A stretch of DNA of 64,000 nt, from NCBI GenBank assembly GCA_014193315.1, contig BJHS01000010.1, positions 1 through 64,000 of the forward strand, given 5' to 3'. Within the stretch, counting starts at the first letter, position 1; the number at the start of each line of letters is the position of its first letter. The position numbers and the translations under genes are program-made. The notes beneath the pieces were generated by a model. It was not told where the DNA came from. It did not search any database and saw only the letters and a program-made list of their open reading frames with translations. The stretch is from Verrucomicrobiota bacterium. Its GTDB lineage: Bacteria; Verrucomicrobiota; Verrucomicrobiia; Opitutales; UBA953. Positions 1-64,000 of the stretch are shown here, piece after piece.

Positions 1-2
1 TC

Positions 3-752
3 ATCGATAATAATATTTGCATCAACTGCGGCGTCTGTACTTCGCGTTGCCCTACTGGCGCAATCTACCTTTCTGATTCGGGGAAGATGACGGTAGCATC
101 TGGTGCGAGAAAATGCCTTCAGCCAAGCAACGGTGACAACAAATCAACCGCAACAGCATTTATGAAAGTCGCATGGAGCAAACCAATCATCAGGGATGAC
201 GACAAAATTGCGCTAACGTTCACTGCCTCATATGAAAAGGCGTCCAGCATCTCCGGATCAAGGATTCATAATCTGCTAGCCAGGAATCTCCTAATCGAGC
301 TCGGATTGAAAGCCGGGGCGAACCGAACTGGTGACGTTAATAACAGAATGGATGTGTATGTTGCCCTGGCTGATACATCAGTCGCAACAGAAGTAGAAAT
401 ATCAAGTGCACAGATCGACGCCCCAAGGTCTGTATTGGACTCGATGGCCGTTCTTCATGGGCGACACAAGATAGCCAAAAGACAGGTTGATGGTTTGATT
501 ATCGTCGGGGAGCTACCGAACTCTCGTTCGGAATTTTGGACAGTTCTAGCAGACATTGAATCTGTCCTGAAAATCAAAATTAAAGTCTTAACCACCGCTG
601 CCGCCGTAATTCTCGTCCACAACAAGGTTAAGCTATCTAAAATCCAGGACCTTGAGAGCTCCCTCTCAATACGAAAGCTATTTGAAGCGACTACGGGAAG
701 GAAATTGTGGCTGAAATCCGGAGCCTACTCAGCGTTCGAGGCCGGAAAGTAG
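3..752 (+). CDS. Partial CDS (5' end outside window): 4Fe-4S ferredoxin-motif N-terminus fused to putative restriction-endonuclease-like domain
   Basis: The frame of the 87..752 ORF stays open to the window edge and reads IDNNICINCGVCTSRCPTGAIYLSDSGK-MTVASG..., a canonical CxxCxxCxxxCP motif. The C-terminal part has NRMDVYVALADTSVATEVEIS (possible D...ExE nuclease core). It lies next to two DNA methyltransferases. Confidence 0.6.
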   Translation: MDNNICINCGVCTSRCPTGAIYLSDSGKMTVASGARKCLQPSNGDNKSTATAFMKVAWSKPIIRDDDKIALTFTASYEKASSISGSRIHNLLARNLLIELGLKAGANRTGDVNNRMDVYVALADTSVATEVEISSAQIDAPRSVLDSMAVLHGRHKIAKRQVDGLIIVGELPNSRSEFWTVLADIESVLKIKIKVLTTAAAVILVHNKVKLSKIQDLESSLSIRKLFEATTGRKLWLKSGAYSAFEAGK

Positions 753-1538
753 ATCGTCAGTTTTTCCAACAGAGTCTAACCTATCAGTCGCAATTTTTAC
801 GTACTTCGGGTTTAACTCAAATCCGACAAATGTTCTCTTTGCTGCCTTAGCGGCCACACATTCTGAACCGCTTCCAGTAAACGGGACGACAACCAAGTCT
901 CCAGGGTTAGAAAAATGCTTAATAATGCGTGTGCTTATGGACAGAGGTTTTTGCGTCGGATGATCAACCTTCTCCGCGCTAAACCTCTTGCCAGCCAGCA
1001 CAGGGAATCTCCAAACATCGCCAGCCATTCTCCCCAGCGGATTGGGCGTCCAGCTCTTTCCATTCTTCGTGACCTTGTGCTTAAGCCGTTCTACACTCTT
1101 GTAAGGCTCTCTGATATCATGATAAATATAATGATCAGTTTTGGAGAACCACAAAAGTGGCTCGTAGTGGGCAGCTAAAGTGCGCTTGTAGCCAGAAAAG
1201 CCATTTTCGTAGTTCCAGATAATCTGACGCCGGTATTTCAGGCCAATTTCATACATGTAACACTGAATCCAGCAAAGGTGGTGGTGGATTCCATACACAA
1301 ATACGCTCCCATCCGGCTTCAAAATACGGGCGGCTTCATCCAGCCATAATTTCGACCAGGGTAACCAATTATCCTTTTGCTCCAATTCCTTCCACTCACC
1401 GAAATCCTTATTTAAATTGTAGGGCGGATCAGCAACCACCAGCGAGACAGAGCCAGAGGGGATTTTCTTCATCCCCTGAACGCAATCCATGTTTACAACG
1501 CTATTAAGCCAGCCCTTAGGAAGGTTACTTGCGCTCAT
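729..1538 (-). CDS. Site-specific DNA methyltransferase, beta-type motif order (ADPPYNL early, PFTGSGSE late)
   Basis: Motif IV VVADPPYNL near the N-terminus; C-terminal HPTQKPL...GDLVVVPFTGSGSECVAAKAAKRTFVGFELNPKYV. Confidence 0.9.
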   Translation of the reverse strand: MSASNLPKGWLNSVVNMDCVQGMKKIPSGSVSLVVADPPYNLNKDFGEWKELEQKDNWLPWSKLWLDEAARILKPDGSVFVYGIHHHLCWIQCYMYEIGLKYRRQIIWNYENGFSGYKRTLAAHYEPLLWFSKTDHYIYHDIREPYKSVERLKHKVTKNGKSWTPNPLGRMAGDVWRFPVLAGKRFSAEKVDHPTQKPLSISTRIIKHFSNPGDLVVVPFTGSGSECVAAKAAKRTFVGFELNPKYVKIATDRLDSVGKTDDLLSGLER

Positions 1539-2463
1539 TTTGAAGGATCAAAATGTACTGGTGATGGATATTCGGGACGTAAGCATAAGGATACCCGTAA
1601 GGGAAAATCTTCTTATGACGCTGATAAAGGACCTTAAGCCCTCTTAGCTCCAGGTTGTACTTGGCCAGCTCGAGGGTCAAATCAGCGTGAAACATGATGA
1701 ACTTTGATTTGTCCCTAAAGTCACTGACGATAACGGCCATGTACTTCCTGGGCTTAAGAGCACGTCCACATTTTCCAAGAATAACACCCAGTTCCTCGAG
1801 GAAAACACGGTAATCGTCGATATTACCAAGGTCCTTCTTATTGTCGCTGTACTTGGTGTCCAAGTCGTGACTCTGACGTTCCTGCTTAGCCTTGTGATCA
1901 ACCTTATGCAGGATATTCCAGTAGGGAGGACTCGTGACCACGAAATCAACAGACGACTGCTGCAGATCATCAAGCGCAAGCCGAGAGTCTCCTAGGATAA
2001 CTTTTTGCTCACAACTTGACGATTGAACCTCTTTTTTAAGACGCTCCTTCGTAAGTTTTACATACTTGGGGTTAAGTTCAATCCCCACTCCGGTCCTTCC
2101 CTCAAGCGCACAAGCTTTAAGCGTGGAGCCAATTCCATTAAACGGATCGAGAACGACGTCACCAGGCTTGGAAAATAGCTTTATTAAGCGCGAAACGTCT
2201 GTGAAGGAAAATGGGGCCGGATGTTGCCGTTCAATTTGAGCATCTGGATGCCCTGCTCCTAACCCACGCTGGGTCCAAACTGTTACAGTTTCCGGAATCC
2301 ATTCACGAGCAGTTAGTGCGTTTAACTTATTCCGAGGATCAATCTTAGCCGGCGTACCCTCTGCAGGCTGAACATTGGAATCAGCGACTTTTTGAGCATT
2401 ACGCCGAGTCTTAGTTTTCGGCTCTTTTGAGCCTTCCGAGGTATTTTTAAGCAATTTTTTCAT
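1525..2463 (-). CDS. Site-specific DNA methyltransferase (SAM motif first, then TSPPYWN)
   Basis: HPAPFSFTDVSRLIKLFSKPGDVVLDPFNGIGSTLKAC...GIELNPKYVKL followed by VDFVVTSPPYWNIL; 14-nt overlap with the downstream MTase gene. Confidence 0.9.
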   Translation of the reverse strand: MKKLLKNTSEGSKEPKTKTRRNAQKVADSNVQPAEGTPAKIDPRNKLNALTAREWIPETVTVWTQRGLGAGHPDAQIERQHPAPFSFTDVSRLIKLFSKPGDVVLDPFNGIGSTLKACALEGRTGVGIELNPKYVKLTKERLKKEVQSSSCEQKVILGDSRLALDDLQQSSVDFVVTSPPYWNILHKVDHKAKQERQSHDLDTKYSDNKKDLGNIDDYRVFLEELGVILGKCGRALKPRKYMAVIVSDFRDKSKFIMFHADLTLELAKYNLELRGLKVLYQRHKKIFPYGYPYAYVPNIHHQYILILQNERK

Positions 2464-2587
2464 AAATCGATAAAGTGAACATTTGTACAGATAGCCTTGA
2501 AGCTCAAGTCATTAACAGGTGCTCATGATAAATAACAGGCTGAACCATGGGATATACTACTACTGAATCATGTCGGCCACGCTCTAA

Positions 2588-2603
2588 GGGGTCAGGCCTT
2601 TGC
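2588..2603 (+). repeat. REP-like head ggggtcaggcctttgcc (possible remnant of a REP-associated transposase end)
   Basis: Same GGGGTCAGGC head as the copies at 5862 and 9698, followed by a short GGC-cttt-GCC hairpin. Confidence 0.35.
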
Positions 2604-2677
2604 CATTAAGTAATAATCTCTAGGGCGAACAAGAGTGCCAGGCTTATGCGCGACACTAGGGCCCGGACAGGGAGCGA

Positions 2678-3045
2678 CTAAGCCTTTGGCGCCTTGGTGG
2701 TGTTGCTCGCAATCTCCCGGCGGATCTCGTCGGCGCGGCGATAGACGGCGAGGACCTGCTCGGGTGAATACTTCAGCCAAGCTTCCGACTCGTTGGCCCG
2801 CTCTTGGGTGGCGATGAACCAGGCATAAGCCTCGAATAGGTCATCCTTCGAGGCGATTCGCTTCGGAGCTTTGGCGTAGTCGCCCCATTCATAACAACCC
2901 GAGAGAACTGCAAAGTATTCCCGATGGGCCTGATCGGGTCACGCTAAATGGGGCCAGGTAAGGACTTGCGCGGGGGTGAGCGCGGCGGCGGGATTGACCT
3001 CAGTGGTGGAGCTGCAGCCGACCAGGGACAATAAAGCGAGGAGTT
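2678..3045 (-). pseudogene. Degraded lipoprotein gene
   Basis: Minus-strand reading LLALLSLVGCSSTTEVNPAAALTPAQVLTWPHLA*PDQAHREYFAVLSGCYEWGDYAKAPKRIASKDDLFEAYAWFIATQERANESEAWLKYSPEQVLAVYRRADEIRREIASNTTKAPKA*. It has one in-frame TGA and an in-frame TAA just upstream instead of a start. Confidence 0.6.
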
Positions 3046-3140
3046 AGAGCCATGGTTTCATGGACAGGGGAGATTGCTCTGCGGGTGGATGTTTGCCAGC
3101 CAAACGTTGACCCGAAGCCGTAAGGGTTTACCTCCATGTC

Positions 3141-4127
3141 ATGGGTCGCGTGCTTTCCTCGTTCCTCCTTTTAGGTCTGTTGCTGTCCGGGTGCGCGACG
3201 ACCGAGATCGACCCGCGGGTGCCGCTGCAGATCGAGCCGGTGATGAAGGTCGTGCAGACGGCGCCGGCGAGCTATGAGCTGCAACTGGCGTCGCGGACGT
3301 TCGTGCCACTGTCGGGCCAGGGCCCGAAGGTCCGGCTGGTGGCGGCAATCCACATCGCGGACCGGGCGTTTTACCAGCAGGTCCAGGGGCTGCTGGATGC
3401 GGACGCCGTGGTGCTCTACGAGGGCGTGACCACTAAGAAGGATGATTTCAAGAAGCAGGGGCCGGGGCGGCGACCCGACGCACTCTACACCAAGGTGGCC
3501 GACGCGCTGGGGTTGATCTCGCAGTACGAGGGGATCGACTACCGCCGGGAGCATTTCCACAACGCCGACCTGACGCAGGGCGAGATGCTCGCGCGCCTGC
3601 GGGGGGACACGCTGACGACCCCGAAGCCGGAGGGTCCCGACCAGGTGCTGGGGCCGCCCGCCAAGGAGGCCGAGGCGAAGTATAACCTGATGATGGAGGC
3701 GATGCAGGGCAATGGGCTCAGCGGGGTGCTGGCCGACCTCGGGCTGGCGTTCATCAAGTACAATGCGCGGCTCCGGACGACGGTGCTCCTGGGGATCATC
3801 GGGACGGACCCGGCCGGCAGTGAGAAAGAAATGGCCAAGAAGCTCGGCGGCGAATCCGGCAAACGCATCGCCAAGCTCATCCTCCAGGAGCGCAATCAAG
3901 AGGCGATCTCCGGGCTCCGGCGATTCGTGGGGCAACGCCAGACCGGCGAGACGGTGGCGCTCTTCTACGGGGCAGCGCACCTGGACGCGATCCAGGACGC
4001 GCTCATCCGCCGCTTTGGCTATGTGCCCGAGAAGACGGAGTGGCTCGTGGCGATGCACGCCGATGGCGAGGCGGCCGGGCTGACGCCAGCGCAAGCGCTG
4101 GAAGCGTTGAAGGGAGTGAGGAAGTAG
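3141..4127 (+). CDS. TraB/GumN-like family lipoprotein
   Basis: Lipobox LLLSGCATT; IHIADRAFYQQVQGLLDADAVVLYEGV resembles the TraB family N-terminal motif. Confidence 0.65.
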   Translation: MGRVLSSFLLLGLLLSGCATTEIDPRVPLQIEPVMKVVQTAPASYELQLASRTFVPLSGQGPKVRLVAAIHIADRAFYQQVQGLLDADAVVLYEGVTTKKDDFKKQGPGRRPDALYTKVADALGLISQYEGIDYRREHFHNADLTQGEMLARLRGDTLTTPKPEGPDQVLGPPAKEAEAKYNLMMEAMQGNGLSGVLADLGLAFIKYNARLRTTVLLGIIGTDPAGSEKEMAKKLGGESGKRIAKLILQERNQEAISGLRRFVGQRQTGETVALFYGAAHLDAIQDALIRRFGYVPEKTEWLVAMHADGEAAGLTPAQALEALKGVRK

Positions 4128-4128
4128 G

Positions 4129-4734
4129 GGACAGGATTAGTTGACCAGTTGACCGGCTGGCCAGTTGACCGGAGGAGAGGCAGTAGGGGAAGCAGAGCTA
4201 GCTGGCCGGCTGGCAAGTTGGCCGGGGGGTAAGGGAGGCTGAGGGAGAGACAGGTGTTAGGTAGTGGGGAGTAGGTGGTAGGTAGTGGGGATTGGGGATT
4301 GGGGAATAGGTGCTGGGAAGTGGGGGGTCTAACACCTACAGCCTAAATCCTAAGAACTATTCATGAGGTCAGGCACATCATCGCTACGCGAGATGAAGCC
4401 AGTGGAGAGTGCGGCGAGCTGGCCGGCTGGCCAGTGGGCCAGTGGACAAGGGAGAGCCAGGTGTTAGGGAATAGGTGGTAGGGAGTAGGTCTTCGGAAGT
4501 TGGGCCGAATCCACTGCGTCTCCCTACTTCCCATTTCCTAATCCCTAATTCCTAGCTCAACCCCTACCCGGCGCGCGGAGCGCGCTGAGAGACAACTAGG
4601 GCAGCACGCGGTGCTGTCCCTACCCGCGCGCTCTCCCTTTCTCTCGTCGGGCTTCGCATCTTTCTGAGCCTCTGAGCCTCCGGACCTCTCATTCCACCCC
4701 TTGCCCACGTGTCAACTGGCCAGCTTGCCAGCTG
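4129..4734. repeat. Mosaic intergenic repeat element, copy A
   Basis: gttgaccagttgaccggctggccag arms, ggtgttagggaataggtggtaggg module, REP-like hairpin, and tccactgcgtctccctacttcccatttcctaatccctaattccta module. About 250 bp are near-identical to copy D. Confidence 0.85.
4365..4400 (+). repeat. REP-like hairpin gaggtcaggcacatcatcgctacgcgagatgaagcc
   Basis: GGC/GCC, CATC/GATG and CGC/GCG paired blocks; near-identical at 5862 and 9698. Confidence 0.6.
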
Positions 4735-4736
4735 AT

Positions 4737-5678
4737 TTATTTCCAAATCCACTCGAGGGCGGAGGGGAGCGTGGCGGCGACGGCCTTGCCGTCGACGTGG
4801 CCGGCTTTCTTGCAGAAGATGTATTGGTAGGCGTAGCCTTTCTGGGCGAGGACGGCGGCCATGCGCTCGTTGGCCATGACCCAGTTGTGCAACGAGGCTT
4901 CGTCGCGGTCCCAGCCGTTGTCCTTCTCGCCGACCTGCAGCCAGAGGCGGAGCGGTTTCTTGTCGGTCTTCGCGATCAGGTGTTCGTGGTATTCCCACGC
5001 GCCGTGCGGCGTCTTGGGGTCGGTCGGGTATTGCTGGTCGACGAACGTGCCGGAGTAGCTGAGCACGCGGCGGTAGAGATCAGGGTGGTACCAGGCCATC
5101 GTGAGGGCCGCAGCCGCGCCGGAGCTGCCGCCCATCGCGGCGCGTTCGTCGGGTTTCTTGGTGAAGACGACGCCCGTCTCCTTGGTCACGCGCGGCAGGA
5201 CCTCCGCCTCGATGAACTCGGCGTACTTGCCCGACAGCGTGTCGTACTCGAGGCCGCGCTGGCTGCCCTTGCTATCACCGCCACCCGACTCGACCATCAC
5301 GGCGACCTGCACCGGGACGCGCTTAGCGGCGATGAGGTTGTCGAGCGCGGTCGCGACCCGCTTGGTGTACCACGGGCCGTCGGTGACCAGGAGCAGACGC
5401 ACCGGCTGGCCGGCGACGTATTGGGCCGGGATGTAGACCTGGACCTTGCGCTTGTAGGGGACGACCTCCCCCGGCTTGTTCTTGGCGATGCCCGGGTAGG
5501 CCGGGCTCTCGGTCGAAAGCATGGTGAACTCCTTGATCGTGCCTTTGGGCACGCCGGCCTTCGCCGTCATCTCCGTTGCCGGCGTGTAATCCGGCCCGAT
5601 GGCCGAGTCGTTCGGGCCCGAGGCGCCGAAGACCGCGACGGCAAGTGGTAGGAGGGCGAGGAAGGAGAAGCGGAGCAT
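4737..5678 (-). CDS. Secreted alpha/beta-hydrolase esterase (putative esterase/feruloyl-esterase-like family)
   Basis: Signal peptide MLRFSFLALLPLAVAVFGASG; VRLLLVTDGPWY, GGSSGAAAALTMAWYHPDLYRRVLSYSG, KAGHVDG. The start is placed at MLRF because upstream ORF sequence lies in a repeat. Confidence 0.8.
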   Translation of the reverse strand: MLRFSFLALLPLAVAVFGASGPNDSAIGPDYTPATEMTAKAGVPKGTIKEFTMLSTESPAYPGIAKNKPGEVVPYKRKVQVYIPAQYVAGQPVRLLLVTDGPWYTKRVATALDNLIAAKRVPVQVAVMVESGGGDSKGSQRGLEYDTLSGKYAEFIEAEVLPRVTKETGVVFTKKPDERAAMGGSSGAAAALTMAWYHPDLYRRVLSYSGTFVDQQYPTDPKTPHGAWEYHEHLIAKTDKKPLRLWLQVGEKDNGWDRDEASLHNWVMANERMAAVLAQKGYAYQYIFCKKAGHVDGKAVAATLPSALEWIWK

Positions 5679-5689
5679 GGGACGGGGTG

Positions 5690-5945
5690 GAAGGGGGACG
5701 GGGAGTACAGAGGACGGAATGCAGAGTACGGAGTGCAGAGGGCCGAGTCGAGGGGATGCAAAGTTGATTTGCTGATTAGTTGGCCAGAGGGCCAGAGGGG
5801 GAGCAGAGCTAGCTGGCAGGCTGGCCGGTGGGCCGGGGGGCAAGAGACGAGGCACGGCAAAGGGGTCAGGCACATCATCGCTGCGCGAGATGAAGCCAGA
5901 CCCCATGCCGGCGCGCTGCGCGCGCTCTTAACCAGACGCCAGGGG
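5690..5945. repeat. Mosaic intergenic repeat element, copy B
   Basis: agagtacggagtgcagag module (reverse complement of gcactccgtactccg in copy C), gattagttggccagagggccagaggg, REP-like hairpin. Confidence 0.75.
5862..5897 (+). repeat. REP-like hairpin ggggtcaggcacatcatcgctgcgcgagatgaagcc
   Basis: Conserved GGGGTCAGGC head plus bulged palindrome GGC.CATC.CGC/GCG.GATG.GCC. Confidence 0.65.
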
Positions 5946-5976
5946 GTCAACGACCCGCTGGCGAGCGGGACGATAT

Positions 5977-8646
5977 TTAGAAGCGGGAGGACAGGCCGAG
6001 GTTGAAACGGCTCTCGCGGTAACCGTTGTCGCCCGATCGATGTTCGAACGAAGCTTCCGCATTGAAGTCGCCCTGCTTCCAGCGGAAACCCACCACGCCG
6101 AGCACGAGGTCGCGATCCGCGTTAGGCAGGGTCAGGGACACGCCCACGGAGCCACCATTAGTCAGCACGGAAACATTCGTCGTCTGGTCCTCTCCGCCGA
6201 AGTCATGCTCGTAACCGGCACGCACGAAGGGCGTCAGGGTCCCGGAGGTCTGCGCGAAGTCCTTCGCCAGCTCGACGGTGGCCGAGGCCGTGTTGGTGGA
6301 AAGGCGCTGGTTGGGATAAGTGACCCCGCCCACGCCGGCTTCGCTGTATCCGTCGAGCTTGGTCGTGGATCGCGATAGGCCGACGGTGGGCACAATCGCC
6401 CAACCGGCCAAATCGCCGGCGGTGGCACCCACGAGGATTTCGGCCGAAAGGCTGCGGCCCGTGGTCGCCCCCACGGGGGTGGAACCAAAGGCCCCGGCGG
6501 ACTGGATCGAGTCCAGATCCTGGGAACCATAGGTCAGCGTGAGGCTTCCGAAGAACGTCTCGCCCCGCGCGATGAGGTAGGAAGTGACGCTGCGCCCGGT
6601 GTAATCCAGCCTCGCACCGTCGGAGGCGGTGGAGTTGCCGTCCTGCATCCCCAGGCCCAAGCCGAAGACGATGCCCGGGGAGAGATTCCACTCCAGACCC
6701 AAGGCGCCGGCGGTCGAACGGGCGTCCATGGAAGTTGCCGAACCACCGGGGGCGTCGGAGATATCCCGGATGCTGCCATCGAACCACCAGCGGAGACCGC
6801 CGGTGACGGTAGCGGCGGCAGGGGCGCCCGAGAGGCAATAATTAAGACGCTGCTCCTCGGCGCGCCAATCGAAGTCCGCGACTTTGGCCGGGGCGGCCGC
6901 GCGCAGATTGCCGAGCAGGCGACCCTTCATCATCGTGTTGAAGCTGTTTCCCATCAGCTGGGTGGAGCGGAGATTCTGGGCGACCATGAACGGCGCGCGG
7001 CTGGTAGCAGACACGACCAGACCCGGGTCGACGTAACCCGGCAGAGTCACGCGATAGACGAGGATGCGGTTGGGGTTCTCGACGGTTTCCTTGCCCGCGG
7101 TCGGAGAGGGACCGATGTACGCGGACCCGAGCATCGTGCCACTCGCGGTAATGAAATCGTTGTCGTTGCCGACCAGCAGGAAGTAGTCGTTCGGGGCGGC
7201 GGCGTCGAGGCAGGGCACCACGGAAAGCGCCTCCCACTTCTCCGAGAGCGAGTTGGAGGATACGGCGGTGATTGTGCGACTGGCGGCGGCGGCGGTGGTG
7301 ACGCCACTGGCGCCGACCGTGTTCAGGTTCAGGCCGAAGCGACCGAGCTGCTGAACGTTCAGGAGGTTGACGAAGTCGGTCGTCGTGGCGGCGACGATGT
7401 TGGCGACGGGGGCCAAGGTCGTACCCGTGCCCGTGACCGCCGGGGTGTAGCCAGTCTCATAGACCGTGCCGGCCAAGTTGGTCGCGCCGACCGTGCTGAC
7501 GAGGGCGACGTTCTTGTAGACCATCGGGTTATCGGCGTAACCGACGGCCCCGGCGCTGGAGGCGTAGGCGGCGTTGCCGGACCCGTTGCCATTGCCATCG
7601 CGCGTGAGCACCATGAAACTGGTGCGGCTCAACGCCACGAGCTCGGATTGGGCGGCCGTCTTGTTGGCCGCGGCACCGAGACCCTTGCTGCTGATTTGCG
7701 GCAGTTCGACCAGGTAATGCTCGAGCGGCGTGCTGGGCGTCGCGTTCTTCGAGATATCGTAGATGAAGAGGCGGGTGTAGGCGCGGTTGAAGTCGTAATT
7801 GGAGGGGGTATCCTGACGGGTCGCGCTCTGGAGCATCGTGACGAGGAAGCGGCCATCGGGCGTGACGTCGACCGCCTCCATCCCCTGGTTATCGCGGCGA
7901 CCGCCGGTCTGCACCCCGGTGGCAATCGCGGCCGTCTCGGTCGTGAAACCGGTGTAGCCCGACGCCTGGGTGAACTGCGGGATCAAGGCCGCCACCGGGG
8001 TGATAACCCCCTTGATTTGACCGGATTTGGCGACGTGGTAGACCGTGGCGCCATACTCGTCGGAAATGTAGAAGCTACCATCAGCGCGGAGGGCGAGGCC
8101 CTCGGCATCGACGGTCAACTTGCCGTTGGCGACCGGGACGTTGGTGAGGGCGCCGAGGGCCGAGGCGGACGGATTGACCGCCGTCGTCGGGTTGCCGTTG
8201 AAGTCGGTGATCGTCGTGGTGCTCTTATACGTCAAGGTCAGCTGGGTCTGGCCAACGGAGGTCGACGTGTAATCGGGCGTGAAGGCGAGGTCGAACTTCT
8301 GGATACGCGCAGCGTAATCAATCAGGCCATTGACGTTGTAACCGCGGTCGGGCAGCGTGTAGAGCGTTCCGGAATAGGAGCCGTTGACGTTGCGGCGCCA
8401 AGTCGACGAATCGAGCTTGAAGGAGGAGAAGGAACCTAGGGTGTCTCCGCGGCTATCCAGCGCGCCGGCCGTGAAGACGCCGACGCCGACGAGACCTTGG
8501 TTGACATAAGTCAGGGAATTGAGCGTGACGCTGCTCGTGCTGCCGAAGGGCGTGGTGTCGAGCGTCGGCACCAGCTTGGTTGGCGGCGAAGCCTCCAAGG
8601 AGAGTACCAAAGCGGAAGCGAGGAATAGCCGGGAGAGATGACGCAT
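5977..8646 (-). CDS. Esterase-like phytase-domain protein with C-terminal autotransporter beta-barrel
   Basis: Signal peptide MRHLSRLFLASALVLSLEA; DAEGLALRADGSFYISDEYG, NQGMEAVDVTPDGRFL phytase-like motifs; C-terminal barrel strands ending RESRFNLGLSSRF with terminal Phe. Confidence 0.75.
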   Translation of the reverse strand: MRHLSRLFLASALVLSLEASPPTKLVPTLDTTPFGSTSSVTLNSLTYVNQGLVGVGVFTAGALDSRGDTLGSFSSFKLDSSTWRRNVNGSYSGTLYTLPDRGYNVNGLIDYAARIQKFDLAFTPDYTSTSVGQTQLTLTYKSTTTITDFNGNPTTAVNPSASALGALTNVPVANGKLTVDAEGLALRADGSFYISDEYGATVYHVAKSGQIKGVITPVAALIPQFTQASGYTGFTTETAAIATGVQTGGRRDNQGMEAVDVTPDGRFLVTMLQSATRQDTPSNYDFNRAYTRLFIYDISKNATPSTPLEHYLVELPQISSKGLGAAANKTAAQSELVALSRTSFMVLTRDGNGNGSGNAAYASSAGAVGYADNPMVYKNVALVSTVGATNLAGTVYETGYTPAVTGTGTTLAPVANIVAATTTDFVNLLNVQQLGRFGLNLNTVGASGVTTAAAASRTITAVSSNSLSEKWEALSVVPCLDAAAPNDYFLLVGNDNDFITASGTMLGSAYIGPSPTAGKETVENPNRILVYRVTLPGYVDPGLVVSATSRAPFMVAQNLRSTQLMGNSFNTMMKGRLLGNLRAAAPAKVADFDWRAEEQRLNYCLSGAPAAATVTGGLRWWFDGSIRDISDAPGGSATSMDARSTAGALGLEWNLSPGIVFGLGLGMQDGNSTASDGARLDYTGRSVTSYLIARGETFFGSLTLTYGSQDLDSIQSAGAFGSTPVGATTGRSLSAEILVGATAGDLAGWAIVPTVGLSRSTTKLDGYSEAGVGGVTYPNQRLSTNTASATVELAKDFAQTSGTLTPFVRAGYEHDFGGEDQTTNVSVLTNGGSVGVSLTLPNADRDLVLGVVGFRWKQGDFNAEASFEHRSGDNGYRESRFNLGLSSRF

Positions 8647-8805
8647 GACGAAAGGGGAACGCATCGGCGGACCGAGCCCCCGCAAGTACGGCATTGTGAT
8701 AGTTAGGCGGCTAATTTGGCGGTACGAAGGCGAACCCGCTAGCCCCGTCACACGGCCGCCATCGGCGACACGTGACCGAGACACAATGAGGGGGCGATGC
8801 CCGAG

Positions 8806-9075
8806 GAGGAGGACAGAGCACAGAGTGCTGAATCGAGGGGGAGTCGAGGGAGAGACAGGTGCTAGGGAATAGGAAGTAGGTCGTAGGATCGAGTCCACTG
8901 CATCTCCCCACTTCCCATTTCCTAATTCCTAGATCTGCCCCTACCCGCGCGTGAAGCGCGCGATATGAGGCTACAGGTACGCTCGATGCAGCACTCAGCA
9001 CTCCGTACTCCGTCGTAAAGAGACAACAGGTGCGCCTCTGGCCAACTGGCCAACCGTTCAACGGGTCAACTCCCC
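8806..9075. repeat. Mosaic intergenic repeat element, copy C
   Basis: About 200 bp nearly identical to copy E (agagacaggtgctaggg ... gctacaggtacgctcgatgcagcactcagcactccgt ... ctggccaactggccaaccgttcaacgg.tcaactc). Confidence 0.85.
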
Positions 9076-9344
9076 GGGCGACCCCCCGGGGCCGCTCGGG
9101 TTCTTCTTCTAGAAACCTGTTGACCGAAAGGGCGGGCCGGGGATGATGAGCGTCGATGTTGATACGTTGTCCAGCCTACCACCAAGGGTTCAGCTTAAGC
9201 TGATCTCCCGGAGCTGACGCGCCTCTCGACCTAGGTCCGCAAGGACCCGATCACTCCCCTCCCCTCGCGGGGAAGCCTTGGCGCCTTCGGAGCCGTCGCG
9301 TGCGCGGCGCCGTCGAACCTTCCGCCCGCGCCCACCACACCCAC

Positions 9345-9518
9345 ATGAATACTTCCAACGAGGCCATCCTCGCCCTTCTCTTTGAAATCCAAGCCGACCT
9401 GGCCGAGCTCAAACAGGAAGTCGCGACGCTCACGGCCACCCACCAAGCCCTCCTCAATAAGGTCGAGGTGATCGACAACAAGGTCACCTACCTCGCCGAG
9501 GAGATGGGGATGATCTGA
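9345..9518 (+). CDS. Small coiled-coil hypothetical protein (57 aa)
   Basis: MNTSNEAILALLFEIQADLAELKQEVATLTATHQALLNKVEVIDNKVTYLAEEMGMI; heptad-like pattern. Confidence 0.55.
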   Translation: MNTSNEAILALLFEIQADLAELKQEVATLTATHQALLNKVEVIDNKVTYLAEEMGMI

Positions 9519-9521
9519 AAA

Positions 9522-10068
9522 GTTAGTTGATCGGTTGATTAGTTGGCCAGAGGGAGAGGGGCAAGGAAACCGGAGTTGACCCATTGACCCGTTGACCGGT
9601 TGGCCGGAGGGGAAGTGATTAGGGAGTAGGTGGTAGGGAATAGGTGCTGGGAAGTGGGGGGCTAACACCTACAGCCTAAATCCTAAGACCTATGCATGGG
9701 GTCAGGCACATCATCGCGGCGCGAGATGAAGCCAGGGGAGAGTGCGGCGAGCTGGCCGGCTGGCCAGTGGGCCAGTGGACAAGGGAGAGCCAGGTGTTAG
9801 GGAGTGGGGAGTAGGGTCGGGTCCACTGCATCTCCCTATTTCCCATTTCCTAATCCCTACTTCCTGGATCCGTCCCTACCGGCGCGCGGTACGCGCGCGA
9901 TTTTAGAGGCTACCGGTACGCTCGATTCAGCACTCGATGCAGCACTCTGTACTCCGTCGAAAAGAGACAACAGGTACGCCCCTTGCCCACGTGTCAACTG
10001 GCCAGCATGCCAGCTATGCCTCTTTCCACCCTTGCCCACGTGTCACCTGGCCAGCGTGTCCCCTAGCC
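9522..10068. repeat. Mosaic intergenic repeat element, copy D
   Basis: Shares the long central block with copy A and the cttgcccacgtgtcaactggccagc.tgccagct end; the end motif is duplicated within D. Confidence 0.85.
9698..9733 (+). repeat. REP-like hairpin ggggtcaggcacatcatcgcggcgcgagatgaagcc
   Basis: Near-identical to copies at 4365 and 5862. Confidence 0.65.
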
Positions 10069-11418
10069 TCAGGCCAACTTCTTCAACTCGCCGGTGCTGT
10101 CGCCGAACTGGACGTCGCGGATGTCCATGCGGTTGAGCAGGGAGACCCAGAGGTTGTTGATCGGGGTCTCCTTACCGTACTGGATGCTGCGGCCTTGGCG
10201 GATCGTGCCGCAACCGCGGCCGGCGAGCAGGATGGGCAAGTCGTCGTGGTTGTGCCGGTCGCCGTCGCCGTTGCCGGAGCCGTAGACGATCATCGAGTGG
10301 TCGAGCAAGGTGCCGTCGCCTTCCTTCACCGACTTCAGCCGGGTGAGCAGGTAGGCCAACTGCGTGGCGTGGAATTTATTGATGTCCTGGATCTTCGCCA
10401 GCTTCACCGGGTCGTGGCCGTGGTGCGAGATGCTGTGGTGACCGTCGCGCACGTTGATGAACGGGTAGGAGCGGTTGCTCCCCTCGTTGGCGAAGACGAA
10501 CGTGCACACGCGGGTCGTGTCGGTCTGGAAGGCCACCACCATGAGGTCGGCCAGCAGACGGAGGTGCTCCTCGTAGCTCTGCGGGATGCCCGTCGGGGCC
10601 TTGAAGCCCGCGGGGGGCTTGGGCTGGGCGGTCGTGCCCGCCTTGGTGATGCGCCCTTCGAGCTCGCGCACCGCCGTGAAATACTCGTCGAGCTTGCGCT
10701 TGTCCTCGGTCCCGAGGCGCACGTTGAGCTCGCGGAAGTCGTCGCGCACCGCATCCAGCACGCTCTTGCGGGCGGCGTCGCGGCGGGCGCGCTCGACGTC
10801 GGTGCCCGAGCCGAAGAGGCGCTCGAAGATCAGCTTGGGGCTGATCTCCTTGGGCATCGGCTGGTTGGCGGAGCGCCAGGAAAGGTTGGACTCGTAGATG
10901 CAGCTGTAACCCGAGTCGCAGCCGCCGGCCATCTTGCTGGCGTCGGCGCCGATCTCGAGGGAAGCCAGGCGCGTGCGGTCGCCGAGGCGCGCGGCCGCGA
11001 TCTGGTCGGCGGAGATGCCGACCTTGATGTTGGCGCCGTCGGTCTTGCGCGGCTGGGCCCCGGTGAGGAAGGCCGACATCGCGCGGGCGTGGTCGCCGCC
11101 GCCGTCGCCATGGGCGCGGGCCTTGTCGGCCGTGAGCCCGTTCAGCAGGGAGAAATCATTCCGCAGCTCGCCCAGCGGCTCGAGGATCGCGGGCAACTTG
11201 GACGGCAGCACGCCCTCCGTCGGCACCCGCCAGCCGGCCATGTTCACGCCATTGGGCACGTAGAGGTAGGCCATCCGGTTCGGCGCGGCTTGGCTGACCG
11301 GCGTGTTGCCCGCGGCCCAGCTCGTCTGGACGCCCATCTGTTCGAGCCAAGGCAAAGCCAAGGAGACACCCAGTCCCTTGAGGACGGTGCGGCGCGTGAG
11401 CTGGTGGTCGGTACGCAT
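10069..11418 (-). CDS. DUF1552 domain-containing protein
   Basis: Tat-like N-terminus RRTVLKGLGVSLALPWLEQMG; LLNGLTADKARAHGDGGGDHARAMSAFLTGAQP; typical neighbour of the DUF1592 protein. Confidence 0.88.
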   Translation of the reverse strand: MRTDHQLTRRTVLKGLGVSLALPWLEQMGVQTSWAAGNTPVSQAAPNRMAYLYVPNGVNMAGWRVPTEGVLPSKLPAILEPLGELRNDFSLLNGLTADKARAHGDGGGDHARAMSAFLTGAQPRKTDGANIKVGISADQIAAARLGDRTRLASLEIGADASKMAGGCDSGYSCIYESNLSWRSANQPMPKEISPKLIFERLFGSGTDVERARRDAARKSVLDAVRDDFRELNVRLGTEDKRKLDEYFTAVRELEGRITKAGTTAQPKPPAGFKAPTGIPQSYEEHLRLLADLMVVAFQTDTTRVCTFVFANEGSNRSYPFINVRDGHHSISHHGHDPVKLAKIQDINKFHATQLAYLLTRLKSVKEGDGTLLDHSMIVYGSGNGDGDRHNHDDLPILLAGRGCGTIRQGRSIQYGKETPINNLWVSLLNRMDIRDVQFGDSTGELKKLA

Positions 11419-11427
11419 GGCGGGGGG

Positions 11428-13755
11428 CTACTTCTTCTTAGAGGTATTTGACACGGGTTCAACCTGCGATGTTCCGCGGCGCAGGCGGAAGGGATCGCTC
11501 TGGACCACGGCCAAAATCATGGTGGAAAAGCGGTCTTGGCCGGCGCTGGTGGCCTCGGCCACCTTATCCACGGCGGGTTCGTCGTAGTACTCGAGCCCCC
11601 GGCCCAGCCCGTAGGTCATCAACTTGCCCGAGAGGTTACGGACGAACTTGTCGCGGTCCGACTTCAAGAGGGTCTTGAACTGGGCCGTCGTCGCGAAGCT
11701 CCGCCCGTCGGGCAGGCGGCCCGCCGGGTCGATGGGCACCCCTTCGTCCTGCGTGCGCACCTTGCCGATGGCGTCGAACTTCTCGAAGGCGAAACCGATC
11801 GCGTCCATGCGCGTGTGGCAGGACGAGCAAACCGGGTTGGCGCGGTGCTGCACCATGCGTTGACGGAGCGAACCCGTGAGTTGGTGCTGCCCCTCCAAGG
11901 TCGGGACCTCCGCGGGGGCGGGGGGCGGCGGCGCGCCGAGGATCTGCTCGAGAATCCACTTACCGCGCTTCACGGGGGACGTACGGGTCGGGTTGGACGT
12001 CGCCGTCAAGATGCTCGCCTGGGTGAGGATGCCACCGCGGTCGCCCTTCGGCAACGTGACGCGGACGAATTCGCCGGGACCGCGCGACGGCGTGTCATAG
12101 ATCCCATAAAGCTTGGCCAGGGGGCGGTCGAGGTAGGTGAAGTCCGCGTCGAGCAGGTCGAGCACGCTGCGGTCCTCGCGCACGATCTCGGCGAAGAACA
12201 ACTCGGTCTCCTTCATCATGGACGCGCGCAGCTGCTCGTCGAACTCCGGGAATTGCGTCTGGTCGGGCGAGACGAGGGCCAGGCGGCGGATCTGCAGCCA
12301 CTGCAGCCCGAAGCCCGTGACCAGGTACTGCGAACGCGGGTCCTTGAGCATGCGGCGCGTCTGCGCCGCGAGGTTGGCGGCGAGCTTGCCCTGGTTGGCC
12401 AGGCCGAACAGCTCCTCGTCGGGCATCGAGCCCCACAGGAAATACGACAGGCGGGAGGCCAGGACGAAATCGCCGACCGGGTGCGCGTCGGCCGCGAGCG
12501 GCTGCGGGTCGGGCTCCGTGCGGTAGATGAACTTCGGCGACGCCAGCACGGCCGTCACCATGGCCTGCGCCCCGTGTTCCCAGCTCCCCCCGGCGGCCTC
12601 GGCCGTCGCGAAGGTCTTGACGTAGCGCTGGAACTCGGTCGGCGTGACGGGGCGGCGGAAAGCGCGGCTCGCGAACCAAGTCACCATCGCGCGCGCCCGG
12701 GCGTCGCCGGTCTTGCCCTCGGCGAAGCCAGCCAAGCGACGCTGCAGCTCGGTGCGCGTGTCGGTGGGTCCGAGCAGTTGATAGCGGTAGGTCCCCAGTT
12801 TGCGCGAGCCGTTGCCGACGTCGGTCGGGGCGTTGAGCCAAGTCACCGCCAAGGCATGCTTGCCGGCGGACAGCCGCACCTTGGCGTCGACCTTCTCAGC
12901 GCCGCGGCTGGTGGTCTTAAGCTTGAGCGTCTGCGTGCCGACGACCTTGCCATCGACGACGAGGTTCACGTTGGCGGGCGGGTCGCCCTGGTTACCGATG
13001 GAAACCAGGTGGGCACGGAAGAGGTATTCGCCGTCGCGCGGGGCCTCGAACTCGGCCGTCAAGGTCGGCGCGTTGAAGACCCGCATCTGATCCTCGCTGC
13101 GGCCGCGCGGGAGCATCTTATAACCATCGACGTTGAGCACATCGAGGTTCTGGGCCGCGGTCGGCACGGCCTTGTCGGCGATGAGCTCGGCCGCGGCCAT
13201 GAAACGCTCGAGGTGGACCGGCGAGAACGAGAGCACGTCGCCGATATTGTCGAAACCATAGCCCGTGTCGTCGCTCGGGAAGTCCGTCGAGAAATTGCCC
13301 TCGAGGTAGCAAAGGTCGCGGATGGTATTGTTGTACTCGGCCCGGTTGAGCCGCCGGATCGTCACGGTACCCGGGTCGACCTTGGCCTTGGCGACGGCCT
13401 TGCCGAGCAGCCCGCGGATGCCGACGTTGAGGGCCGTGACCTCGGACGGGATGGGCCGCTCCTTGCGGGCGGCGGGCGGCATCTCGCCGGCGACCACTTG
13501 GTTGACGACCTCGCGCCAGAGGCGCTGGTCCTGGTAGAAGCGGGTGTCGTCCTTGAAGGCCTCGAGGTTCAAGTGCCCCTTGGCCTTGTCCGCGTTGTGG
13601 CAATCGTAGCAGTATTTCTCCAGGATCGGCTGGACGTCCTTGCGGAAATCCTGCGCCCCGGCGGAGGGGCCAAACCCGACCAGGACGGCGAGTCCGACGA
13701 AGCCGGACCGCAGTCTCCAGAGGCCAGTGGTCAGGCGTGTCCGCATGGGATTCAT
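11428..13755 (-). CDS. DUF1592/DUF1588/DUF1585/DUF1587 domain protein with cytochrome-c-like CxxCH
   Basis: DVQPILEKYCYDCHNADKAKGHLNLEAF; TIRRLNRAEYNNTIRDL; PVCSSCHTRMDAIGFAFEKFDAIG. Confidence 0.88.
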   Translation of the reverse strand: MNPMRTRLTTGLWRLRSGFVGLAVLVGFGPSAGAQDFRKDVQPILEKYCYDCHNADKAKGHLNLEAFKDDTRFYQDQRLWREVVNQVVAGEMPPAARKERPIPSEVTALNVGIRGLLGKAVAKAKVDPGTVTIRRLNRAEYNNTIRDLCYLEGNFSTDFPSDDTGYGFDNIGDVLSFSPVHLERFMAAAELIADKAVPTAAQNLDVLNVDGYKMLPRGRSEDQMRVFNAPTLTAEFEAPRDGEYLFRAHLVSIGNQGDPPANVNLVVDGKVVGTQTLKLKTTSRGAEKVDAKVRLSAGKHALAVTWLNAPTDVGNGSRKLGTYRYQLLGPTDTRTELQRRLAGFAEGKTGDARARAMVTWFASRAFRRPVTPTEFQRYVKTFATAEAAGGSWEHGAQAMVTAVLASPKFIYRTEPDPQPLAADAHPVGDFVLASRLSYFLWGSMPDEELFGLANQGKLAANLAAQTRRMLKDPRSQYLVTGFGLQWLQIRRLALVSPDQTQFPEFDEQLRASMMKETELFFAEIVREDRSVLDLLDADFTYLDRPLAKLYGIYDTPSRGPGEFVRVTLPKGDRGGILTQASILTATSNPTRTSPVKRGKWILEQILGAPPPPAPAEVPTLEGQHQLTGSLRQRMVQHRANPVCSSCHTRMDAIGFAFEKFDAIGKVRTQDEGVPIDPAGRLPDGRSFATTAQFKTLLKSDRDKFVRNLSGKLMTYGLGRGLEYYDEPAVDKVAEATSAGQDRFSTMILAVVQSDPFRLRRGTSQVEPVSNTSKKK

Positions 13756-14048
13756 CAAGACAGGTTTGGCTCCGTAAAGTTGCAACTCCCCGGTGTGAAT
13801 TTGTGGGCGAACCAACTGAACAGGGTCTAAATTACATAAAACATTGTTGTTAAATGATTTAAGTGTTGTTTTTCTTCCAAAAAACCCCTGAGTTCGAAGA
13901 TTCATTCACAGCTATTCACACCCCGCCTGGGGGCAAGGCGCCTTTTCGGACGCCGGCAAACCCCCTAACAGCCAAGAATGGACAAGAAGTTAGGAAACCA
14001 AAGACTGCCCATGGTGTTCTAACTGCACACCCCCCTTCTCCCCCCCCC

Positions 14049-14702
14049 ATGAAAGCCTCCCTTCAGATTTTCACCGCGCTCGTGCTTCTGGGGGGTACCG
14101 TCGGCACCCGCGCGCTGGACTTGGACGGCCTCGTCAAAAACTCTCCTTTCGGCCAGGCCCCGGAAAAGTTGGCCATCGGCGAAGCCAAGCCGGGCACCTT
14201 GGAGTTCCGCGGCATGTACGTCGACAATGGGGTCGCCTATTATAGCGTCTATAACTCGATCACCAAGCAGTCCGCGTGGATCGCCGAAGGCGAAGTGCCG
14301 GCGAACCTGCCGGTGACCATCGTGGGCTTCGACGCCGCCACGGAGTCGCTCATCGTCGAGAACGCCGGTCAGGCCGTGAAGCTACCGTTGCGCGTCCCCG
14401 TGATTTCCGCGACGCCCGCCACCCCCGTGGCCCCTCCGGTGCCGGTCGTCGCCGCTCCCATCGCTGGCGCCGTGGCCCCGCAATTCGGCGGGGGTGGCTT
14501 CGGCAATGGCCAACAACCTTCCCCGGAGCAAATCCAAGCCTTCCGCGACGAGATGCGGAAGCGCTGGGGCGAACGCGGCCAAGGCGGTCCCGGGGGCGGT
14601 GCTGGTGGGGGCGAAGGCGCCCAGCCCACCGAACTCATGTCCCGCACCAAAGGCGAGGGCAGCGCGACCAAGGGCGAACGCCCCTCCAAGGGCTCGCGCT
14701 AA
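14049..14702 (+). CDS. Hypothetical secreted protein at head of type II secretion operon (GspC-like position)
   Basis: Signal-like N-terminus MKASLQIFTALVLLGGTVGTRALD; LVKNSPFGQAPE; directly upstream of gspG. Confidence 0.5.
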   Translation: MKASLQIFTALVLLGGTVGTRALDLDGLVKNSPFGQAPEKLAIGEAKPGTLEFRGMYVDNGVAYYSVYNSITKQSAWIAEGEVPANLPVTIVGFDAATESLIVENAGQAVKLPLRVPVISATPATPVAPPVPVVAAPIAGAVAPQFGGGGFGNGQQPSPEQIQAFRDEMRKRWGERGQGGPGGGAGGGEGAQPTELMSRTKGEGSATKGERPSKGSR

Positions 14703-14726
14703 GCGGCTCCCGACTTTCCCCGTCCC

Positions 14727-15173
14727 ATGACCACGTCCCCGTCCCAACGCCGTCGCGACCGTCGCAGCGGCTTCACCCTGCTCGAGGTGCTCATCACCAT
14801 CGCCATCATGGCGCTGCTGGTCGGGGTCGTTGTGCAGAACCTCGACAAGCTCTTCGGCCAAGGCCAGGAAGGCGCGACCAAGCTCTTCGTGAAGTCCTCG
14901 CTCGAGGCCCCGCTCATGAGCTACCGCACGCACCTGGGCGACTACCCATCCACCGAGGAAGGCCTCAAGGCCTTGCTCGTCGCCCCGGAAGGCAAAGCCG
15001 ACAGCTGGCGCGGGCCCTACGTGAAGGTCTCCGGTGGCGCCCTCCCCAAGGACCCGTGGAGCGAGGAGTACCAATACGTCTACCCCGGCAAGCATAACGA
15101 AGGCGGCTACGATCTCTTTTCCAAGGGCAAGGACAAGATGCCGGACACGGCGGACGACATCGGAAACTGGTGA
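14727..15173 (+). CDS. gspG: Type II secretion major pseudopilin GspG
   Basis: RSGFTLLEVLITIAIMALLVGVVVQNL; LGDYPSTEEGLKAL; WRGPYVK; DPWSEEYQYVYPGKHNEGGYDLFSKGKD. Confidence 0.93.
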   Translation: MTTSPSQRRRDRRSGFTLLEVLITIAIMALLVGVVVQNLDKLFGQGQEGATKLFVKSSLEAPLMSYRTHLGDYPSTEEGLKALLVAPEGKADSWRGPYVKVSGGALPKDPWSEEYQYVYPGKHNEGGYDLFSKGKDKMPDTADDIGNW

Positions 15174-15703
15174 GCGCGGCCCTCCAGCAGCGCCCTCAGC
15201 GCGCCGGTCGCGGCGGCTTCACCTTGCTGGAGATGCTGCTGGTGATCGGCCTCTTGAGCATGCTCGCGGGCGTGCTCGTGGCTGGCTCCGCCTCGCTGCT
15301 CAAGGGCACAGCCCGCTCGGACCCCGAGGACGCCCTGCTCGCGCTCATGCAAACTTGGCGCCGCCAAGCCGTCGAACGCGGCGCGACCCTCGAGGTCGAG
15401 CCGTTCAAGTCGCTCGACGACCCAGACCGCCAAGGCTACCGCTGGGACAAGGACGGCGACGAGGAGCACGAAGAACTGCTACCCGCCCTGGAAGGGGTGA
15501 AAGTCCAATTGCTCGGCCCCGAGGTCGACGGCGCCATCCTCCTCGGCGGGCAAGCCGTCGAGCAGCCGCTGAACCGCCTGCGCTTCTTCCCGGACGGGAC
15601 ATGCGAGCGCATGCGCCTCGAGGTGCTGCGCAACGAAGCCCGCCGCCTCACCCCGATCGACCCCCTGACGTGCGCCGTGTTGCCGTCCATCGACGCCAAA
15701 TGA
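15170..15703 (+). CDS. Type II secretion minor pseudopilin, GspH-like
   Basis: GRGGFTLLEMLLVIGLLSMLAGVLVAG prepilin signal; operon position. Confidence 0.75.
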   Translation: MSAALQQRPQRAGRGGFTLLEMLLVIGLLSMLAGVLVAGSASLLKGTARSDPEDALLALMQTWRRQAVERGATLEVEPFKSLDDPDRQGYRWDKDGDEEHEELLPALEGVKVQLLGPEVDGAILLGGQAVEQPLNRLRFFPDGTCERMRLEVLRNEARRLTPIDPLTCAVLPSIDAK

Positions 15704-16452
15704 ACCGCCGCGGCTTCACCCTTATCGAGGTCCTCATCAGCCTCGCGATGTTCGCCCTCGCCGCGATCAGCCTCGGGGCCGCGTACACGAACGTGGTGCT
15801 CAGTCGCCAAGCCCTGCGCATCAACGACACCGAAGTCGACGACCTCGCCCGCGCCCGCGCCGCGCTCATCGAAACCGTGAACTTCGACGACGTCGAAAAG
15901 GGGGGCGAGATCCACCTGCCCGGCGACCGCCTGGCGACCTGGCAAGGCGAGATCGAAGCGACGAGCGTGAGCGACCTCTTCTCCGTCAAGCTGACGGTCG
16001 AGATCCAGAATGCCGATGGCACCGACGCCAAGCCCCTCACGGAGACCCGCCTGCTCCTGCGGCCTTCGTGGTCGATCCCCGCGGATCGGCAGAAAATCCG
16101 CGACGCGGCCAAGCAACGCCTCGCCACGGAACGTGGGTACACCGAAAACAGCGGCGGCGACTACACGGCGGTGAAGAGCGCCCCGACCCCCTCCAATAAA
16201 ACGTCCTGGACGCACGCGACGGCGGGCAACGCCGGCGGCAACAAGCCCGGCGTGGCGAAGGGTGGCAACACCGGCAACACGGGGAAAGGCGGCAACACCG
16301 CGGGCACGCCGACGCGCGGCGGCGCCACGGGCAAGGGTGGCCCCGGCGGCGGTAACGCGGGCGGCAACACCGGCAAAGGTGGCACCGGCGGGCAAGGCGG
16401 CAACACGCCCCAGCGCCCGGCGACCCCGGCCCCCAAGCCCGTCATCCAATGA
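15700..16452 (+). CDS. Type II secretion minor pseudopilin, GspI-like, with Gly/Asn/Thr-rich tail
   Basis: MNRRGFTLIEVLISLAMFALAAISLGAAY; ATGA overlap with the previous gene. Confidence 0.75.
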   Translation: MNRRGFTLIEVLISLAMFALAAISLGAAYTNVVLSRQALRINDTEVDDLARARAALIETVNFDDVEKGGEIHLPGDRLATWQGEIEATSVSDLFSVKLTVEIQNADGTDAKPLTETRLLLRPSWSIPADRQKIRDAAKQRLATERGYTENSGGDYTAVKSAPTPSNKTSWTHATAGNAGGNKPGVAKGGNTGNTGKGGNTAGTPTRGGATGKGGPGGGNAGGNTGKGGTGGQGGNTPQRPATPAPKPVIQ

Positions 16453-17093
16453 ACGCCGCCCGACCCAGTCGCGGCTTCACGCTGCTCGAGACCTTGATCT
16501 CGCTGGCGCTGCTGGCGGTGCTGATGCTCACGATCAACACGTTCCTCTTCTCGATGACCGAGCTCTGGGGTGGCAAACGCGACCAGCGGCTCTTCGACCA
16601 GCATGTGCGCGCCGCGAGTCGCCTCGTCCGCGAGACGATCGAGATGGCCACCATGGCCCCGGGCGCCGCCGGCGTGGCAATCAAGGAAGTGGCCGACGGC
16701 CTTGGCTCGACCGAGCCGCGGCTGAGTTTCCTCCTCGCCGACGCGGGTCGCTTGGCCGACTGGCCGGAGCACCCGCTGCCCGACGTCGACTTCTCGCTCT
16801 TTGTCGACCCGGAGAAAGGCCTGGCGCTGCAATGGCAATCGCGTCTCGAGATCAACCGCGACCGGACGGACCTGCACGACACGATCCTCTCGCCGTTCGT
16901 GAAGTCGCTCGCCTACGAGTACTACGACACGGACCTCAAGACCTGGAAGCTGGAGGAGGAGCCGGTCCATGACACCGGCGGCACCGCCTGGAAAAAGCCG
17001 GCCCGGATCCACCTGCGCTTCGAGCGCGGCACCCTCAAGCAGGAGGTCGTGCTGGACCTCCCCATCAAGCGCCCCGGCGCCTCCCGCCCATGA
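16449..17093 (+). CDS. Type II secretion minor pseudopilin, GspJ-like
   Basis: SRGFTLLETLISLALLAVLMLTINTFLFS; operon position. Confidence 0.75.
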   Translation: MNAARPSRGFTLLETLISLALLAVLMLTINTFLFSMTELWGGKRDQRLFDQHVRAASRLVRETIEMATMAPGAAGVAIKEVADGLGSTEPRLSFLLADAGRLADWPEHPLPDVDFSLFVDPEKGLALQWQSRLEINRDRTDLHDTILSPFVKSLAYEYYDTDLKTWKLEEEPVHDTGGTAWKKPARIHLRFERGTLKQEVVLDLPIKRPGASRP

Positions 17094-18331
17094 GCCGACC
17101 CTCGCGCCGCCGCGGCTCCGTCATCATCGTCGTCCTGGTGCTCATCGCCCTGGCCTCGCTGCTGCTCGCCCGGTTCATGGACGACAACACGCTCGAACTC
17201 TCCATGGCCTCGCGCGACGCCGACCGTCGCCGCCTGCGCGCCGACGCCCAGTCCGAGCTAGAGCTCGCGCTCGCCGTCATGGCCGAAATCCGCGCAATCG
17301 ACCTCAACAAAATCCACCACCCGGCGCAGGGCTTCGATGACCCGCACGCGTACGCCGGCTTCCCGCCGCGCGATGGCCTCGACGTGAAGTTCGATTTCGA
17401 GGACGAGAGCCGCAAGCTACCCCTGCCCAACCTGGACAAGAATACGCTGATCAAGCTGCTCTACGCGCTGGGCCTCGAGCAGAAGGACGCCGAGCGCGTG
17501 GCCGACGCGCTCATCGGCTGGACGAACAAGCGTTATGAACCGCTCGAGGAAGAGGCGACGGATGCCGCCTACGAACGGCGCACCCTGGCGCACCGCCCCG
17601 CCCGCCGACCCCTGCGCTCGTTCGAGGAACTGCGCTCGATCGGGGTCGCCAATGAGTTCTTCTTCGACGAACAGGGTCACCAGACCCCGCTCTACGATGC
17701 CTTCACCTCGCTGGTGAGCCTCTACGCCTTCGGCGACACGAACATCAACACCGCGGAGGACAGCCTGTTGTTGGCGCTCGGGCTCGACGAGCATCAGGTC
17801 TCGCTGATCCGCGACAAGCAGGACGTCATGAAGAAGCGGGTCTCGGGCACCCCGCCTTATTTCCGCGTCACCCAGGAAGTCCGCACCCTCGTCGGCGGCG
17901 GCGCCCCGCTGCAGCCGTTCGACGACGAGTCCCACCTCATGTGGGTCCGGGCCACCGTCAAGCAGGGGCTCGCCCAGTGCCGCGTGGGCGCCCTCGTCAT
18001 GCTCCGCGATGACGTGACCTTCCCCGCCGCCGCCGCCAACCCCGACGAAGACCCGACCGCGGCCACTGGCCTCGGGGCCACCAAGGCCATCCCGACCATC
18101 AAGACCACGGGGAACTCGACAGGCTCCACGGGGTCGGTTAAGTCGGGCAACACCTCCCTCACCCCCGGGGTCGTCCCCCCGGCCAGCGTCGGCCAAACCT
18201 CCCTCGGCGGACGCACCCGGAGCAACTCCCTCAACTACCCTTTCACCATCCTGGCCTGGACCGAAGACAACGGCCCACCCAAAAAAGCCCCCCAAAAACA
18301 TGAGCTCCCTTCTGACCCGCCTGCGCGATAA
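17090..18331 (+). CDS. gspK: Type II secretion protein GspK-like
   Basis: RRGSVIIVVLVLIALASLLLARFMDDN; SFEELRSIG; NINTAEDSLLLALGL. Confidence 0.8.
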   Translation: MSRPSRRRGSVIIVVLVLIALASLLLARFMDDNTLELSMASRDADRRRLRADAQSELELALAVMAEIRAIDLNKIHHPAQGFDDPHAYAGFPPRDGLDVKFDFEDESRKLPLPNLDKNTLIKLLYALGLEQKDAERVADALIGWTNKRYEPLEEEATDAAYERRTLAHRPARRPLRSFEELRSIGVANEFFFDEQGHQTPLYDAFTSLVSLYAFGDTNINTAEDSLLLALGLDEHQVSLIRDKQDVMKKRVSGTPPYFRVTQEVRTLVGGGAPLQPFDDESHLMWVRATVKQGLAQCRVGALVMLRDDVTFPAAAANPDEDPTAATGLGATKAIPTIKTTGNSTGSTGSVKSGNTSLTPGVVPPASVGQTSLGGRTRSNSLNYPFTILAWTEDNGPPKKAPQKHELPSDPPAR

Positions 18332-19427
18332 AACCCAGCCCCAGGCGGCCGCGTTGTTGCCCGGCAACCGCTTCTTCGTGCGGCGCATCCCGCTCGAAAG
18401 TCCCGACGTGGCCGCGCAGGTGAACCTCGCCCTCGAGGCGCTCTCCCCCTTCCCGCTCGAGCAGATGCTCGTGGGGCATCTCGTCGCCGCCGACGGGCAG
18501 TCGGCCCTCGTGTACGCCGCGCACCGCCGCCGCTTCACGCCCGAGGAAAGCCTCGCGTGGCCGGAAGATTGCCAAGTCGTCCCCGAGTTCCTCGCGCTCT
18601 GTAGCCATAAGCCGGCCGCGGAAGGCGTGGTCGTGCACACCGGCGAAGAGCGCCTCACCGCCCTCGCTTGGAACGCCGGCGACTCCCTCCCCGCCGCAAT
18701 CGTCGTCGCCGAACTCGCCGACGTGACCGGGCCCGAGATCGCCGCCGAGGCCGCGGCCCGCGCCGGCCTCGCGCCCGGCTACACCGTCGAGAGCCTCACC
18801 GGCAAACTCGGCGGCGAACTGCGCGAGAACGCGCTGTGCCTATCCGCGGAAGGTGGCGTGCCGCACCAACTCTCCAAGAAGCACCTCGATGTCGCCGACA
18901 TCCGCGATACCGACTTCCTCGACGCGCGCCGCAAGAAGGAGCAGGCCAACCTGGTGCTCTGGCGGCTGACCCAGGCCTCGATCGCCACGCTCGTCGTCGC
19001 CCTCCTCCTCGACGTCGTCGCCCTCGGGGTGCGCCTGCGCACCAGCGACCTCGACGTGAAGAACGAGGTGAACGCCGCGAAGGTGGCCGACATCGATGCC
19101 GCCCAGGCCATCACCTCCCGGATCAACGAACTGGGCGTCAAGCGCCCGTTGCCGCTGGAGATGCTCGCGCTCATCAACGAGCACCGGCCGGCCACGCTGG
19201 AGTTTCAGAGCGTGACCTGCAAATCCAACGTCGTGATCGAGATCGGCGGCCGCACCTCCAACGCCGCCGACATCGGGGTCTTCGAGCGCGAGCTCGCCGC
19301 GCTGCCGATCATCGCCAGCGCCGTCAGCCGCGACATCCGCACCCGCGAGACCGCCGCCACCTTCACCCTCGTCATCACCTTCAAACTCGATGCGCTCCGC
19401 AAGGCCATCGCCCCCAAACAACAATGA
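18300..19427 (+). CDS. GspL/PilM-PilN-like T2SS component
   Basis: Operon position between GspK and GspM-like genes; single TM segment LWRLTQASIATLVVALLLDVVALGV. Confidence 0.6.
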   Translation: MSSLLTRLRDKTQPQAAALLPGNRFFVRRIPLESPDVAAQVNLALEALSPFPLEQMLVGHLVAADGQSALVYAAHRRRFTPEESLAWPEDCQVVPEFLALCSHKPAAEGVVVHTGEERLTALAWNAGDSLPAAIVVAELADVTGPEIAAEAAARAGLAPGYTVESLTGKLGGELRENALCLSAEGGVPHQLSKKHLDVADIRDTDFLDARRKKEQANLVLWRLTQASIATLVVALLLDVVALGVRLRTSDLDVKNEVNAAKVADIDAAQAITSRINELGVKRPLPLEMLALINEHRPATLEFQSVTCKSNVVIEIGGRTSNAADIGVFERELAALPIIASAVSRDIRTRETAATFTLVITFKLDALRKAIAPKQQ

Positions 19428-20269
19428 AAGCCCTCTTCTTCGGACTGAACGCCCGCGAGCGCCTGATGGCGCTCCTCGCGCTCGGCATCCTCGCCTTCCT
19501 CTGGGTCACCGCCGCTTACGGCCGCGTCAACGAGGTCTGGGCCAACTGGACCGACCTCGAGAAGAATGCCGTCTTCCATCGCGCCCGCTTCGCGGAAGAG
19601 AAGAAGATCCGGGCCGACGTCGCCGAGGCGGTCAAGGGGCTCGACGAGGGGCGGGGTTACGACAAGGCCCGCCTCGTCGCCGAAGCCTACGCCGCCGCCA
19701 AGGAGGCCGGGCTCTCCCCCAGCACCGAGGCGCCCACCACCGTGAAGGCCGACCGCTTCTCCGTGCACTCGCTCCAGATGAGTTGCCGCAAGGCCGACAT
19801 GGCCAGCTTGGTCAAATTCTACGAGGCCATCCGCCCGCGCGCACCCTACCTCGCCATGGGCAACCTCACCATCCAGTCCGACCGCGGCAAGGATGCCACC
19901 GTGACGCTGAACATGCAAATCACCGCCCTCGAGTTGATCGGCGCGGCCCCGGTACCCGTCGCCCCGGCCGCCCCGGCGACCGGCGCGAAGCCGGCTGGTG
20001 AGCCCGCGGCTCCGACCACTCCGGCGATAACCGAAGGCGCCGCCCCGGTGAAAACCGAAGCCGCCCCGACGACCCAGACCGCCAAGCCCACGGCCACGGA
20101 AGCGAAGCCGGCGACCGCCACCGACGCGACCACGGAGGCGAAGCCCGCCGACGCGACCACGCCCCCGAAGACCGAAGCCGGCACGCCGGTACAGACGGCG
20201 ACCGTTACGGTCACTCCAGCCACTCCGGCTGCTCCGGTCGCTGCTCCGACCCCGCCCGCGGCGAAGTAA
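19424..20269 (+). CDS. GspM-like T2SS component with Ala/Pro/Thr-rich tail
   Basis: N-terminal TM NARERLMALLALGILAFLWVTAAYG; operon position. Confidence 0.55.
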   Translation: MKALFFGLNARERLMALLALGILAFLWVTAAYGRVNEVWANWTDLEKNAVFHRARFAEEKKIRADVAEAVKGLDEGRGYDKARLVAEAYAAAKEAGLSPSTEAPTTVKADRFSVHSLQMSCRKADMASLVKFYEAIRPRAPYLAMGNLTIQSDRGKDATVTLNMQITALELIGAAPVPVAPAAPATGAKPAGEPAAPTTPAITEGAAPVKTEAAPTTQTAKPTATEAKPATATDATTEAKPADATTPPKTEAGTPVQTATVTVTPATPAAPVAAPTPPAAK

Positions 20270-20277
20270 GGGCTCGG

Positions 20278-20600
20278 AGATTTAATCGGTGGGCCAGAGG
20301 GCCAGAGAGGCAGGGGAGAGTTGATCGGTTGATTAGTTGGCCGGAGGGAGAGACAGGTGTTAGGGAATAGGTCGTAGGATCGAGTCCACTGCATCTCCCC
20401 ACTTCCCATTTCCTAATCCCTAATTCCTAAATCTGCCCCTACCCGCGCGTGAAGCGCGCGATATGAGGCTACAGGTACGCTCGATGCAGCACTCAGCACT
20501 CCGTCGTAAAGAGACAACAGGTGCACCTCTGGCCAACTGGCCAACCGTTCAACGGATCAACTCTTGTTTCGGTACCCCTCTGGTCAACCGATCAACTCCG
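20278..20600. repeat. Mosaic intergenic repeat element, copy E, with terminal inverted arms
   Basis: Left arm gttgatcggttgattagttggcc (20320) pairs with right arm ggccaaccgttcaacggatcaac (to 20561); interior near-identical to copy C. Confidence 0.85.
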
Positions 20601-20637
20601 CTTCCTTCTGTTCCCCCAAGACCCCTGTCTTGACGAC

Positions 20638-21870
20638 CTAGAACCTGAAACTCGAGCTGACCTCGAAGACGGCGGAGACGATCGCGTACGCGATGAAGGC
20701 GACGAAGGAGAAGGCGGCGGTCAGGACGCCGGCGGAGATCGTTTGCGAGACGGTGCCGAGCCACTTATCGAGGGAGGCCCGGTAGGAGCGCGCGATGTCG
20801 CGCAGGCCTGGGGCGAGGTTGCCGGTCTGCTCGGAGACCGCGATCCGATCGAGCAGCAAGTCCTCGAAGTAACCGGTCTTGGCCAGCGCGCGGGAAAGGC
20901 TTTCGCCCTCGAGCACCCGGTCGGTCGCCGCATGGAGCTGCGCGCGCATGGCGCGGTTCGCCGCGGTCTTCTCCGCCAGACGCAAGGCCTCGGAGGTGGT
21001 GATCCCATTCTCGAGAAGCACGGCGAGCGTGTGGCAGAAGTTGAGCACGGAGACGCGCTTGACGAAGGTGCCCACCAGCGGGATGGCGAGCAGTTGCTCG
21101 TCGGTCTGGAGGCGACCGGCGTCGGTGCGGCGCAAATGCTTGATCACGAGGGCGGCGACGCCGATTCCCAGCAAGCCCAGCGGCCCGACCCACTTCAAGA
21201 CATCGGCGATCCAAATCAGCAACTTGGTCGCCAAGGGCAACTGGCCGCCCAGGGAGTCGAGCAGGGTCTTGAGGCGCGGCAGCAGGAAGAGGACGAAGAA
21301 CGTGACGACGAAGAGGGCGACGACGCAGATGAAGCTCGGGTAGGCGAGCGCGCTGATAAGCTTGCGCCGGAACTCCTTCTGCTCGGTCGCGTGCGTGATG
21401 AGGCGCTCGATGACATCGAGGATGTTGCCGGTGGCCTCGCCCGCGGCGATCAGGTTGACGGTCTGGCCATCGAAGACCCGGGGGTAGGCGGCCATCGCCG
21501 CCGAGAGGTTCTGGCCCTCGCCGAGTCGCGACCACAGGCCGGCGCACAGGGTGCGCAGCGGGCCCTTCTGGGTGCGGTTGGCCAGCATACGCAGCGCCTC
21601 GCCCGCGGACATGCCGCTGCGCACCAGGTCGGCGATCGATTCGAGGAAAGGCAGGAGCTGCTCAGCGGTCGGCTCCGGGTCAGGGCTGCTGGAGCCGCGC
21701 GTCCGGGCCTCTTCTTTGGCCCGACCAGCCGCCCCGCTCTCCGTGACCGCCGTGGGCCGGAGCCCGCGCGCCTGCAACCGACGCAACGCCTCGCGGCGGT
21801 TCGGGGCCTGGATCGAGCCCTCGGCCGCCGCCCCTTGGGCATCGCGGGCGCTGTAGTTGAAGGCGGGCAT
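20638..21870 (-). CDS. gspF: Type II secretion inner-membrane protein GspF
   Basis: MPAFNYSARDAQGAAAEGSIQAPNRREALRRL; two repeats of TLCAGLWSRLGEGQNLSAAMAAYPRVF / LAPGLRDIARSY type. Confidence 0.92.
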   Translation of the reverse strand: MPAFNYSARDAQGAAAEGSIQAPNRREALRRLQARGLRPTAVTESGAAGRAKEEARTRGSSSPDPEPTAEQLLPFLESIADLVRSGMSAGEALRMLANRTQKGPLRTLCAGLWSRLGEGQNLSAAMAAYPRVFDGQTVNLIAAGEATGNILDVIERLITHATEQKEFRRKLISALAYPSFICVVALFVVTFFVLFLLPRLKTLLDSLGGQLPLATKLLIWIADVLKWVGPLGLLGIGVAALVIKHLRRTDAGRLQTDEQLLAIPLVGTFVKRVSVLNFCHTLAVLLENGITTSEALRLAEKTAANRAMRAQLHAATDRVLEGESLSRALAKTGYFEDLLLDRIAVSEQTGNLAPGLRDIARSYRASLDKWLGTVSQTISAGVLTAAFSFVAFIAYAIVSAVFEVSSSFRF

Positions 21871-21875
21871 CGGGA

Positions 21876-23567
21876 CTACTCGTTGGAACTCAGGTTGCGG
21901 ACCAGCTCGTCGAGGGACGTCAGGCCCGCCGTCACCTTGACCCAACCCGCGCGGGCGAGCGGACGCATGCCCTGCTCGATCGCTTTGTCGGTGAGCTCAC
22001 GGTTGCTGACGCGGCCGACGATGAGGTCGTGCAACGGCTTCGGGTGGAAAATCTCGAAGACGCCGACGCGGCCGCGGTAACCGGTGTTGCGGCACTTGCG
22101 GCAACCGACGGGCTGTCGGAGGGTCTTGATGCCGGCCAATTCCGGGGCGCCCATGCCGAGGGCCTCGAGCGCGGGGAGGACGCGGGCGGGGTCGACAGGA
22201 ACGTCCTTGGCGCAATCCAGGCATAAGCGACGCACCAGCCGTTGGGCGATGACCAGCTCGACGGCCGAGGCGACGAGGAACGGCTCGACGCCCATGTCGA
22301 CGAGGCGGGTGATGGCCCCGGGCGCGTCGTTGGTGTGCAAGGTCGAGAAGACGAGGTGACCCGTCAGCGACGCGCGGATGGAAATCTCGGCGGTCTCCAG
22401 GTCGCGGATTTCGCCGACCATGATGACGTCGGGGTCCTGGCGGAGCGTGCTGCGGAGGGCGTTGGCGAAGGTCAGGCCGATCTCGGCCTTGGTCTGCACC
22501 TGGTTGGCGCCGGGCACCTCGTACTCAATCGGGTCTTCGATCGTGACGATGCGCAGCTCCGGCGAGTTGATCTCGCGGAGGAACGCGTTGAGGGAAGTCG
22601 ACTTACCGGAACCGGTCGGGCCGGTGACGAGGATGATACCGTGCGGGTAATCGAGGACCTTGCGGACCAGGGCTTGCTCGTCGGGCGTCATGCCGATCCG
22701 ATCCATGTCGTAGGCTTCCTTGCGCTGGTTGAGCAAACGCAGGGAGACGGACTCGGCGTAGATGGTGGGGATGGTCGAGACGCGGATATCCAGGACGTTC
22801 TTGCCGTCGCGGAAATTGATGCGGCCGTCCTGCGGGAGGCGGCGCTCGGAGATGTTGAGGCGCGCCATGATCTTGAGGCGCGAGATGATGGCGTCCTGAA
22901 AGCGGGCCAGGTTTTCCGGCAGCGGCACGGCGACGAGCAGGCCGTCGATGCGGTAGCGGATACGGAGGTGCCCTTCCTGCGGCTCGAAATGCACGTCCGT
23001 CGCGCCCTCGGCCACGCCTTGGGACAGGACATCGGTCACGAAGCGCACCACGGCGGCGTCTTGGTCGGCCTCGCCATCGGTCGGCTGCTCGGCCTGCGCC
23101 GGCAAGTCCTGCCCCTCGTCGTCGAGGCTGCCCGAACCCACGCCGTAGTTATCGTTGATCAGCTGCGCCACGCGCTCGGGCGGGGCGAGGAACCACTTCG
23201 GGCGCCGCGGGGTGAAGGTGGCGACCCAATCCATCGTTGCGGCGTCCGGGGGGAGCGCGGTGACGAGGTTCAAACGGCCCTCGACCGAACCGGCGAGGAC
23301 CGTCGGGACGACCTGCGCCTCGGCGGCGATGCGGGCGGGCAAAATCTTGAGTCCCTCGGGATCGATGGCCGGCTCCTCGAGCACCTCGAGCCCGGTCAGG
23401 CGGGAGAGCTCGGCGAGCAACGCGGCTTCGTCGAGGTTCAGCACCTGCGCGAGCAGTTTGAAGCGGGCTTCGCGCGGCGCCTCGGCGAAGGTCGCGCGCC
23501 CCTCGTCGCCCAACCTCTCGGCCAAGGCCGGCGGCAAGCCGTGCTGGTCTACGGTCACCATGGTCAC
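21876..23567 (-). CDS. gspE: Type II secretion ATPase GspE
   Basis: Walker A VTGPTGSGKSTSLNAFL; Walker B DPDVIMVGEIRDLETAEI; four-Cys zinc motif CLDC...CRKC. Confidence 0.95.
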   Translation of the reverse strand: MTMVTVDQHGLPPALAERLGDEGRATFAEAPREARFKLLAQVLNLDEAALLAELSRLTGLEVLEEPAIDPEGLKILPARIAAEAQVVPTVLAGSVEGRLNLVTALPPDAATMDWVATFTPRRPKWFLAPPERVAQLINDNYGVGSGSLDDEGQDLPAQAEQPTDGEADQDAAVVRFVTDVLSQGVAEGATDVHFEPQEGHLRIRYRIDGLLVAVPLPENLARFQDAIISRLKIMARLNISERRLPQDGRINFRDGKNVLDIRVSTIPTIYAESVSLRLLNQRKEAYDMDRIGMTPDEQALVRKVLDYPHGIILVTGPTGSGKSTSLNAFLREINSPELRIVTIEDPIEYEVPGANQVQTKAEIGLTFANALRSTLRQDPDVIMVGEIRDLETAEISIRASLTGHLVFSTLHTNDAPGAITRLVDMGVEPFLVASAVELVIAQRLVRRLCLDCAKDVPVDPARVLPALEALGMGAPELAGIKTLRQPVGCRKCRNTGYRGRVGVFEIFHPKPLHDLIVGRVSNRELTDKAIEQGMRPLARAGWVKVTAGLTSLDELVRNLSSNE

Positions 23568-25735
23568 TTCTGGACGGGGGCGAAGGGCGGGGTCGGGCGG
23601 TCGATGACCTTGCGGACATCTTCCTTCATCGGCGACGCGTCGACGCGGCTGAGGGCGTCAAGGTTGTCGACGGCCGAGCTATTGAGAACGACCGGGCGGA
23701 GGAAGATGACGAGCTCGGTGCGGGTGTCCGTATCCTTGGAGCTACCGAAGATGTCGCCGATAATCGGGATCGGGCCGAGCCGGTTGGTCTGCTTGGTGAC
23801 TTGGCGACGCTGCAGGCCGCCGAGGACGACGATCTCGCCGCTCATCGCGCTCACGTAGGAGTCGGTCGTGCGCCGGCCGATGATGGGCTGCTCGTTGCCG
23901 TCCAGGAGGGTCGTGCCGAGAATGTCTTCGACGGACTGGGAGACCTGCAGCTGCACGGAGCCGTCCTTGCCGATGAGGGGCAGGACCTTGAGTTGGATCC
24001 CGATATCGCGCTGCGAGACGGTGGAGGTGACCTGGCCGGTCGTCGAAGCGGTGGTCGAGCCGGTGATGACCGGGCGGGACTCGCCGACGAAGAGGGTGGC
24101 CTCCTTGTTGTGGGTGGTGGTCACCGCGGGCACCGAGAGAATCTTGGTGTCGTTCTTGCGCGGGGTCGTGTTGAGGCTGATGAGGCCGGTGAGCGTGCCG
24201 TTCGGGGCGAGCCCGGCTTGCGGGGAATTATTCAGCCCGGCCACGGCGCCGCCGGCCACGGCGCCACTGGCGCCGGTGAGCTTACCGTTGGTCACGGTCA
24301 GGCCGAGCGCGGTGAACCCGTTCTGGTCGTTGTCGGTGAGGGTGATCTCGGCGATGACGACCTCGATGCGCACCTGCGGGAGGACGATGTCGACCTTGTC
24401 GATCAGTTCATGAAGAAGGCGGAGGTCGGATTTGGTGCCGGAGACGACGACGGAGTTGCTCCGGACGTCGGGGATGACGGTCACCATGTTGCTGAACTCG
24501 TCGGCCCCGTTCTGCTGGGAACCGGCGGCGGCCGTCCCAGGGGCGGCCGTCCCAGGGGCGGCCGGGGTGGGCACGGGGGTGGCGGCGCGGGCGGCGCCGG
24601 CGGTGGTCTTGTTACCGGCGCGGGTGGCGGCGGAGGTCTGGCCGGTGATGAGCTGGGTGACGAGGGTCGCGACCTCGGCCGCGTTGGCGTGGCGCAGGAA
24701 AACGACGTCGGTCTTCGTGTTCGGGTCGGAGTTGGCGTCGAGCTGGTCGATGAGCTTATCGAAGAACTCGTGCTGGTCGGCCGAACCCATGAGGATGACG
24801 CGGTTGGTGCGCTCGTCCGCGGTGAAGCTGGTGCCGGTGCTGAGGCGGAAGGGCGCGGCGCCGGCGGCGGCCGGGGTGCGAAGTAACGCGGTCAACTTGT
24901 TGACCAAGTCCACGGCCATCGCGTTCTTCAGCGAATAGATCTTGGTCACGATCGAATCGAGCTGCGGCTTGTCGAGCTGGGTGAAGAGCGTCTCGATCTT
25001 CTGGAGGTTGGTGATGGAATCGGTGACCAGCACGGCGTTATTCCGGCTGAAGAACACGGGCGGGGTGGCCAAGGTAGTGTTGAGCATGCCAGCGATCTGC
25101 TGGACCACTTCCTGACCGTTGGCGTGCTTGAGGGTGAAAATCTTGGAGGCGACGCGGCCGCTCGGCGCCATCGCCAGCGTGCTGGCGGTGATGAGCGAGG
25201 GCGACTCCGCCTTGGCCGTCAGGTTGGGCACCACCTTCAGGAACTTGTCGCCCTGCTGGATCACGGCGACGCCGTTGAGGCTGAGCAAGGTCTCGATGGC
25301 GAGGAGGGCTTCGGCCCGCGTGGCGGCGGCCGGCAGCGAGAGCGTGTAAAGGTTGGCGGGCAAGGCCTGCGGACGGAGCACCGTCTTGCCGGTCCAGCGT
25401 TGCAGGAGCTCGAGCACCTGGGCGACCGTCTCATCGCGGAGCAGCACCGGCCCGACTTTGTCGGCGTCGAGCAAACCCGGGGCCGGGGTCGCGACCGGAA
25501 CGGCGACGATGACCGGAGCCGCCGCGGCGGGAGCAGCCGGGGCCGGGGCGACTACCGCCGGGGCAGCCACGACAGGTGCGGCCGGCGCCGCGGGCGTGGC
25601 GGTCTGACCGAGGAAAGTCAGCGGCATCAACAGGCCGGCAAAAGTGAGGCAGCAAACGGGGAGCAAGGCCCGCGGCGCACGAGGGGTCGAAAGAGAGTAA
25701 TTCACTGGAGGGAGGGGATGTGGGGATAACACCAT
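23564..25735 (-). CDS. gspD: Type II secretion secretin GspD
   Basis: N-domains (SLKNAMAVDLVNKLTALL; VFLRHANAAEVATLVTQLI), VRIEVVIAEITLTDN, VGESRPVITGS, EIVVLGGLQRR...LGPIPIIGDIFGS, ELVIFLRPVVL. Confidence 0.95.
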   Translation of the reverse strand: MVLSPHPLPPVNYSLSTPRAPRALLPVCCLTFAGLLMPLTFLGQTATPAAPAAPVVAAPAVVAPAPAAPAAAAPVIVAVPVATPAPGLLDADKVGPVLLRDETVAQVLELLQRWTGKTVLRPQALPANLYTLSLPAAATRAEALLAIETLLSLNGVAVIQQGDKFLKVVPNLTAKAESPSLITASTLAMAPSGRVASKIFTLKHANGQEVVQQIAGMLNTTLATPPVFFSRNNAVLVTDSITNLQKIETLFTQLDKPQLDSIVTKIYSLKNAMAVDLVNKLTALLRTPAAAGAAPFRLSTGTSFTADERTNRVILMGSADQHEFFDKLIDQLDANSDPNTKTDVVFLRHANAAEVATLVTQLITGQTSAATRAGNKTTAGAARAATPVPTPAAPGTAAPGTAAAGSQQNGADEFSNMVTVIPDVRSNSVVVSGTKSDLRLLHELIDKVDIVLPQVRIEVVIAEITLTDNDQNGFTALGLTVTNGKLTGASGAVAGGAVAGLNNSPQAGLAPNGTLTGLISLNTTPRKNDTKILSVPAVTTTHNKEATLFVGESRPVITGSTTASTTGQVTSTVSQRDIGIQLKVLPLIGKDGSVQLQVSQSVEDILGTTLLDGNEQPIIGRRTTDSYVSAMSGEIVVLGGLQRRQVTKQTNRLGPIPIIGDIFGSSKDTDTRTELVIFLRPVVLNSSAVDNLDALSRVDASPMKEDVRKVIDRPTPPFAPVQK

Positions 25736-25899
25736 GAAACCAGATTTGTTCGATTAGTTTCCGATTTTTTTACCCTTTTTTGACGATTATTAAGGTGTAT
25801 TTGACTTCCTAACCATGAATGGCCCTGATGGTGAACGAAGTTTCACTATTAAACTTGCGTAATTGCCCCGGTTTGGCCTAGAGACAGCCTCAGCCACTT

Positions 25900-26433
25900 A
25901 TGCGCGACGATATCCCCGAATGGCTAGGCAAACCTCCCCTTCGCGGTTCCGACGAGTGGACGGCTTGGCTTGAAAAATGGCGCACCTACGCCCGGAGCGA
26001 GCTCCGGGACTCGGCCGCCGATGACCCGGACTTCGACTTCGGCCTGCTCACGACCGAGGAGCGCTGGCGGGTGATCCTCAAATTAGAGATCCAACGCCAG
26101 GTCGCCCAAGGCATCGCCGGCGACCGGGCCCCCATCCCCTCCGTCCGCCGGATCAGCGACCTCGCGCACGCCGGGGTGATCGCTTGGCTCGTCGGCCATT
26201 CCGTCAAATCGCAGATTCCCGACGAGGCATTCCGGCGCGCCAACGAATGGACCGACCAACGCATGACGCCGCGGCGCCGCCAAGTCGCCCATGCCATCCG
26301 CTACGGCTTCCTGGCGGGTATCGGGGGCGAACCCGCCGCCCCGGGCAGCAGTCAGGACGAGTATGTCGCGGCCTACGAAGCCGCCTGGGATTCGGGCAAC
26401 GCGCTGGCCATCGAGAACGACCCGCGGGGCTGA
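25900..26433 (+). CDS. Hypothetical protein
   Basis: Intact ORF with coding-like composition. Confidence 0.5.
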   Translation: MRDDIPEWLGKPPLRGSDEWTAWLEKWRTYARSELRDSAADDPDFDFGLLTTEERWRVILKLEIQRQVAQGIAGDRAPIPSVRRISDLAHAGVIAWLVGHSVKSQIPDEAFRRANEWTDQRMTPRRRQVAHAIRYGFLAGIGGEPAAPGSSQDEYVAAYEAAWDSGNALAIENDPRG

Positions 26434-26488
26434 GCGCCCGGGGTTGCGGTCGAGGCGCGACCGGGCAGAGTACGCAACCTACGACCTT

Positions 26489-27859
26489 ATGGATAACCTG
26501 ACGCCCATCCTTCTCCTCCTCGTGCTCGGCCTACTGGTCTTCGTGGCCTTCGGCCGCAAGCCCGGGGCCGACGCTCCCGGCGCCGACTTGGCCAACGCCG
26601 CCCTCCTGGAGGAGGCGCGTCGGCAACTCACGGCGGCGAACGCGGCCACCGAACGCGAACGCACCGCCAAGACCGAGGCCCTCACGCGGGCTTCCGGGGC
26701 CGAGGCCGCCAAGCTGGCCGCGGAGCAACAGCTCCACGCCGCCCAGGCCACGCACGCCGCGGCGCTGAGCCAGCTGCGCGCCGACAACGCCAAAGCCCAG
26801 GCCGAGGCGACGGAACGCTACGGTCGCGACCTCGCCGAATTGAAGACCAGCTTCGCCAAGATGAGCACCGATGTGCTCAAGGGGATGGCCCCCGACGTGA
26901 CGAAGGAAGTCTCGACGAAGGTCGAACCGCTCATCGCCCAGATCAACACCGCGCTGGCAAGCTACCGGCAGACGATGCAACAGGGCCTGCAGAGCCAGGG
27001 CGACGCGCTGACGCAGGTGCGCGAGCAGATGGCCAAGATCACGGAGACCACCGCCGCGCTGGCGACCAGCACCAACGATTTCACCTCCGTCCTCAAGTCG
27101 GCGCAACACCGCGGCAAATGGGGCGAACAGACCTTGCGCCGCGTCGTCGAGGTCTCGGGCCTCAGCCAGCATTGCGACTTCATCGAGCAGACCGCCCAAG
27201 GCGACACGCGGCCGGACCTGATCGTGCTCCTGCCCGGCGACCGTTGCGTGATCATCGACTCCAAGGTCCCCGAGTTCGACGTGGCGATGGTGAACCAAGC
27301 GGCGCCCAACCGGAAAGAGCTGGTCGAAGCCCATGCCGCGAAACTTCGCGCGACCATCAAGGCGCTGGCCGAGAAGGATTACCCGGGCGCCCAGACCGCG
27401 GCCGGCCGCACCGCCTTCGACAAGGTGATCCTCTTCTTGCCCGCCGAGTCGCTCCTGAGCACCGCCCTCGAAGGCGACAACGAGCTGATCATCGACGCGG
27501 GCCGCTTCGGCATCCTGCTGGCGACGCCGGCCACGCTCATGGGCTTCCTTTCCGCGATCAACCTGACTTGGCTGCAGCACAAGCAGGCCCAAGAGTCCAA
27601 GGACGTCATCGAGAAAGCCACGAACCTTTATAAGAGCGTCGCCGACTTTGCCGAGAACATGGCCGGGGCGCGCGATGGGCTGGAAAGCGCCGTGAAGAAG
27701 TTCAACACCGGCCTGGGAAGCTACCGCAAGTACGTGCTCCCAAAAGGGCAGGAATTGCTGGAAATCCACGGCCTCCAGCCCAGCAAGATGCTGCCCGCGG
27801 AAAAGGACGCCTTGGACCTCCCGACGGATATTCGGCGCCTAGAAGGCTCGGCCGAGTAG
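26489..27859 (+). CDS. rmuC: DNA recombination protein RmuC
   Basis: N-terminal TM, coiled coil, then RGKWGEQTLRRVVEVSGLSQHCDF, DLIVLLPGDRCVIIDSKVPEFD, LFLPAESLLSTAL. Confidence 0.93.
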   Translation: MDNLTPILLLLVLGLLVFVAFGRKPGADAPGADLANAALLEEARRQLTAANAATERERTAKTEALTRASGAEAAKLAAEQQLHAAQATHAAALSQLRADNAKAQAEATERYGRDLAELKTSFAKMSTDVLKGMAPDVTKEVSTKVEPLIAQINTALASYRQTMQQGLQSQGDALTQVREQMAKITETTAALATSTNDFTSVLKSAQHRGKWGEQTLRRVVEVSGLSQHCDFIEQTAQGDTRPDLIVLLPGDRCVIIDSKVPEFDVAMVNQAAPNRKELVEAHAAKLRATIKALAEKDYPGAQTAAGRTAFDKVILFLPAESLLSTALEGDNELIIDAGRFGILLATPATLMGFLSAINLTWLQHKQAQESKDVIEKATNLYKSVADFAENMAGARDGLESAVKKFNTGLGSYRKYVLPKGQELLEIHGLQPSKMLPAEKDALDLPTDIRRLEGSAE

Positions 27860-27874
27860 GCCGACGGTCCCTGC

Positions 27875-27950
27875 TGGTGGAGCCGATGAGGTTCGAACTC
27901 ACGGCCTCGTCATTGCGAACGACGCGCTCTACCAACTGAGCTACGGCCCC
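27875..27950 (-). tRNA. tRNA-Ala (CGC)
   Basis: Cloverleaf on minus strand GGGGCCGTAGCTCAGTTGGTAGAGCGCGTCGTTCGCAATGACGAGGCCGTGAGTTCGAACCTCATCGGCTCCACCA; anticodon CGC; encoded CCA. Confidence 0.95.
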
Positions 27951-28061
27951 AAACAGCAGGGAGGACGAGGGAAACCAAGCCCCCACGCGGGGTCAAGGTT
28001 TAGATGGCTTGTCGCCTTGCCACACCCTGAAAACCGCCTACGTTCAGCCGTCCCAATCACC

Positions 28062-28748
28062 ATGCGCGTAGCCCAAGACACCGTCGTCAGCATCGAATAC
28101 ACCCTGAAGGACGACCAGGGTAACATCCTCGACGCCTCCGAAGGCCGTGGCCCGATGGAGTACCTCCAAGGCTACCAGAATATCATCCCCGGCCTCGAGC
28201 AAGGCCTCGTCGGCCTCGTCGCCGGCGACACCAAGACCGTCACCGTCCCGCCCGAGCTCGGCTATGGCGAGTACAGCGATAAACTCCTGCAGCGCGTCCC
28301 GCTCGACGCCTTCGGTGGCCACGCGGTCCAGCCCGGCATGCGCTTCCGCGCCGACACCAACCATGGCATGCGCACCCTCACGATCAAGGCCATCGAAGGC
28401 CAGGAAGCCGTCCTCGATGGCAACCATGAGCTCGCCGGCAAGACCCTCCACTTCGACGTCAAAGTCGTCGCGGTCCGCGCAGCCGAGATGACCGAGCTCG
28501 CCCACGGCCACCCGCACCAAACCGGCGGTTGCTGCGGCGGCGGTGGTTGTGGCTCCGGCTCGGGTGAATCCGAAGGCGGCGGCTGCTCCTCCTCGGAAGG
28601 TTCGGCCGGCGGTTGCTGCTCGACGGAAGGTTCCGAAGGCGGTTGCTGCTCCACCGAAGGCAGCTCCGAAGGTGGCTGCTGCTCCACCGAAGAACCCGTG
28701 GCGGCGAAGCAAGGCGGTTGCGGCTCCGCCGGTTGCGGTTGCGGCTAA
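28062..28748 (+). CDS. SlyD-like FKBP-type peptidyl-prolyl isomerase with Cys/Gly/Ser-rich C-terminal tail
   Basis: VSIEYTLKDDQGNILDASEG, PGLEQGLVGLVAGDTKTVTVPPELGYGEY; HGHPHQTGGCCGGGGCGSG tail. Confidence 0.9.
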   Translation: MRVAQDTVVSIEYTLKDDQGNILDASEGRGPMEYLQGYQNIIPGLEQGLVGLVAGDTKTVTVPPELGYGEYSDKLLQRVPLDAFGGHAVQPGMRFRADTNHGMRTLTIKAIEGQEAVLDGNHELAGKTLHFDVKVVAVRAAEMTELAHGHPHQTGGCCGGGGCGSGSGESEGGGCSSSEGSAGGCCSTEGSEGGCCSTEGSSEGGCCSTEEPVAAKQGGCGSAGCGCG

Positions 28749-28772
28749 GCGCTGACCCCCAGCCTCGCGATC

Positions 28773-28800
28773 AAGCCCCCGGACCTCGGGGGCTTTTTTG
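28773..28800 (+). terminator. Rho-independent terminator
   Basis: aagcccccggacctcgggggcttttttg. Confidence 0.9.
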
Positions 28801-28873
28801 TGCCCGCATTTCCCGGCACCCACTCCCTTGAAGCCGATCCCTAAAGCCTACTCCCGATTCCCTGCTGCGGCGC

Positions 28874-29284
28874 TCAGCGCCACTCCCAGACCAGCGCGAT
28901 TTCGGTCTCGGGGTGGAGCGACTGTTTGACGGGGCAGGCTTCGGCGGCGCGCATGAGGCGCGGGCGCAGCTCCTCCGCGATGCCCGCGGGCATGTGGATC
29001 GCGACGTCGAGCTTGGCGATGCGGCGCGGCGGCTGGGCGGTCATATGCTTCTCGACCTCGATGCGCATGCCGCGGAAATCAAGCCCGAGCCCGCGGGCCT
29101 GGATGCCGAGAATCGTGAGAATGCACGAGGCGAGCGCGGTCGCGGCCAGGTCGGTCGGCGAGAACGACGCGCCCTTGCCTTGATTATCGACCGGTGCGTC
29201 GGTGATGAGCTCGACGCCGGAAGGCCCGTGCTTCGCGCGCACGCGGAGGTCGCCGAGGTAGTCGCAGGAGATTTTCACGCCCAT
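28874..29284 (-). CDS. OsmC family protein
   Basis: FSPTDLAATALASCILTILGIQARGLGLDFRG; EACPVKQSL. Confidence 0.88.
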   Translation of the reverse strand: MGVKISCDYLGDLRVRAKHGPSGVELITDAPVDNQGKGASFSPTDLAATALASCILTILGIQARGLGLDFRGMRIEVEKHMTAQPPRRIAKLDVAIHMPAGIAEELRPRLMRAAEACPVKQSLHPETEIALVWEWR

Positions 29285-29379
29285 GCCCGGACCGTAGGCG
29301 AAGCGCGCGACCACACCAAACAAAAAGGCCCGGCGGACCGGGGCTGGGGGAGCGGCTGGGGGAGCGGCTGGGCGGGGGA

Positions 29380-29613
29380 TTATTCGCCGTCCTTACCGAT
29401 GGCGTCGACCGGGCAGCCTTCGAGGGCTTCCTGGCACTTCTCGACCTCCTCGGGGGTGGTCGGCTGGGCGAAGACGTAAGAGTAACCACCGTCGTCTTGG
29501 CGGGTGAAGTTCTTCGGCGCGGTCTCACGGCAGAGGTCGCAGTCGATGCACTGCGAATCCACGTAGAACTTACCGGGGACGCTTTCGGGGCGCTTGTCGT
29601 TCTTGTCGGCCAT
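29380..29613 (-). CDS. Ferredoxin
   Basis: YVDSQCIDCDLCRETAPKNF ... CQEALEGCPVDAI. Confidence 0.92.
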   Translation of the reverse strand: MADKNDKRPESVPGKFYVDSQCIDCDLCRETAPKNFTRQDDGGYSYVFAQPTTPEEVEKCQEALEGCPVDAIGKDGE

Positions 29614-29660
29614 AGGGAAGTTGGAAAAGTGCGGTCAGCGGGGCGGCTGTCAAGAATCGG

Positions 29661-30110
29661 TCACTTGGCGGGCACGAGGTTGATCAGGCGATACTCCGCG
29701 AATCCGGCCTTTCCGATGAGGAATTCGGAGGAAAGGCGGTCCGGGGTGTCGTGGATGACACGGATGACGCCGGTCGGTACCAGGTTCGGGCGGAAGTCGA
29801 CCAAGGCCGAAAGATCCGGGGGTGGCGTCGGCAGAGGCGCCACCTCGAGCACGGGCAGCTCGAACTCCTGCAGGATGATCAGGCGGACGCGGGCGCGGGT
29901 CGCGGCATCGACGTCGGTCCAGTCATAGAGGCGCTCCATCGCCGCCACATCGCGCGCGACGAACGCTTGGTGCATCGCGGTGGCCAGCTTCCACCGCAGG
30001 CTCTCCTGCCAACGCGACCCGAGGAGCCCGCCGAGCGCGACCAAGGTCAACGCCAGCAGCCCAATCGCCCAGCGGCCCAACGCGGGGCGAGATCCGAAGA
30101 AACGGCGCAT
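29661..30110 (-). CDS. Hypothetical membrane-anchored protein
   Basis: Single TM WAIGLLALTLVALGGLLGSRW; intact ORF. Confidence 0.5.
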   Translation of the reverse strand: MRRFFGSRPALGRWAIGLLALTLVALGGLLGSRWQESLRWKLATAMHQAFVARDVAAMERLYDWTDVDAATRARVRLIILQEFELPVLEVAPLPTPPPDLSALVDFRPNLVPTGVIRVIHDTPDRLSSEFLIGKAGFAEYRLINLVPAK

Positions 30111-30164
30111 GAGGGAGAAGGGCGTTGACCCACCCGGGCGGGCGGAGATAAGCACGCAAGCGTC

Positions 30165-31373
30165 ATGGCGTCCGAAAGCAAGCCCTCCCCCGATACCGGC
30201 CGATACGCGGCCCGCGGGGTCTCCGCCTCCAAGGGCGACGTCCACGCCGCCGTCGACAAGCTGGACCGCGGGCTCTTCCCGCTGGCCTTCTGCAAGATCG
30301 TGGAGGACCGCCTCACCGGCGACCCTGCGCGCTGCGTCGTCACGCACTCCGACGGCTCCGGCACCAAGGCATTGCTCGCGTACCTCTGGTGGAAAGAAAC
30401 CGGCGACGCCACCGTCTTCCGCGGCATCGCGCAGGACAGCATCGTCATGAACATCGACGACCTCCTCTGCGTGGGCGTCACCCAAGGCGTGATCCTTTCT
30501 TCGACGATCAATCGCAACGCGCGTGCGATCCCGGGCGCGATCCTCGCCGAGCTCATCGAAGGCACCGAGGAAGTCCTCGCGATGCTACGCGCCCAGGGCT
30601 TCGGCATCGCCTCGGGGGGCGGCGAGACCGCCGACGTCGGCGACCTCACCCCGACCCTGACCGTCGACTCGACCGCGACCGCCATCCTCGACCGCTCCGC
30701 GGTGGTCGACGCCGGCCGCGTCGGGCCAGGCTTGGCCATCGTGGGCTTGGCCTCTTTTGGTCAGGCGACTTACGAGCAGGCGGAGAACAGCGGCATCGGC
30801 TCCAACGGCCTGACCAGCGCCCGGCACGAGCTCCTCTCTAAGTACTACGCGGAGAAATACCCCGAGACCTACGACAAGGCGACCCCCGCCGAGCTGGCCT
30901 ATTGCGGCCCCCACCGGCTGGCCGACCCCCTCCCGGGCTCCCGGCTGACCGTCGGCCAAGCCCTCCTCTCCCCCACCCGGACCTACGCCCCCTACGTCAT
31001 TCGCCTGCTGGCCGCCCTCGGGGTGGCCAAGGTCCGCGGCATGGTGCACTGCTCAGGCGGCGGCCAGACCAAGTGCCGGCGCTTCGGCGCGGGCGTCCAC
31101 TTCATCAAGGACAACCTCTTCCCGACCCCGCCTGTCTTCGCCGAGATCGCCCGGGTCAGCGGCACGGAACCCGAGGAAATGCATAAGGTTTATAACATGG
31201 GTCACCGACTGGAAATCTTCCTGGACCCCCGCGACGTCCCCGTCGCGCTGGCCCTCGCCGCCGAGCTCGGCATCGCCGCCCAAGTGGTCGGGCGCACCGA
31301 GGCTTCCACCCGGCCGGACGGGGCGAACCACATCACCGTGTTCAAGGCTGGGCAGGCCCTGGCTTACCCCTGA
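30165..31373 (+). CDS. AIR synthase-related (PurM-like) protein, phosphoribosylformylglycinamidine cyclo-ligase family
   Basis: [69 protein letters not shown]. Confidence 0.85.
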
Positions 31374-31406
31374 ACCGCCGAGGGGCCGCTCGGCCCCCCC
31401 GACGGG

Positions 31407-31482
31407 TGGTCGGGCAGACAGGACTTGAACCTGCAACACCCTGCTCCCAAAGCAGGGACTCTACCAATTGAGATACTGCCCG
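31407..31482 (-). tRNA. tRNA-Pro (UGG)
   Basis: Minus strand CGGGCAGTATCTCAATTGGTAGAGTCCCTGCTTTGGGAGCAGGGTGTTGCAGGTTCAAGTCCTGTCTGCCCGACCA; anticodon TGG; encoded CCA. Confidence 0.93.
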
Positions 31483-31569
31483 AAACCCGACTCGCAGTCT
31501 GATTTTGTGTTGCCGTCCCTGTCAAACCGCTAATCTCCAACTGTTCCAACCCGCAAAACTCCTCACCAT

Positions 31570-32076
31570 ATGGAAAACGACAGCATCTCCTCCTCCTCCT
31601 CGTCCGAATCGAAGCTCCCGCTCATCGTGGGCATCGTCGGATTTGCCCTCGGCGCCGCCGGCCTCGTCCTTGGTCTCAAGGCCAAGTCCGCCGCGGAAGC
31701 CGCCACCAACACCGCGCTCGCCGCCCAGCAAGACACCGCCAAGGTGTCGGCTGAGCTCCAGAGCAAGGCCGCCGCGACCGAGCTCGCCGCCATCGGCACC
31801 GAAATCAACGCGATTAAGGCCGGCATCGCCGAGAACAACAAGCTTACCCAGGACGCTATCACCGCCCTCCAGACCGCGGTGAAGAAGCCCGCCGTCGCGA
31901 CCGGTGGCACCAAGGCCACCGTCACCGCCGGCGCCGGCGAATACATCGTCGCCAAGGGCGACACCCTCGGCGGCATCGCCAAGAAGGTCGGCCTCTCGCT
32001 CAAGGTCATCCAGGAGCTCAACCCTGGCGTGAACGCGAACAAGATGCAGATCGGTCAGAAGCTGAAAACCAAGTAA
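31570..32076 (+). CDS. LysM domain membrane protein
   Basis: N-terminal TM; C-terminal EYIVAKGDTLGGIAKKVGLSLKVIQELNPGVNANKMQIGQKLKTK. Confidence 0.88.
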   Translation: MENDSISSSSSSESKLPLIVGIVGFALGAAGLVLGLKAKSAAEAATNTALAAQQDTAKVSAELQSKAAATELAAIGTEINAIKAGIAENNKLTQDAITALQTAVKKPAVATGGTKATVTAGAGEYIVAKGDTLGGIAKKVGLSLKVIQELNPGVNANKMQIGQKLKTK

Positions 32077-32086
32077 GCGACGAAGC

Positions 32087-32644
32087 ATGTCGGCGCCCGC
32101 CCGCTGGCTCGTCCAGCACGAAGCGCTCCACGCCGACTGCAAGGTTTTCCGGGTTTACAAGGAACACTGCCATCACCCTCTCGATCATCGGGAGGGTGAT
32201 TTCTTTGTGCTCCGCGCCAACGACTGGGTGCTCGCGTTGCCGGTGACGTCGGCCGGCCGCCTGGTCCTCGTGCGCCAGCACCGCTTCGGCACGCGCGCGC
32301 TCTCCGTCGAACCGCCGGGCGGCGTGATCGAAGCCGGCGAGGACCCGCGCATCGCCGCCGCCCGCGAGACCGCGGAAGAGACCGGCTACCTCGGTGGTCG
32401 CGCGACGTTGCTTGGCACGGTCGCGCCCAACCCCGCCATCCAATCCAACCACGCCCACTTCGTCTTGCTCGAGGGTGTGCACCCCGGCGCCGCCCCCGCC
32501 CCGGACGAAAACGAGGAGCTCGAAGTGCTCCTGGTCGACCCGCGGGAGGCGCTGCGCGACGCCGCCGCCGGCCCCTCCACGCACGCGCTGGCCTTGCTCG
32601 CGCTCCACCGCTTGCAAGCCGCCCGCCCCGAACTTTTCGCATGA
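32087..32644 (+). CDS. NUDIX hydrolase
   Basis: Nudix box: GGVIEAGEDPRIAAARETAEETGY. Confidence 0.92.
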   Translation: MSAPARWLVQHEALHADCKVFRVYKEHCHHPLDHREGDFFVLRANDWVLALPVTSAGRLVLVRQHRFGTRALSVEPPGGVIEAGEDPRIAAARETAEETGYLGGRATLLGTVAPNPAIQSNHAHFVLLEGVHPGAAPAPDENEELEVLLVDPREALRDAAAGPSTHALALLALHRLQAARPELFA

Positions 32645-33585
32645 CCTCCCCGACCCGCATCAAAGCCTCCGGCCGCGTCGCCGAACCCGTCCTCGTCGTC
32701 GGGTCCGTCGCGTACGATAGCATCATCACGCCGCACGGAACCGGCGAACGTATCCTCGGGGGGAGCGCCGCCTACGCCTGCCTCGCGGCGAGTTACTTCG
32801 CGCCCCCGCGCATCGTCGGGGTCGTCGGCCACGACTTCCGCAACCGCGACCGGGCGAAGCTCGCCAAGCGCGGCATCGACCTCGACGGCCTGGCCACCGA
32901 CCCGTCCGGACGCACGTTCGCCTGGCGCGGCCGCTACCACGAAAACTACAACCGCCGCGACACCGAGGACCTCCAGCTGAACGTCTTCGAGCAGTTCAAG
33001 CCCGCGCTCCCCCCTGCGCACCGCGCGACCCCGTTCGTGATGCTCGGCAATATCCGCCCCGACCTCCAGCTCCGCGTGCTCGACCAGTTGACGGCCCCGC
33101 GCTTCGTGCTGGCCGACACCATCGATATCTGGATCGAGACGCAGCGCGAAGCGCTCGGCGAAGTCATGCGCCGTGCCGACCTCCTCGTGGTCAACGACAT
33201 CGAGTCCGCCAAGCTGACCGGCGAGTCCAACGTGATCGTCGCCGGGCGGCGCCTCCGCGAACACGGCTGCCGCACCGTCATCATCAAGAAGGGCGAGCAC
33301 GGCGCGGTGCTCTTCCATGAAGAAGGGCTCTTCGCGCTACCGGCCTTCCCCGTCACCGAGCTACGCGACCCCACCGGGGCCGGCGATAGTTTCGCGGGCG
33401 CCCTGCTCGGCCACCTGGCCGCGACGGGCCAGACGGACTTCGCGACCCTCCGCCAAGCCATGGTCTATGGTACGGCGGTCGCGAGCCTGACCGTCGAGGC
33501 TTTCTCCACGGACCGACTGGCCAAGGCGGGTTGCCGCGAAATCCGGGCGCGCCGCAAGGCCCTGCTCCGGATGATCAAAGTCTAA
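32641..33585 (+). CDS. PfkB-family carbohydrate kinase
   Basis: GGSAAYACLAASYF; RDPTGAGDSFAGALLGHLA. Confidence 0.92.
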   Translation: MTSPTRIKASGRVAEPVLVVGSVAYDSIITPHGTGERILGGSAAYACLAASYFAPPRIVGVVGHDFRNRDRAKLAKRGIDLDGLATDPSGRTFAWRGRYHENYNRRDTEDLQLNVFEQFKPALPPAHRATPFVMLGNIRPDLQLRVLDQLTAPRFVLADTIDIWIETQREALGEVMRRADLLVVNDIESAKLTGESNVIVAGRRLREHGCRTVIIKKGEHGAVLFHEEGLFALPAFPVTELRDPTGAGDSFAGALLGHLAATGQTDFATLRQAMVYGTAVASLTVEAFSTDRLAKAGCREIRARRKALLRMIKV

Positions 33586-33589
33586 ACGC

Positions 33590-33787
33590 TTAGCGGCGAC
33601 CCAGCAGCCGCCACAGCACGAAGACCAGGATGGCGGTGAACAGGAGGTCTCCAGCCAGCAGCGGCCACAGCCCCGGGGCGCGCCCCGAGACCAGCGCGAA
33701 CACGAAAACCCCGGCGAACAGGGCCACGGCGAGCGCGAGGAACGGTACGAGCCGGCGGAGGCGGGCCCGGGGGTCGGGTGCGCTCAT
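33590..33787 (-). CDS. Small membrane protein (hypothetical)
   Basis: Two predicted TM segments; 4-nt overlap with coaX start. Confidence 0.55.
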   Translation of the reverse strand: MSAPDPRARLRRLVPFLALAVALFAGVFVFALVSGRAPGLWPLLAGDLLFTAILVFVLWRLLGRR

Positions 33788-34536
33788 GCAAAATGCCGGC
33801 GGTGCGCCTCGGCCAGCCCGAGCAGGGTGAGGTGGGGTTCATGCCGCACGCGGTCGCGCCAGCTGGTGGGGAGGTAGACCGCCGCTCCCCCGGTGACGAT
33901 CACCTGCGGCGGGGCGGAACCTTGGCGCACCAACTCGGCGGCGACCCCATCCAAGAGCGCGCCGATCATGCCGGCGAAACCGAGCGCACAACCCGCGCGC
34001 ATGGCATCGACGGTGGATTTGCCGATGGCGGGCCCGCCGAGCAACCCCGCGGGGTCGAGCGCCGGCAGCAAGGCGGTGCGTTCGTGCAAGTACTGCGTCA
34101 TCACGCCCAAGCCGGGGGCGATGATCCCACCCGCGTAGCCACGTTCGGTCAGGATGTCGACGGTGGTGGCCGTCCCCATGCCGACGATGACGGCGGGCGC
34201 CCCGGTGACGAGTTGGGCCCCGATGCAATCGGCCAAGCGATCCTGGCCGACTTCGCCCGGCGTCGGGTAATCAAACCCCAGCCCGCGCACCGTGTCATGG
34301 CGAAGGTGATAAAAAGGCAAGCCTGCCGCGAGCAGCACCGGCTGGATCACCGCGGTGACCTTCGGCACCACGCTGGCCAAGGCGATGCCCGTGCCCGCGT
34401 GTTCGCGTAGCAAACCCATGAGCGCGGCCGTGTCGAGGCCCGCCGTCGGCAGCTCGCCGTGCGCACGGACGGCGCACCCCTCGACCACTCCCCAGTGGGT
34501 GTGCGTGTTGCCGACATCGAAACATAGCAAGGCCAC
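33784..34536 (-). CDS. coaX: Type III pantothenate kinase
   Basis: MALLCFDVGNTHTHWGV; GQDRLADCIGA; VGMGTATTVDIL; GGIIAPGLGVM; VTGGAA. Confidence 0.93.
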   Translation of the reverse strand: MALLCFDVGNTHTHWGVVEGCAVRAHGELPTAGLDTAALMGLLREHAGTGIALASVVPKVTAVIQPVLLAAGLPFYHLRHDTVRGLGFDYPTPGEVGQDRLADCIGAQLVTGAPAVIVGMGTATTVDILTERGYAGGIIAPGLGVMTQYLHERTALLPALDPAGLLGGPAIGKSTVDAMRAGCALGFAGMIGALLDGVAAELVRQGSAPPQVIVTGGAAVYLPTSWRDRVRHEPHLTLLGLAEAHRRHFA

Positions 34537-34581
34537 GGGAAAGGTGTAAGGTCCGGGGGAGCCGGGGGCAAGGGCGCTTGG

Positions 34582-35571
34582 TTAAGGGTGACGCAGGGTG
34601 ACTTCCCCGGCGGCGATAACCTGGCGGCGGCGGCCGCCCGTCCGCAGGATGAGCGACCCTTCGTCGTCGATGCCGTCGACGACCCCTGCCACCGGGTCGC
34701 CCCGCAAACCCACCCGCACCGACTTGCCGGTCAACGTGTCGTAACGCGCCCAGCGCGACTTGAACTCCTCGCGCCAGCGGCCCTCGGAGAAACTCTCCCA
34801 GGCTTCGAACAAGGCGGCGATTGTCTCCGCCGCGACGCGATTCGGGTCGAGGCGAGTCCCGGTCGCCAGCTCGAGCGAGCCGGCGGCCGCCCGCAACTCG
34901 GGCGGGAAATCCTTCGCCGCGCCGGCGATGTTGAGGCCCACGCCAAAGACCAGTTCACGCACATTATCCACATCAAGGCGCGCCTCGGTCAACATCCCCG
35001 CGACCTTGCGGCCATCGGCGGCGAGCAGGTCATTGGGCCACTTCAGTCCCAGTTTGACCCCGCAGGCCGCCTCGAGGTGGGCGCAGAGCGCGAGGCCCAT
35101 CCAGAGCGTGAAAGGCTTGAGCCGCTCCGGGGCGATGAACGGACGGAAGGCGAGCGAGAGGTAGAGGTTGCCCGCCGTCGCGCTGTGCCAGCGGCGGCCC
35201 AGTCGCCCGCGCCCCGCCGTCTGCGTCTGGGCCAGCACCGCGAACGGCGTCTCCGCCCCGGCGGCCAATCGCCGCTCCGCCTCGGAGTTCGTGCTATCGA
35301 CGGAAGCCAGCCAGTCCACGGGAGCCGTCACCTTGAGCCGGCGCAGGTGCGCATCGAGCAAGGCCGGGTGCAACGCGCGCGGTACCGACTTCAACCGGTA
35401 ACCCTTGCGCGTCGAGGCCGCGAAAGTGAAGCCCGCGGCGCGGAGACGCTCCAAGCGCGACCAGATCGCGACCCGCGAGACCCCCAGCTCCTTGGCGAGA
35501 CGATCCCCGCTGACGGGTGCCTCCCCCGCGACGAGCAAAGCCAGAAGAATGCTGCTATCGAGCGCCGTCAT
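34582..35571 (-). CDS. birA: Biotin--[acetyl-CoA-carboxylase] ligase
   Basis: HTH LAKELGVSRVAIWSRLERLRAAGF; QTAGRGRLGRRWHS; LKWPNDLL. Confidence 0.93.
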   Translation of the reverse strand: MTALDSSILLALLVAGEAPVSGDRLAKELGVSRVAIWSRLERLRAAGFTFAASTRKGYRLKSVPRALHPALLDAHLRRLKVTAPVDWLASVDSTNSEAERRLAAGAETPFAVLAQTQTAGRGRLGRRWHSATAGNLYLSLAFRPFIAPERLKPFTLWMGLALCAHLEAACGVKLGLKWPNDLLAADGRKVAGMLTEARLDVDNVRELVFGVGLNIAGAAKDFPPELRAAAGSLELATGTRLDPNRVAAETIAALFEAWESFSEGRWREEFKSRWARYDTLTGKSVRVGLRGDPVAGVVDGIDDEGSLILRTGGRRRQVIAAGEVTLRHP

Positions 35572-35572
35572 G

Positions 35573-36499
35573 TCAGAGCCAGTCGAGGCCGAGGTCGGCC
35601 CAGGGCGCGGCGTGGGTCAGCGCCCCGCACGAGACGAAGTCCGGCGCGACCTGCCCGATGGCCGGCAGGGTCGCGAGATTGACGCCACCGCTGACCTCGC
35701 TCCACGCGCGGCCGCGGATCAACGGGAGGGCCTCGCGCATCTGGGGCAAGGTGAAGTTATCGAGCAGGATGATGTCGGCGCCGACCGCGAGCACGGGCTC
35801 GAGCTGGTCGAGCCGATCCACCTCGACCTCCAAAAGCAGATCCGGCCGGGTCGCGCGGGCCCGCGTGACCAGGTCGTGGATCCGCGCCGCGACGGTGGCC
35901 CCACCCGCGGCAAGGTGGTTGTCCTTGACCATGATCCGGTCAAAGAGGCCCAGCCGATGGTTATAACCGCCGCCCTGACCGACCGCGTATTTCTCGAGCA
36001 TCCGGAAGCCCGGCGTCGTCTTGCGCGTGTCGAGGAGGAGCGTCGGCGAGGCCCCCAGGGCGCGCACATGCTCGCGCGTGCAGGTCGCCACGCCGGTCAA
36101 CCGTTGCAGAAAATTAAGGAGGATCCGCTCGGCCGCCAGCAAGCTCGCCGCGGGCCCCTCGATCTCGGCGACGACGGTGCCGGCGGGAACCTCGGTCCCC
36201 TCGGCCACCAGGGCGCGACCGACGCAGGCGGGGTCATAGACGGCGAAGATCGGCCGCATCATCCCGAGCCCGGCGATGGTCATCGGCTGGCGCGCCACGA
36301 CGCGAGCGCGGGCCCGACCAGCGCCGGCGAGCAACGCCCCCGAAGGGTCGCCACGCAGACCGGGTCTGGTGGCTAAACCGACGCCCGCCAGATCCTCGTC
36401 GCGGGCCAGCGCCGCAAACGCCTGTAACCAAGCCTCGTCGAGCTCCGCCCAGCGAAGGCGGCGGAGCAAGCGGTCGGTCTGGCCGGAGTGGCGAGGCAT
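35573..36499 (-). CDS. nadC: Nicotinate-nucleotide pyrophosphorylase (carboxylating)
   Basis: LNFLQRLTGVAT; DTRKTTPGFRMLEKYAVGQGGGYNHRLGLFDRIMVKDNH; EVEVDRL. Confidence 0.95.
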   Translation of the reverse strand: MPRHSGQTDRLLRRLRWAELDEAWLQAFAALARDEDLAGVGLATRPGLRGDPSGALLAGAGRARARVVARQPMTIAGLGMMRPIFAVYDPACVGRALVAEGTEVPAGTVVAEIEGPAASLLAAERILLNFLQRLTGVATCTREHVRALGASPTLLLDTRKTTPGFRMLEKYAVGQGGGYNHRLGLFDRIMVKDNHLAAGGATVAARIHDLVTRARATRPDLLLEVEVDRLDQLEPVLAVGADIILLDNFTLPQMREALPLIRGRAWSEVSGGVNLATLPAIGQVAPDFVSCGALTHAAPWADLGLDWL

Positions 36500-36539
36500 C
36501 CGGGGACTTTACGCAACCGAACCCGGCGGGCAAGGGCGC

Positions 36540-37688
36540 TTACGGGAAGAACTTCTTGAACTTCTGCTTCCAGGATTCGGCGACCGGGGCCGCCTCGTCG
36601 CCGCAGGCCTGCTGGTAGGTCTTGAGCGCATCCCGTTGCTCGTCGGTCAGCTTCTTGGGCACATCGATGTCGACGCGCACCAGGAGGTCGCCGGCGCCGT
36701 TCCCGCGGAGGTTAGGCATCCCCTCGCCCCGCAGGCGGAAGGTGGTCCCGCCCTGCGTGCCGGCGGGGATCTTGAGCACCGTCTTCCCCTTGAGCTTCGG
36801 GACGGCGATGGTCCCGCCGAGCGCAGCCACCGTGAACTTCACGGGAATCGACGCCATGAGGTCGTCGCCATCGCGGTCGAAGAGCTCGTGCTCCTGGACG
36901 GAGATGATGACGTAGAGATTGCCGGCGTCGGCACCGCGGCGACCGGCCGACCCATTACTGCCGGAACGCAACCGGGTACCCGTGTCGACCCCAGGCGGGA
37001 TGCGGACCGAAACCGTGGTGTCGGCGATGACGCGGCCCTCGCCGGAGCAGCCCTTGCAAGGCTTGTCGATGCGTTCGCCCTCGCCCCCGCAAGCCGGGCA
37101 AGTCTGGCGCATCTGGAAGAAGCCTTGCGACCGGATCACCTGGCCTTGGCCATGGCAAGTCGGGCAGCGACTGCGCTTGGCGCCAGCCTCGGCGCCGGAA
37201 CCGGAGCACTTACCGCACGGCACGTGCTTGCGGTAGGGAATCTTCTTCTCAACCCCCTCGGCGGCCTCCTCGAGCGTGACGCGCACATCGACGCGCAAGT
37301 CCTCGCCGGAGTTATCCGAAGCACCCTCGCCGCCCCCGCCAAAGATATCGCCGAAACCACCCCCGCCCCCGCCCCCGCCCCCGAACATCTGGTTGAAGAT
37401 ATCGCGGGGGTCGGAGCCCCGGAAGCCACCGCCGGCACCCGGACTCGGACCAGCGGAGCCACCCTGCTCGAAGACGGCATGCCCCACGGCGTCATACTGC
37501 TGACGCTTGGTCGGGTCGCTGAGGACTTCATAGGCCCGCGAGGCCAACTTGAACTTTTCCTCCGCTTCCTTGTCGCCGGGGTTACGGTCCGGGTGGTGCT
37601 CCATCGCCTTCTTGCGATAGGCCTTCTTGATCTCGTCCGCGGTCGCACCCTTCGCGATGCCGAGGATGCTGTAATAGTCTGCAGCCAT
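36540..37688 (-). CDS. dnaJ: Molecular chaperone DnaJ
   Basis: J-domain [36 protein letters not shown]; four CxxCxGxG zinc repeats. Confidence 0.97.
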
Positions 37689-37697
37689 GACCGGGGA

Positions 37698-38207
37698 TCA
37701 GCGGGCGGGGCCGGAGGAAAGGAAGACGGCCGCCGGGCGCAACACGCGTTCGTTGAGCGACCAGCCTAGGCGCGCCACGAGGACGACGTTGCCTTCCGGG
37801 ATCTCGGCGCTGGGCTGTTGACCCACGGCCTCATGCTGCGCCGGGTTGAAGACCAAACCCAGCGGGTTGATCTCCGCGAGCCCATGCCCGGTCAAAGTCG
37901 TGCGCAGCTGCTGGATCGCCATGCGGAAACCCTCGGCCACGGCCTTGGCCTCGGCCTGCTTGGCGGCGGACTCGAGCCCGAGCGCGAGCGCGTCGAGTGC
38001 CGGCAGGAGATCCTCCACGAGCCCGGCGGTCGCGAACTTGCGCAGCTCCTCGCGCTCGCGCTGGTGGCGGCGCTGCTGGTTCTGCTGGTCGGCGTGGCTG
38101 CGCAGGAGGGTGTCCTTGAGGCGCGCGACCTCGCCCGAGAGTTCGGCGAGACGCAGGGCGGCGTCGGCGGGCGCGGGGTTGTCGGAAGGGGGCGTGGGGT
38201 CGGACAT
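37698..38207 (-). CDS. grpE: Nucleotide exchange factor GrpE
   Basis: RREREELRKFATAGLVEDLLPALDAL; FNPAQHEAV; downstream dnaJ. Confidence 0.9.
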   Translation of the reverse strand: MSDPTPPSDNPAPADAALRLAELSGEVARLKDTLLRSHADQQNQQRRHQREREELRKFATAGLVEDLLPALDALALGLESAAKQAEAKAVAEGFRMAIQQLRTTLTGHGLAEINPLGLVFNPAQHEAVGQQPSAEIPEGNVVLVARLGWSLNERVLRPAAVFLSSGPAR

Positions 38208-38214
38208 CGGGAAA

Positions 38215-38994
38215 TTATTTGTCGCGGAGCAGCTGCTCGGTGACGGACGGGCGGGGGCGTTCGGTCCGCACATCGAACAACAACTGGGTCGCGGCCTTGG
38301 TCAGCTCCTTCTGCAGGAGCGCCTGGAGCGGCTGCTCGATGGTCTCCTTCTCGTTGCGGTCGGTCACGCCCTGGGCCTCGAACACGAAGTTGATGTCTTG
38401 ATCCAGCAGGACGCGCCGGCGCGCGGTGCCGTCGCCGCCGATGACGGTCAGGTGGCCCACGCGGACGCGCAACTTGTCGATCTGGTAGGCACGGGCCGGC
38501 TGGGCGGGCCCGGCAGGGGCAGCCGAGGTCTCGCGGGCGGCTTCCTTGTAGGACTTCGCGATATCGAGCGCGTTGTTATCGCCCAAGAGCTCCAGCAATT
38601 TGTCGGACTTGCCCGTCAGCACTACCCGGTCGATGTCCAGCTCGGCCTCATGCACCTTCTGGGTGCCGGCCCCCACAAAGGACCACGGGTCCACGTCTAG
38701 GTGGAAACGCCGGATTTTAAGGAACTCGCGCTCGCTCCACCGGGTGGGGTTGGTGATGGTGATGCCGGCGTAGGAAAGCCGGCCAGCCAGCAGGTTCGTG
38801 TCGTTATTCTCGACCGCGAAGCGAGCCCCGGTGGCATCGGCCAAGGAGGAGTCGACCAAACCTGGCGAGAAGCGGCCCAAGGCCCAGACGGCGAGCAAAC
38901 CCGCGAGCAGGACGAAGGCCACCAACCCGGCCAGGATGGTCAGCAATTTCCGGAGCAAGATACCGGAGCGGTGCGGAGGTGAGACTTCGGGCAT
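38215..38994 (-). CDS. AsmA-like membrane-anchored protein (hypothetical)
   Basis: N-terminal TM; ITITNPTRWSEREFLKIRRFHLDVDPWSF AsmA/DUF748-like pattern. Confidence 0.55.
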   Translation of the reverse strand: MPEVSPPHRSGILLRKLLTILAGLVAFVLLAGLLAVWALGRFSPGLVDSSLADATGARFAVENNDTNLLAGRLSYAGITITNPTRWSEREFLKIRRFHLDVDPWSFVGAGTQKVHEAELDIDRVVLTGKSDKLLELLGDNNALDIAKSYKEAARETSAAPAGPAQPARAYQIDKLRVRVGHLTVIGGDGTARRRVLLDQDINFVFEAQGVTDRNEKETIEQPLQALLQKELTKAATQLLFDVRTERPRPSVTEQLLRDK

Positions 38995-39095
38995 GGGTAC
39001 GGTAGGATTTCGAGCAATAGCCGTGCCAGCGGAAACGGTCAACGATGGAGGGGAAGAGGGCGGCTTTAGGCTACTTTCCAGCGAGTCCGCCCAAA

Positions 39096-39131
39096 AGAAG
39101 ACCCGCCGGCACGGGGCAGGCGGGTCCTTCT
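39096..39131 (-). terminator. Rho-independent terminator for the 39164..39685 gene
   Basis: Minus strand AGAAGGACCCGCCTGCCCCGTGCCGGCGGGTCTTCTTTT. Confidence 0.75.
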
Positions 39132-39163
39132 GTCACGGGGCTGTCTCGCTCCGAGGGGCGAGC

Positions 39164-39685
39164 TTACTGGGCGACCGGAGCCGGGGCGAGCACGCCGCAA
39201 CCGACTTCATCACCGGGGACGAGCTTGGGAGCCTTGTCCTGATTGGGGATGATGCCGACGATGATCATCTTGTCGTCCGAGCGGATGACTTCGACGAGGA
39301 TGGCCTTGCCGTCCTTGACGAGCTGCAGGCGGGACTTGGGTTCGGGCTTCTCGGAGCGGGCGAGGGCGACGAGGCCCGCATCCTCGCGGACGGAGATCAC
39401 GCGGGCCTTGCCGGCGTCCTTCGGGGCTTCGACCACGGTTTCCTTGGGGGCGACGGGCTTGGCGGTTTCACCGGCGGCTAATTCTTTTTCCCACGAGAAG
39501 CGCGTGGTGACGACCGGGGCGCCATCGACCGAGGCCGGGGCGTCCGTGGCCACGGCGGGGGCGTCCGTGGCCACGGCGGGGGCGGCGGTACCTTCCGGGG
39601 AGGAGGTGGAAGACCACGGGCTCTTGAGGCCCTCGCAGGCGACTAAAAGGAAAGAGGTGGAGAGAATGAGCAGGGTGCGCTGCAT
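39164..39685 (-). CDS. Hypothetical lipoprotein with tandem Ala-Pro-rich repeats
   Basis: Lipobox LLVACEG; duplicated APAVATDAPAVATDAPA. Confidence 0.6.
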   Translation of the reverse strand: MQRTLLILSTSFLLVACEGLKSPWSSTSSPEGTAAPAVATDAPAVATDAPASVDGAPVVTTRFSWEKELAAGETAKPVAPKETVVEAPKDAGKARVISVREDAGLVALARSEKPEPKSRLQLVKDGKAILVEVIRSDDKMIIVGIIPNQDKAPKLVPGDEVGCGVLAPAPVAQ

Positions 39686-39835
39686 GGCGGTAGGGGGAGG
39701 CAGAAATCGTCCTTTCCCGCTGAAAGGGAGTCAATAACTAACACCCCAGCGGGACTCCCCGGCCCCCGCCAAGCCCCGGCCAACCCAATGTAAGGCTTGC
39801 CGAAAGGGGGCCGGGCGGGCTTCCTCGATTATCCT

Positions 39836-40720
39836 ATGAGTAAGGAAGCCCTGAAATTGATGCTCGGCCTACCCAAGGGCAGCCTCGAGGAGGCCACCCT
39901 CCAGCTCTTCGCCAAGGCCGGCTTCCCGGTCACCAAGAGCAGCCGATCCTACCGCCCGTCTTTCGACGACCCCGCCCTCGATGGTCGCTTCATCCGCGCG
40001 CAGGAAGTGGCGCGCTATGTCGAGCATGGCTTCTTCGACTGCGGCCTCACCGGCCAGGACTGGGTCCAGGAAAACGCCGCCGACGTCGTCCAAGTCTGCG
40101 AACTGATCTACAGCCGGGCCTCCGCCCAGAAATCCCGCTGGGTCCTCTGCGTGCCCGAGGATTCGCCGGTCCAGACCGCCCAGGACCTCGCCGGCAAGCG
40201 CGTCGCCACCGAACTCGTCGAGACCACCCGACGCTGGTTCAAGTCCCAAGGCGTCGACTGTGAAGTCGAATTCTCCTGGGGGGCCACCGAGGTGAAAGTC
40301 CCGGAGCTCGCCGACGCCATCGTCGACATCACCGAGACCGGCTCCTCCATCAAGGCCAACAAGCTGCGCATCGTCGCCCAGCTGATGGAGACCACCACCG
40401 TCCTCGTGGCGAACAAAGCCGCCTGGGCCCACCCCGCCAAGCGCGCCAAGATCGAGCAGATCGTCCTCATGCTGCAAGGCGCCCTCGCCGCGCAGCACAT
40501 GGTCGGCCTCAAGTTCAACCTCCCGAAGGCGAAGCTGGAGCAAGTCGCCGCCGCCCTCCCCGCCTTGCGCAACCCGACCGTCTCGCCGCTGAGCAACCCG
40601 GAGTGGATCGCCGTGGAGACCATCATCGACGCCCGCCAGGCCCGCGAGTTCATCCCGACCCTCAAGGCCGCCGGCGCCGAGGGCATCGTGGAGTACCCGA
40701 TCAACAAGCTCGTCTACTGA
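39836..40720 (+). CDS. hisG: ATP phosphoribosyltransferase
   Basis: LMLGLPKGSLEEATLQLFAKAGF; RAQEVARYVEHGFFDCGLTGQDWV; VDITETGSSIKANKLRIV. Confidence 0.93.
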   Translation: MSKEALKLMLGLPKGSLEEATLQLFAKAGFPVTKSSRSYRPSFDDPALDGRFIRAQEVARYVEHGFFDCGLTGQDWVQENAADVVQVCELIYSRASAQKSRWVLCVPEDSPVQTAQDLAGKRVATELVETTRRWFKSQGVDCEVEFSWGATEVKVPELADAIVDITETGSSIKANKLRIVAQLMETTTVLVANKAAWAHPAKRAKIEQIVLMLQGALAAQHMVGLKFNLPKAKLEQVAAALPALRNPTVSPLSNPEWIAVETIIDARQAREFIPTLKAAGAEGIVEYPINKLVY

Positions 40721-40731
40721 CGACCCGCCCC

Positions 40732-41601
40732 ATGGCTGACTCCGTCCGCGTCGGTCTCATCCAGCTCACCGCCGAGGACACCCCGGCGGCGAACGTCCGC
40801 AAGACCTTGCCCCGCATCGAGGAAGCGGCGGCCAAGGGCGCCAAAATCATCGGCCTCCAGGAGATGTTCACGACGAAGTATTTCTGCATCAACCAGGACC
40901 CGAAGAACTTCGACCTCGCCGAGTCCATCGAGACCGGCCCATCGGTGACCGAATTGGCCAAGGCCGCGAAGCGCCTCGGTGTCGTCATCATCGCCCCGCT
41001 CTTCGAGGCGCGCGGCAGCGAAGTCTACCACAACTCCGCGGCCGTCATCGACGCCGACGGCACCGTGCTCGGCAAGTACCGCAAGATGCACATCCCCCAG
41101 GACCCGGGCTTCGAGGAGAAATTCTACTTCACCCCCGGCGACCTGGGTTTCCGCACCTGGAGGACCGCGCACGGCGACATCGGCGTGCTCATTTGCTGGG
41201 ACCAGTGGTACCCCGAGGCCGCGCGCCTCACCGCCCTCGGCGGCGCGCAAATCCTCTTCTACCCGACCGCCATCGGTTGGCTCCCCGAGGAGAAAGCCGC
41301 CCTCGGCCAGGCGCAGCATACCGCCTGGGAGACCGTCCAGCGCGGCCACGGCGTCGCCAACGGCTGCTACGTCGCCGCGACCAATCGCGTCGGGACCGAA
41401 GGCCGCACCCAGTTTTGGGGCCAGAGCTTCGTCTCTGACCCGTATGGCGAAATCGTCGCCTGCGCCTCGAGCGACCATGAAGAGGTCCTGCTAGCCGATT
41501 GTGACCTCGCCAAGCAGCGGGATTTTCGCCGCATCTGGCCCTTCTTCCGCGACCGCCGCATCGACGCCTACGGCGACCTGACGCGCCGGCTGCGCGACTG
41601 A
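40732..41601 (+). CDS. aguB: N-carbamoylputrescine amidase (carbon-nitrogen hydrolase)
   Basis: LQEMFTTKYFCINQD; GKYRKMHIPQDPGFEEKFYFTPGD; GVLICWDQWYPEAARL. Confidence 0.92.
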   Translation: MADSVRVGLIQLTAEDTPAANVRKTLPRIEEAAAKGAKIIGLQEMFTTKYFCINQDPKNFDLAESIETGPSVTELAKAAKRLGVVIIAPLFEARGSEVYHNSAAVIDADGTVLGKYRKMHIPQDPGFEEKFYFTPGDLGFRTWRTAHGDIGVLICWDQWYPEAARLTALGGAQILFYPTAIGWLPEEKAALGQAQHTAWETVQRGHGVANGCYVAATNRVGTEGRTQFWGQSFVSDPYGEIVACASSDHEEVLLADCDLAKQRDFRRIWPFFRDRRIDAYGDLTRRLRD

Positions 41602-41609
41602 CCTTCCGC

Positions 41610-42635
41610 ATGGCCACGCCTCGCTCCCTCGGATTCCGCATGCCCGCGGAATGGGAACCCCAGTCCGCCACGTGGCTCTCGTGGCCCGCGAACCCCGCGC
41701 TCTGGCCGGGTCACTACGACCTCATCCCGGCGAAGTTCGCCGAGTTCGCGGCGGCGATCGCCAAATTTCAGCCGGTGAAAATCAACGCCGCAGGCAAGCT
41801 GCGCGCTGAAGCCGAACATACGCTCAAGGAGGCGAAGGCCGACCTCTCGGTCATTGAATTAACGGACATCGCTACGGACGACGTGTGGTGCCGCGACCAC
41901 GGCCCGATTTTTGTCAAGAATGATGCCACCAAGGAACTCGCCCTAACGGACTGGGAATTCCACGGTTGGGGCGGAAAGTTCGAGGCCTCGCTCGATAACC
42001 AAGTGCCGGGCAAAATTGCCGCACACCTCGGCCTGAAGAAATTCAGCTATCCCTTTGAACTCGAAGGCGGCGGCATTGAAGTCTCTGGCGATGGCCTACT
42101 CCTCACGACTGAAGCCGTGCAGAACAACCCGAACCGGGCCGAAGGTCGCGACGATGCCGCCTTCCATGCCGCCATCCGCGATGGCCTGGCGGTCGACGAA
42201 CTCCTCTGGATCGGCGAAGGCCTGGCCAACGACGACACCGACGGGCACATCGACAACCTCGCCCGCTTCATCGCGCCGCGCACGATCCTCGCCGTCAGCG
42301 AAGCCGACAAGACCTCGCCCAACCACGCGCCGATGCAGGAGAACCTCCGGCGCCTGCGCGAGATGCGCCCGCGCGGCCAGCGCCTCGACATCCTGGAGCT
42401 GCCGCTGCCCACGCCCATCCGGCTCGCCGGCCGCGACCTGCCGCCGAGCCACGCCAACTTCCTAATCGTGAACGACGGCGTCCTCGTGCCGCTCTACGGC
42501 CAGGATTCGGACCAGGTCGCGATGGGCATCATCGGCGACTGCTTCCCCGGTCGCAAGGTCGTGGGCATCGACTGCCGCATCCTGCTGATCGAAGGCGGGG
42601 CGCTGCACTGCCTCAGCCAGCAACAGCCGGTGTAA
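41610..42635 (+). CDS. aguA: Agmatine deiminase
   Basis: RMPAEWEPQSATWLSWP; DDVWCRDHGPIFV; GGGIEVSGDGLLLTTEAV; DTDGHIDNLARF. Confidence 0.95.
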   Translation: MATPRSLGFRMPAEWEPQSATWLSWPANPALWPGHYDLIPAKFAEFAAAIAKFQPVKINAAGKLRAEAEHTLKEAKADLSVIELTDIATDDVWCRDHGPIFVKNDATKELALTDWEFHGWGGKFEASLDNQVPGKIAAHLGLKKFSYPFELEGGGIEVSGDGLLLTTEAVQNNPNRAEGRDDAAFHAAIRDGLAVDELLWIGEGLANDDTDGHIDNLARFIAPRTILAVSEADKTSPNHAPMQENLRRLREMRPRGQRLDILELPLPTPIRLAGRDLPPSHANFLIVNDGVLVPLYGQDSDQVAMGIIGDCFPGRKVVGIDCRILLIEGGALHCLSQQQPV

Positions 42636-42646
42636 GGCGGGAGCTC

Positions 42647-42816
42647 GTTGATCAGTTGACCCGTTGAATGGTTGGCCAGAAAGACAGCCGGCGAGGCCCG
42701 GAGGCTCAGCGGCGCTGGAGAAGCGCGGACCAGCGGGGCCGCTGATCCCTGCCGTCGCGCGGGCACGCAAAGGGAGGCAACCGAGCGCTTCTGGCCAACG
42801 GATCCAATGGTCAACT
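42647..42816. repeat. Mosaic intergenic repeat element, short copy F, with terminal inverted arms
   Basis: Left gttgatcagttgacccgttgaatggttggccag pairs imperfectly with right ctggccaacggatccaatggtcaac. Confidence 0.7.
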
Positions 42817-42825
42817 CCTTTTGGG

Positions 42826-42975
42826 TCACTTCTTCGGCTTCACCTTCGTCGCGCAGCCGCAGTCGCCGGCACAGCCGCCTTCTTTGCGGCGGCGAGCGGC
42901 GATGAGCCAGCGGCGGGCCAGCCAGCCGGCGGCCACCCCCACGACCGCCCCGACAATGACAGCTTCGATGTTCAT
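42826..42975 (-). CDS. Small FeoB-associated Cys-rich membrane protein
   Basis: MNIEAVIVGAVVGVAAGWLARRWLIAARRRKEGGCAGDCGCATKVKPKK; immediately downstream of feoB. Confidence 0.75.
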   Translation of the reverse strand: MNIEAVIVGAVVGVAAGWLARRWLIAARRRKEGGCAGDCGCATKVKPKK

Positions 42976-45125
42976 GAGATGCGGCTGACGCCCTGATAGA
43001 CGAGGATCGCGACCACCCAAGCGAGGGCCGTCATGTAGACGAAGGAGCCGGCCGCCCACTTCCAACCGCCCGTCTCCTGGGCGAGCGTGGCGATCGTCGG
43101 GCCGCACTGCGAACAGAGGGCGAAGAAGACCATCAGGGCGAGCACCGCGGCGAGGGAGAAGATCGGGGTGCCGGCGCGCGGACCCTCGGACCACTTCGCA
43201 TCTTGCATCGCCTTACGGAGCTGGCGGCTATCGGCCTCTGCGCCTTCGCCGACGGAGTACGTGACGCCCAGCGTCGAGACGATGACCTCGCGGGCCGGGA
43301 AACTCGCCAGCACGCCGACGGTGATCTTCCAGTCGAAGCCCAGCGGATCAAAGACTGGCTGCACCGCCTTGCCGAAGCGCCCCATGTAAGACTGTTCAAC
43401 GTAGGCCGCCTGGAGCTTGGCTTTGACGACTTCCTCGGAAGCGGACGGGTTGGCGGCTTTGATGCGTTCGGCGACCGATGCGTCGCGCGGGAAATAGGAA
43501 AGCGCCCACACGATGATCGTGATGGCGAAGATGACGGTGCCAGCCTTCGAGACGAACTCGGCGGCGTTCTGCCACATGCGCCAGATAACGTCGCGCGGCT
43601 TGGGCATCTGGTAGCGCGGGAGCTCGAGGACGAACGGCTGCGGCTTCGCCTTGAGCACGAGGCGGGTGAGCACGAACGCGGTGGGGACGGCGAAGAGCAG
43701 GCCGACACAGTGCATGCCGATCATCACGACGGATTGCCAGCCCGCGCCATAGAGCGGATCGATGAAGGCGGCGCACATCAGCGCATAGACCGGGAAGCGC
43801 GCCGAGCAGCTCATGAACGGCACGACGAAGGCGGTCGCGAGCCGGGCCTTAGGGTCTTCAATCGTGCGCGTGGAGAGTAGGCTCGGAATCGCGCAGGCAA
43901 AACCGGAGAGTAAGGGAACGAAGCTCTTGCCATTGAGGCCACACCAACTGAAGAGGCGGTCCATGATGAACGCCGCGCGGGCCATATAGCCGCTGTCTTC
44001 GAGGATCCCGATGAAAAGGAACAAGATCAGGATCTGCGGCAGGAAGACCAAGAAGGCCCCAACGCCCCCGATGATGCCGTCCGCCAGCAGGCTTTGGAGC
44101 ATCGGATAAGCGTCCAGGAGCGGCGCGACGATGGTCTTCGTCCAATCGACCCCTGACTGAATCCACTCCATCGGGAACTTCGCCAGCCAGAAGACGGAGC
44201 CGAAGAAACCGAGCATGATCCCCAGGAATAGAACTGGGCCAAGAAAGCGATGCAGAAGCAGACGGTCGACGGCGGCGCTGCGGCCGGCTTTACCCAAGCC
44301 TTCGATCACCACGCCTTCGAGGATGATGCGCAAGTGTGCGTAGTGCACGAGCGGCTCGGCAGCCATGGGGTTGTAGCCAGAATTGCGGACGCGATCGCGG
44401 GCGGAGCGCAAGGTCTTCTCCCGCTGGGCGATGGTCCAGCCGAGACGATCGGCGGTCGACGGATTCGTATCGAAGAGCAGCCGTTGCGCGTCGGCTTCCG
44501 AAATTTGCTTACCCGTGTCGGCGGCGGCCGCCGCGGCGACATCGGCGAGGGCGGCGGCGATGTTGGTCGGCCAGGCGACGCGCTTCAGCTGCGTCTGCTG
44601 GGCGATAGCCAGGGCGATGGCCCGACGCACGTCGAGGATGCCTTCGCCTTTCCAAGCGGACGACAGTACGACGGGCACGCCGCCCAGGCGACGAGAGAGC
44701 AGCTCGGTATCGATGCGCAGGCCTTGCTCCTTGGCGACGTCGGCCTGGTTGAGCACGACGACCACCGGACGACCGAGCTCGGCCACCTGCGAGGCGAGAA
44801 AGAGATTGCGGAGTAGGTTCGTCGCGTCGACGACGAGCACCACAGCATCCGGACGGCGATCGCCCGCGATGTTACCCGAAAGCGCATCGATGACGACTTG
44901 CTCGTCGGGCGAAGCAGCGGCGAGCGAATAAAGTCCAGGCAGGTCGACCAGTTCGACTTTTGGGCCGTCGCCGAGATCGCACGTCCCGGACTTACGGGCG
45001 ACAGTCACGCCCGGGTAATTGCCGACGCGCTGACGCAAGCCGGTCAGGGCGTTGAAGAGCGTCGACTTGCCGGTGTTAGGATTACCGACGAGCGCGACCA
45101 AGAGGCCTGCTTCGGGAGTGCTCAC
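42972..45125 (-). CDS. feoB: Ferrous iron transport protein B
   Basis: GNPNTGKSTLFNALTGLRQRVGNYPGVTV G-domain; multi-TM with Gate motifs. Confidence 0.97.
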   Translation of the reverse strand: MSTPEAGLLVALVGNPNTGKSTLFNALTGLRQRVGNYPGVTVARKSGTCDLGDGPKVELVDLPGLYSLAAASPDEQVVIDALSGNIAGDRRPDAVVLVVDATNLLRNLFLASQVAELGRPVVVVLNQADVAKEQGLRIDTELLSRRLGGVPVVLSSAWKGEGILDVRRAIALAIAQQTQLKRVAWPTNIAAALADVAAAAAADTGKQISEADAQRLLFDTNPSTADRLGWTIAQREKTLRSARDRVRNSGYNPMAAEPLVHYAHLRIILEGVVIEGLGKAGRSAAVDRLLLHRFLGPVLFLGIMLGFFGSVFWLAKFPMEWIQSGVDWTKTIVAPLLDAYPMLQSLLADGIIGGVGAFLVFLPQILILFLFIGILEDSGYMARAAFIMDRLFSWCGLNGKSFVPLLSGFACAIPSLLSTRTIEDPKARLATAFVVPFMSCSARFPVYALMCAAFIDPLYGAGWQSVVMIGMHCVGLLFAVPTAFVLTRLVLKAKPQPFVLELPRYQMPKPRDVIWRMWQNAAEFVSKAGTVIFAITIIVWALSYFPRDASVAERIKAANPSASEEVVKAKLQAAYVEQSYMGRFGKAVQPVFDPLGFDWKITVGVLASFPAREVIVSTLGVTYSVGEGAEADSRQLRKAMQDAKWSEGPRAGTPIFSLAAVLALMVFFALCSQCGPTIATLAQETGGWKWAAGSFVYMTALAWVVAILVYQGVSRIS

Positions 45126-45382
45126 GGCTGGCGCGGTCGTTGGATGGGACAGTCGGCGGCGACGTCGACGATCAGGTTTTCGGCTTCGGCGAGGCGCAGG
45201 CTGACGACTTGGCCGCCGAACTCGATGGCGAGCGGGTCGCCGAGGGGCGCCCGGCGGATGAGCTTGAGGACCATGCCGGGGAGGAGCCCGAGAGCCATTA
45301 GACGCTGATCCACCCCGCGCTCGGGATTGAGCGAGGCCAGCTTGCCGAATTGGCCGGGTAGAAGTTGGGAAAGCGGAGTCAT
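45122..45382 (-). CDS. feoA: Ferrous iron transport protein A
   Basis: MTPLSQLLPGQFGKLASLNPERGVDQRLMALGLLPGMVLKLIRRAPLGDPLAIEFGG. Confidence 0.93.
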   Translation of the reverse strand: MTPLSQLLPGQFGKLASLNPERGVDQRLMALGLLPGMVLKLIRRAPLGDPLAIEFGGQVVSLRLAEAENLIVDVAADCPIQRPRQP

Positions 45383-45387
45383 TCTAA

Positions 45388-45404
45388 TTGAGAATGAGTC
45401 TCAA
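45388..45404. promoter_or_regulatory. Putative Fur box upstream of feoAB
   Basis: ttgagaatgagtctcaa: inverted repeat TTGAGA-N5-TCTCAA, close to the TGAGAATnATTCTCA Fur core. Confidence 0.7.
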
Positions 45405-45507
45405 AACTAGGCCTTAGGCCCCCTTTGTCAACGCCGACCATCTCGGGGGCGCCCAATTGCATTACCGGCTCCCCCTCCCCCCCATTCCCCGCTTATAACC
45501 CCTTCCA

Positions 45508-47040
45508 ATGCACGAACTGACCCCAGACGTCGAATCGCCGGCCAAGCATACCGAGCGCGACCATGGGGGCATCGCCGGGCACCCCCGGGGGTTGAGCATG
45601 CTGTTCTACGCCGAGATGTGGGAGCGGTTCTCCTACTACGGTATGCGGGCGATCCTGTTCCTCTTCATGGTCGCCCCACTCGCCATGGGTGGCCTCGGTT
45701 GGGATCAGAAAGACGCCGCTCAGATCTACGGCAACTACACCATGGCGAGTTATATGGTGTGTATCCTTGGCGGATACTTGGCGGATAATTTCATCGGGGC
45801 GCGCCGGGCGGTCCTCATTGGCGGGTTGATCATCACCGCTGGCCACTACTGCCTGGCATTCGCTTCCGTCCCGACGTTCTACGCCGGCCTCATCCTCATC
45901 GCGCTCGGGACCGGCCTGCTCAAGCCGAGCATCAGCACGCTTGTCGGCGGACTCTACTCGCCCGAGGACATGCGACGGGACGCCGGCTTCTCGCTCTTCT
46001 ACATGGGCATCAACCTCGGCGCGTTCGCAGCGCCGTTGGTCGTCGGCTGGCTTGCGCAAGGCGAACAGTTCAAGGCCCTGCTCACCGGCTGGGGGCTCGA
46101 TCCGACGCATAGCTGGCACTGGGGCTTCGGCGCGGCCGGCGTCGGCATGACCTTCGGCATGATCGTGTACCTGCGCCACTGGCATTGGCTCTCGCACATC
46201 GGCCATCCCCCCGAAGCGACCGCACCACGACCATGGAGTAAGCTCGTGCTGGTTGCGGTGGGCACGGCCGCGCTACTCGGCGTGATGATTGCGTCGGACT
46301 GTTACGCCTGGATCAATCCGATCGTCTTCTCGCTGCCGTTTGTCGGCGTGATCTGGTTCGGCGTCGTGCAACGGGATCAAGACAGCCGACGCATCGCGGC
46401 GATTCTGGTCTTCTTCATCTGCGCGATCCTGTTCTGGGCGGTCTTTGAGCAAGCCGGCTCCTCGCTGACGCTGTTCGCGGATGAACTCACGCGGAACGAG
46501 CTGTTCGGTTTCGCCTTCCCGTCATCTTGGTTCCAGTCGGTGAACTCGCTCTTCGTCATCGCGCTGGCCCCGCTGTTCGCCTGGCTCTGGGTCCGCCTCC
46601 GCGAGCGCCAACCCTCGATCCCGATGAAGTTCTTCTGGGGCCTCGTCTTCCTCGGACTTTCCTTCGCGCTGCTCGTCCCGGCGGCCCAACTCACCGCCGC
46701 GGGCAAGGTGAGCCCCTGGTGGCTCGTCGGCGTCTACTTCCTCCAGACCATCGGCGAACTCTGCCTCAGCCCCGTCGGGCTGAGCGCGATGACCAAGCTC
46801 GCCCCGGCGAAGCTGACCGGGCTCGTGATGGGCATCTGGTTCCTCGGCACCGCGCTCGGCAATAAACTCGCCGGCGTGGTCGCCGCCAAGTTCAACGCCA
46901 AGGACCCGCAAGCCCTCGCGGAATGCTTCTGGCTGCAAGCCCTGCTGGTCCTCGGCGTGACCGGGGTGCTGCTCTTGCTGACGCCGTGGGTGCGTCGCCT
47001 GACCGGCGAACACCCGGTGTCCGGTCAGAGCTCGGCTTGA
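45508..47040 (+). CDS. POT-family proton-dependent oligopeptide transporter
   Basis: LSMLFYAEMWERFSYYGMRAILFLFM; GGYLADNFIGARRAVLIGG; PSISTLVGGLY. Confidence 0.94.
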   Translation: MHELTPDVESPAKHTERDHGGIAGHPRGLSMLFYAEMWERFSYYGMRAILFLFMVAPLAMGGLGWDQKDAAQIYGNYTMASYMVCILGGYLADNFIGARRAVLIGGLIITAGHYCLAFASVPTFYAGLILIALGTGLLKPSISTLVGGLYSPEDMRRDAGFSLFYMGINLGAFAAPLVVGWLAQGEQFKALLTGWGLDPTHSWHWGFGAAGVGMTFGMIVYLRHWHWLSHIGHPPEATAPRPWSKLVLVAVGTAALLGVMIASDCYAWINPIVFSLPFVGVIWFGVVQRDQDSRRIAAILVFFICAILFWAVFEQAGSSLTLFADELTRNELFGFAFPSSWFQSVNSLFVIALAPLFAWLWVRLRERQPSIPMKFFWGLVFLGLSFALLVPAAQLTAAGKVSPWWLVGVYFLQTIGELCLSPVGLSAMTKLAPAKLTGLVMGIWFLGTALGNKLAGVVAAKFNAKDPQALAECFWLQALLVLGVTGVLLLLTPWVRRLTGEHPVSGQSSA

Positions 47041-47792
47041 ACACGGACCGACACCGGGCAGTGGTCCGAGCCCGTGACCTGATCGTGGATGTCCGGCTGC
47101 GAATACTTGAGCCCATCCGAAGTCAGGCAGTAGTCCAGCCGCCACCCGATGTTCCGGGCGCGGATGCCCGGGCGGTACGACCACCAGCTGTAACGTTGCG
47201 CGAGCGTCGGGTGCTGTGCCCGGAAGGTGTCCGTGAAGCCGTGCTGGGACAGTAACTGGCTGAAAGACTCGCGCTCTTCGTCGGTGAAGCCGGCGTTGCG
47301 GCGATTCGTCGAGGGATTGGCGAGGTCGATCTCGGCGTGCGCGACGTTGAGGTCGCCGCAGACGACGACCAGCTTCTGCTTGGCGAGGCGGGCGAGGTAT
47401 TTGCGGAAGTCCGCATCCCATTGCAGGCGGTAGTCGAGGCGTTCGAGCTCGCGCTGCGAGTTCGGGACGTAGGCGCTGACCACGAAGAGCCCCTTGAACT
47501 CGGCGGTGACCACGCGGCCTTCCGCCGGATGGTCGCCGGGGAAATCGGTGGCGACCGAAAGCGGCGCGACCTTCGAGAGGACGGCCGTGCCGGAGTAACC
47601 TTTCTTCTCCGCCTCGTGCCACGTCTGGTGCGGGAACGCCAAGCCCAGCTCGCGGGCGGTGGCGGACTCGCACTTCGTCTCCTGCAGGCAGAGGACGTCG
47701 GGGTCGGCGGTGGCGATGAAGTCAGCGAGTCCCTTGCCGAGGGCGGAGCGGACGCCGTTGACGTTCCAAGAGTAAACCTTGGCCGCGCTCAC
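47025..47792 (-). CDS. xthA: Exodeoxyribonuclease III
   Basis: KVYSWNVNGVRSALGKGL; LCLQETKCE; VVVCGDLNVAH; GWRLDYCLTS; SDHCPV. Confidence 0.95.
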   Translation of the reverse strand: MSAAKVYSWNVNGVRSALGKGLADFIATADPDVLCLQETKCESATARELGLAFPHQTWHEAEKKGYSGTAVLSKVAPLSVATDFPGDHPAEGRVVTAEFKGLFVVSAYVPNSQRELERLDYRLQWDADFRKYLARLAKQKLVVVCGDLNVAHAEIDLANPSTNRRNAGFTDEERESFSQLLSQHGFTDTFRAQHPTLAQRYSWWSYRPGIRARNIGWRLDYCLTSDGLKYSQPDIHDQVTGSDHCPVSVRVQAEL

Positions 47793-48709
47793 TTGGCAGG
47801 CGTCTTCTTCTTCTCCGTCGCCGCCTTGGCATCCGCCTTCTCCTCTTCGGACATCTTACGGCCAAAGAGCGAATTCATCTTGTCGTCCAAGGAGGCGCCA
47901 GCCGGACGGGTCGGCGAAGGCTTGGTCGCCGGGGAGGCCGAGGAACCTCCCGTGCTCGGGGCCGGGGGGGTGACCGGGGGCTTCGGGGCGGGGATGACCG
48001 GGATCGGGGCGATCGGGGCCACGTAAACGGGGGCGGACTTGAAAGGCGGCGGCACCTTGCTGCCGGCGTCGATCACTTCCTGGATCTTCTTGCGGACGAC
48101 GGCATCGAAGTCCGTCAGACGATGGTCGATCTCGAACTGGAGACCCTGGGCGCGCACCAGCAAGGCGCCATCACCGAGGACTTTCGAGATCTGCAAGGTG
48201 GTGCCGACGTCGAGAGGGATGTCGGCGACCTTGGCACCCTTCTCCATGAGCGTGGTGCTGGTGGCGGTGGTCACCGCGACGGCGGCCGGCCAGAAGAGCG
48301 GGCGTCCGTTGAGCAAGGTGAAGTCGAGTTTCTCGTCGCTGGCGGGCTTGGCGGCCTTCACGGGCTCGGCGGGCTTTTCCTCGACCTTGGCGACGGGCTC
48401 CACGGGTTTCGCCGGCTCGGCGGCGGTTTCCTTCATCGGGGTCTTCGCGACCGGTTCCTCGGTCTTCGCGGGCTCAGCGGGTTTTTCCTCAACCTTGGCG
48501 ACGGGCTCCGCCGGCTTCTCTTCGACCTTGGCGACAGGTTTTTCCGGCTCGGCCGGCTTGACCGGCTCGGCCTTCACAACCGCCACCGGACGGTTGTCGG
48601 GATGATTGTTCACCGTCACCGAGAACGTCGGGAGGAAAAGCAGGATGCCAACGGCGCCAAAAACGGCGCCGAGGAGGAAGACGAGGAGGCCTCGGACGAA
48701 TGCGAGCAT
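47789..48709 (-). CDS. Hypothetical membrane-anchored protein with Lys/Glu/Pro repeats
   Basis: N-terminal TM; AKVEEKPAEPVAKVEEKPAEPAKTEEPVAK repeats. Confidence 0.6.
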   Translation of the reverse strand: MLAFVRGLLVFLLGAVFGAVGILLFLPTFSVTVNNHPDNRPVAVVKAEPVKPAEPEKPVAKVEEKPAEPVAKVEEKPAEPAKTEEPVAKTPMKETAAEPAKPVEPVAKVEEKPAEPVKAAKPASDEKLDFTLLNGRPLFWPAAVAVTTATSTTLMEKGAKVADIPLDVGTTLQISKVLGDGALLVRAQGLQFEIDHRLTDFDAVVRKKIQEVIDAGSKVPPPFKSAPVYVAPIAPIPVIPAPKPPVTPPAPSTGGSSASPATKPSPTRPAGASLDDKMNSLFGRKMSEEEKADAKAATEKKKTPAK

Positions 48710-48729
48710 GGGAAGAGAGGGGACGAGTA

Positions 48730-50304
48730 TCAGGAGCCGGCCTTGATTTCAATCACGTCGTGCGGCGCGGCCTCACGCTGACCGGCCGGGGTGACCCTGA
48801 TGTAACGGGCTTTGGCCCGATGTTCCGCCAAATTCTGCGCCCCGAGGTAGCCGAGGCCACTCTGGACCCCGCCGGCCAAGGTACCGAGGACTTGGTCCAC
48901 GGAACCGGAAACCTCCTTGAGGGCCTCGATCCCTTCGGCGGCGACCTTGTTGAATTTGCCACTGGCGGAATGGCCGTAACGGGCGGCGGAACCCTTGCGC
49001 ATGGCCTCATGCGAACCCATGCCCCGGTATTCCTTATAGGTCTTGCCGTTGATCTCCATCAGCTTGCCCGGGGCCTCGCGGCTACCGGCCAGGAGACCGC
49101 CGAGGATCACGGCGTCGGCGAGCGTGAGCGCCTTGACGATGTCACCTGACTTGGTGATGCCGCCGTCGGCGAGGATGCGGACGCCCTTGCGGGCCGCGGC
49201 ACGGGAAGCGACGTAGAGCGCGGTGAGCTGCGGGATGCCGACGCCGGCGACGATCCGCGTCGTGCAGATGGAGCCGGGGCCCTGGCCGATCTTGACCGTG
49301 TCCGCGCCCGCGGCGGCGAGGAACTCCACCCCTTCGCCGCTCGTGACGTTGCCGGCGATGAGGGTCAGACCCTTGTGGGCCTTGCGCAGCAGGCGGATGG
49401 CCTCGCCGACGCCTTTCGTGTGGCCGTGGGCGGTGGAGATGGCGAGCGCATCGGCGCCTTCCTCGACGAGGGCGGCGGCGTGGGCGAGGAAACGGTCGCG
49501 GTCGATCTCGCCGTCGGCGCGGCGGGGGACCGAGACCGCCACCCCTACCCGCAGGCGGAAGTGGCTATCGCGCGTGGGCCGAACATGCGCGCGGGACTCC
49601 TCGGAAATCCGCTCGATGTCGCTCAAGGTGAAGAGGCCGCGGAGGCGGTTCTTGGCGTCGACGACGAGGAGTTTGTTCTGGCCCACGTGGTCGGAGAAGA
49701 GACGGTCGGCGGTGGCGATGGGGTCCTTGCCGAGGTCCTTCTCAAAGACGCTGAAGACCTGGGCGCGCGGGGTCATGACGGCGGCGACCTTGCGCTGGCC
49801 GTGGCGCTCCTTCACGGCGCTGCCGGGCAGGAGGCCGAGCAGGACGTTGTCAGGACCAGTGACCGGGAAGGTGCTGAACACGAGGCCATCGTGCTCGATG
49901 CGGGCAAGCACCTCGGCGATGGTGTGATCCGGCGAGACGACCGCAGGGTCGCCGATCATCCCGTGGATGTGGTTCTTGACGCGGCGGACCTCGCTCAACT
50001 GGACAGCCTCGGCCATGTTGTAGTGCAGGAGCCCCAGGCCACCGTTGAGCGCCATGGCGATGGCCATGCGGTGCTCGGTGACCGTATCCATGTCGGAGGA
50101 CACGATCGGGAGCGAAAGCGGCAAGGCGTCGGAGAGGGAGGAATCCAGCCGGGTCATCCGCGGGAGGACCTCCGAGTAACGGGTGGCCAGCGAGACGTCA
50201 TCGTAGGTCAGGCCTAGCCCGGCGTTGGCCGGGAAAAACCTGTCGGCGGACAGGTAGAAGCGTTCATCTAGGGAAACGCGGCCCGGGGATTTCGAGGAGG
50301 CCAT
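48730..50304 (-). CDS. guaB: IMP dehydrogenase
   Basis: [21 protein letters not shown] pair; [49 protein letters not shown]. Confidence 0.95.
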
Positions 50305-50397
50305 GTGTGGTCGGTTTCCCCAAAGGGTGTAAGGGTGCCCCCCGAAGGCTGGCAATTTGTTTTTGCGGCGGGGGCCCGTTTAGCGAACATCGGACGG

Positions 50398-51345
50398 ATG
50401 AACGGGGGCAAAATCGACTTCTTACGTGTCCGGCGGCGTTTCCGACGGCCGCTACTGACCGGTCGCGGCCCCGTGGAGGCAGTCGACCGACTCCTGCTCC
50501 GGGCCGAGACCGCCGAGGGCGTGGGCTACGGCGAGGTCGCCCCTTGGCCAGGTTTCCCGACCGAGACGATCGAGCAGGCGGTCGAAGTCATCCGCTCCGC
50601 CCAAGGCAATCTCGGGCGTTTGCGCGCCGTGGCCGAGGCCGCGGGCGAGGCCCTGCCCTGCTTACGCGCCGCGCTGTCCTCGTGTGCGCATTGGACCGAA
50701 ATCGCGGGATTCACCGGCCACCTCGCGTGTGCCGGACTGGCCGAGCGCGCGACGAGCGCGGCGGTCGGCGCGAAGGTGACCGAAGGGTTCGCCACCGTGA
50801 AGGTGAAACTCGACGCCGCGATCAGGCCGGATGACGTGCGCGGCATCCTGACGAGCGTGCCCGCGGTACGCCTGCGACTGGACGCCAACGGCGGCCTCGA
50901 CCTCGCCGCGGCGCGCACGTGGACGGACTTCGCCCGCGCCGAGCCGCGGGTCGACTTCCTCGAGCAACCGCTGCCCGTCGGCCATCCGGGTTACGCCTCG
51001 CTCGGCGCCGACCAGGTCGCCCTCGACGAATCCTTCCTCACGCCCGCCGGCGTCGACTGGGCCGGCCCGGTGGTGGTGAAGCCGTCGCTCGTGGGCGACT
51101 GGGATGCCTTCCGCGCCTGGCGCGCGGCGCGCCTTGGGTCGGTCGTCTACTCTTCCGCCTTCGAGACGGCCATCGGTCGACAAGCCGCGCTCTGGCTCGC
51201 CGCGCAGGATCCGGCGGCGGGCACCGTGGGCTTCGACACGTTGGGCCGCTTTGAACGCGATGGCCGCGATCGCCACGCCGGCGGGCCCTTGGTCCGGGGC
51301 TTACTCGACCTGAACTGGAACGACTTCTGGAAAGAACTCGCATGA
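50398..51345 (+). CDS. menC: o-Succinylbenzoate synthase (enolase superfamily)
   Basis: VKVKLDAA, RLDANGGLDLAAARTW, DFLEQPLPVG, ALDESF, VVKPSLVGDW; adjacent menE-like gene. Confidence 0.82.
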   Translation: MNGGKIDFLRVRRRFRRPLLTGRGPVEAVDRLLLRAETAEGVGYGEVAPWPGFPTETIEQAVEVIRSAQGNLGRLRAVAEAAGEALPCLRAALSSCAHWTEIAGFTGHLACAGLAERATSAAVGAKVTEGFATVKVKLDAAIRPDDVRGILTSVPAVRLRLDANGGLDLAAARTWTDFARAEPRVDFLEQPLPVGHPGYASLGADQVALDESFLTPAGVDWAGPVVVKPSLVGDWDAFRAWRAARLGSVVYSSAFETAIGRQAALWLAAQDPAAGTVGFDTLGRFERDGRDRHAGGPLVRGLLDLNWNDFWKELA

Positions 51346-52541
51346 ACGGGGTCGCCGTCTTCCACCGCGACCACGCGACCTTCCTCGCCGCCGTCGCCAC
51401 GGCCTGGGGCGCGGAAGAGCCCGTGTTCCTCGGCAATCCGCACTGGGGCCCCGAGGAGCTGGCCGAAGCGATGCGACTGATACCGCAGGGCACGACCGTG
51501 GTCGGGATGGAGCTCACCCCGATGGGGCCGGCGCCGGCGGGGTGGCCGGCCAACTGGCGCGGGCGCACGATGATCCCGACCGGCGGGACCGGCGGGCGGG
51601 TGAAGTTCGCGGTCCACGACCCGGCCTCGCTGGCCGCGGCGGTCCGCACCTTGGTCGACTTCCTGAGCGCACGCGGGCTGGGCCCGACGTTGCACGGGGC
51701 GACCCTCACGCCGCCGTGGCATGTCAGCGGGCTGATGCCGTTCGTGCGCGCCGCGTTGACGGGTGGGCGGCACGTGACTTTGGACGGACGGTTCCCGGCC
51801 GAAGGGCGCTTGCCCAGCGTGGACCTGCCCACCGATGGCACGCACATCGCCTCGCTGGTCCCTGCGCAGCTGATGCGCTTACTGGCGCGGCCTGAGGGCG
51901 AAGCCTGGCTCCGGCGTTTCAAGGTCGTGCTTCTCGGCGGGTCGGCGGTGCCGCCCGCGTGCCTCCGCGAAATCCGCGACCGCCGCCTGCCCGTCTACCT
52001 TACCTATGGGATGACGGAGACCGCCGCCGCGTGCGTGCTCTGCCCGCCCGAACGGCTGTGGAAGAACCAGCCACCGCGCGGGACCCCGCTGCCCGGCGTG
52101 CGTCTCGGGCTGGACGGAGACCTCCTGACTATCGCGACGCCCGCGCTCGCCGTCGGGCTTTGGCCGACGGAGCACTTCCCCTCGGCGGGCCTCCGCACGC
52201 AAGACCGCGCGGAAATAGCCGCCGATGGCACCGTGCGCATTCTCGGGCGGGCCGACGAAGTAATCGTCACCGGCGGCGAGAAGGTCGACCCGGCGCGCGT
52301 GGTGGCCGCGCTGGCTTCCGTGGCGACCGTCCAAGTCCTTGGCTTACCCGACCAAGCCTGGGGTGAACGCGTGGTGGCGCTGGTCGTGGGCGAGCCATCC
52401 CTCGAGCCGGCATTACGGCTCGCGGCCGAGCGACTCGAACCGGCGGCCCGGCCGAAAGCCTACGCGTTTGTCACGGAACTCCCGACCGACGCGCGCGGCA
52501 AGTTCGACCGCGCGGCGGCGCGGGCGGCGTTCAGGGCCTAG
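51342..52541 (+). CDS. menE: o-Succinylbenzoate--CoA ligase (AMP-binding)
   Basis: [65 protein letters not shown]. Confidence 0.85.
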
Positions 52542-53332
52542 GCGCGGACCGCTTTCCAGACGCGCAAGCAGGACTCCACGAGCGCCGGGAAATCCGCGAG
52601 GGGCACTTGCGACGGGCCATCCGAGATTGCCTTCCGGGGGTCCGGGTGCGTCTCCATGAAGAGGCCATCCGCGCCCGCGGCGAGCGCGGCCTTGGCGAGC
52701 ACCGGAACGTATTCGCACTGACCGCCGGAAGAGCCGCCGGCCGCGCCGGGGAGCTGCACCGCGTGCGTCGCGTCCATGATGGTCGGGTGACCGAAGCCGG
52801 CCATGATTGGGAAGGAGCGCATGTCGACGACTAGGTTCTGGTAACCAAACGTCGTGCCGCGGTCGGTCTGCCAGATCTCGGCAGCCTGGGCACCCTCGAG
52901 TTTATCGACCACGAAACGCATCTCGAACGGCGAGAGGAACTGGCCCTTCTTCACGTTGACGACCTTACCGGTCTTGGCGGCGGCGACCAGGAGGTCGGTC
53001 TGACGGCACATGAAGGCCGGGATCTGCAGCACGTCGACGACCTTGCCGACGGTCTCGCACTGCTCGGGGCCATGGATGTCGGTCAGCACCTGGAAGCCGT
53101 AATCCCGCTTCACCATCGCGAGGAGGTCGAGGCCCGCCTGCAGGCCGGGGCCACGGTCACCACCGAGCGAGGTGCGGTTGGCCTTATCGTACGAACCCTT
53201 GAAGATGATGTTCAGCTCCGGGTGGCGGGCGGCCAGGGCCTTGAGCTCCGTGGCGACGGTCCGGCAATTGGCCTCCGACTCAAGGGAGCAAGGTCCGGCG
53301 ATGAGGAGCAGACGGCGCTTATCGTGCAGCAT
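52538..53332 (-). CDS. kdsA: 3-deoxy-8-phosphooctulonate synthase
   Basis: [67 protein letters not shown]. Confidence 0.96.
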
Positions 53333-53381
53333 ACGGCAGGATAGGACGGGCCGCGCCCTCAGGGCGAGCCGGAAGGAGCGC

Positions 53382-55106
53382 TCAGCGACCCAGCCAGCGG
53401 AGCACCTCGGGCAGCGGGCGCGTGTTGAGCACCTGCGCCTTCGTCAACCAACCCTTGCGGGCGATACGCACACCGTGGGCGGCGAAGGCCAGCTGGTCGA
53501 TATGGTGCGCGTCCGGATTAATCGAGCACAGCACGCCCTTCTCGGCCGCACGGCGCCACCAACGCCAGTCGAGGTCGAGACGCCAGGGGTTGGCGTTGAG
53601 CTCGATGATCGTGTCGTTGGCGGCCGCGGCGTCGATGACCTTCGCGATGTCGACCTCGTAGGGCTCGCGCTTGTTGAGCAGGCGGCCGGTGAGGTGCCCG
53701 ACCATGTCGACGTGCTCGTTCTCGATGGCCTGGATGATCCGGGCCGTCTGGGCCTCGCGGTCCAAGGTGAAAAGGTTGTGCACCGACGCGACGACGAAGT
53801 CCAGGCGGGCGAGGACGTCGTCCGCGAAGTCGAGCGTGCCGTCCTTGAGGATGTCGACCTCGCTGCCGGCGAGCACGCGCACACGGTACCGTTTCGAGGC
53901 GTTGAGCGCAGCGATGTCCGCGAGCTGCTTCGCCAGGCGCGCCTCGTCGAGGCCGCCCGCCTGGAAGCTGGACTTCGAGTGGTCCGAGATGCCGAGGTAG
54001 TCCCAGCCGTGCGCCTCGGCCGCGGCCGCCATCTGCTCGAGCGTGTGATCGCCATCGGACTCCGTGGTGTGGTTATGGAAGACGCCGCGCAGGTCGGCGA
54101 GCTCGACGAGTTGCGGGAGCTGGCTGGCTTCCGCCGCGTCGATCTCGCCGTTGCCTTCGCGGAGCTCGGGCGGAATCCACGGTAACCCGAGCGCCCGGAA
54201 GACCTCCTCCTCGCTCCGGGCGCCCGGCGCGACGGCGTGCTCGTCGACGGGCTTGAAGCCCCACTCGCTCATGCTCAAGCCGCGGCCGAGCGCACGGTGG
54301 CGCATGGCGACGTTGTGCTCCTTGGAGCCGGTGAAGTGATGGAGCGCGAAATAGAACTGCTCGGCCGGCACGACGCGCAGGTCGGCCTGCAGGCCGTTCT
54401 CGAAGCGTACGCTGGACTTCGTCTCGCCCTGCGCGGTGACCGACTTGACCCCGGGGTAGGCGACGAACCAATCCATGATCGGCTTGGGCTCCGACGAGGC
54501 CACGAGGAAGTCGAGGTCGCCGACGGTCTCGCGGGCGCGGCGGAGCGAACCGGCGGATTCGGCCAGCGAGACCTGCGGGAGCGCGCGCAGGCCGGCGAGG
54601 ATCGGCTCGGCGATGGCGGCGGCTTCGTACCAGCGGTGACGCTTGCCGTAGGCGATGCGGTTCGTGATACCCTCGAGGATCTTCTCCTGCGTCTTCGCGC
54701 CGAAGCCTTTGAGCTCGGCGACGGCGCCGGCTTCGCAAACCGCCTTCAGTTGCGCGAGATCCTCGACGGCGAGCTGCGTCCAGAGCGCGCGGACCTTCTT
54801 CGGGCCGAGGCCCGGAATCTGCATCACCTCGAGGAGCCCGGCCGGAATCGAGGCCTTGAGCTTCTGGTGGAAAGGCAGGACCCCGTCGCGCCGGAGCGTC
54901 GTGATCTTATCGACCAACGCTTCGCCCAGTCCGGGGATGTCGGCGAGTTTGCCGCTCGCGATGACCTCGCCGAGGTCCTCGGTCATATTCTCGAGGATGC
55001 GGGCGCCGGCGGAGTACGCGCGGATCTTGAACGGGTTTTCCCCGGTCAGCTCCATGAACGTGGCGATCTCGTCGAGGACGGACGCGATGTCGTTTTTTTC
55101 CATCAT
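53382..55106 (-). CDS. polX: DNA polymerase X family / PHP domain protein
   Basis: [31 protein letters not shown] Hh[40 protein letters not shown]. Confidence 0.93.
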
Positions 55107-55696
55107 GGGCGACGGGCCTTCTCGGCGAGGTAGATGCTTTGCAGCGCGGCGAAGTCGGCGGCGCGGCTCCCGCTCTCGACCAGGTGCTGGTAGGCCCCCG
55201 CGTGCCGGATCTCCTCCTCGGCGGCGGCGACCCGCCGGGCGATTTCATCGGCGGGGTCGGTCCCGCGACCCGTGAGCCGGCGCAGCAACTCGGCGTGGTC
55301 GCTCACCCGGATGAAGACGGTGACGAGCGCGCCCGCGAGGCGCGGGTCGGCGGCGCCTTGCGCGCGGATGGTCGCGGCGCCTTGGACGTCGACGTTAAGC
55401 AAGGCGTCGAAACCAGCGTCGAGGTGCCGACCGACATCGGCCGAGCGCGGCCCGTAGAGGTTGCCGTGGACTTGGGCGTGCTCGAGGAAGACGCCGGCGG
55501 CGACCTGCCGCTCAAAGTCCGTGCGCGACAGGAAATGGTAATCGACGCCGTCGACCTCGCCCGCGCGGGGGGCTCGGGTCGTGCACGTGATCACGCGGCG
55601 GATCGCCGATGGGTAGGCCTCGGTCAGCCGGGAGCACAGGGTGGTCTTGCCGCTGCCGGCCGGCCCCGAGACGACGATCAGAAGGGAGCGGCTCAC
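55103..55696 (-). CDS. gmk: Guanylate kinase (likely GTG start)
   Basis: [47 protein letters not shown] at 55694-55696 fits family N-terminus and overlaps the upstream gene. Confidence 0.9.
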
Positions 55697-56232
55697 GCCA
55701 GGTGGAAGGATTGGTAGACGCACGCTAAGCCGAGGCCGCAGAAGAGCGCCCCCAGCACGCGGTGCCGGAAGGTCGACGCGAGAACCCAGTCGCACTGCTG
55801 CACGAAGGCGGGGGGCGAAGAAGCCCACCAGAGCCCGAAGATGACCAAGCAGCCGTAGCTGACCGACGCGGCCAGCAAACTGTAAGGCAAGTGCGTGTAG
55901 CCGGCGTCGAGCGTGTGGCGCGCGAGGAACATCATCAGGACCCCGAGGGAACGAACGGCCAAGAGGTCGGGCATGTACTTAAAGGTCGCGAGGCTCGCGA
56001 GGACGCCGACGACGAGCACGACGTTGCGGCTGATGCCGGCAAGGTCCGGTTCGGGCAAGAACCAGAGCCAAGCGACAAACCAGACCACGGCGGCGAGCCC
56101 AAGGACAGCGGTCGCGAAGCCCGAGCGGCGGAACGAACGCAGGACTTCGGCGCCGGTCCAGACAAGGAAGCCGCCGAGGAGCAGGACTGCAGCGAGCGCG
56201 TGGTAGGCTTGGGCAAGAGTCACGGCTCCCAT
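55693..56232 (-). CDS. Hypothetical integral membrane protein
   Basis: Multiple hydrophobic segments; intact ORF from MGAVTLAQAYHALAAVLLLGGFLVW. Confidence 0.6.
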   Translation of the reverse strand: MGAVTLAQAYHALAAVLLLGGFLVWTGAEVLRSFRRSGFATAVLGLAAVVWFVAWLWFLPEPDLAGISRNVVLVVGVLASLATFKYMPDLLAVRSLGVLMMFLARHTLDAGYTHLPYSLLAASVSYGCLVIFGLWWASSPPAFVQQCDWVLASTFRHRVLGALFCGLGLACVYQSFHLA

Positions 56233-56267
56233 TAGGACGAGGCCGGGGTCCGAGGCAACCCGTAGGT

Positions 56268-57275
56268 TCAGCGGGCGCGGAGGCGGTCGACCGACCACGC
56301 CGCATGCTCGGCGACCATCGGGTCAGCGTCGCCGAGCAATGCCTCAGCGGCGGGGAGATCGGCTGGCTGGCCGACATTGCCTAGGACCGTGAGCGCGTTA
56401 CGCCGCCAGCGGGCGAGCCCTAGACGCTCGACCGGCGTGCCGCGGAAATGGGCGAGGAACTGTTCGTCCGTCCAGGCCAACGTCTCGCGGAGCGGCGGGT
56501 GCGGGCGCGGGGCGAAATGGGCTTCGCGAGTGACCACGGCCCACTTGTTCCAGGGGCAGACATCGAGGCAGTCGTCACAGCCGAAGACGCGGTCGCCCAG
56601 TGCCTCGCGGTACTCGACGGGGATGGCCCCCTTGTGCTCGATGGTCAGGTAAGCGAGGCACTTGCGGGCATCCAGCTGATAGGGGGCGATGATCGCCGCC
56701 GTCGGGCAGGCGTCGATACAGCGCGTGCACGTGCCACAGCGGTCCGGCTCCTTGGCGGCGGAAACTTCGAGTTCGAGGGTCGTGAGGATGACCCCGAGGA
56801 AAAGCCACGTCCCCGCGCCGCGGTGAATGAGGATCGTGCTCTTGCCCTGCCAACCCAGCCCCGCAGCGGCGGCGACGGGCTTCTCGAGCACGGGCCCGGT
56901 GTCGACGTAGGGCTTTTGCTCGCCGCCGCTTTCGCGCATGACCTCGCAGAGTTGCGGTAGCCGGGCGAGGATCACGTCGTGGTAATCCGCACCCAGGGCG
57001 TACTTCGCGATGCGGTAGCCGGCGGGCGGGTGAGGCTGGTAGTAATTCAGCCCGACGACCACGAGGCTGCGCGCCTCGGGGAGGACTTTGCGGGCGTCGG
57101 TGCGGCGCGCGGGATCACGGGCCAGCCATGCCATGTCGCCGTGCATGCCATCGGCGATCCACTTCCTGAAATAGTCGGCCCGGACGTCGACCTCGACGGG
57201 CGCGACCCCGAAGGCGTCGAAGCCCAGCGCCTTCGCCGAAGCCTCGAGTCGCTGGCGGAGGGCGCGGGGGTCCAT
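56268..57275 (-). CDS. queG: Epoxyqueuosine reductase
   Basis: GWQGKSTILIHRGAGTWLFLGVILT; CGTCTRCIDACPTAAI; FGCDDCLDVCPWNKWA; HEAT-like tail. Confidence 0.95.
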   Translation of the reverse strand: MDPRALRQRLEASAKALGFDAFGVAPVEVDVRADYFRKWIADGMHGDMAWLARDPARRTDARKVLPEARSLVVVGLNYYQPHPPAGYRIAKYALGADYHDVILARLPQLCEVMRESGGEQKPYVDTGPVLEKPVAAAAGLGWQGKSTILIHRGAGTWLFLGVILTTLELEVSAAKEPDRCGTCTRCIDACPTAAIIAPYQLDARKCLAYLTIEHKGAIPVEYREALGDRVFGCDDCLDVCPWNKWAVVTREAHFAPRPHPPLRETLAWTDEQFLAHFRGTPVERLGLARWRRNALTVLGNVGQPADLPAAEALLGDADPMVAEHAAWSVDRLRAR

Positions 57276-57280
57276 CGGGC

Positions 57281-57829
57281 TCAGCCCAGGATCGACAGCA
57301 CGCGGCTGACGATCTCGTCGACCGGCGCGAGCTTCCCGAGGCCTTCGTACCCGCAAGCCAGCATGCCTTCGGCTGGCTCGACGATCGCGTGACCGCGGCC
57401 GCGGAGGGTCTTCAGGTTAGCCTGGGTCGCCGGGTGTTCGTACATCTTACCGTTCATCGCCGGGCAAAGGAGCACTGGGCCGCGGGTGGCGAGGTAGATG
57501 CTGGACAGCAGGTCGGGGGCCAGGCCGTGGGCGAACTCCGCCAGCACGTTGGCGGAGAGCGGCGCGACCAACAACAGGTCGGAGGTGTCGGCGATCTCGA
57601 TATGGCCAGGAACGGAATTCGCCCCTTCCGCCCAGAGATCGAACGCCACCGGACGGCGCGAAAGCACCTGGAGGGTCAGCGGGGTGATGAATTGCGTGGC
57701 ACCCTTGGTCATGACCACCTGAACCTCGGCGCCGTATTTGATGAGCTGGGAGGTCAGGTCGGCGGCCTTGTAGGCGGCGATGGAGCCGGTGACCCCGAGG
57801 GTGATGCGTTTGCCGACGAGTTGTGACAT
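57281..57829 (-). CDS. coaC: Phosphopantothenoylcysteine decarboxylase (flavoprotein)
   Basis: ITLGVTGSIAAYKAADLTSQLIK; VQVVMTKGATQFITPLTLQVLS; LLVAPLSANVLAEFAHGLAPDLL; PAMNGKMYEHPATQ. Confidence 0.9.
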   Translation of the reverse strand: MSQLVGKRITLGVTGSIAAYKAADLTSQLIKYGAEVQVVMTKGATQFITPLTLQVLSRRPVAFDLWAEGANSVPGHIEIADTSDLLLVAPLSANVLAEFAHGLAPDLLSSIYLATRGPVLLCPAMNGKMYEHPATQANLKTLRGRGHAIVEPAEGMLACGYEGLGKLAPVDEIVSRVLSILG

Positions 57830-57971
57830 GGCGGACCGCCAAGATGGGAGCGGTCCGGGATGAGGCGAGGGGAAAGGCGGCCGGACCGGCGCACAAGGGG
57901 GTGTTTTGCAGGAAAACGGGCGTTTTCTGGTTTGCCTTGCCCGCCCCCGGGGGTTCGCATTGGCACCTCTT

Positions 57972-59468
57972 ATGCAATCCGACATTGGTCTCATCGGTCT
58001 GGCCGTCATGGGTCAGAACCTCGCCCTCAACATCGCCGACCACGGCTTCGCAATCTCGGTGTATAACCGGACGACCGCCAAGACCGACGAGTTCGTGAAG
58101 GAAAACCCGAAGACCCCGGGCAAGCTCACCGGCTGCCCGACCATCAAGGACTTCGCGGCCTCCCTGAAGAAGCCCCGCAAGGCCGTCATCCTCGTGAAGG
58201 CCGGCGGTCCGACCGACGCCGTGATCAACGAGCTGGCCGCGGTCTTCGAGCCGGGCGACATCATCATCGACGGCGGCAACGCCCTCTGGACGGACACCAT
58301 GCGACGCGAGAAGGAACTTAAGGCCAAGGGCCTCCGCTTCATCGGCTCCGGCGTGTCCGGCGGCGAAGAAGGCGCCCGCTTCGGGCCGTCCCTCATGCCC
58401 GGTGGCGATGCCGCCGCTTGGGCCGAGCTCAAGCCCATCTGGGAAGCCGTCGCCTCCAAGGTCGATGCCGTCACCGGCGTCGAACTCACCGGCGCCAAGC
58501 CCGGCCAGCCCATCAAGGGCGGCGTACCCTGCGTGGCCCACATCGGGCCCGACGGGGCCGGCCACTACGTCAAGATGGTGCACAACGGCATCGAGTACGG
58601 CGACATGCAGATGATCTGCGAAGCCTACGACCTGATGCGCGGCCTCCTCGGCATGACGCCGGACGAGATTGGCACCACCTTCGAAGAATGGAACAAGGGC
58701 GACCTGAATTCCTTCCTCATCGAGATCACCGCCAAGGTGCTCAAGCAGAAGGACCCGGAGACCGGGGTCCCCCTCGTCGACGTCATCCTCGACACCGCCG
58801 GCCAGAAGGGCACGGGCAAGTGGACCAGCGCCAACGCCCTCGACATGGGTGTTGCCGCCCCGACCATCGCCGAAGCCGTCTTCGCCCGCTGTCTCTCCGC
58901 CGTGAAGGAGGAACGCGTCAAAGCCGCCAAGGTCCTCCGCGGACCGAAGCGCGCGATGACCAATCCGGACCGCGCCAAGATCATCGAACAGATCCGCGAC
59001 GCCCTTTACTGCTCCAAGATCTGCTCCTACGCCCAGGGCTTCCAGCTCATGCGCGAGGCCCAGAACGAGTATAAGTGGAAGCTCAACTTTGGCGAGATCG
59101 CCCAAATCTGGCGCGGCGGTTGCATCATCCGCGCAAGTTTCCTCCAGAAGATCACGGAAGCCTTCGCCAAGAAGCGCTCGCTGGATAACCTCCTCCTCGA
59201 CCCTTACTTCAAAAAGACGGTCAAGAAGGCGCAAAAGAACTGGCGCAAGGTCATCGCCCTCGCGGTGAAGCACGGCATCCCCGTGCCGACCCTCGGCTCG
59301 GCGCTCTCGTACTTCGACTCGTACCGCACCGAAGACCTCCCGCAGAACCTGCTCCAGGGTCAGCGCGACTACTTCGGCGCCCACACCTACGAGCGCAAGG
59401 ACAAGCCCCGCGGCGAGTTCTTCCACATCGACTGGCCGGATCCCAAGCGCCCGCAGATCAAGGCCTAA
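57972..59468 (+). CDS. gnd: 6-phosphogluconate dehydrogenase (decarboxylating)
   Basis: [66 protein letters not shown]. Confidence 0.97.
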
Positions 59469-59489
59469 GCGCCTTGATAGAAACAGGAA

Positions 59490-59513
59490 AGGCGTCCATC
59501 TGGACGCCCTTCT
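59490..59513. terminator. Putative bidirectional terminator between convergent gnd and NodT genes
   Basis: aggcgtccatctggacgcccttcttctt hairpin. Confidence 0.65.
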
Positions 59514-59525
59514 TCTTTGGCCGGA

Positions 59526-60908
59526 TCACTTCGCGGACCAACCGCCGCCGGTGGCGGCCGCGAGCCGGACGGCGACCTGCCGGCGTTCCCAGACGACCAA
59601 CGAAAGCGTGCGCGCGGCCAGCGCCTCATCGCGGCGGGCGACGATGACCTCGTTCTCATGGGCTAGCCCCGCCTGGCGCCGGGCTTCGGCGTTGGCGAGA
59701 CGGACGCGGACCGCCGCGAGCACGCGACCGGTGAGTTCTTCCTGCGAAGCCAGTTCCCGGAGATCGGCGAGCGCATCCTCAACTTCGCGGAACGCGCCGA
59801 GCACGGCCTTGGTCCATTCGCCGGCGGAACCATCGATGCGCGCCCGGGCGACCTCGAGGTTGGCTTCACGGCGCCCCGCGTCGAAGAGTGGCAGATCCAC
59901 CGAAGGCGTCAGCGACCAGAAGCTCGCCGACCCGCGACCCACGCGCGAAGTTGGGTCGGCCTGCCAGCCCGCCTGGCCGTTGAGCGTCACGGACGGGTAG
60001 AAATCGGCGATAGCGGCGCCTTCGCGCGAGACCGCGGCATCGAGGTGCGCGGCGGCGGCGGCGAGGTCGGGTCGACGGAGCAGGAGTTCAGAAGGCACGC
60101 CGGCGCCGAAGGCCGGCATCGCGGCGGCGCCTTTGGCTTCGGGCAGTTTGTCGCCCGGGGCGGCGCCGATGAGCGCACGGAGCGCGTTCTCGGCCGCGGC
60201 GAGCCGACGGCGGCCGAGGCCTTCGTCGACCTTGGCCTGCGCGGCGGCGAGGCGGGCGGAGGAAAGCGGGTCGGAGTCGAGCAAGCCGGCGACCACGGTC
60301 TGCTCGACAATCTCCATCTCGCGATAGCGGGCGGCGAATTCGATCCCGAGGAAGGCGAGCTGCTCACGGGCGCCGCGGACCGCGAACCACCCGCGGGCGA
60401 CTTCGGCGGAAAGGGCGAGGTCAGCCTGCTCGGCGGTGAACTTCGCCGCGCGCGCGTCGGCGTCGGCGGCCTTGGTCTTGGCGGCCTCGCGGCCCCAGAC
60501 GTCGAGTTCCCAGGAGGCTTTGACGCCGACCGCCCCGACATCGGTGTGCCGCGGGATACCGGCGTTGAGCGGGATGCGGCCGGTCTCGAGCGAGATGCGG
60601 GAGGATTCCAGGCCGGCGCCGACGGAAAGGGCGGGCTGATCGCCGGCGTTGGCGGCGATGAGCAAGGCGACCGCCTCGCGCTGACGCGCCCGGGCGATGA
60701 CGAGGTCGGGGCTGTTCCGGCGAGCCTGGGCGATCAGCTCGAGCAACGCGGGATCGCCGAAGGCTTCGGCCCACTGCGCATCGGCGACGACGCCAGCCTG
60801 GGAAAACGCCGGCGGGGTCGCGGGTGCCTTCGGCTTCGCCATCGGGTCGTGCGCACAGCCCGCGAGGACGAGCGCCGCGAGGAGCCAAGTCTTATTTACC
60901 CGGCGCAT
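59526..60908 (-). CDS. NodT-family RND-type outer membrane efflux lipoprotein
   Basis: Lipobox LAALVLAGCAHDP; TolC-like repeats; ASFWSLTPSVDLPLFDAGRREANLEVARA. Confidence 0.9.
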   Translation of the reverse strand: MRRVNKTWLLAALVLAGCAHDPMAKPKAPATPPAFSQAGVVADAQWAEAFGDPALLELIAQARRNSPDLVIARARQREAVALLIAANAGDQPALSVGAGLESSRISLETGRIPLNAGIPRHTDVGAVGVKASWELDVWGREAAKTKAADADARAAKFTAEQADLALSAEVARGWFAVRGAREQLAFLGIEFAARYREMEIVEQTVVAGLLDSDPLSSARLAAAQAKVDEGLGRRRLAAAENALRALIGAAPGDKLPEAKGAAAMPAFGAGVPSELLLRRPDLAAAAAHLDAAVSREGAAIADFYPSVTLNGQAGWQADPTSRVGRGSASFWSLTPSVDLPLFDAGRREANLEVARARIDGSAGEWTKAVLGAFREVEDALADLRELASQEELTGRVLAAVRVRLANAEARRQAGLAHENEVIVARRDEALAARTLSLVVWERRQVAVRLAAATGGGWSAK

Positions 60909-61815
60909 TTTGGGAGGCGTCGATGTACACGTCCATCTGTTGGCCGACGAAGAGCGCGCGGCCGGCGGGGCGGTCGAACTGGTAGATGACCTGCAAGACG
61001 CGGGTATCGACGCGTTCGATGCTGGCGCCGGTGAGCGAGGTCTTCGGGATGACGAAGGGCTCGATGCGCACGAACTTCAGGGCGATGGCCCGGTCCTTGC
61101 CGCCGGCGAGAGAACTCTCGCCCTTCAGGTAGCCCTTGGCGGGCAGGCCTTCACGCATGCGGGTCGCGAGCTGCTCATCGACGTCGCAGCGGATCTGGAG
61201 GCGGGTGATGTCGCCGAGGACGACGGGGGCCTTGGCCCCGGCGGCCACGAACTCCCCGACGCGCACGCCGACCTGGAGGACGGTAGCGTCGATGGGTGAG
61301 CGGATCACGAGGCGGTCTAGCATGACCGCGGTCTGGTCGAGCTGAGCCTTGGCGAGCAGGAACCGCGCCTTCGCCTCCTTGGCCGCCAACTGGTAGGAGA
61401 GTAGCTCGGCGGCGGAGACGGCGCCGCTGTCCTTAATCCCCGTCCAGCGGCGGGCGGCGTCCTCGGCCCGTTCGGCGCTGGCCTCGGCGGCGGAGACCGC
61501 GGCCACCTGCACGGCCTGCTGGGCGCGGAGGTCGCGTTCATCGAGCGTCAAGATGGGGTCGCCCGCCTTCACCTGGGCCCAGACCTTCACGTGAACCTTG
61601 GTGACCGTGCCGGACGTGGGCGAACCCAGGAGCGTGTTCTCCGCGACCGCCTCGAGGAGGCCCGCGGCGGCGATGAGGCCATCCTTATCGCGGGTGGCGG
61701 GCTCATAGGGCGGTGGCTTGATCGGCGCCTCATTGGCCGTGCCGCGGGTGAGCTGCCAAGCAGAGACGGCGCCGGCGAGGGCGAGGGCGAAGAGTAGGAT
61801 GCGTTTCTTAAACAT
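60892..61815 (-). CDS. HlyD-family efflux periplasmic adaptor
   Basis: SPTSGTVTKVHVKVWAQVKAGDPILTLDERDLRAQ; LDRLVIRSPIDATVLQVGVRVGEFV. Confidence 0.9.
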   Translation of the reverse strand: MFKKRILLFALALAGAVSAWQLTRGTANEAPIKPPPYEPATRDKDGLIAAAGLLEAVAENTLLGSPTSGTVTKVHVKVWAQVKAGDPILTLDERDLRAQQAVQVAAVSAAEASAERAEDAARRWTGIKDSGAVSAAELLSYQLAAKEAKARFLLAKAQLDQTAVMLDRLVIRSPIDATVLQVGVRVGEFVAAGAKAPVVLGDITRLQIRCDVDEQLATRMREGLPAKGYLKGESSLAGGKDRAIALKFVRIEPFVIPKTSLTGASIERVDTRVLQVIYQFDRPAGRALFVGQQMDVYIDASQNAPGK

Positions 61816-61823
61816 AAGAGGGA

Positions 61824-62552
61824 TCAGAGATGGGTCGCATCGAGGAGCTTTGGGTCGTCGACCACGCGGCTGATGCGGCCGTCTTCCATCTCCGCGATGC
61901 GGTCGGCGAAGCGGAAGATACGATGATCGTGCGAAACGACGACCACGCAACGTTCAGGGGAACGGGAAAGGTCACGGACGAGTTCCATGATGTGCCCGCC
62001 GGTGTCCTTATCCAGGGCCGAGGTGGGTTCATCGCAGATGAGGAGCGGCGGTTCGTGGACGAGCGCGCGGGCGATGGCAACGCGCTGCTGCTGGCCGCCA
62101 GAGAGCGCGTTAGGGCGGCCATCTTCGCGGCCCTTGAGGCCGACCTTATCGATGATCGCGAGCGAGCGAGCGTGGGCTTCATCGTAAGGCCGACCCTGGA
62201 TGAGGAGCGGCACCATCACGTTCTCAATCACGGAGAGCGTGGGGATGAGGTTGAACGACTGGAAGACAAAGCCGAGGTGCTTGCGGCGAAACGCCGTGAG
62301 CTCCTCCTGGCCGAGGCCGTCGAGGCGCTGGCCGAAGACCTCGACCGTACCGGCCTGCGGCGTGAGGGTGCCCGCGATAACGGAGAGGAGCGTCGTCTTC
62401 CCGCAGCCTGAGGGGCCGACGAGCATGATGAGTTCGCCGCGGCGGGCTTCGAAGTCGGCCTGCTGGAGGGCGACGACCTGGTTCTCCAGCGTGCCGAAGA
62501 AGATATCCACGCCGGAGGCGCGAACGGCGATGGTGTGGGCGAGGGGGCTCAT
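61824..62552 (-). CDS. ABC transporter ATP-binding protein (MacB/LolD-like)
   Basis: Walker A VGPSGCGKTTLLSVIAG; signature LSGGQQQRVAIARALVHEPPLLICDEPTSALD. Confidence 0.95.
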   Translation of the reverse strand: MSPLAHTIAVRASGVDIFFGTLENQVVALQQADFEARRGELIMLVGPSGCGKTTLLSVIAGTLTPQAGTVEVFGQRLDGLGQEELTAFRRKHLGFVFQSFNLIPTLSVIENVMVPLLIQGRPYDEAHARSLAIIDKVGLKGREDGRPNALSGGQQQRVAIARALVHEPPLLICDEPTSALDKDTGGHIMELVRDLSRSPERCVVVVSHDHRIFRFADRIAEMEDGRISRVVDDPKLLDATHL

Positions 62553-63757
62553 CCGCGGAAGACCGAGGCGGCGTCGACGCGCGACACCTTGATAATGCCG
62601 ATGATGGCGGAGACGAAGCTGATGCCCAGCACGAGGACGAACGTCGCCCATAGGATCTGCGGGTACATCACGAAGGGTGGCATGCCCTTCTCAATCATCG
62701 CGCGCCCGATGCCCTGGGCCATCCCGGCACCGAGGCCGAAGCCGATGAGCCCAGCGGTAAAGGCCTGCACGAAGAGCATGCGGGCGATGACGCCCATGCC
62801 CGCGCCCATCGCCTTGATGGCCGCAAAATATTTCAGGTTCTCGAGCACGAAGGAGTAGAACGTCTGGCCCGAAATCGCGATACCGACGAACAGGCCGAGC
62901 AAGACAGCTGTGCCGAACGAGAAAGGGATGCCGGTGTTGGTCCAGAACCACCAGAAGGTATTGCGCGCCAGGCTCCGCTCACCCCAGTTCCAGATGACTG
63001 TGTCCGACGTCCAGGCCTTGAGACCCGTACCGCGTTCGATGCGATCGCAAAGCTCAGCCGGCGTCACGCCCTTCTGCGGCTCGACGAGCATGAAGCTGAG
63101 CGTGCGACGGGCACCGAGCGTGTAGCCCTTGGCGCGATCATAGGTGGTGTAGACGAACGGTCCGCCGGTGAAGGCCCGCCTCACTTTGCAGATACCGACG
63201 ATGCGGGCCTGGATGTCGTTGACCTCGAACGTATCGCCGACCTTCAGCGGCATGGAGCGCGGCTTGCCGTCAGGCCCGACGGTCATGCGACCCATCAGCG
63301 CGGCCCCCCACTCGTCGACGATCACCGTGTCCGGCAAGCGGAGGTCCTCGATGCGCCCCTGCGTCAGGATGGCGGGCGCCCCGGCAAAGGTGTCGGCATC
63401 GATGCCGACGAGCGTGATCAGCTTGAAGTTACCATCCTGCATGCGCGCCTGGACGAAGGAGGTGTGGAGCGGGGCCGCCCAGGCGACGCCATCGACCGAG
63501 CGCACGCGACCGAGGTCGGTGTCCCGGAGGGGCTTGGCGTCGTTGACCTGCTCGACCATCGGGTCGCTGACCCAGACCTGCGCCCGGATGTTGACCATGG
63601 GCGTGTAGGTCCAGCTCATAATCCCGAAGAAGACGGAGCTCTGCTGGGCCATCAACAGCGCCGAGAACGCCAACCCACACAGGAGCATCGCGAGCTTGGC
63701 GCGGTCTCCAAAGAGCATGTTGAGGGCGAGGCGGTACATCGGGAGACTGCTAGTCAC
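62549..63757 (-). CDS. ABC transporter permease (FtsX/DevC-like)
   Basis: ORF overlaps ATPase start; FYSFVLENLKYFAAIKAMGAGMGVIARMLFVQAF. Confidence 0.88.
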   Translation of the reverse strand: MTSSLPMYRLALNMLFGDRAKLAMLLCGLAFSALLMAQQSSVFFGIMSWTYTPMVNIRAQVWVSDPMVEQVNDAKPLRDTDLGRVRSVDGVAWAAPLHTSFVQARMQDGNFKLITLVGIDADTFAGAPAILTQGRIEDLRLPDTVIVDEWGAALMGRMTVGPDGKPRSMPLKVGDTFEVNDIQARIVGICKVRRAFTGGPFVYTTYDRAKGYTLGARRTLSFMLVEPQKGVTPAELCDRIERGTGLKAWTSDTVIWNWGERSLARNTFWWFWTNTGIPFSFGTAVLLGLFVGIAISGQTFYSFVLENLKYFAAIKAMGAGMGVIARMLFVQAFTAGLIGFGLGAGMAQGIGRAMIEKGMPPFVMYPQILWATFVLVLGISFVSAIIGIIKVSRVDAASVFRG

Positions 63758-63790
63758 CTCCCATCAAGTCGGCGGTCAACGGGAAGTCAA

Positions 63791-63815
63791 ACGGCCCGGA
63801 GGGTGTCCGGGCCGT
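63791..63815. terminator. Hairpin terminator acggcccggagggtgtccgggccgt
   Basis: Long GC stem downstream of the 63841 minus-strand gene. Confidence 0.6.
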
Positions 63816-63840
63816 CGTGACCTGACCGGAGCGGGGCGGC

Positions 63841-64000
63841 TTACTTGGTGATGACTTCAACCGTGGCGGGCAGCTTGACGAAGTTCAGCTTGAACCACGC
63901 CGGCCCCCAGGAAGCGTTGACGGCCCAGGCAGCGACCAGGAGGACGAGGGCGATCGAGAAGCAGCGGACGACCTTGGCCCTGTCCTCGCTCTTGGCCGCG
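63841..64000 (-). CDS. Partial CDS (5' end outside window), hypothetical membrane protein
   Basis: Minus strand AAKSEDRAKVVRCFSIALVLLVAAWAVNASWGPAWFKLNFVKLPATVEVITK*. Confidence 0.6.
   Translation of the reverse strand, partial: AAKSEDRAKVVRCFSIALVLLVAAWAVNASWGPAWFKLNFVKLPATVEVITK

Follow-up and report, generated by a model that had tools for sequence, protein, structure and literature searches.

The window, i.e., the whole stretch of 64,000 nucleotides that was analyzed, lies on contig C10 of a MAG-like assembly of 2.36 Mb in 44 contigs. Genes were called with a simple caller, which yielded 90% coding sequence with sensible boundaries in the window. The gaps between genes hold nested mirror-image patchworks, composed of REP hairpins, transposase-linked hairpins, and degenerate 7- and 8-nt tandem repeats. 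Block A (4128–4736) fills a convergent spacer from stop codon to stop codon, flanked by gene calls on both sides, i.e., a gene at 3141–4127 (+) and an esterase gene (PF00756) at 4737–5678 (−). Block B (5679–5976) is a tandem spacer between co-oriented genes; its module-bearing part (approximately 5700–5960) includes a period-7 GAGTACR array (5703–5740) and two period-8 arrays (5762–5787 and 5811–5836). Block C (8810–9075) sits in a 635-bp spacer with divergent adjoining gene calls, and comprises nested period-7 arms (8862–8880 and 8906–8932), a CGCGCG palindrome, GAGTRC arms, and a reverse period-8 array (9038–9071). Blocks D (9519–10068) and E (20270–20637) are convergent spacers that are likewise occupied from stop to stop. 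A further spacer with inverted period-8 (octamer) arms at 42636–42825 was the basis of the comparison of orthologous loci. Regarding the neighboring genes, a DUF1552 (HXXSHH) gene adjoins a gene for a PSD/PSCyt multidomain cytochrome protein (PF07631, PF07627, PF07626, and others) at 10069–13755, and the gene run at 14049–23561, with repeated GFTLLE-type starts and a T2SSF protein at 20638–21870, resembles a type II secretion/pseudopilin cluster.

Block A begins with a degenerate period-8 array of AGTTGACC/GGCTGGCC that forms a 5′ arm (4139–4172, +), followed by a second period-8 array of the GCTGGCCG type (4200–4225, +) and the G-rich strand of a degenerate period-7 TAGGNNN array (4252–4310, +; array score 19.5). 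A GGGGTCAG-type hairpin, in the copy with GAGGTCAG (4365–4402, +), precedes another period-8 array (4417–4452, +), a 5′ arm whose partner is the 3′ arm at the end of the block (4697–4734, −). These two arms enclose the period-7 array TAGGGAATAGGTGG as inner 5′ arm (4459–4489, +), an opposite-strand period-7 array as inner 3′ arm (4520–4554, −), a GGCGCGCGGAGCGCGC palindrome (4570–4585), and a GTAG-tagged REP, which matches the pattern GGTAGGGACAGCACCGCGTGCTGCCCTAG exactly on the minus strand (4596–4624). The arm AGCTGGCCGGCTGGCCAGTGGGCCAGTGGACAAGGG (4417–4452) is identical to the reverse complement of approximately 4698–4733 at 29 of 36 positions (score 37, with a shuffle maximum of 27), which bears out the mutually inverted blocks of the original prediction. 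In the same way, the TAGGGAATAGG-type arrays at 4252–4310 and 4459–4489 face their own complement at 4520–4554.

A stretch of about 250 bp (approximately 4305–4560) had been predicted to recur in Block D. The repeat is real and slightly wider: positions 4302–4585 align with 9636–9896 at 86% identity over 284 columns (E = 1e-91), including an ungapped core of 93% identity (4323–4483 and 9656–9816). Block C corresponds to 20344–20563 of Block E (89% over 234 columns), and a spacer on contig C30 to Block D (74% over 297 columns). Subsets of the modules also occur in blocks B, C, and E, in dozens of other spacers of the genome, and throughout the genus, so that the predicted mosaic of nested inverted repeats extends genome-wide and genus-wide. 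To speak of copies of one element is too simple, since the spacers join their modules in differing nested orders and there is no single repeated unit. No single insertion sequence explains the whole, as had been claimed, and an Rfam scan of the window returned only two tRNAs above the gathering score and no match in the mosaic. No standard REP had been recognized as explaining the whole mosaic either; two of the individual modules are of recognizable kinds, i.e., the GTAG-REP at 4596–4624 and the GGGGTCAG-type hairpin at 4365–4402.

For the quantitative comparisons, 397 kb of own-genome sequence was analyzed, comprising the window and stretches around matches. As the stretches outside the window were picked around matches of Block A, repeat-rich spacers are favored in the counts below. 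All assemblies are drafts in which repeats can be collapsed, and the p-values are descriptive, many tests being exploratory and chosen after the data had been seen.

The REP module takes the form of a GTAGGG head followed by a 9-bp stem, with GTAG at the end of a 20–40 bp palindrome, as found at 4596–4624. On this formal ground, the module is assigned to the GTAG-REPs. Seventeen copies of its subtype are present in the own genome, compared to none for a reversed control pattern. A hairpin follows the GTAGGG head in 23 of 147 cases in the own genome and in 216 of 417 in the genus, where the proportion is inflated because many loci were fetched by the REP pattern; with permuted heads, the count was 0–1, and the way of fetching therefore does not explain the hairpins. 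Among the genus loci, 48 different stems are combined with this single head. There is very strong evidence that the stems are kept by complementary change between subfamilies. In 41 sequences, 86.7% of the cells were paired and 103 cells had changed on both sides, giving a covariation score of 0.633 versus 0.174 in shuffles, which was reached by none of 500 shuffles and collapsed upon sliding by one column. The RAYT loci L034–L037, L184, and L263 are flanked by GGGGTCAG palindromes and revealed no GTAGGG hairpins. In genomes that bear REPs, a cognate RAYT gene bordered by the same REP is a frequent but not constant feature, and a diverged or unassembled RAYT of this kind may be present here.

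The second type of hairpin in the mosaic ends in GGGGTCAG...GACCCC and flanks RAYT/TIRYT transposase genes both in the genus and in the own genome. Block B contains a complete GGGGTCAG...CAGACCCC hairpin (5862–5904, +), the ends of which fit GGGGWSAS, and Block D a hairpin of this type at 9698–9735. Four close copies were found in the genome, as well as relatives with other inner stems, e.g., GGGGTCAGGCACCATCATGC...GCATGCTGAAGCCAGACCCC. RAYT-like genes (PF01797) of the genus are bounded by GGGGTCAGRC...GTCTGACCCC palindromes, and GGGGTCAG palindromes flank RAYT genes in G014, G006, G017, G018, G021, and the own genome. A search of the own genome with the Pfam profile PF01797 (Y1_Tnp) gave no match. 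The idea that the mobilizing enzyme is absent was nevertheless rejected, since a homolog search found an intact-looking RAYT-like frame of 331 aa on contig C21 (locus L263, about 960–2125). Its product is 69% identical to the PF01797 protein of G021 and contains the motifs ...SNHFHLLL... (HFH) and ...YVHLNPVRAG.... The frame is flanked by GGGGTCAGGCC palindromes of roughly 100 bp, which are themselves nested (GGGGTCAGGCCGTT... around TGTTAGTTTA...TAAACTAACA). A tyrosine HUH transposase gene (PF01797 homolog) with such ends is hence present in the own genome. The inner sequences differ, with GGGGTCAGGCCGTT... at the ends of the own RAYT and GGGGTCAGGCACATCATCGC... in the window hairpins. As only the outer GGGGTCAGGC is common to both, the window hairpins are linked to RAYT ends by type and are not copies of the C21 element. 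Two other observations concern possible element remains. Contig C4 carries a remnant of another RAYT element (L154, 714–887), which derives from the 3′ end and is 97% identical to a longer copy in G014. In addition, a stretch of 84–131 bp with GGGGGTGGTTTGGTGGTTGGGCAACCCCCCGAG is common to three spacers at 92–100% (L165, 770–1385 and 2946–3485; L153, 13548–13981) and is perhaps another mobile element end.

Degenerate tandem arrays were strongly enriched in the 156 sampled spacers of the own genome, with 14 period-7 arrays (0.2 expected from shuffles) and 16 period-8 arrays (0 expected). Their units include TAGGNNN, GAGTNCN, GCGGTTA, GTTGAYCN, GCTGGCCN, and CTCTGGCC. Ungapped inverted repeats numbered 49, compared to 4 in shuffles. 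Relatives within the genus also carry period-7 and period-8 arrays, and two genomes from other families of the same order have arrays with different units, namely CTTCNGG/CTGACRT in G036, and TTCCTAA together with 9-mers CGCAAAGAN in G030. The arrays of these two genomes are inverted as well, with the units TCAGATGTCGG and TTCCTAATTCC and the 9-mers CGCAAAGAN. Arrays were not found in the sampled stretches of five other families of the order. Inverted pairs were most common in convergent spacers (16/28), followed by tandem (16/63) and divergent spacers (5/40). Where long inverted pairs share a spacer in the own genome or the genus, 18 were nested, 13 lay side by side, and 3 crossed or otherwise overlapped. 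In 43 cases, an arm's own partner ranked first of 72, which fits hairpin-templated homogenization. Within-locus likeness of the octamer arms of the own genome was not significantly above between-locus likeness (p = 0.14). Family membership thus accounts for a large share of the identity between arms; because octamer arms from different loci resemble each other almost as closely, common descent of the arm modules contributes as well. For TAGG-type arms, the likeness was locus-specific (p = 0.0003) in a set of only seven that includes REP hairpins.

The spacers further follow a common polarity. In own-genome spacers of 120–900 bp, GC skew was higher in the left than in the right half in 85 of 101 cases (binomial p = 8e-13), which applies to convergent (19/26), tandem (42/48), and divergent (24/27) spacers; in the window alone, all 16 of 16 spacers run from G-rich to C-rich. 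With the genus included, the left half was more G-skewed in 224/275 spacers (46/55 convergent, 110/139 tandem, and 68/81 divergent). The corresponding numbers were 62/110 for other families of the order, pooled, and 6/15 for one 50-kb piece of E. coli K-12. Strong inverted pairs were present in 72 spacers; G outnumbered C in the 5′ arm of 69 of them, and C outnumbered G in 2. The period-7 arrays, which are degenerate, G-rich, and intergenic like the published heptamers, had their G-rich strand facing inward in 6/6 cases. Since the same skew is seen in convergent, tandem, and divergent spacers, gene orientation does not set the polarity; what sets it is the palindromic build, combined with a bias toward G in the leading arm. 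Theories of bacterial interspersed repeats must explain this orientation-independent G-first rule.

A spacer that is syntenic across the genus reveals how the layers are replaced between species. It follows the PF04371 gene (42636–42825 in the window) and separates a convergent pair of this gene and a Cys-rich gene. The own genome has one octamer arm pair at this position. G013 has three nested pairs (octamers, CTCAAAGGGAAACCGG, and a 63-nt TTGTCAGGTCTCGGGTCTCGG pair, from outside to inside), and G001 has four (octamers, followed by CTCAAAGGGGAACCGGAGACCGG, GGGTGACGGGTGTCAGCCAC, and TCGGCCATCGGCC). A CTCRAAGGG pair with a different center is present in G011 and G004, while two GTAGGG-headed palindromes face each other at the center in G008, G012, and G016. 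Arms of GAGTAC/GATTAC occur in G021, G023, and G017, and GAGTAT in both arms in G015. The spacer measures only 51 bp in G002, and G018 and G006 have none. In most species compared, the adjoining protein is 91–94% identical to that of the window, which, given the differing spacers, indicates fast spacer turnover. A second locus, at the T2SSF gene, is likewise filled in some species and spacer-less in others. The spacer comparisons yielded neither a target-site duplication nor a cleanly dated empty/filled pair. With genomes of more than 20 species in the genus, spacer growth can be traced layer by layer at one gene pair.

Folding as RNA gave z-scores of −4.9 for Block A and −4.5 for Block D, in line with the predicted potential to form large multi-stem structures. 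G-U pairs were not in excess over A-C pairs among the arm mismatches, which comprised 81 G-U and 84 A-C overall, and 39 G-U and 36 A-C in tandem spacers read in the direction of the transcript. Due to this lack of a G-U bias, RNA-level selection, and with it the notion that the individual copies function as folded RNAs, is not supported. An RNA-level function is further weakened by the short or missing spacers at orthologous positions.

We consider it probable (roughly 0.6) that spacers at gene ends are repeatedly colonized by palindromic mini-elements, and are shaped by slippage and hairpin-templated homogenization, in places where such DNA is tolerated. Three kinds of colonizers would contribute, i.e., GTAG-tagged REPs, GGGGTCAG-ended hairpins of the RAYT/TIRYT (IS200/IS605-like HUH) family, and arms of 7- and 8-nt tandem units. 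New palindromes would tend to land inside or beside older ones and thereby form nested layers. Replication slippage may expand the 7- and 8-mers and could thus be the origin of the arrays, and hairpin-templated repair or template switching would keep both arms of one spacer alike. The DNA would be mostly tolerated or selfish and gather at the 3′ ends of genes, where harm is least, with any effect on termination or mRNA ends being secondary. However, simple insertion alone fails to explain the G-first arms (69/72) or the skew of divergent spacers (68/81). A more tentative possibility is a general DNA-level process in the genus that builds spacers as concentric G-first palindromes, in which inverted tandem-armed modules arise or insert centrally and the arms are matched by hairpin-templated synthesis. 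If so, most spacers would read G-rich and then C-rich on both strands, whatever the orientation of the genes, and the Xanthomonas heptamer rule would be one instance of a widespread but still unnamed way in which spacers grow.

Bidirectional transcription terminators or mRNA 3′-end stabilizers, i.e., RNA hairpins under selection, would account for the enrichment of long inverted pairs between convergent genes (16/28), the stop-to-stop extent of blocks A, D, and E, and the low folding z-scores. We regard them as unlikely nonetheless, because the mismatches are as often A-C as G-U (36 and 39 in tandem spacers, 84 and 81 overall), divergent spacers exhibit the same polarity (68/81), and the structure is missing from the orthologous spacers of some congeneric species. 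A single MITE-like composite element of approximately 250–600 bp, with octamer terminal repeats and moving as a whole, would make blocks A and D two recent copies. The alignments of A with D (284 columns, 86%), C with E (234, 89%), and the C30 spacer with D (297, 74%) are consistent with this, as is the resemblance of octamer arms between loci. This explanation is improbable, though, given that the shared stretches begin and end inside modules and vary from pair to pair, that octamer-armed spacers otherwise have unrelated interiors, and that most spacers hold only some of the modules. A simple MITE with fixed ends was rejected, since interiors and boundaries disagree between loci. Arrays of binding sites or G-quadruplexes with a chromosomal or regulatory role, whose inverted order would reflect a function at the spacer borders, would fit the skew rule (224/275) and the G-rich strand reading inward from both flanks, as it does in the available text on Xanthomonas and Nostoc heptamers (PMC4692102). 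Such a role is also unlikely: many unrelated units (GTTGAYCN, TAGGNNN, GAGTNCN, GCGGTTA, and CTCTGGCC) share only period and polarity, unlike the site of one protein, and the units change between species at one spacer. Repeated colonization of gene-end spacers remains our preferred reading.

BIMEs and the mosaic regions of Neisseria are spacer mosaics of short inverted repeats and, in this respect, resemble the patchworks described here. We know of no description of either with concentric layering, tandem-array arms, or G-first polarity. Both are mentioned in a study on GTAG-tagged REPs, which comprise 24 families and are abundant in the verrucomicrobium O. terrae (BMC Genomics 2013, PMC3733652). 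The REPs of our genus share with them the terminal GTAG, the short stem, the subfamilies with complementary changes, the short loops, the position between convergent or co-oriented genes, and the presence of RAYT genes in the genome (PMC3733652). They differ in that 48 stems share one GTAGGG head, that the REPs lie inside layered spacers with tandem-array arms, and that none of the inspected RAYT loci is flanked by this REP. The nesting has a precedent in REPs inserted within other palindromes, i.e., GTAG-23 in T. roseum and CGTC-1 in H. neapolitanus (PMC3733652). The palindromes ending in GGGGTCAG resemble the TIRYT/TIRtron repeats with GGGGWSAS (PMC3733652) in bordering RAYT-like genes and in being dispersed as solitary hairpins too; they differ in lying within mosaic spacers and in the variation of their inner stem.

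The heptamers GGGAATC and GGGGAYT of Xanthomonas and Nostoc, with 70 inverted pairs in Xcc according to the available text (PMC4692102), correspond to our arrays in being degenerate, of period 7, intergenic, arranged in inverted pairs, and G-rich on the strand reading inward from either border. The same text gives the inward-facing rule without a mechanism. By contrast, our genus combines numerous unit families with periods of 6, 7, and 8, which are nested with REP and TIR hairpins and are replaced from one congeneric species to another. In the literature on Opitutae intergenic tandem repeats and nested RAYT palindromes, we found nothing relevant. The concentric assembly, the coexisting period-6, -7, and -8 families, and the genome-wide polarity appear to be undescribed for this group in the searchable literature. 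Every ingredient belongs to a described kind (REP/BIME, TIRYT repeats, or heptamer arrays), and one architecture joins REPs, TIRYT repeats, and degenerate heptamer arrays, all of which are poorly understood kinds of repeats.
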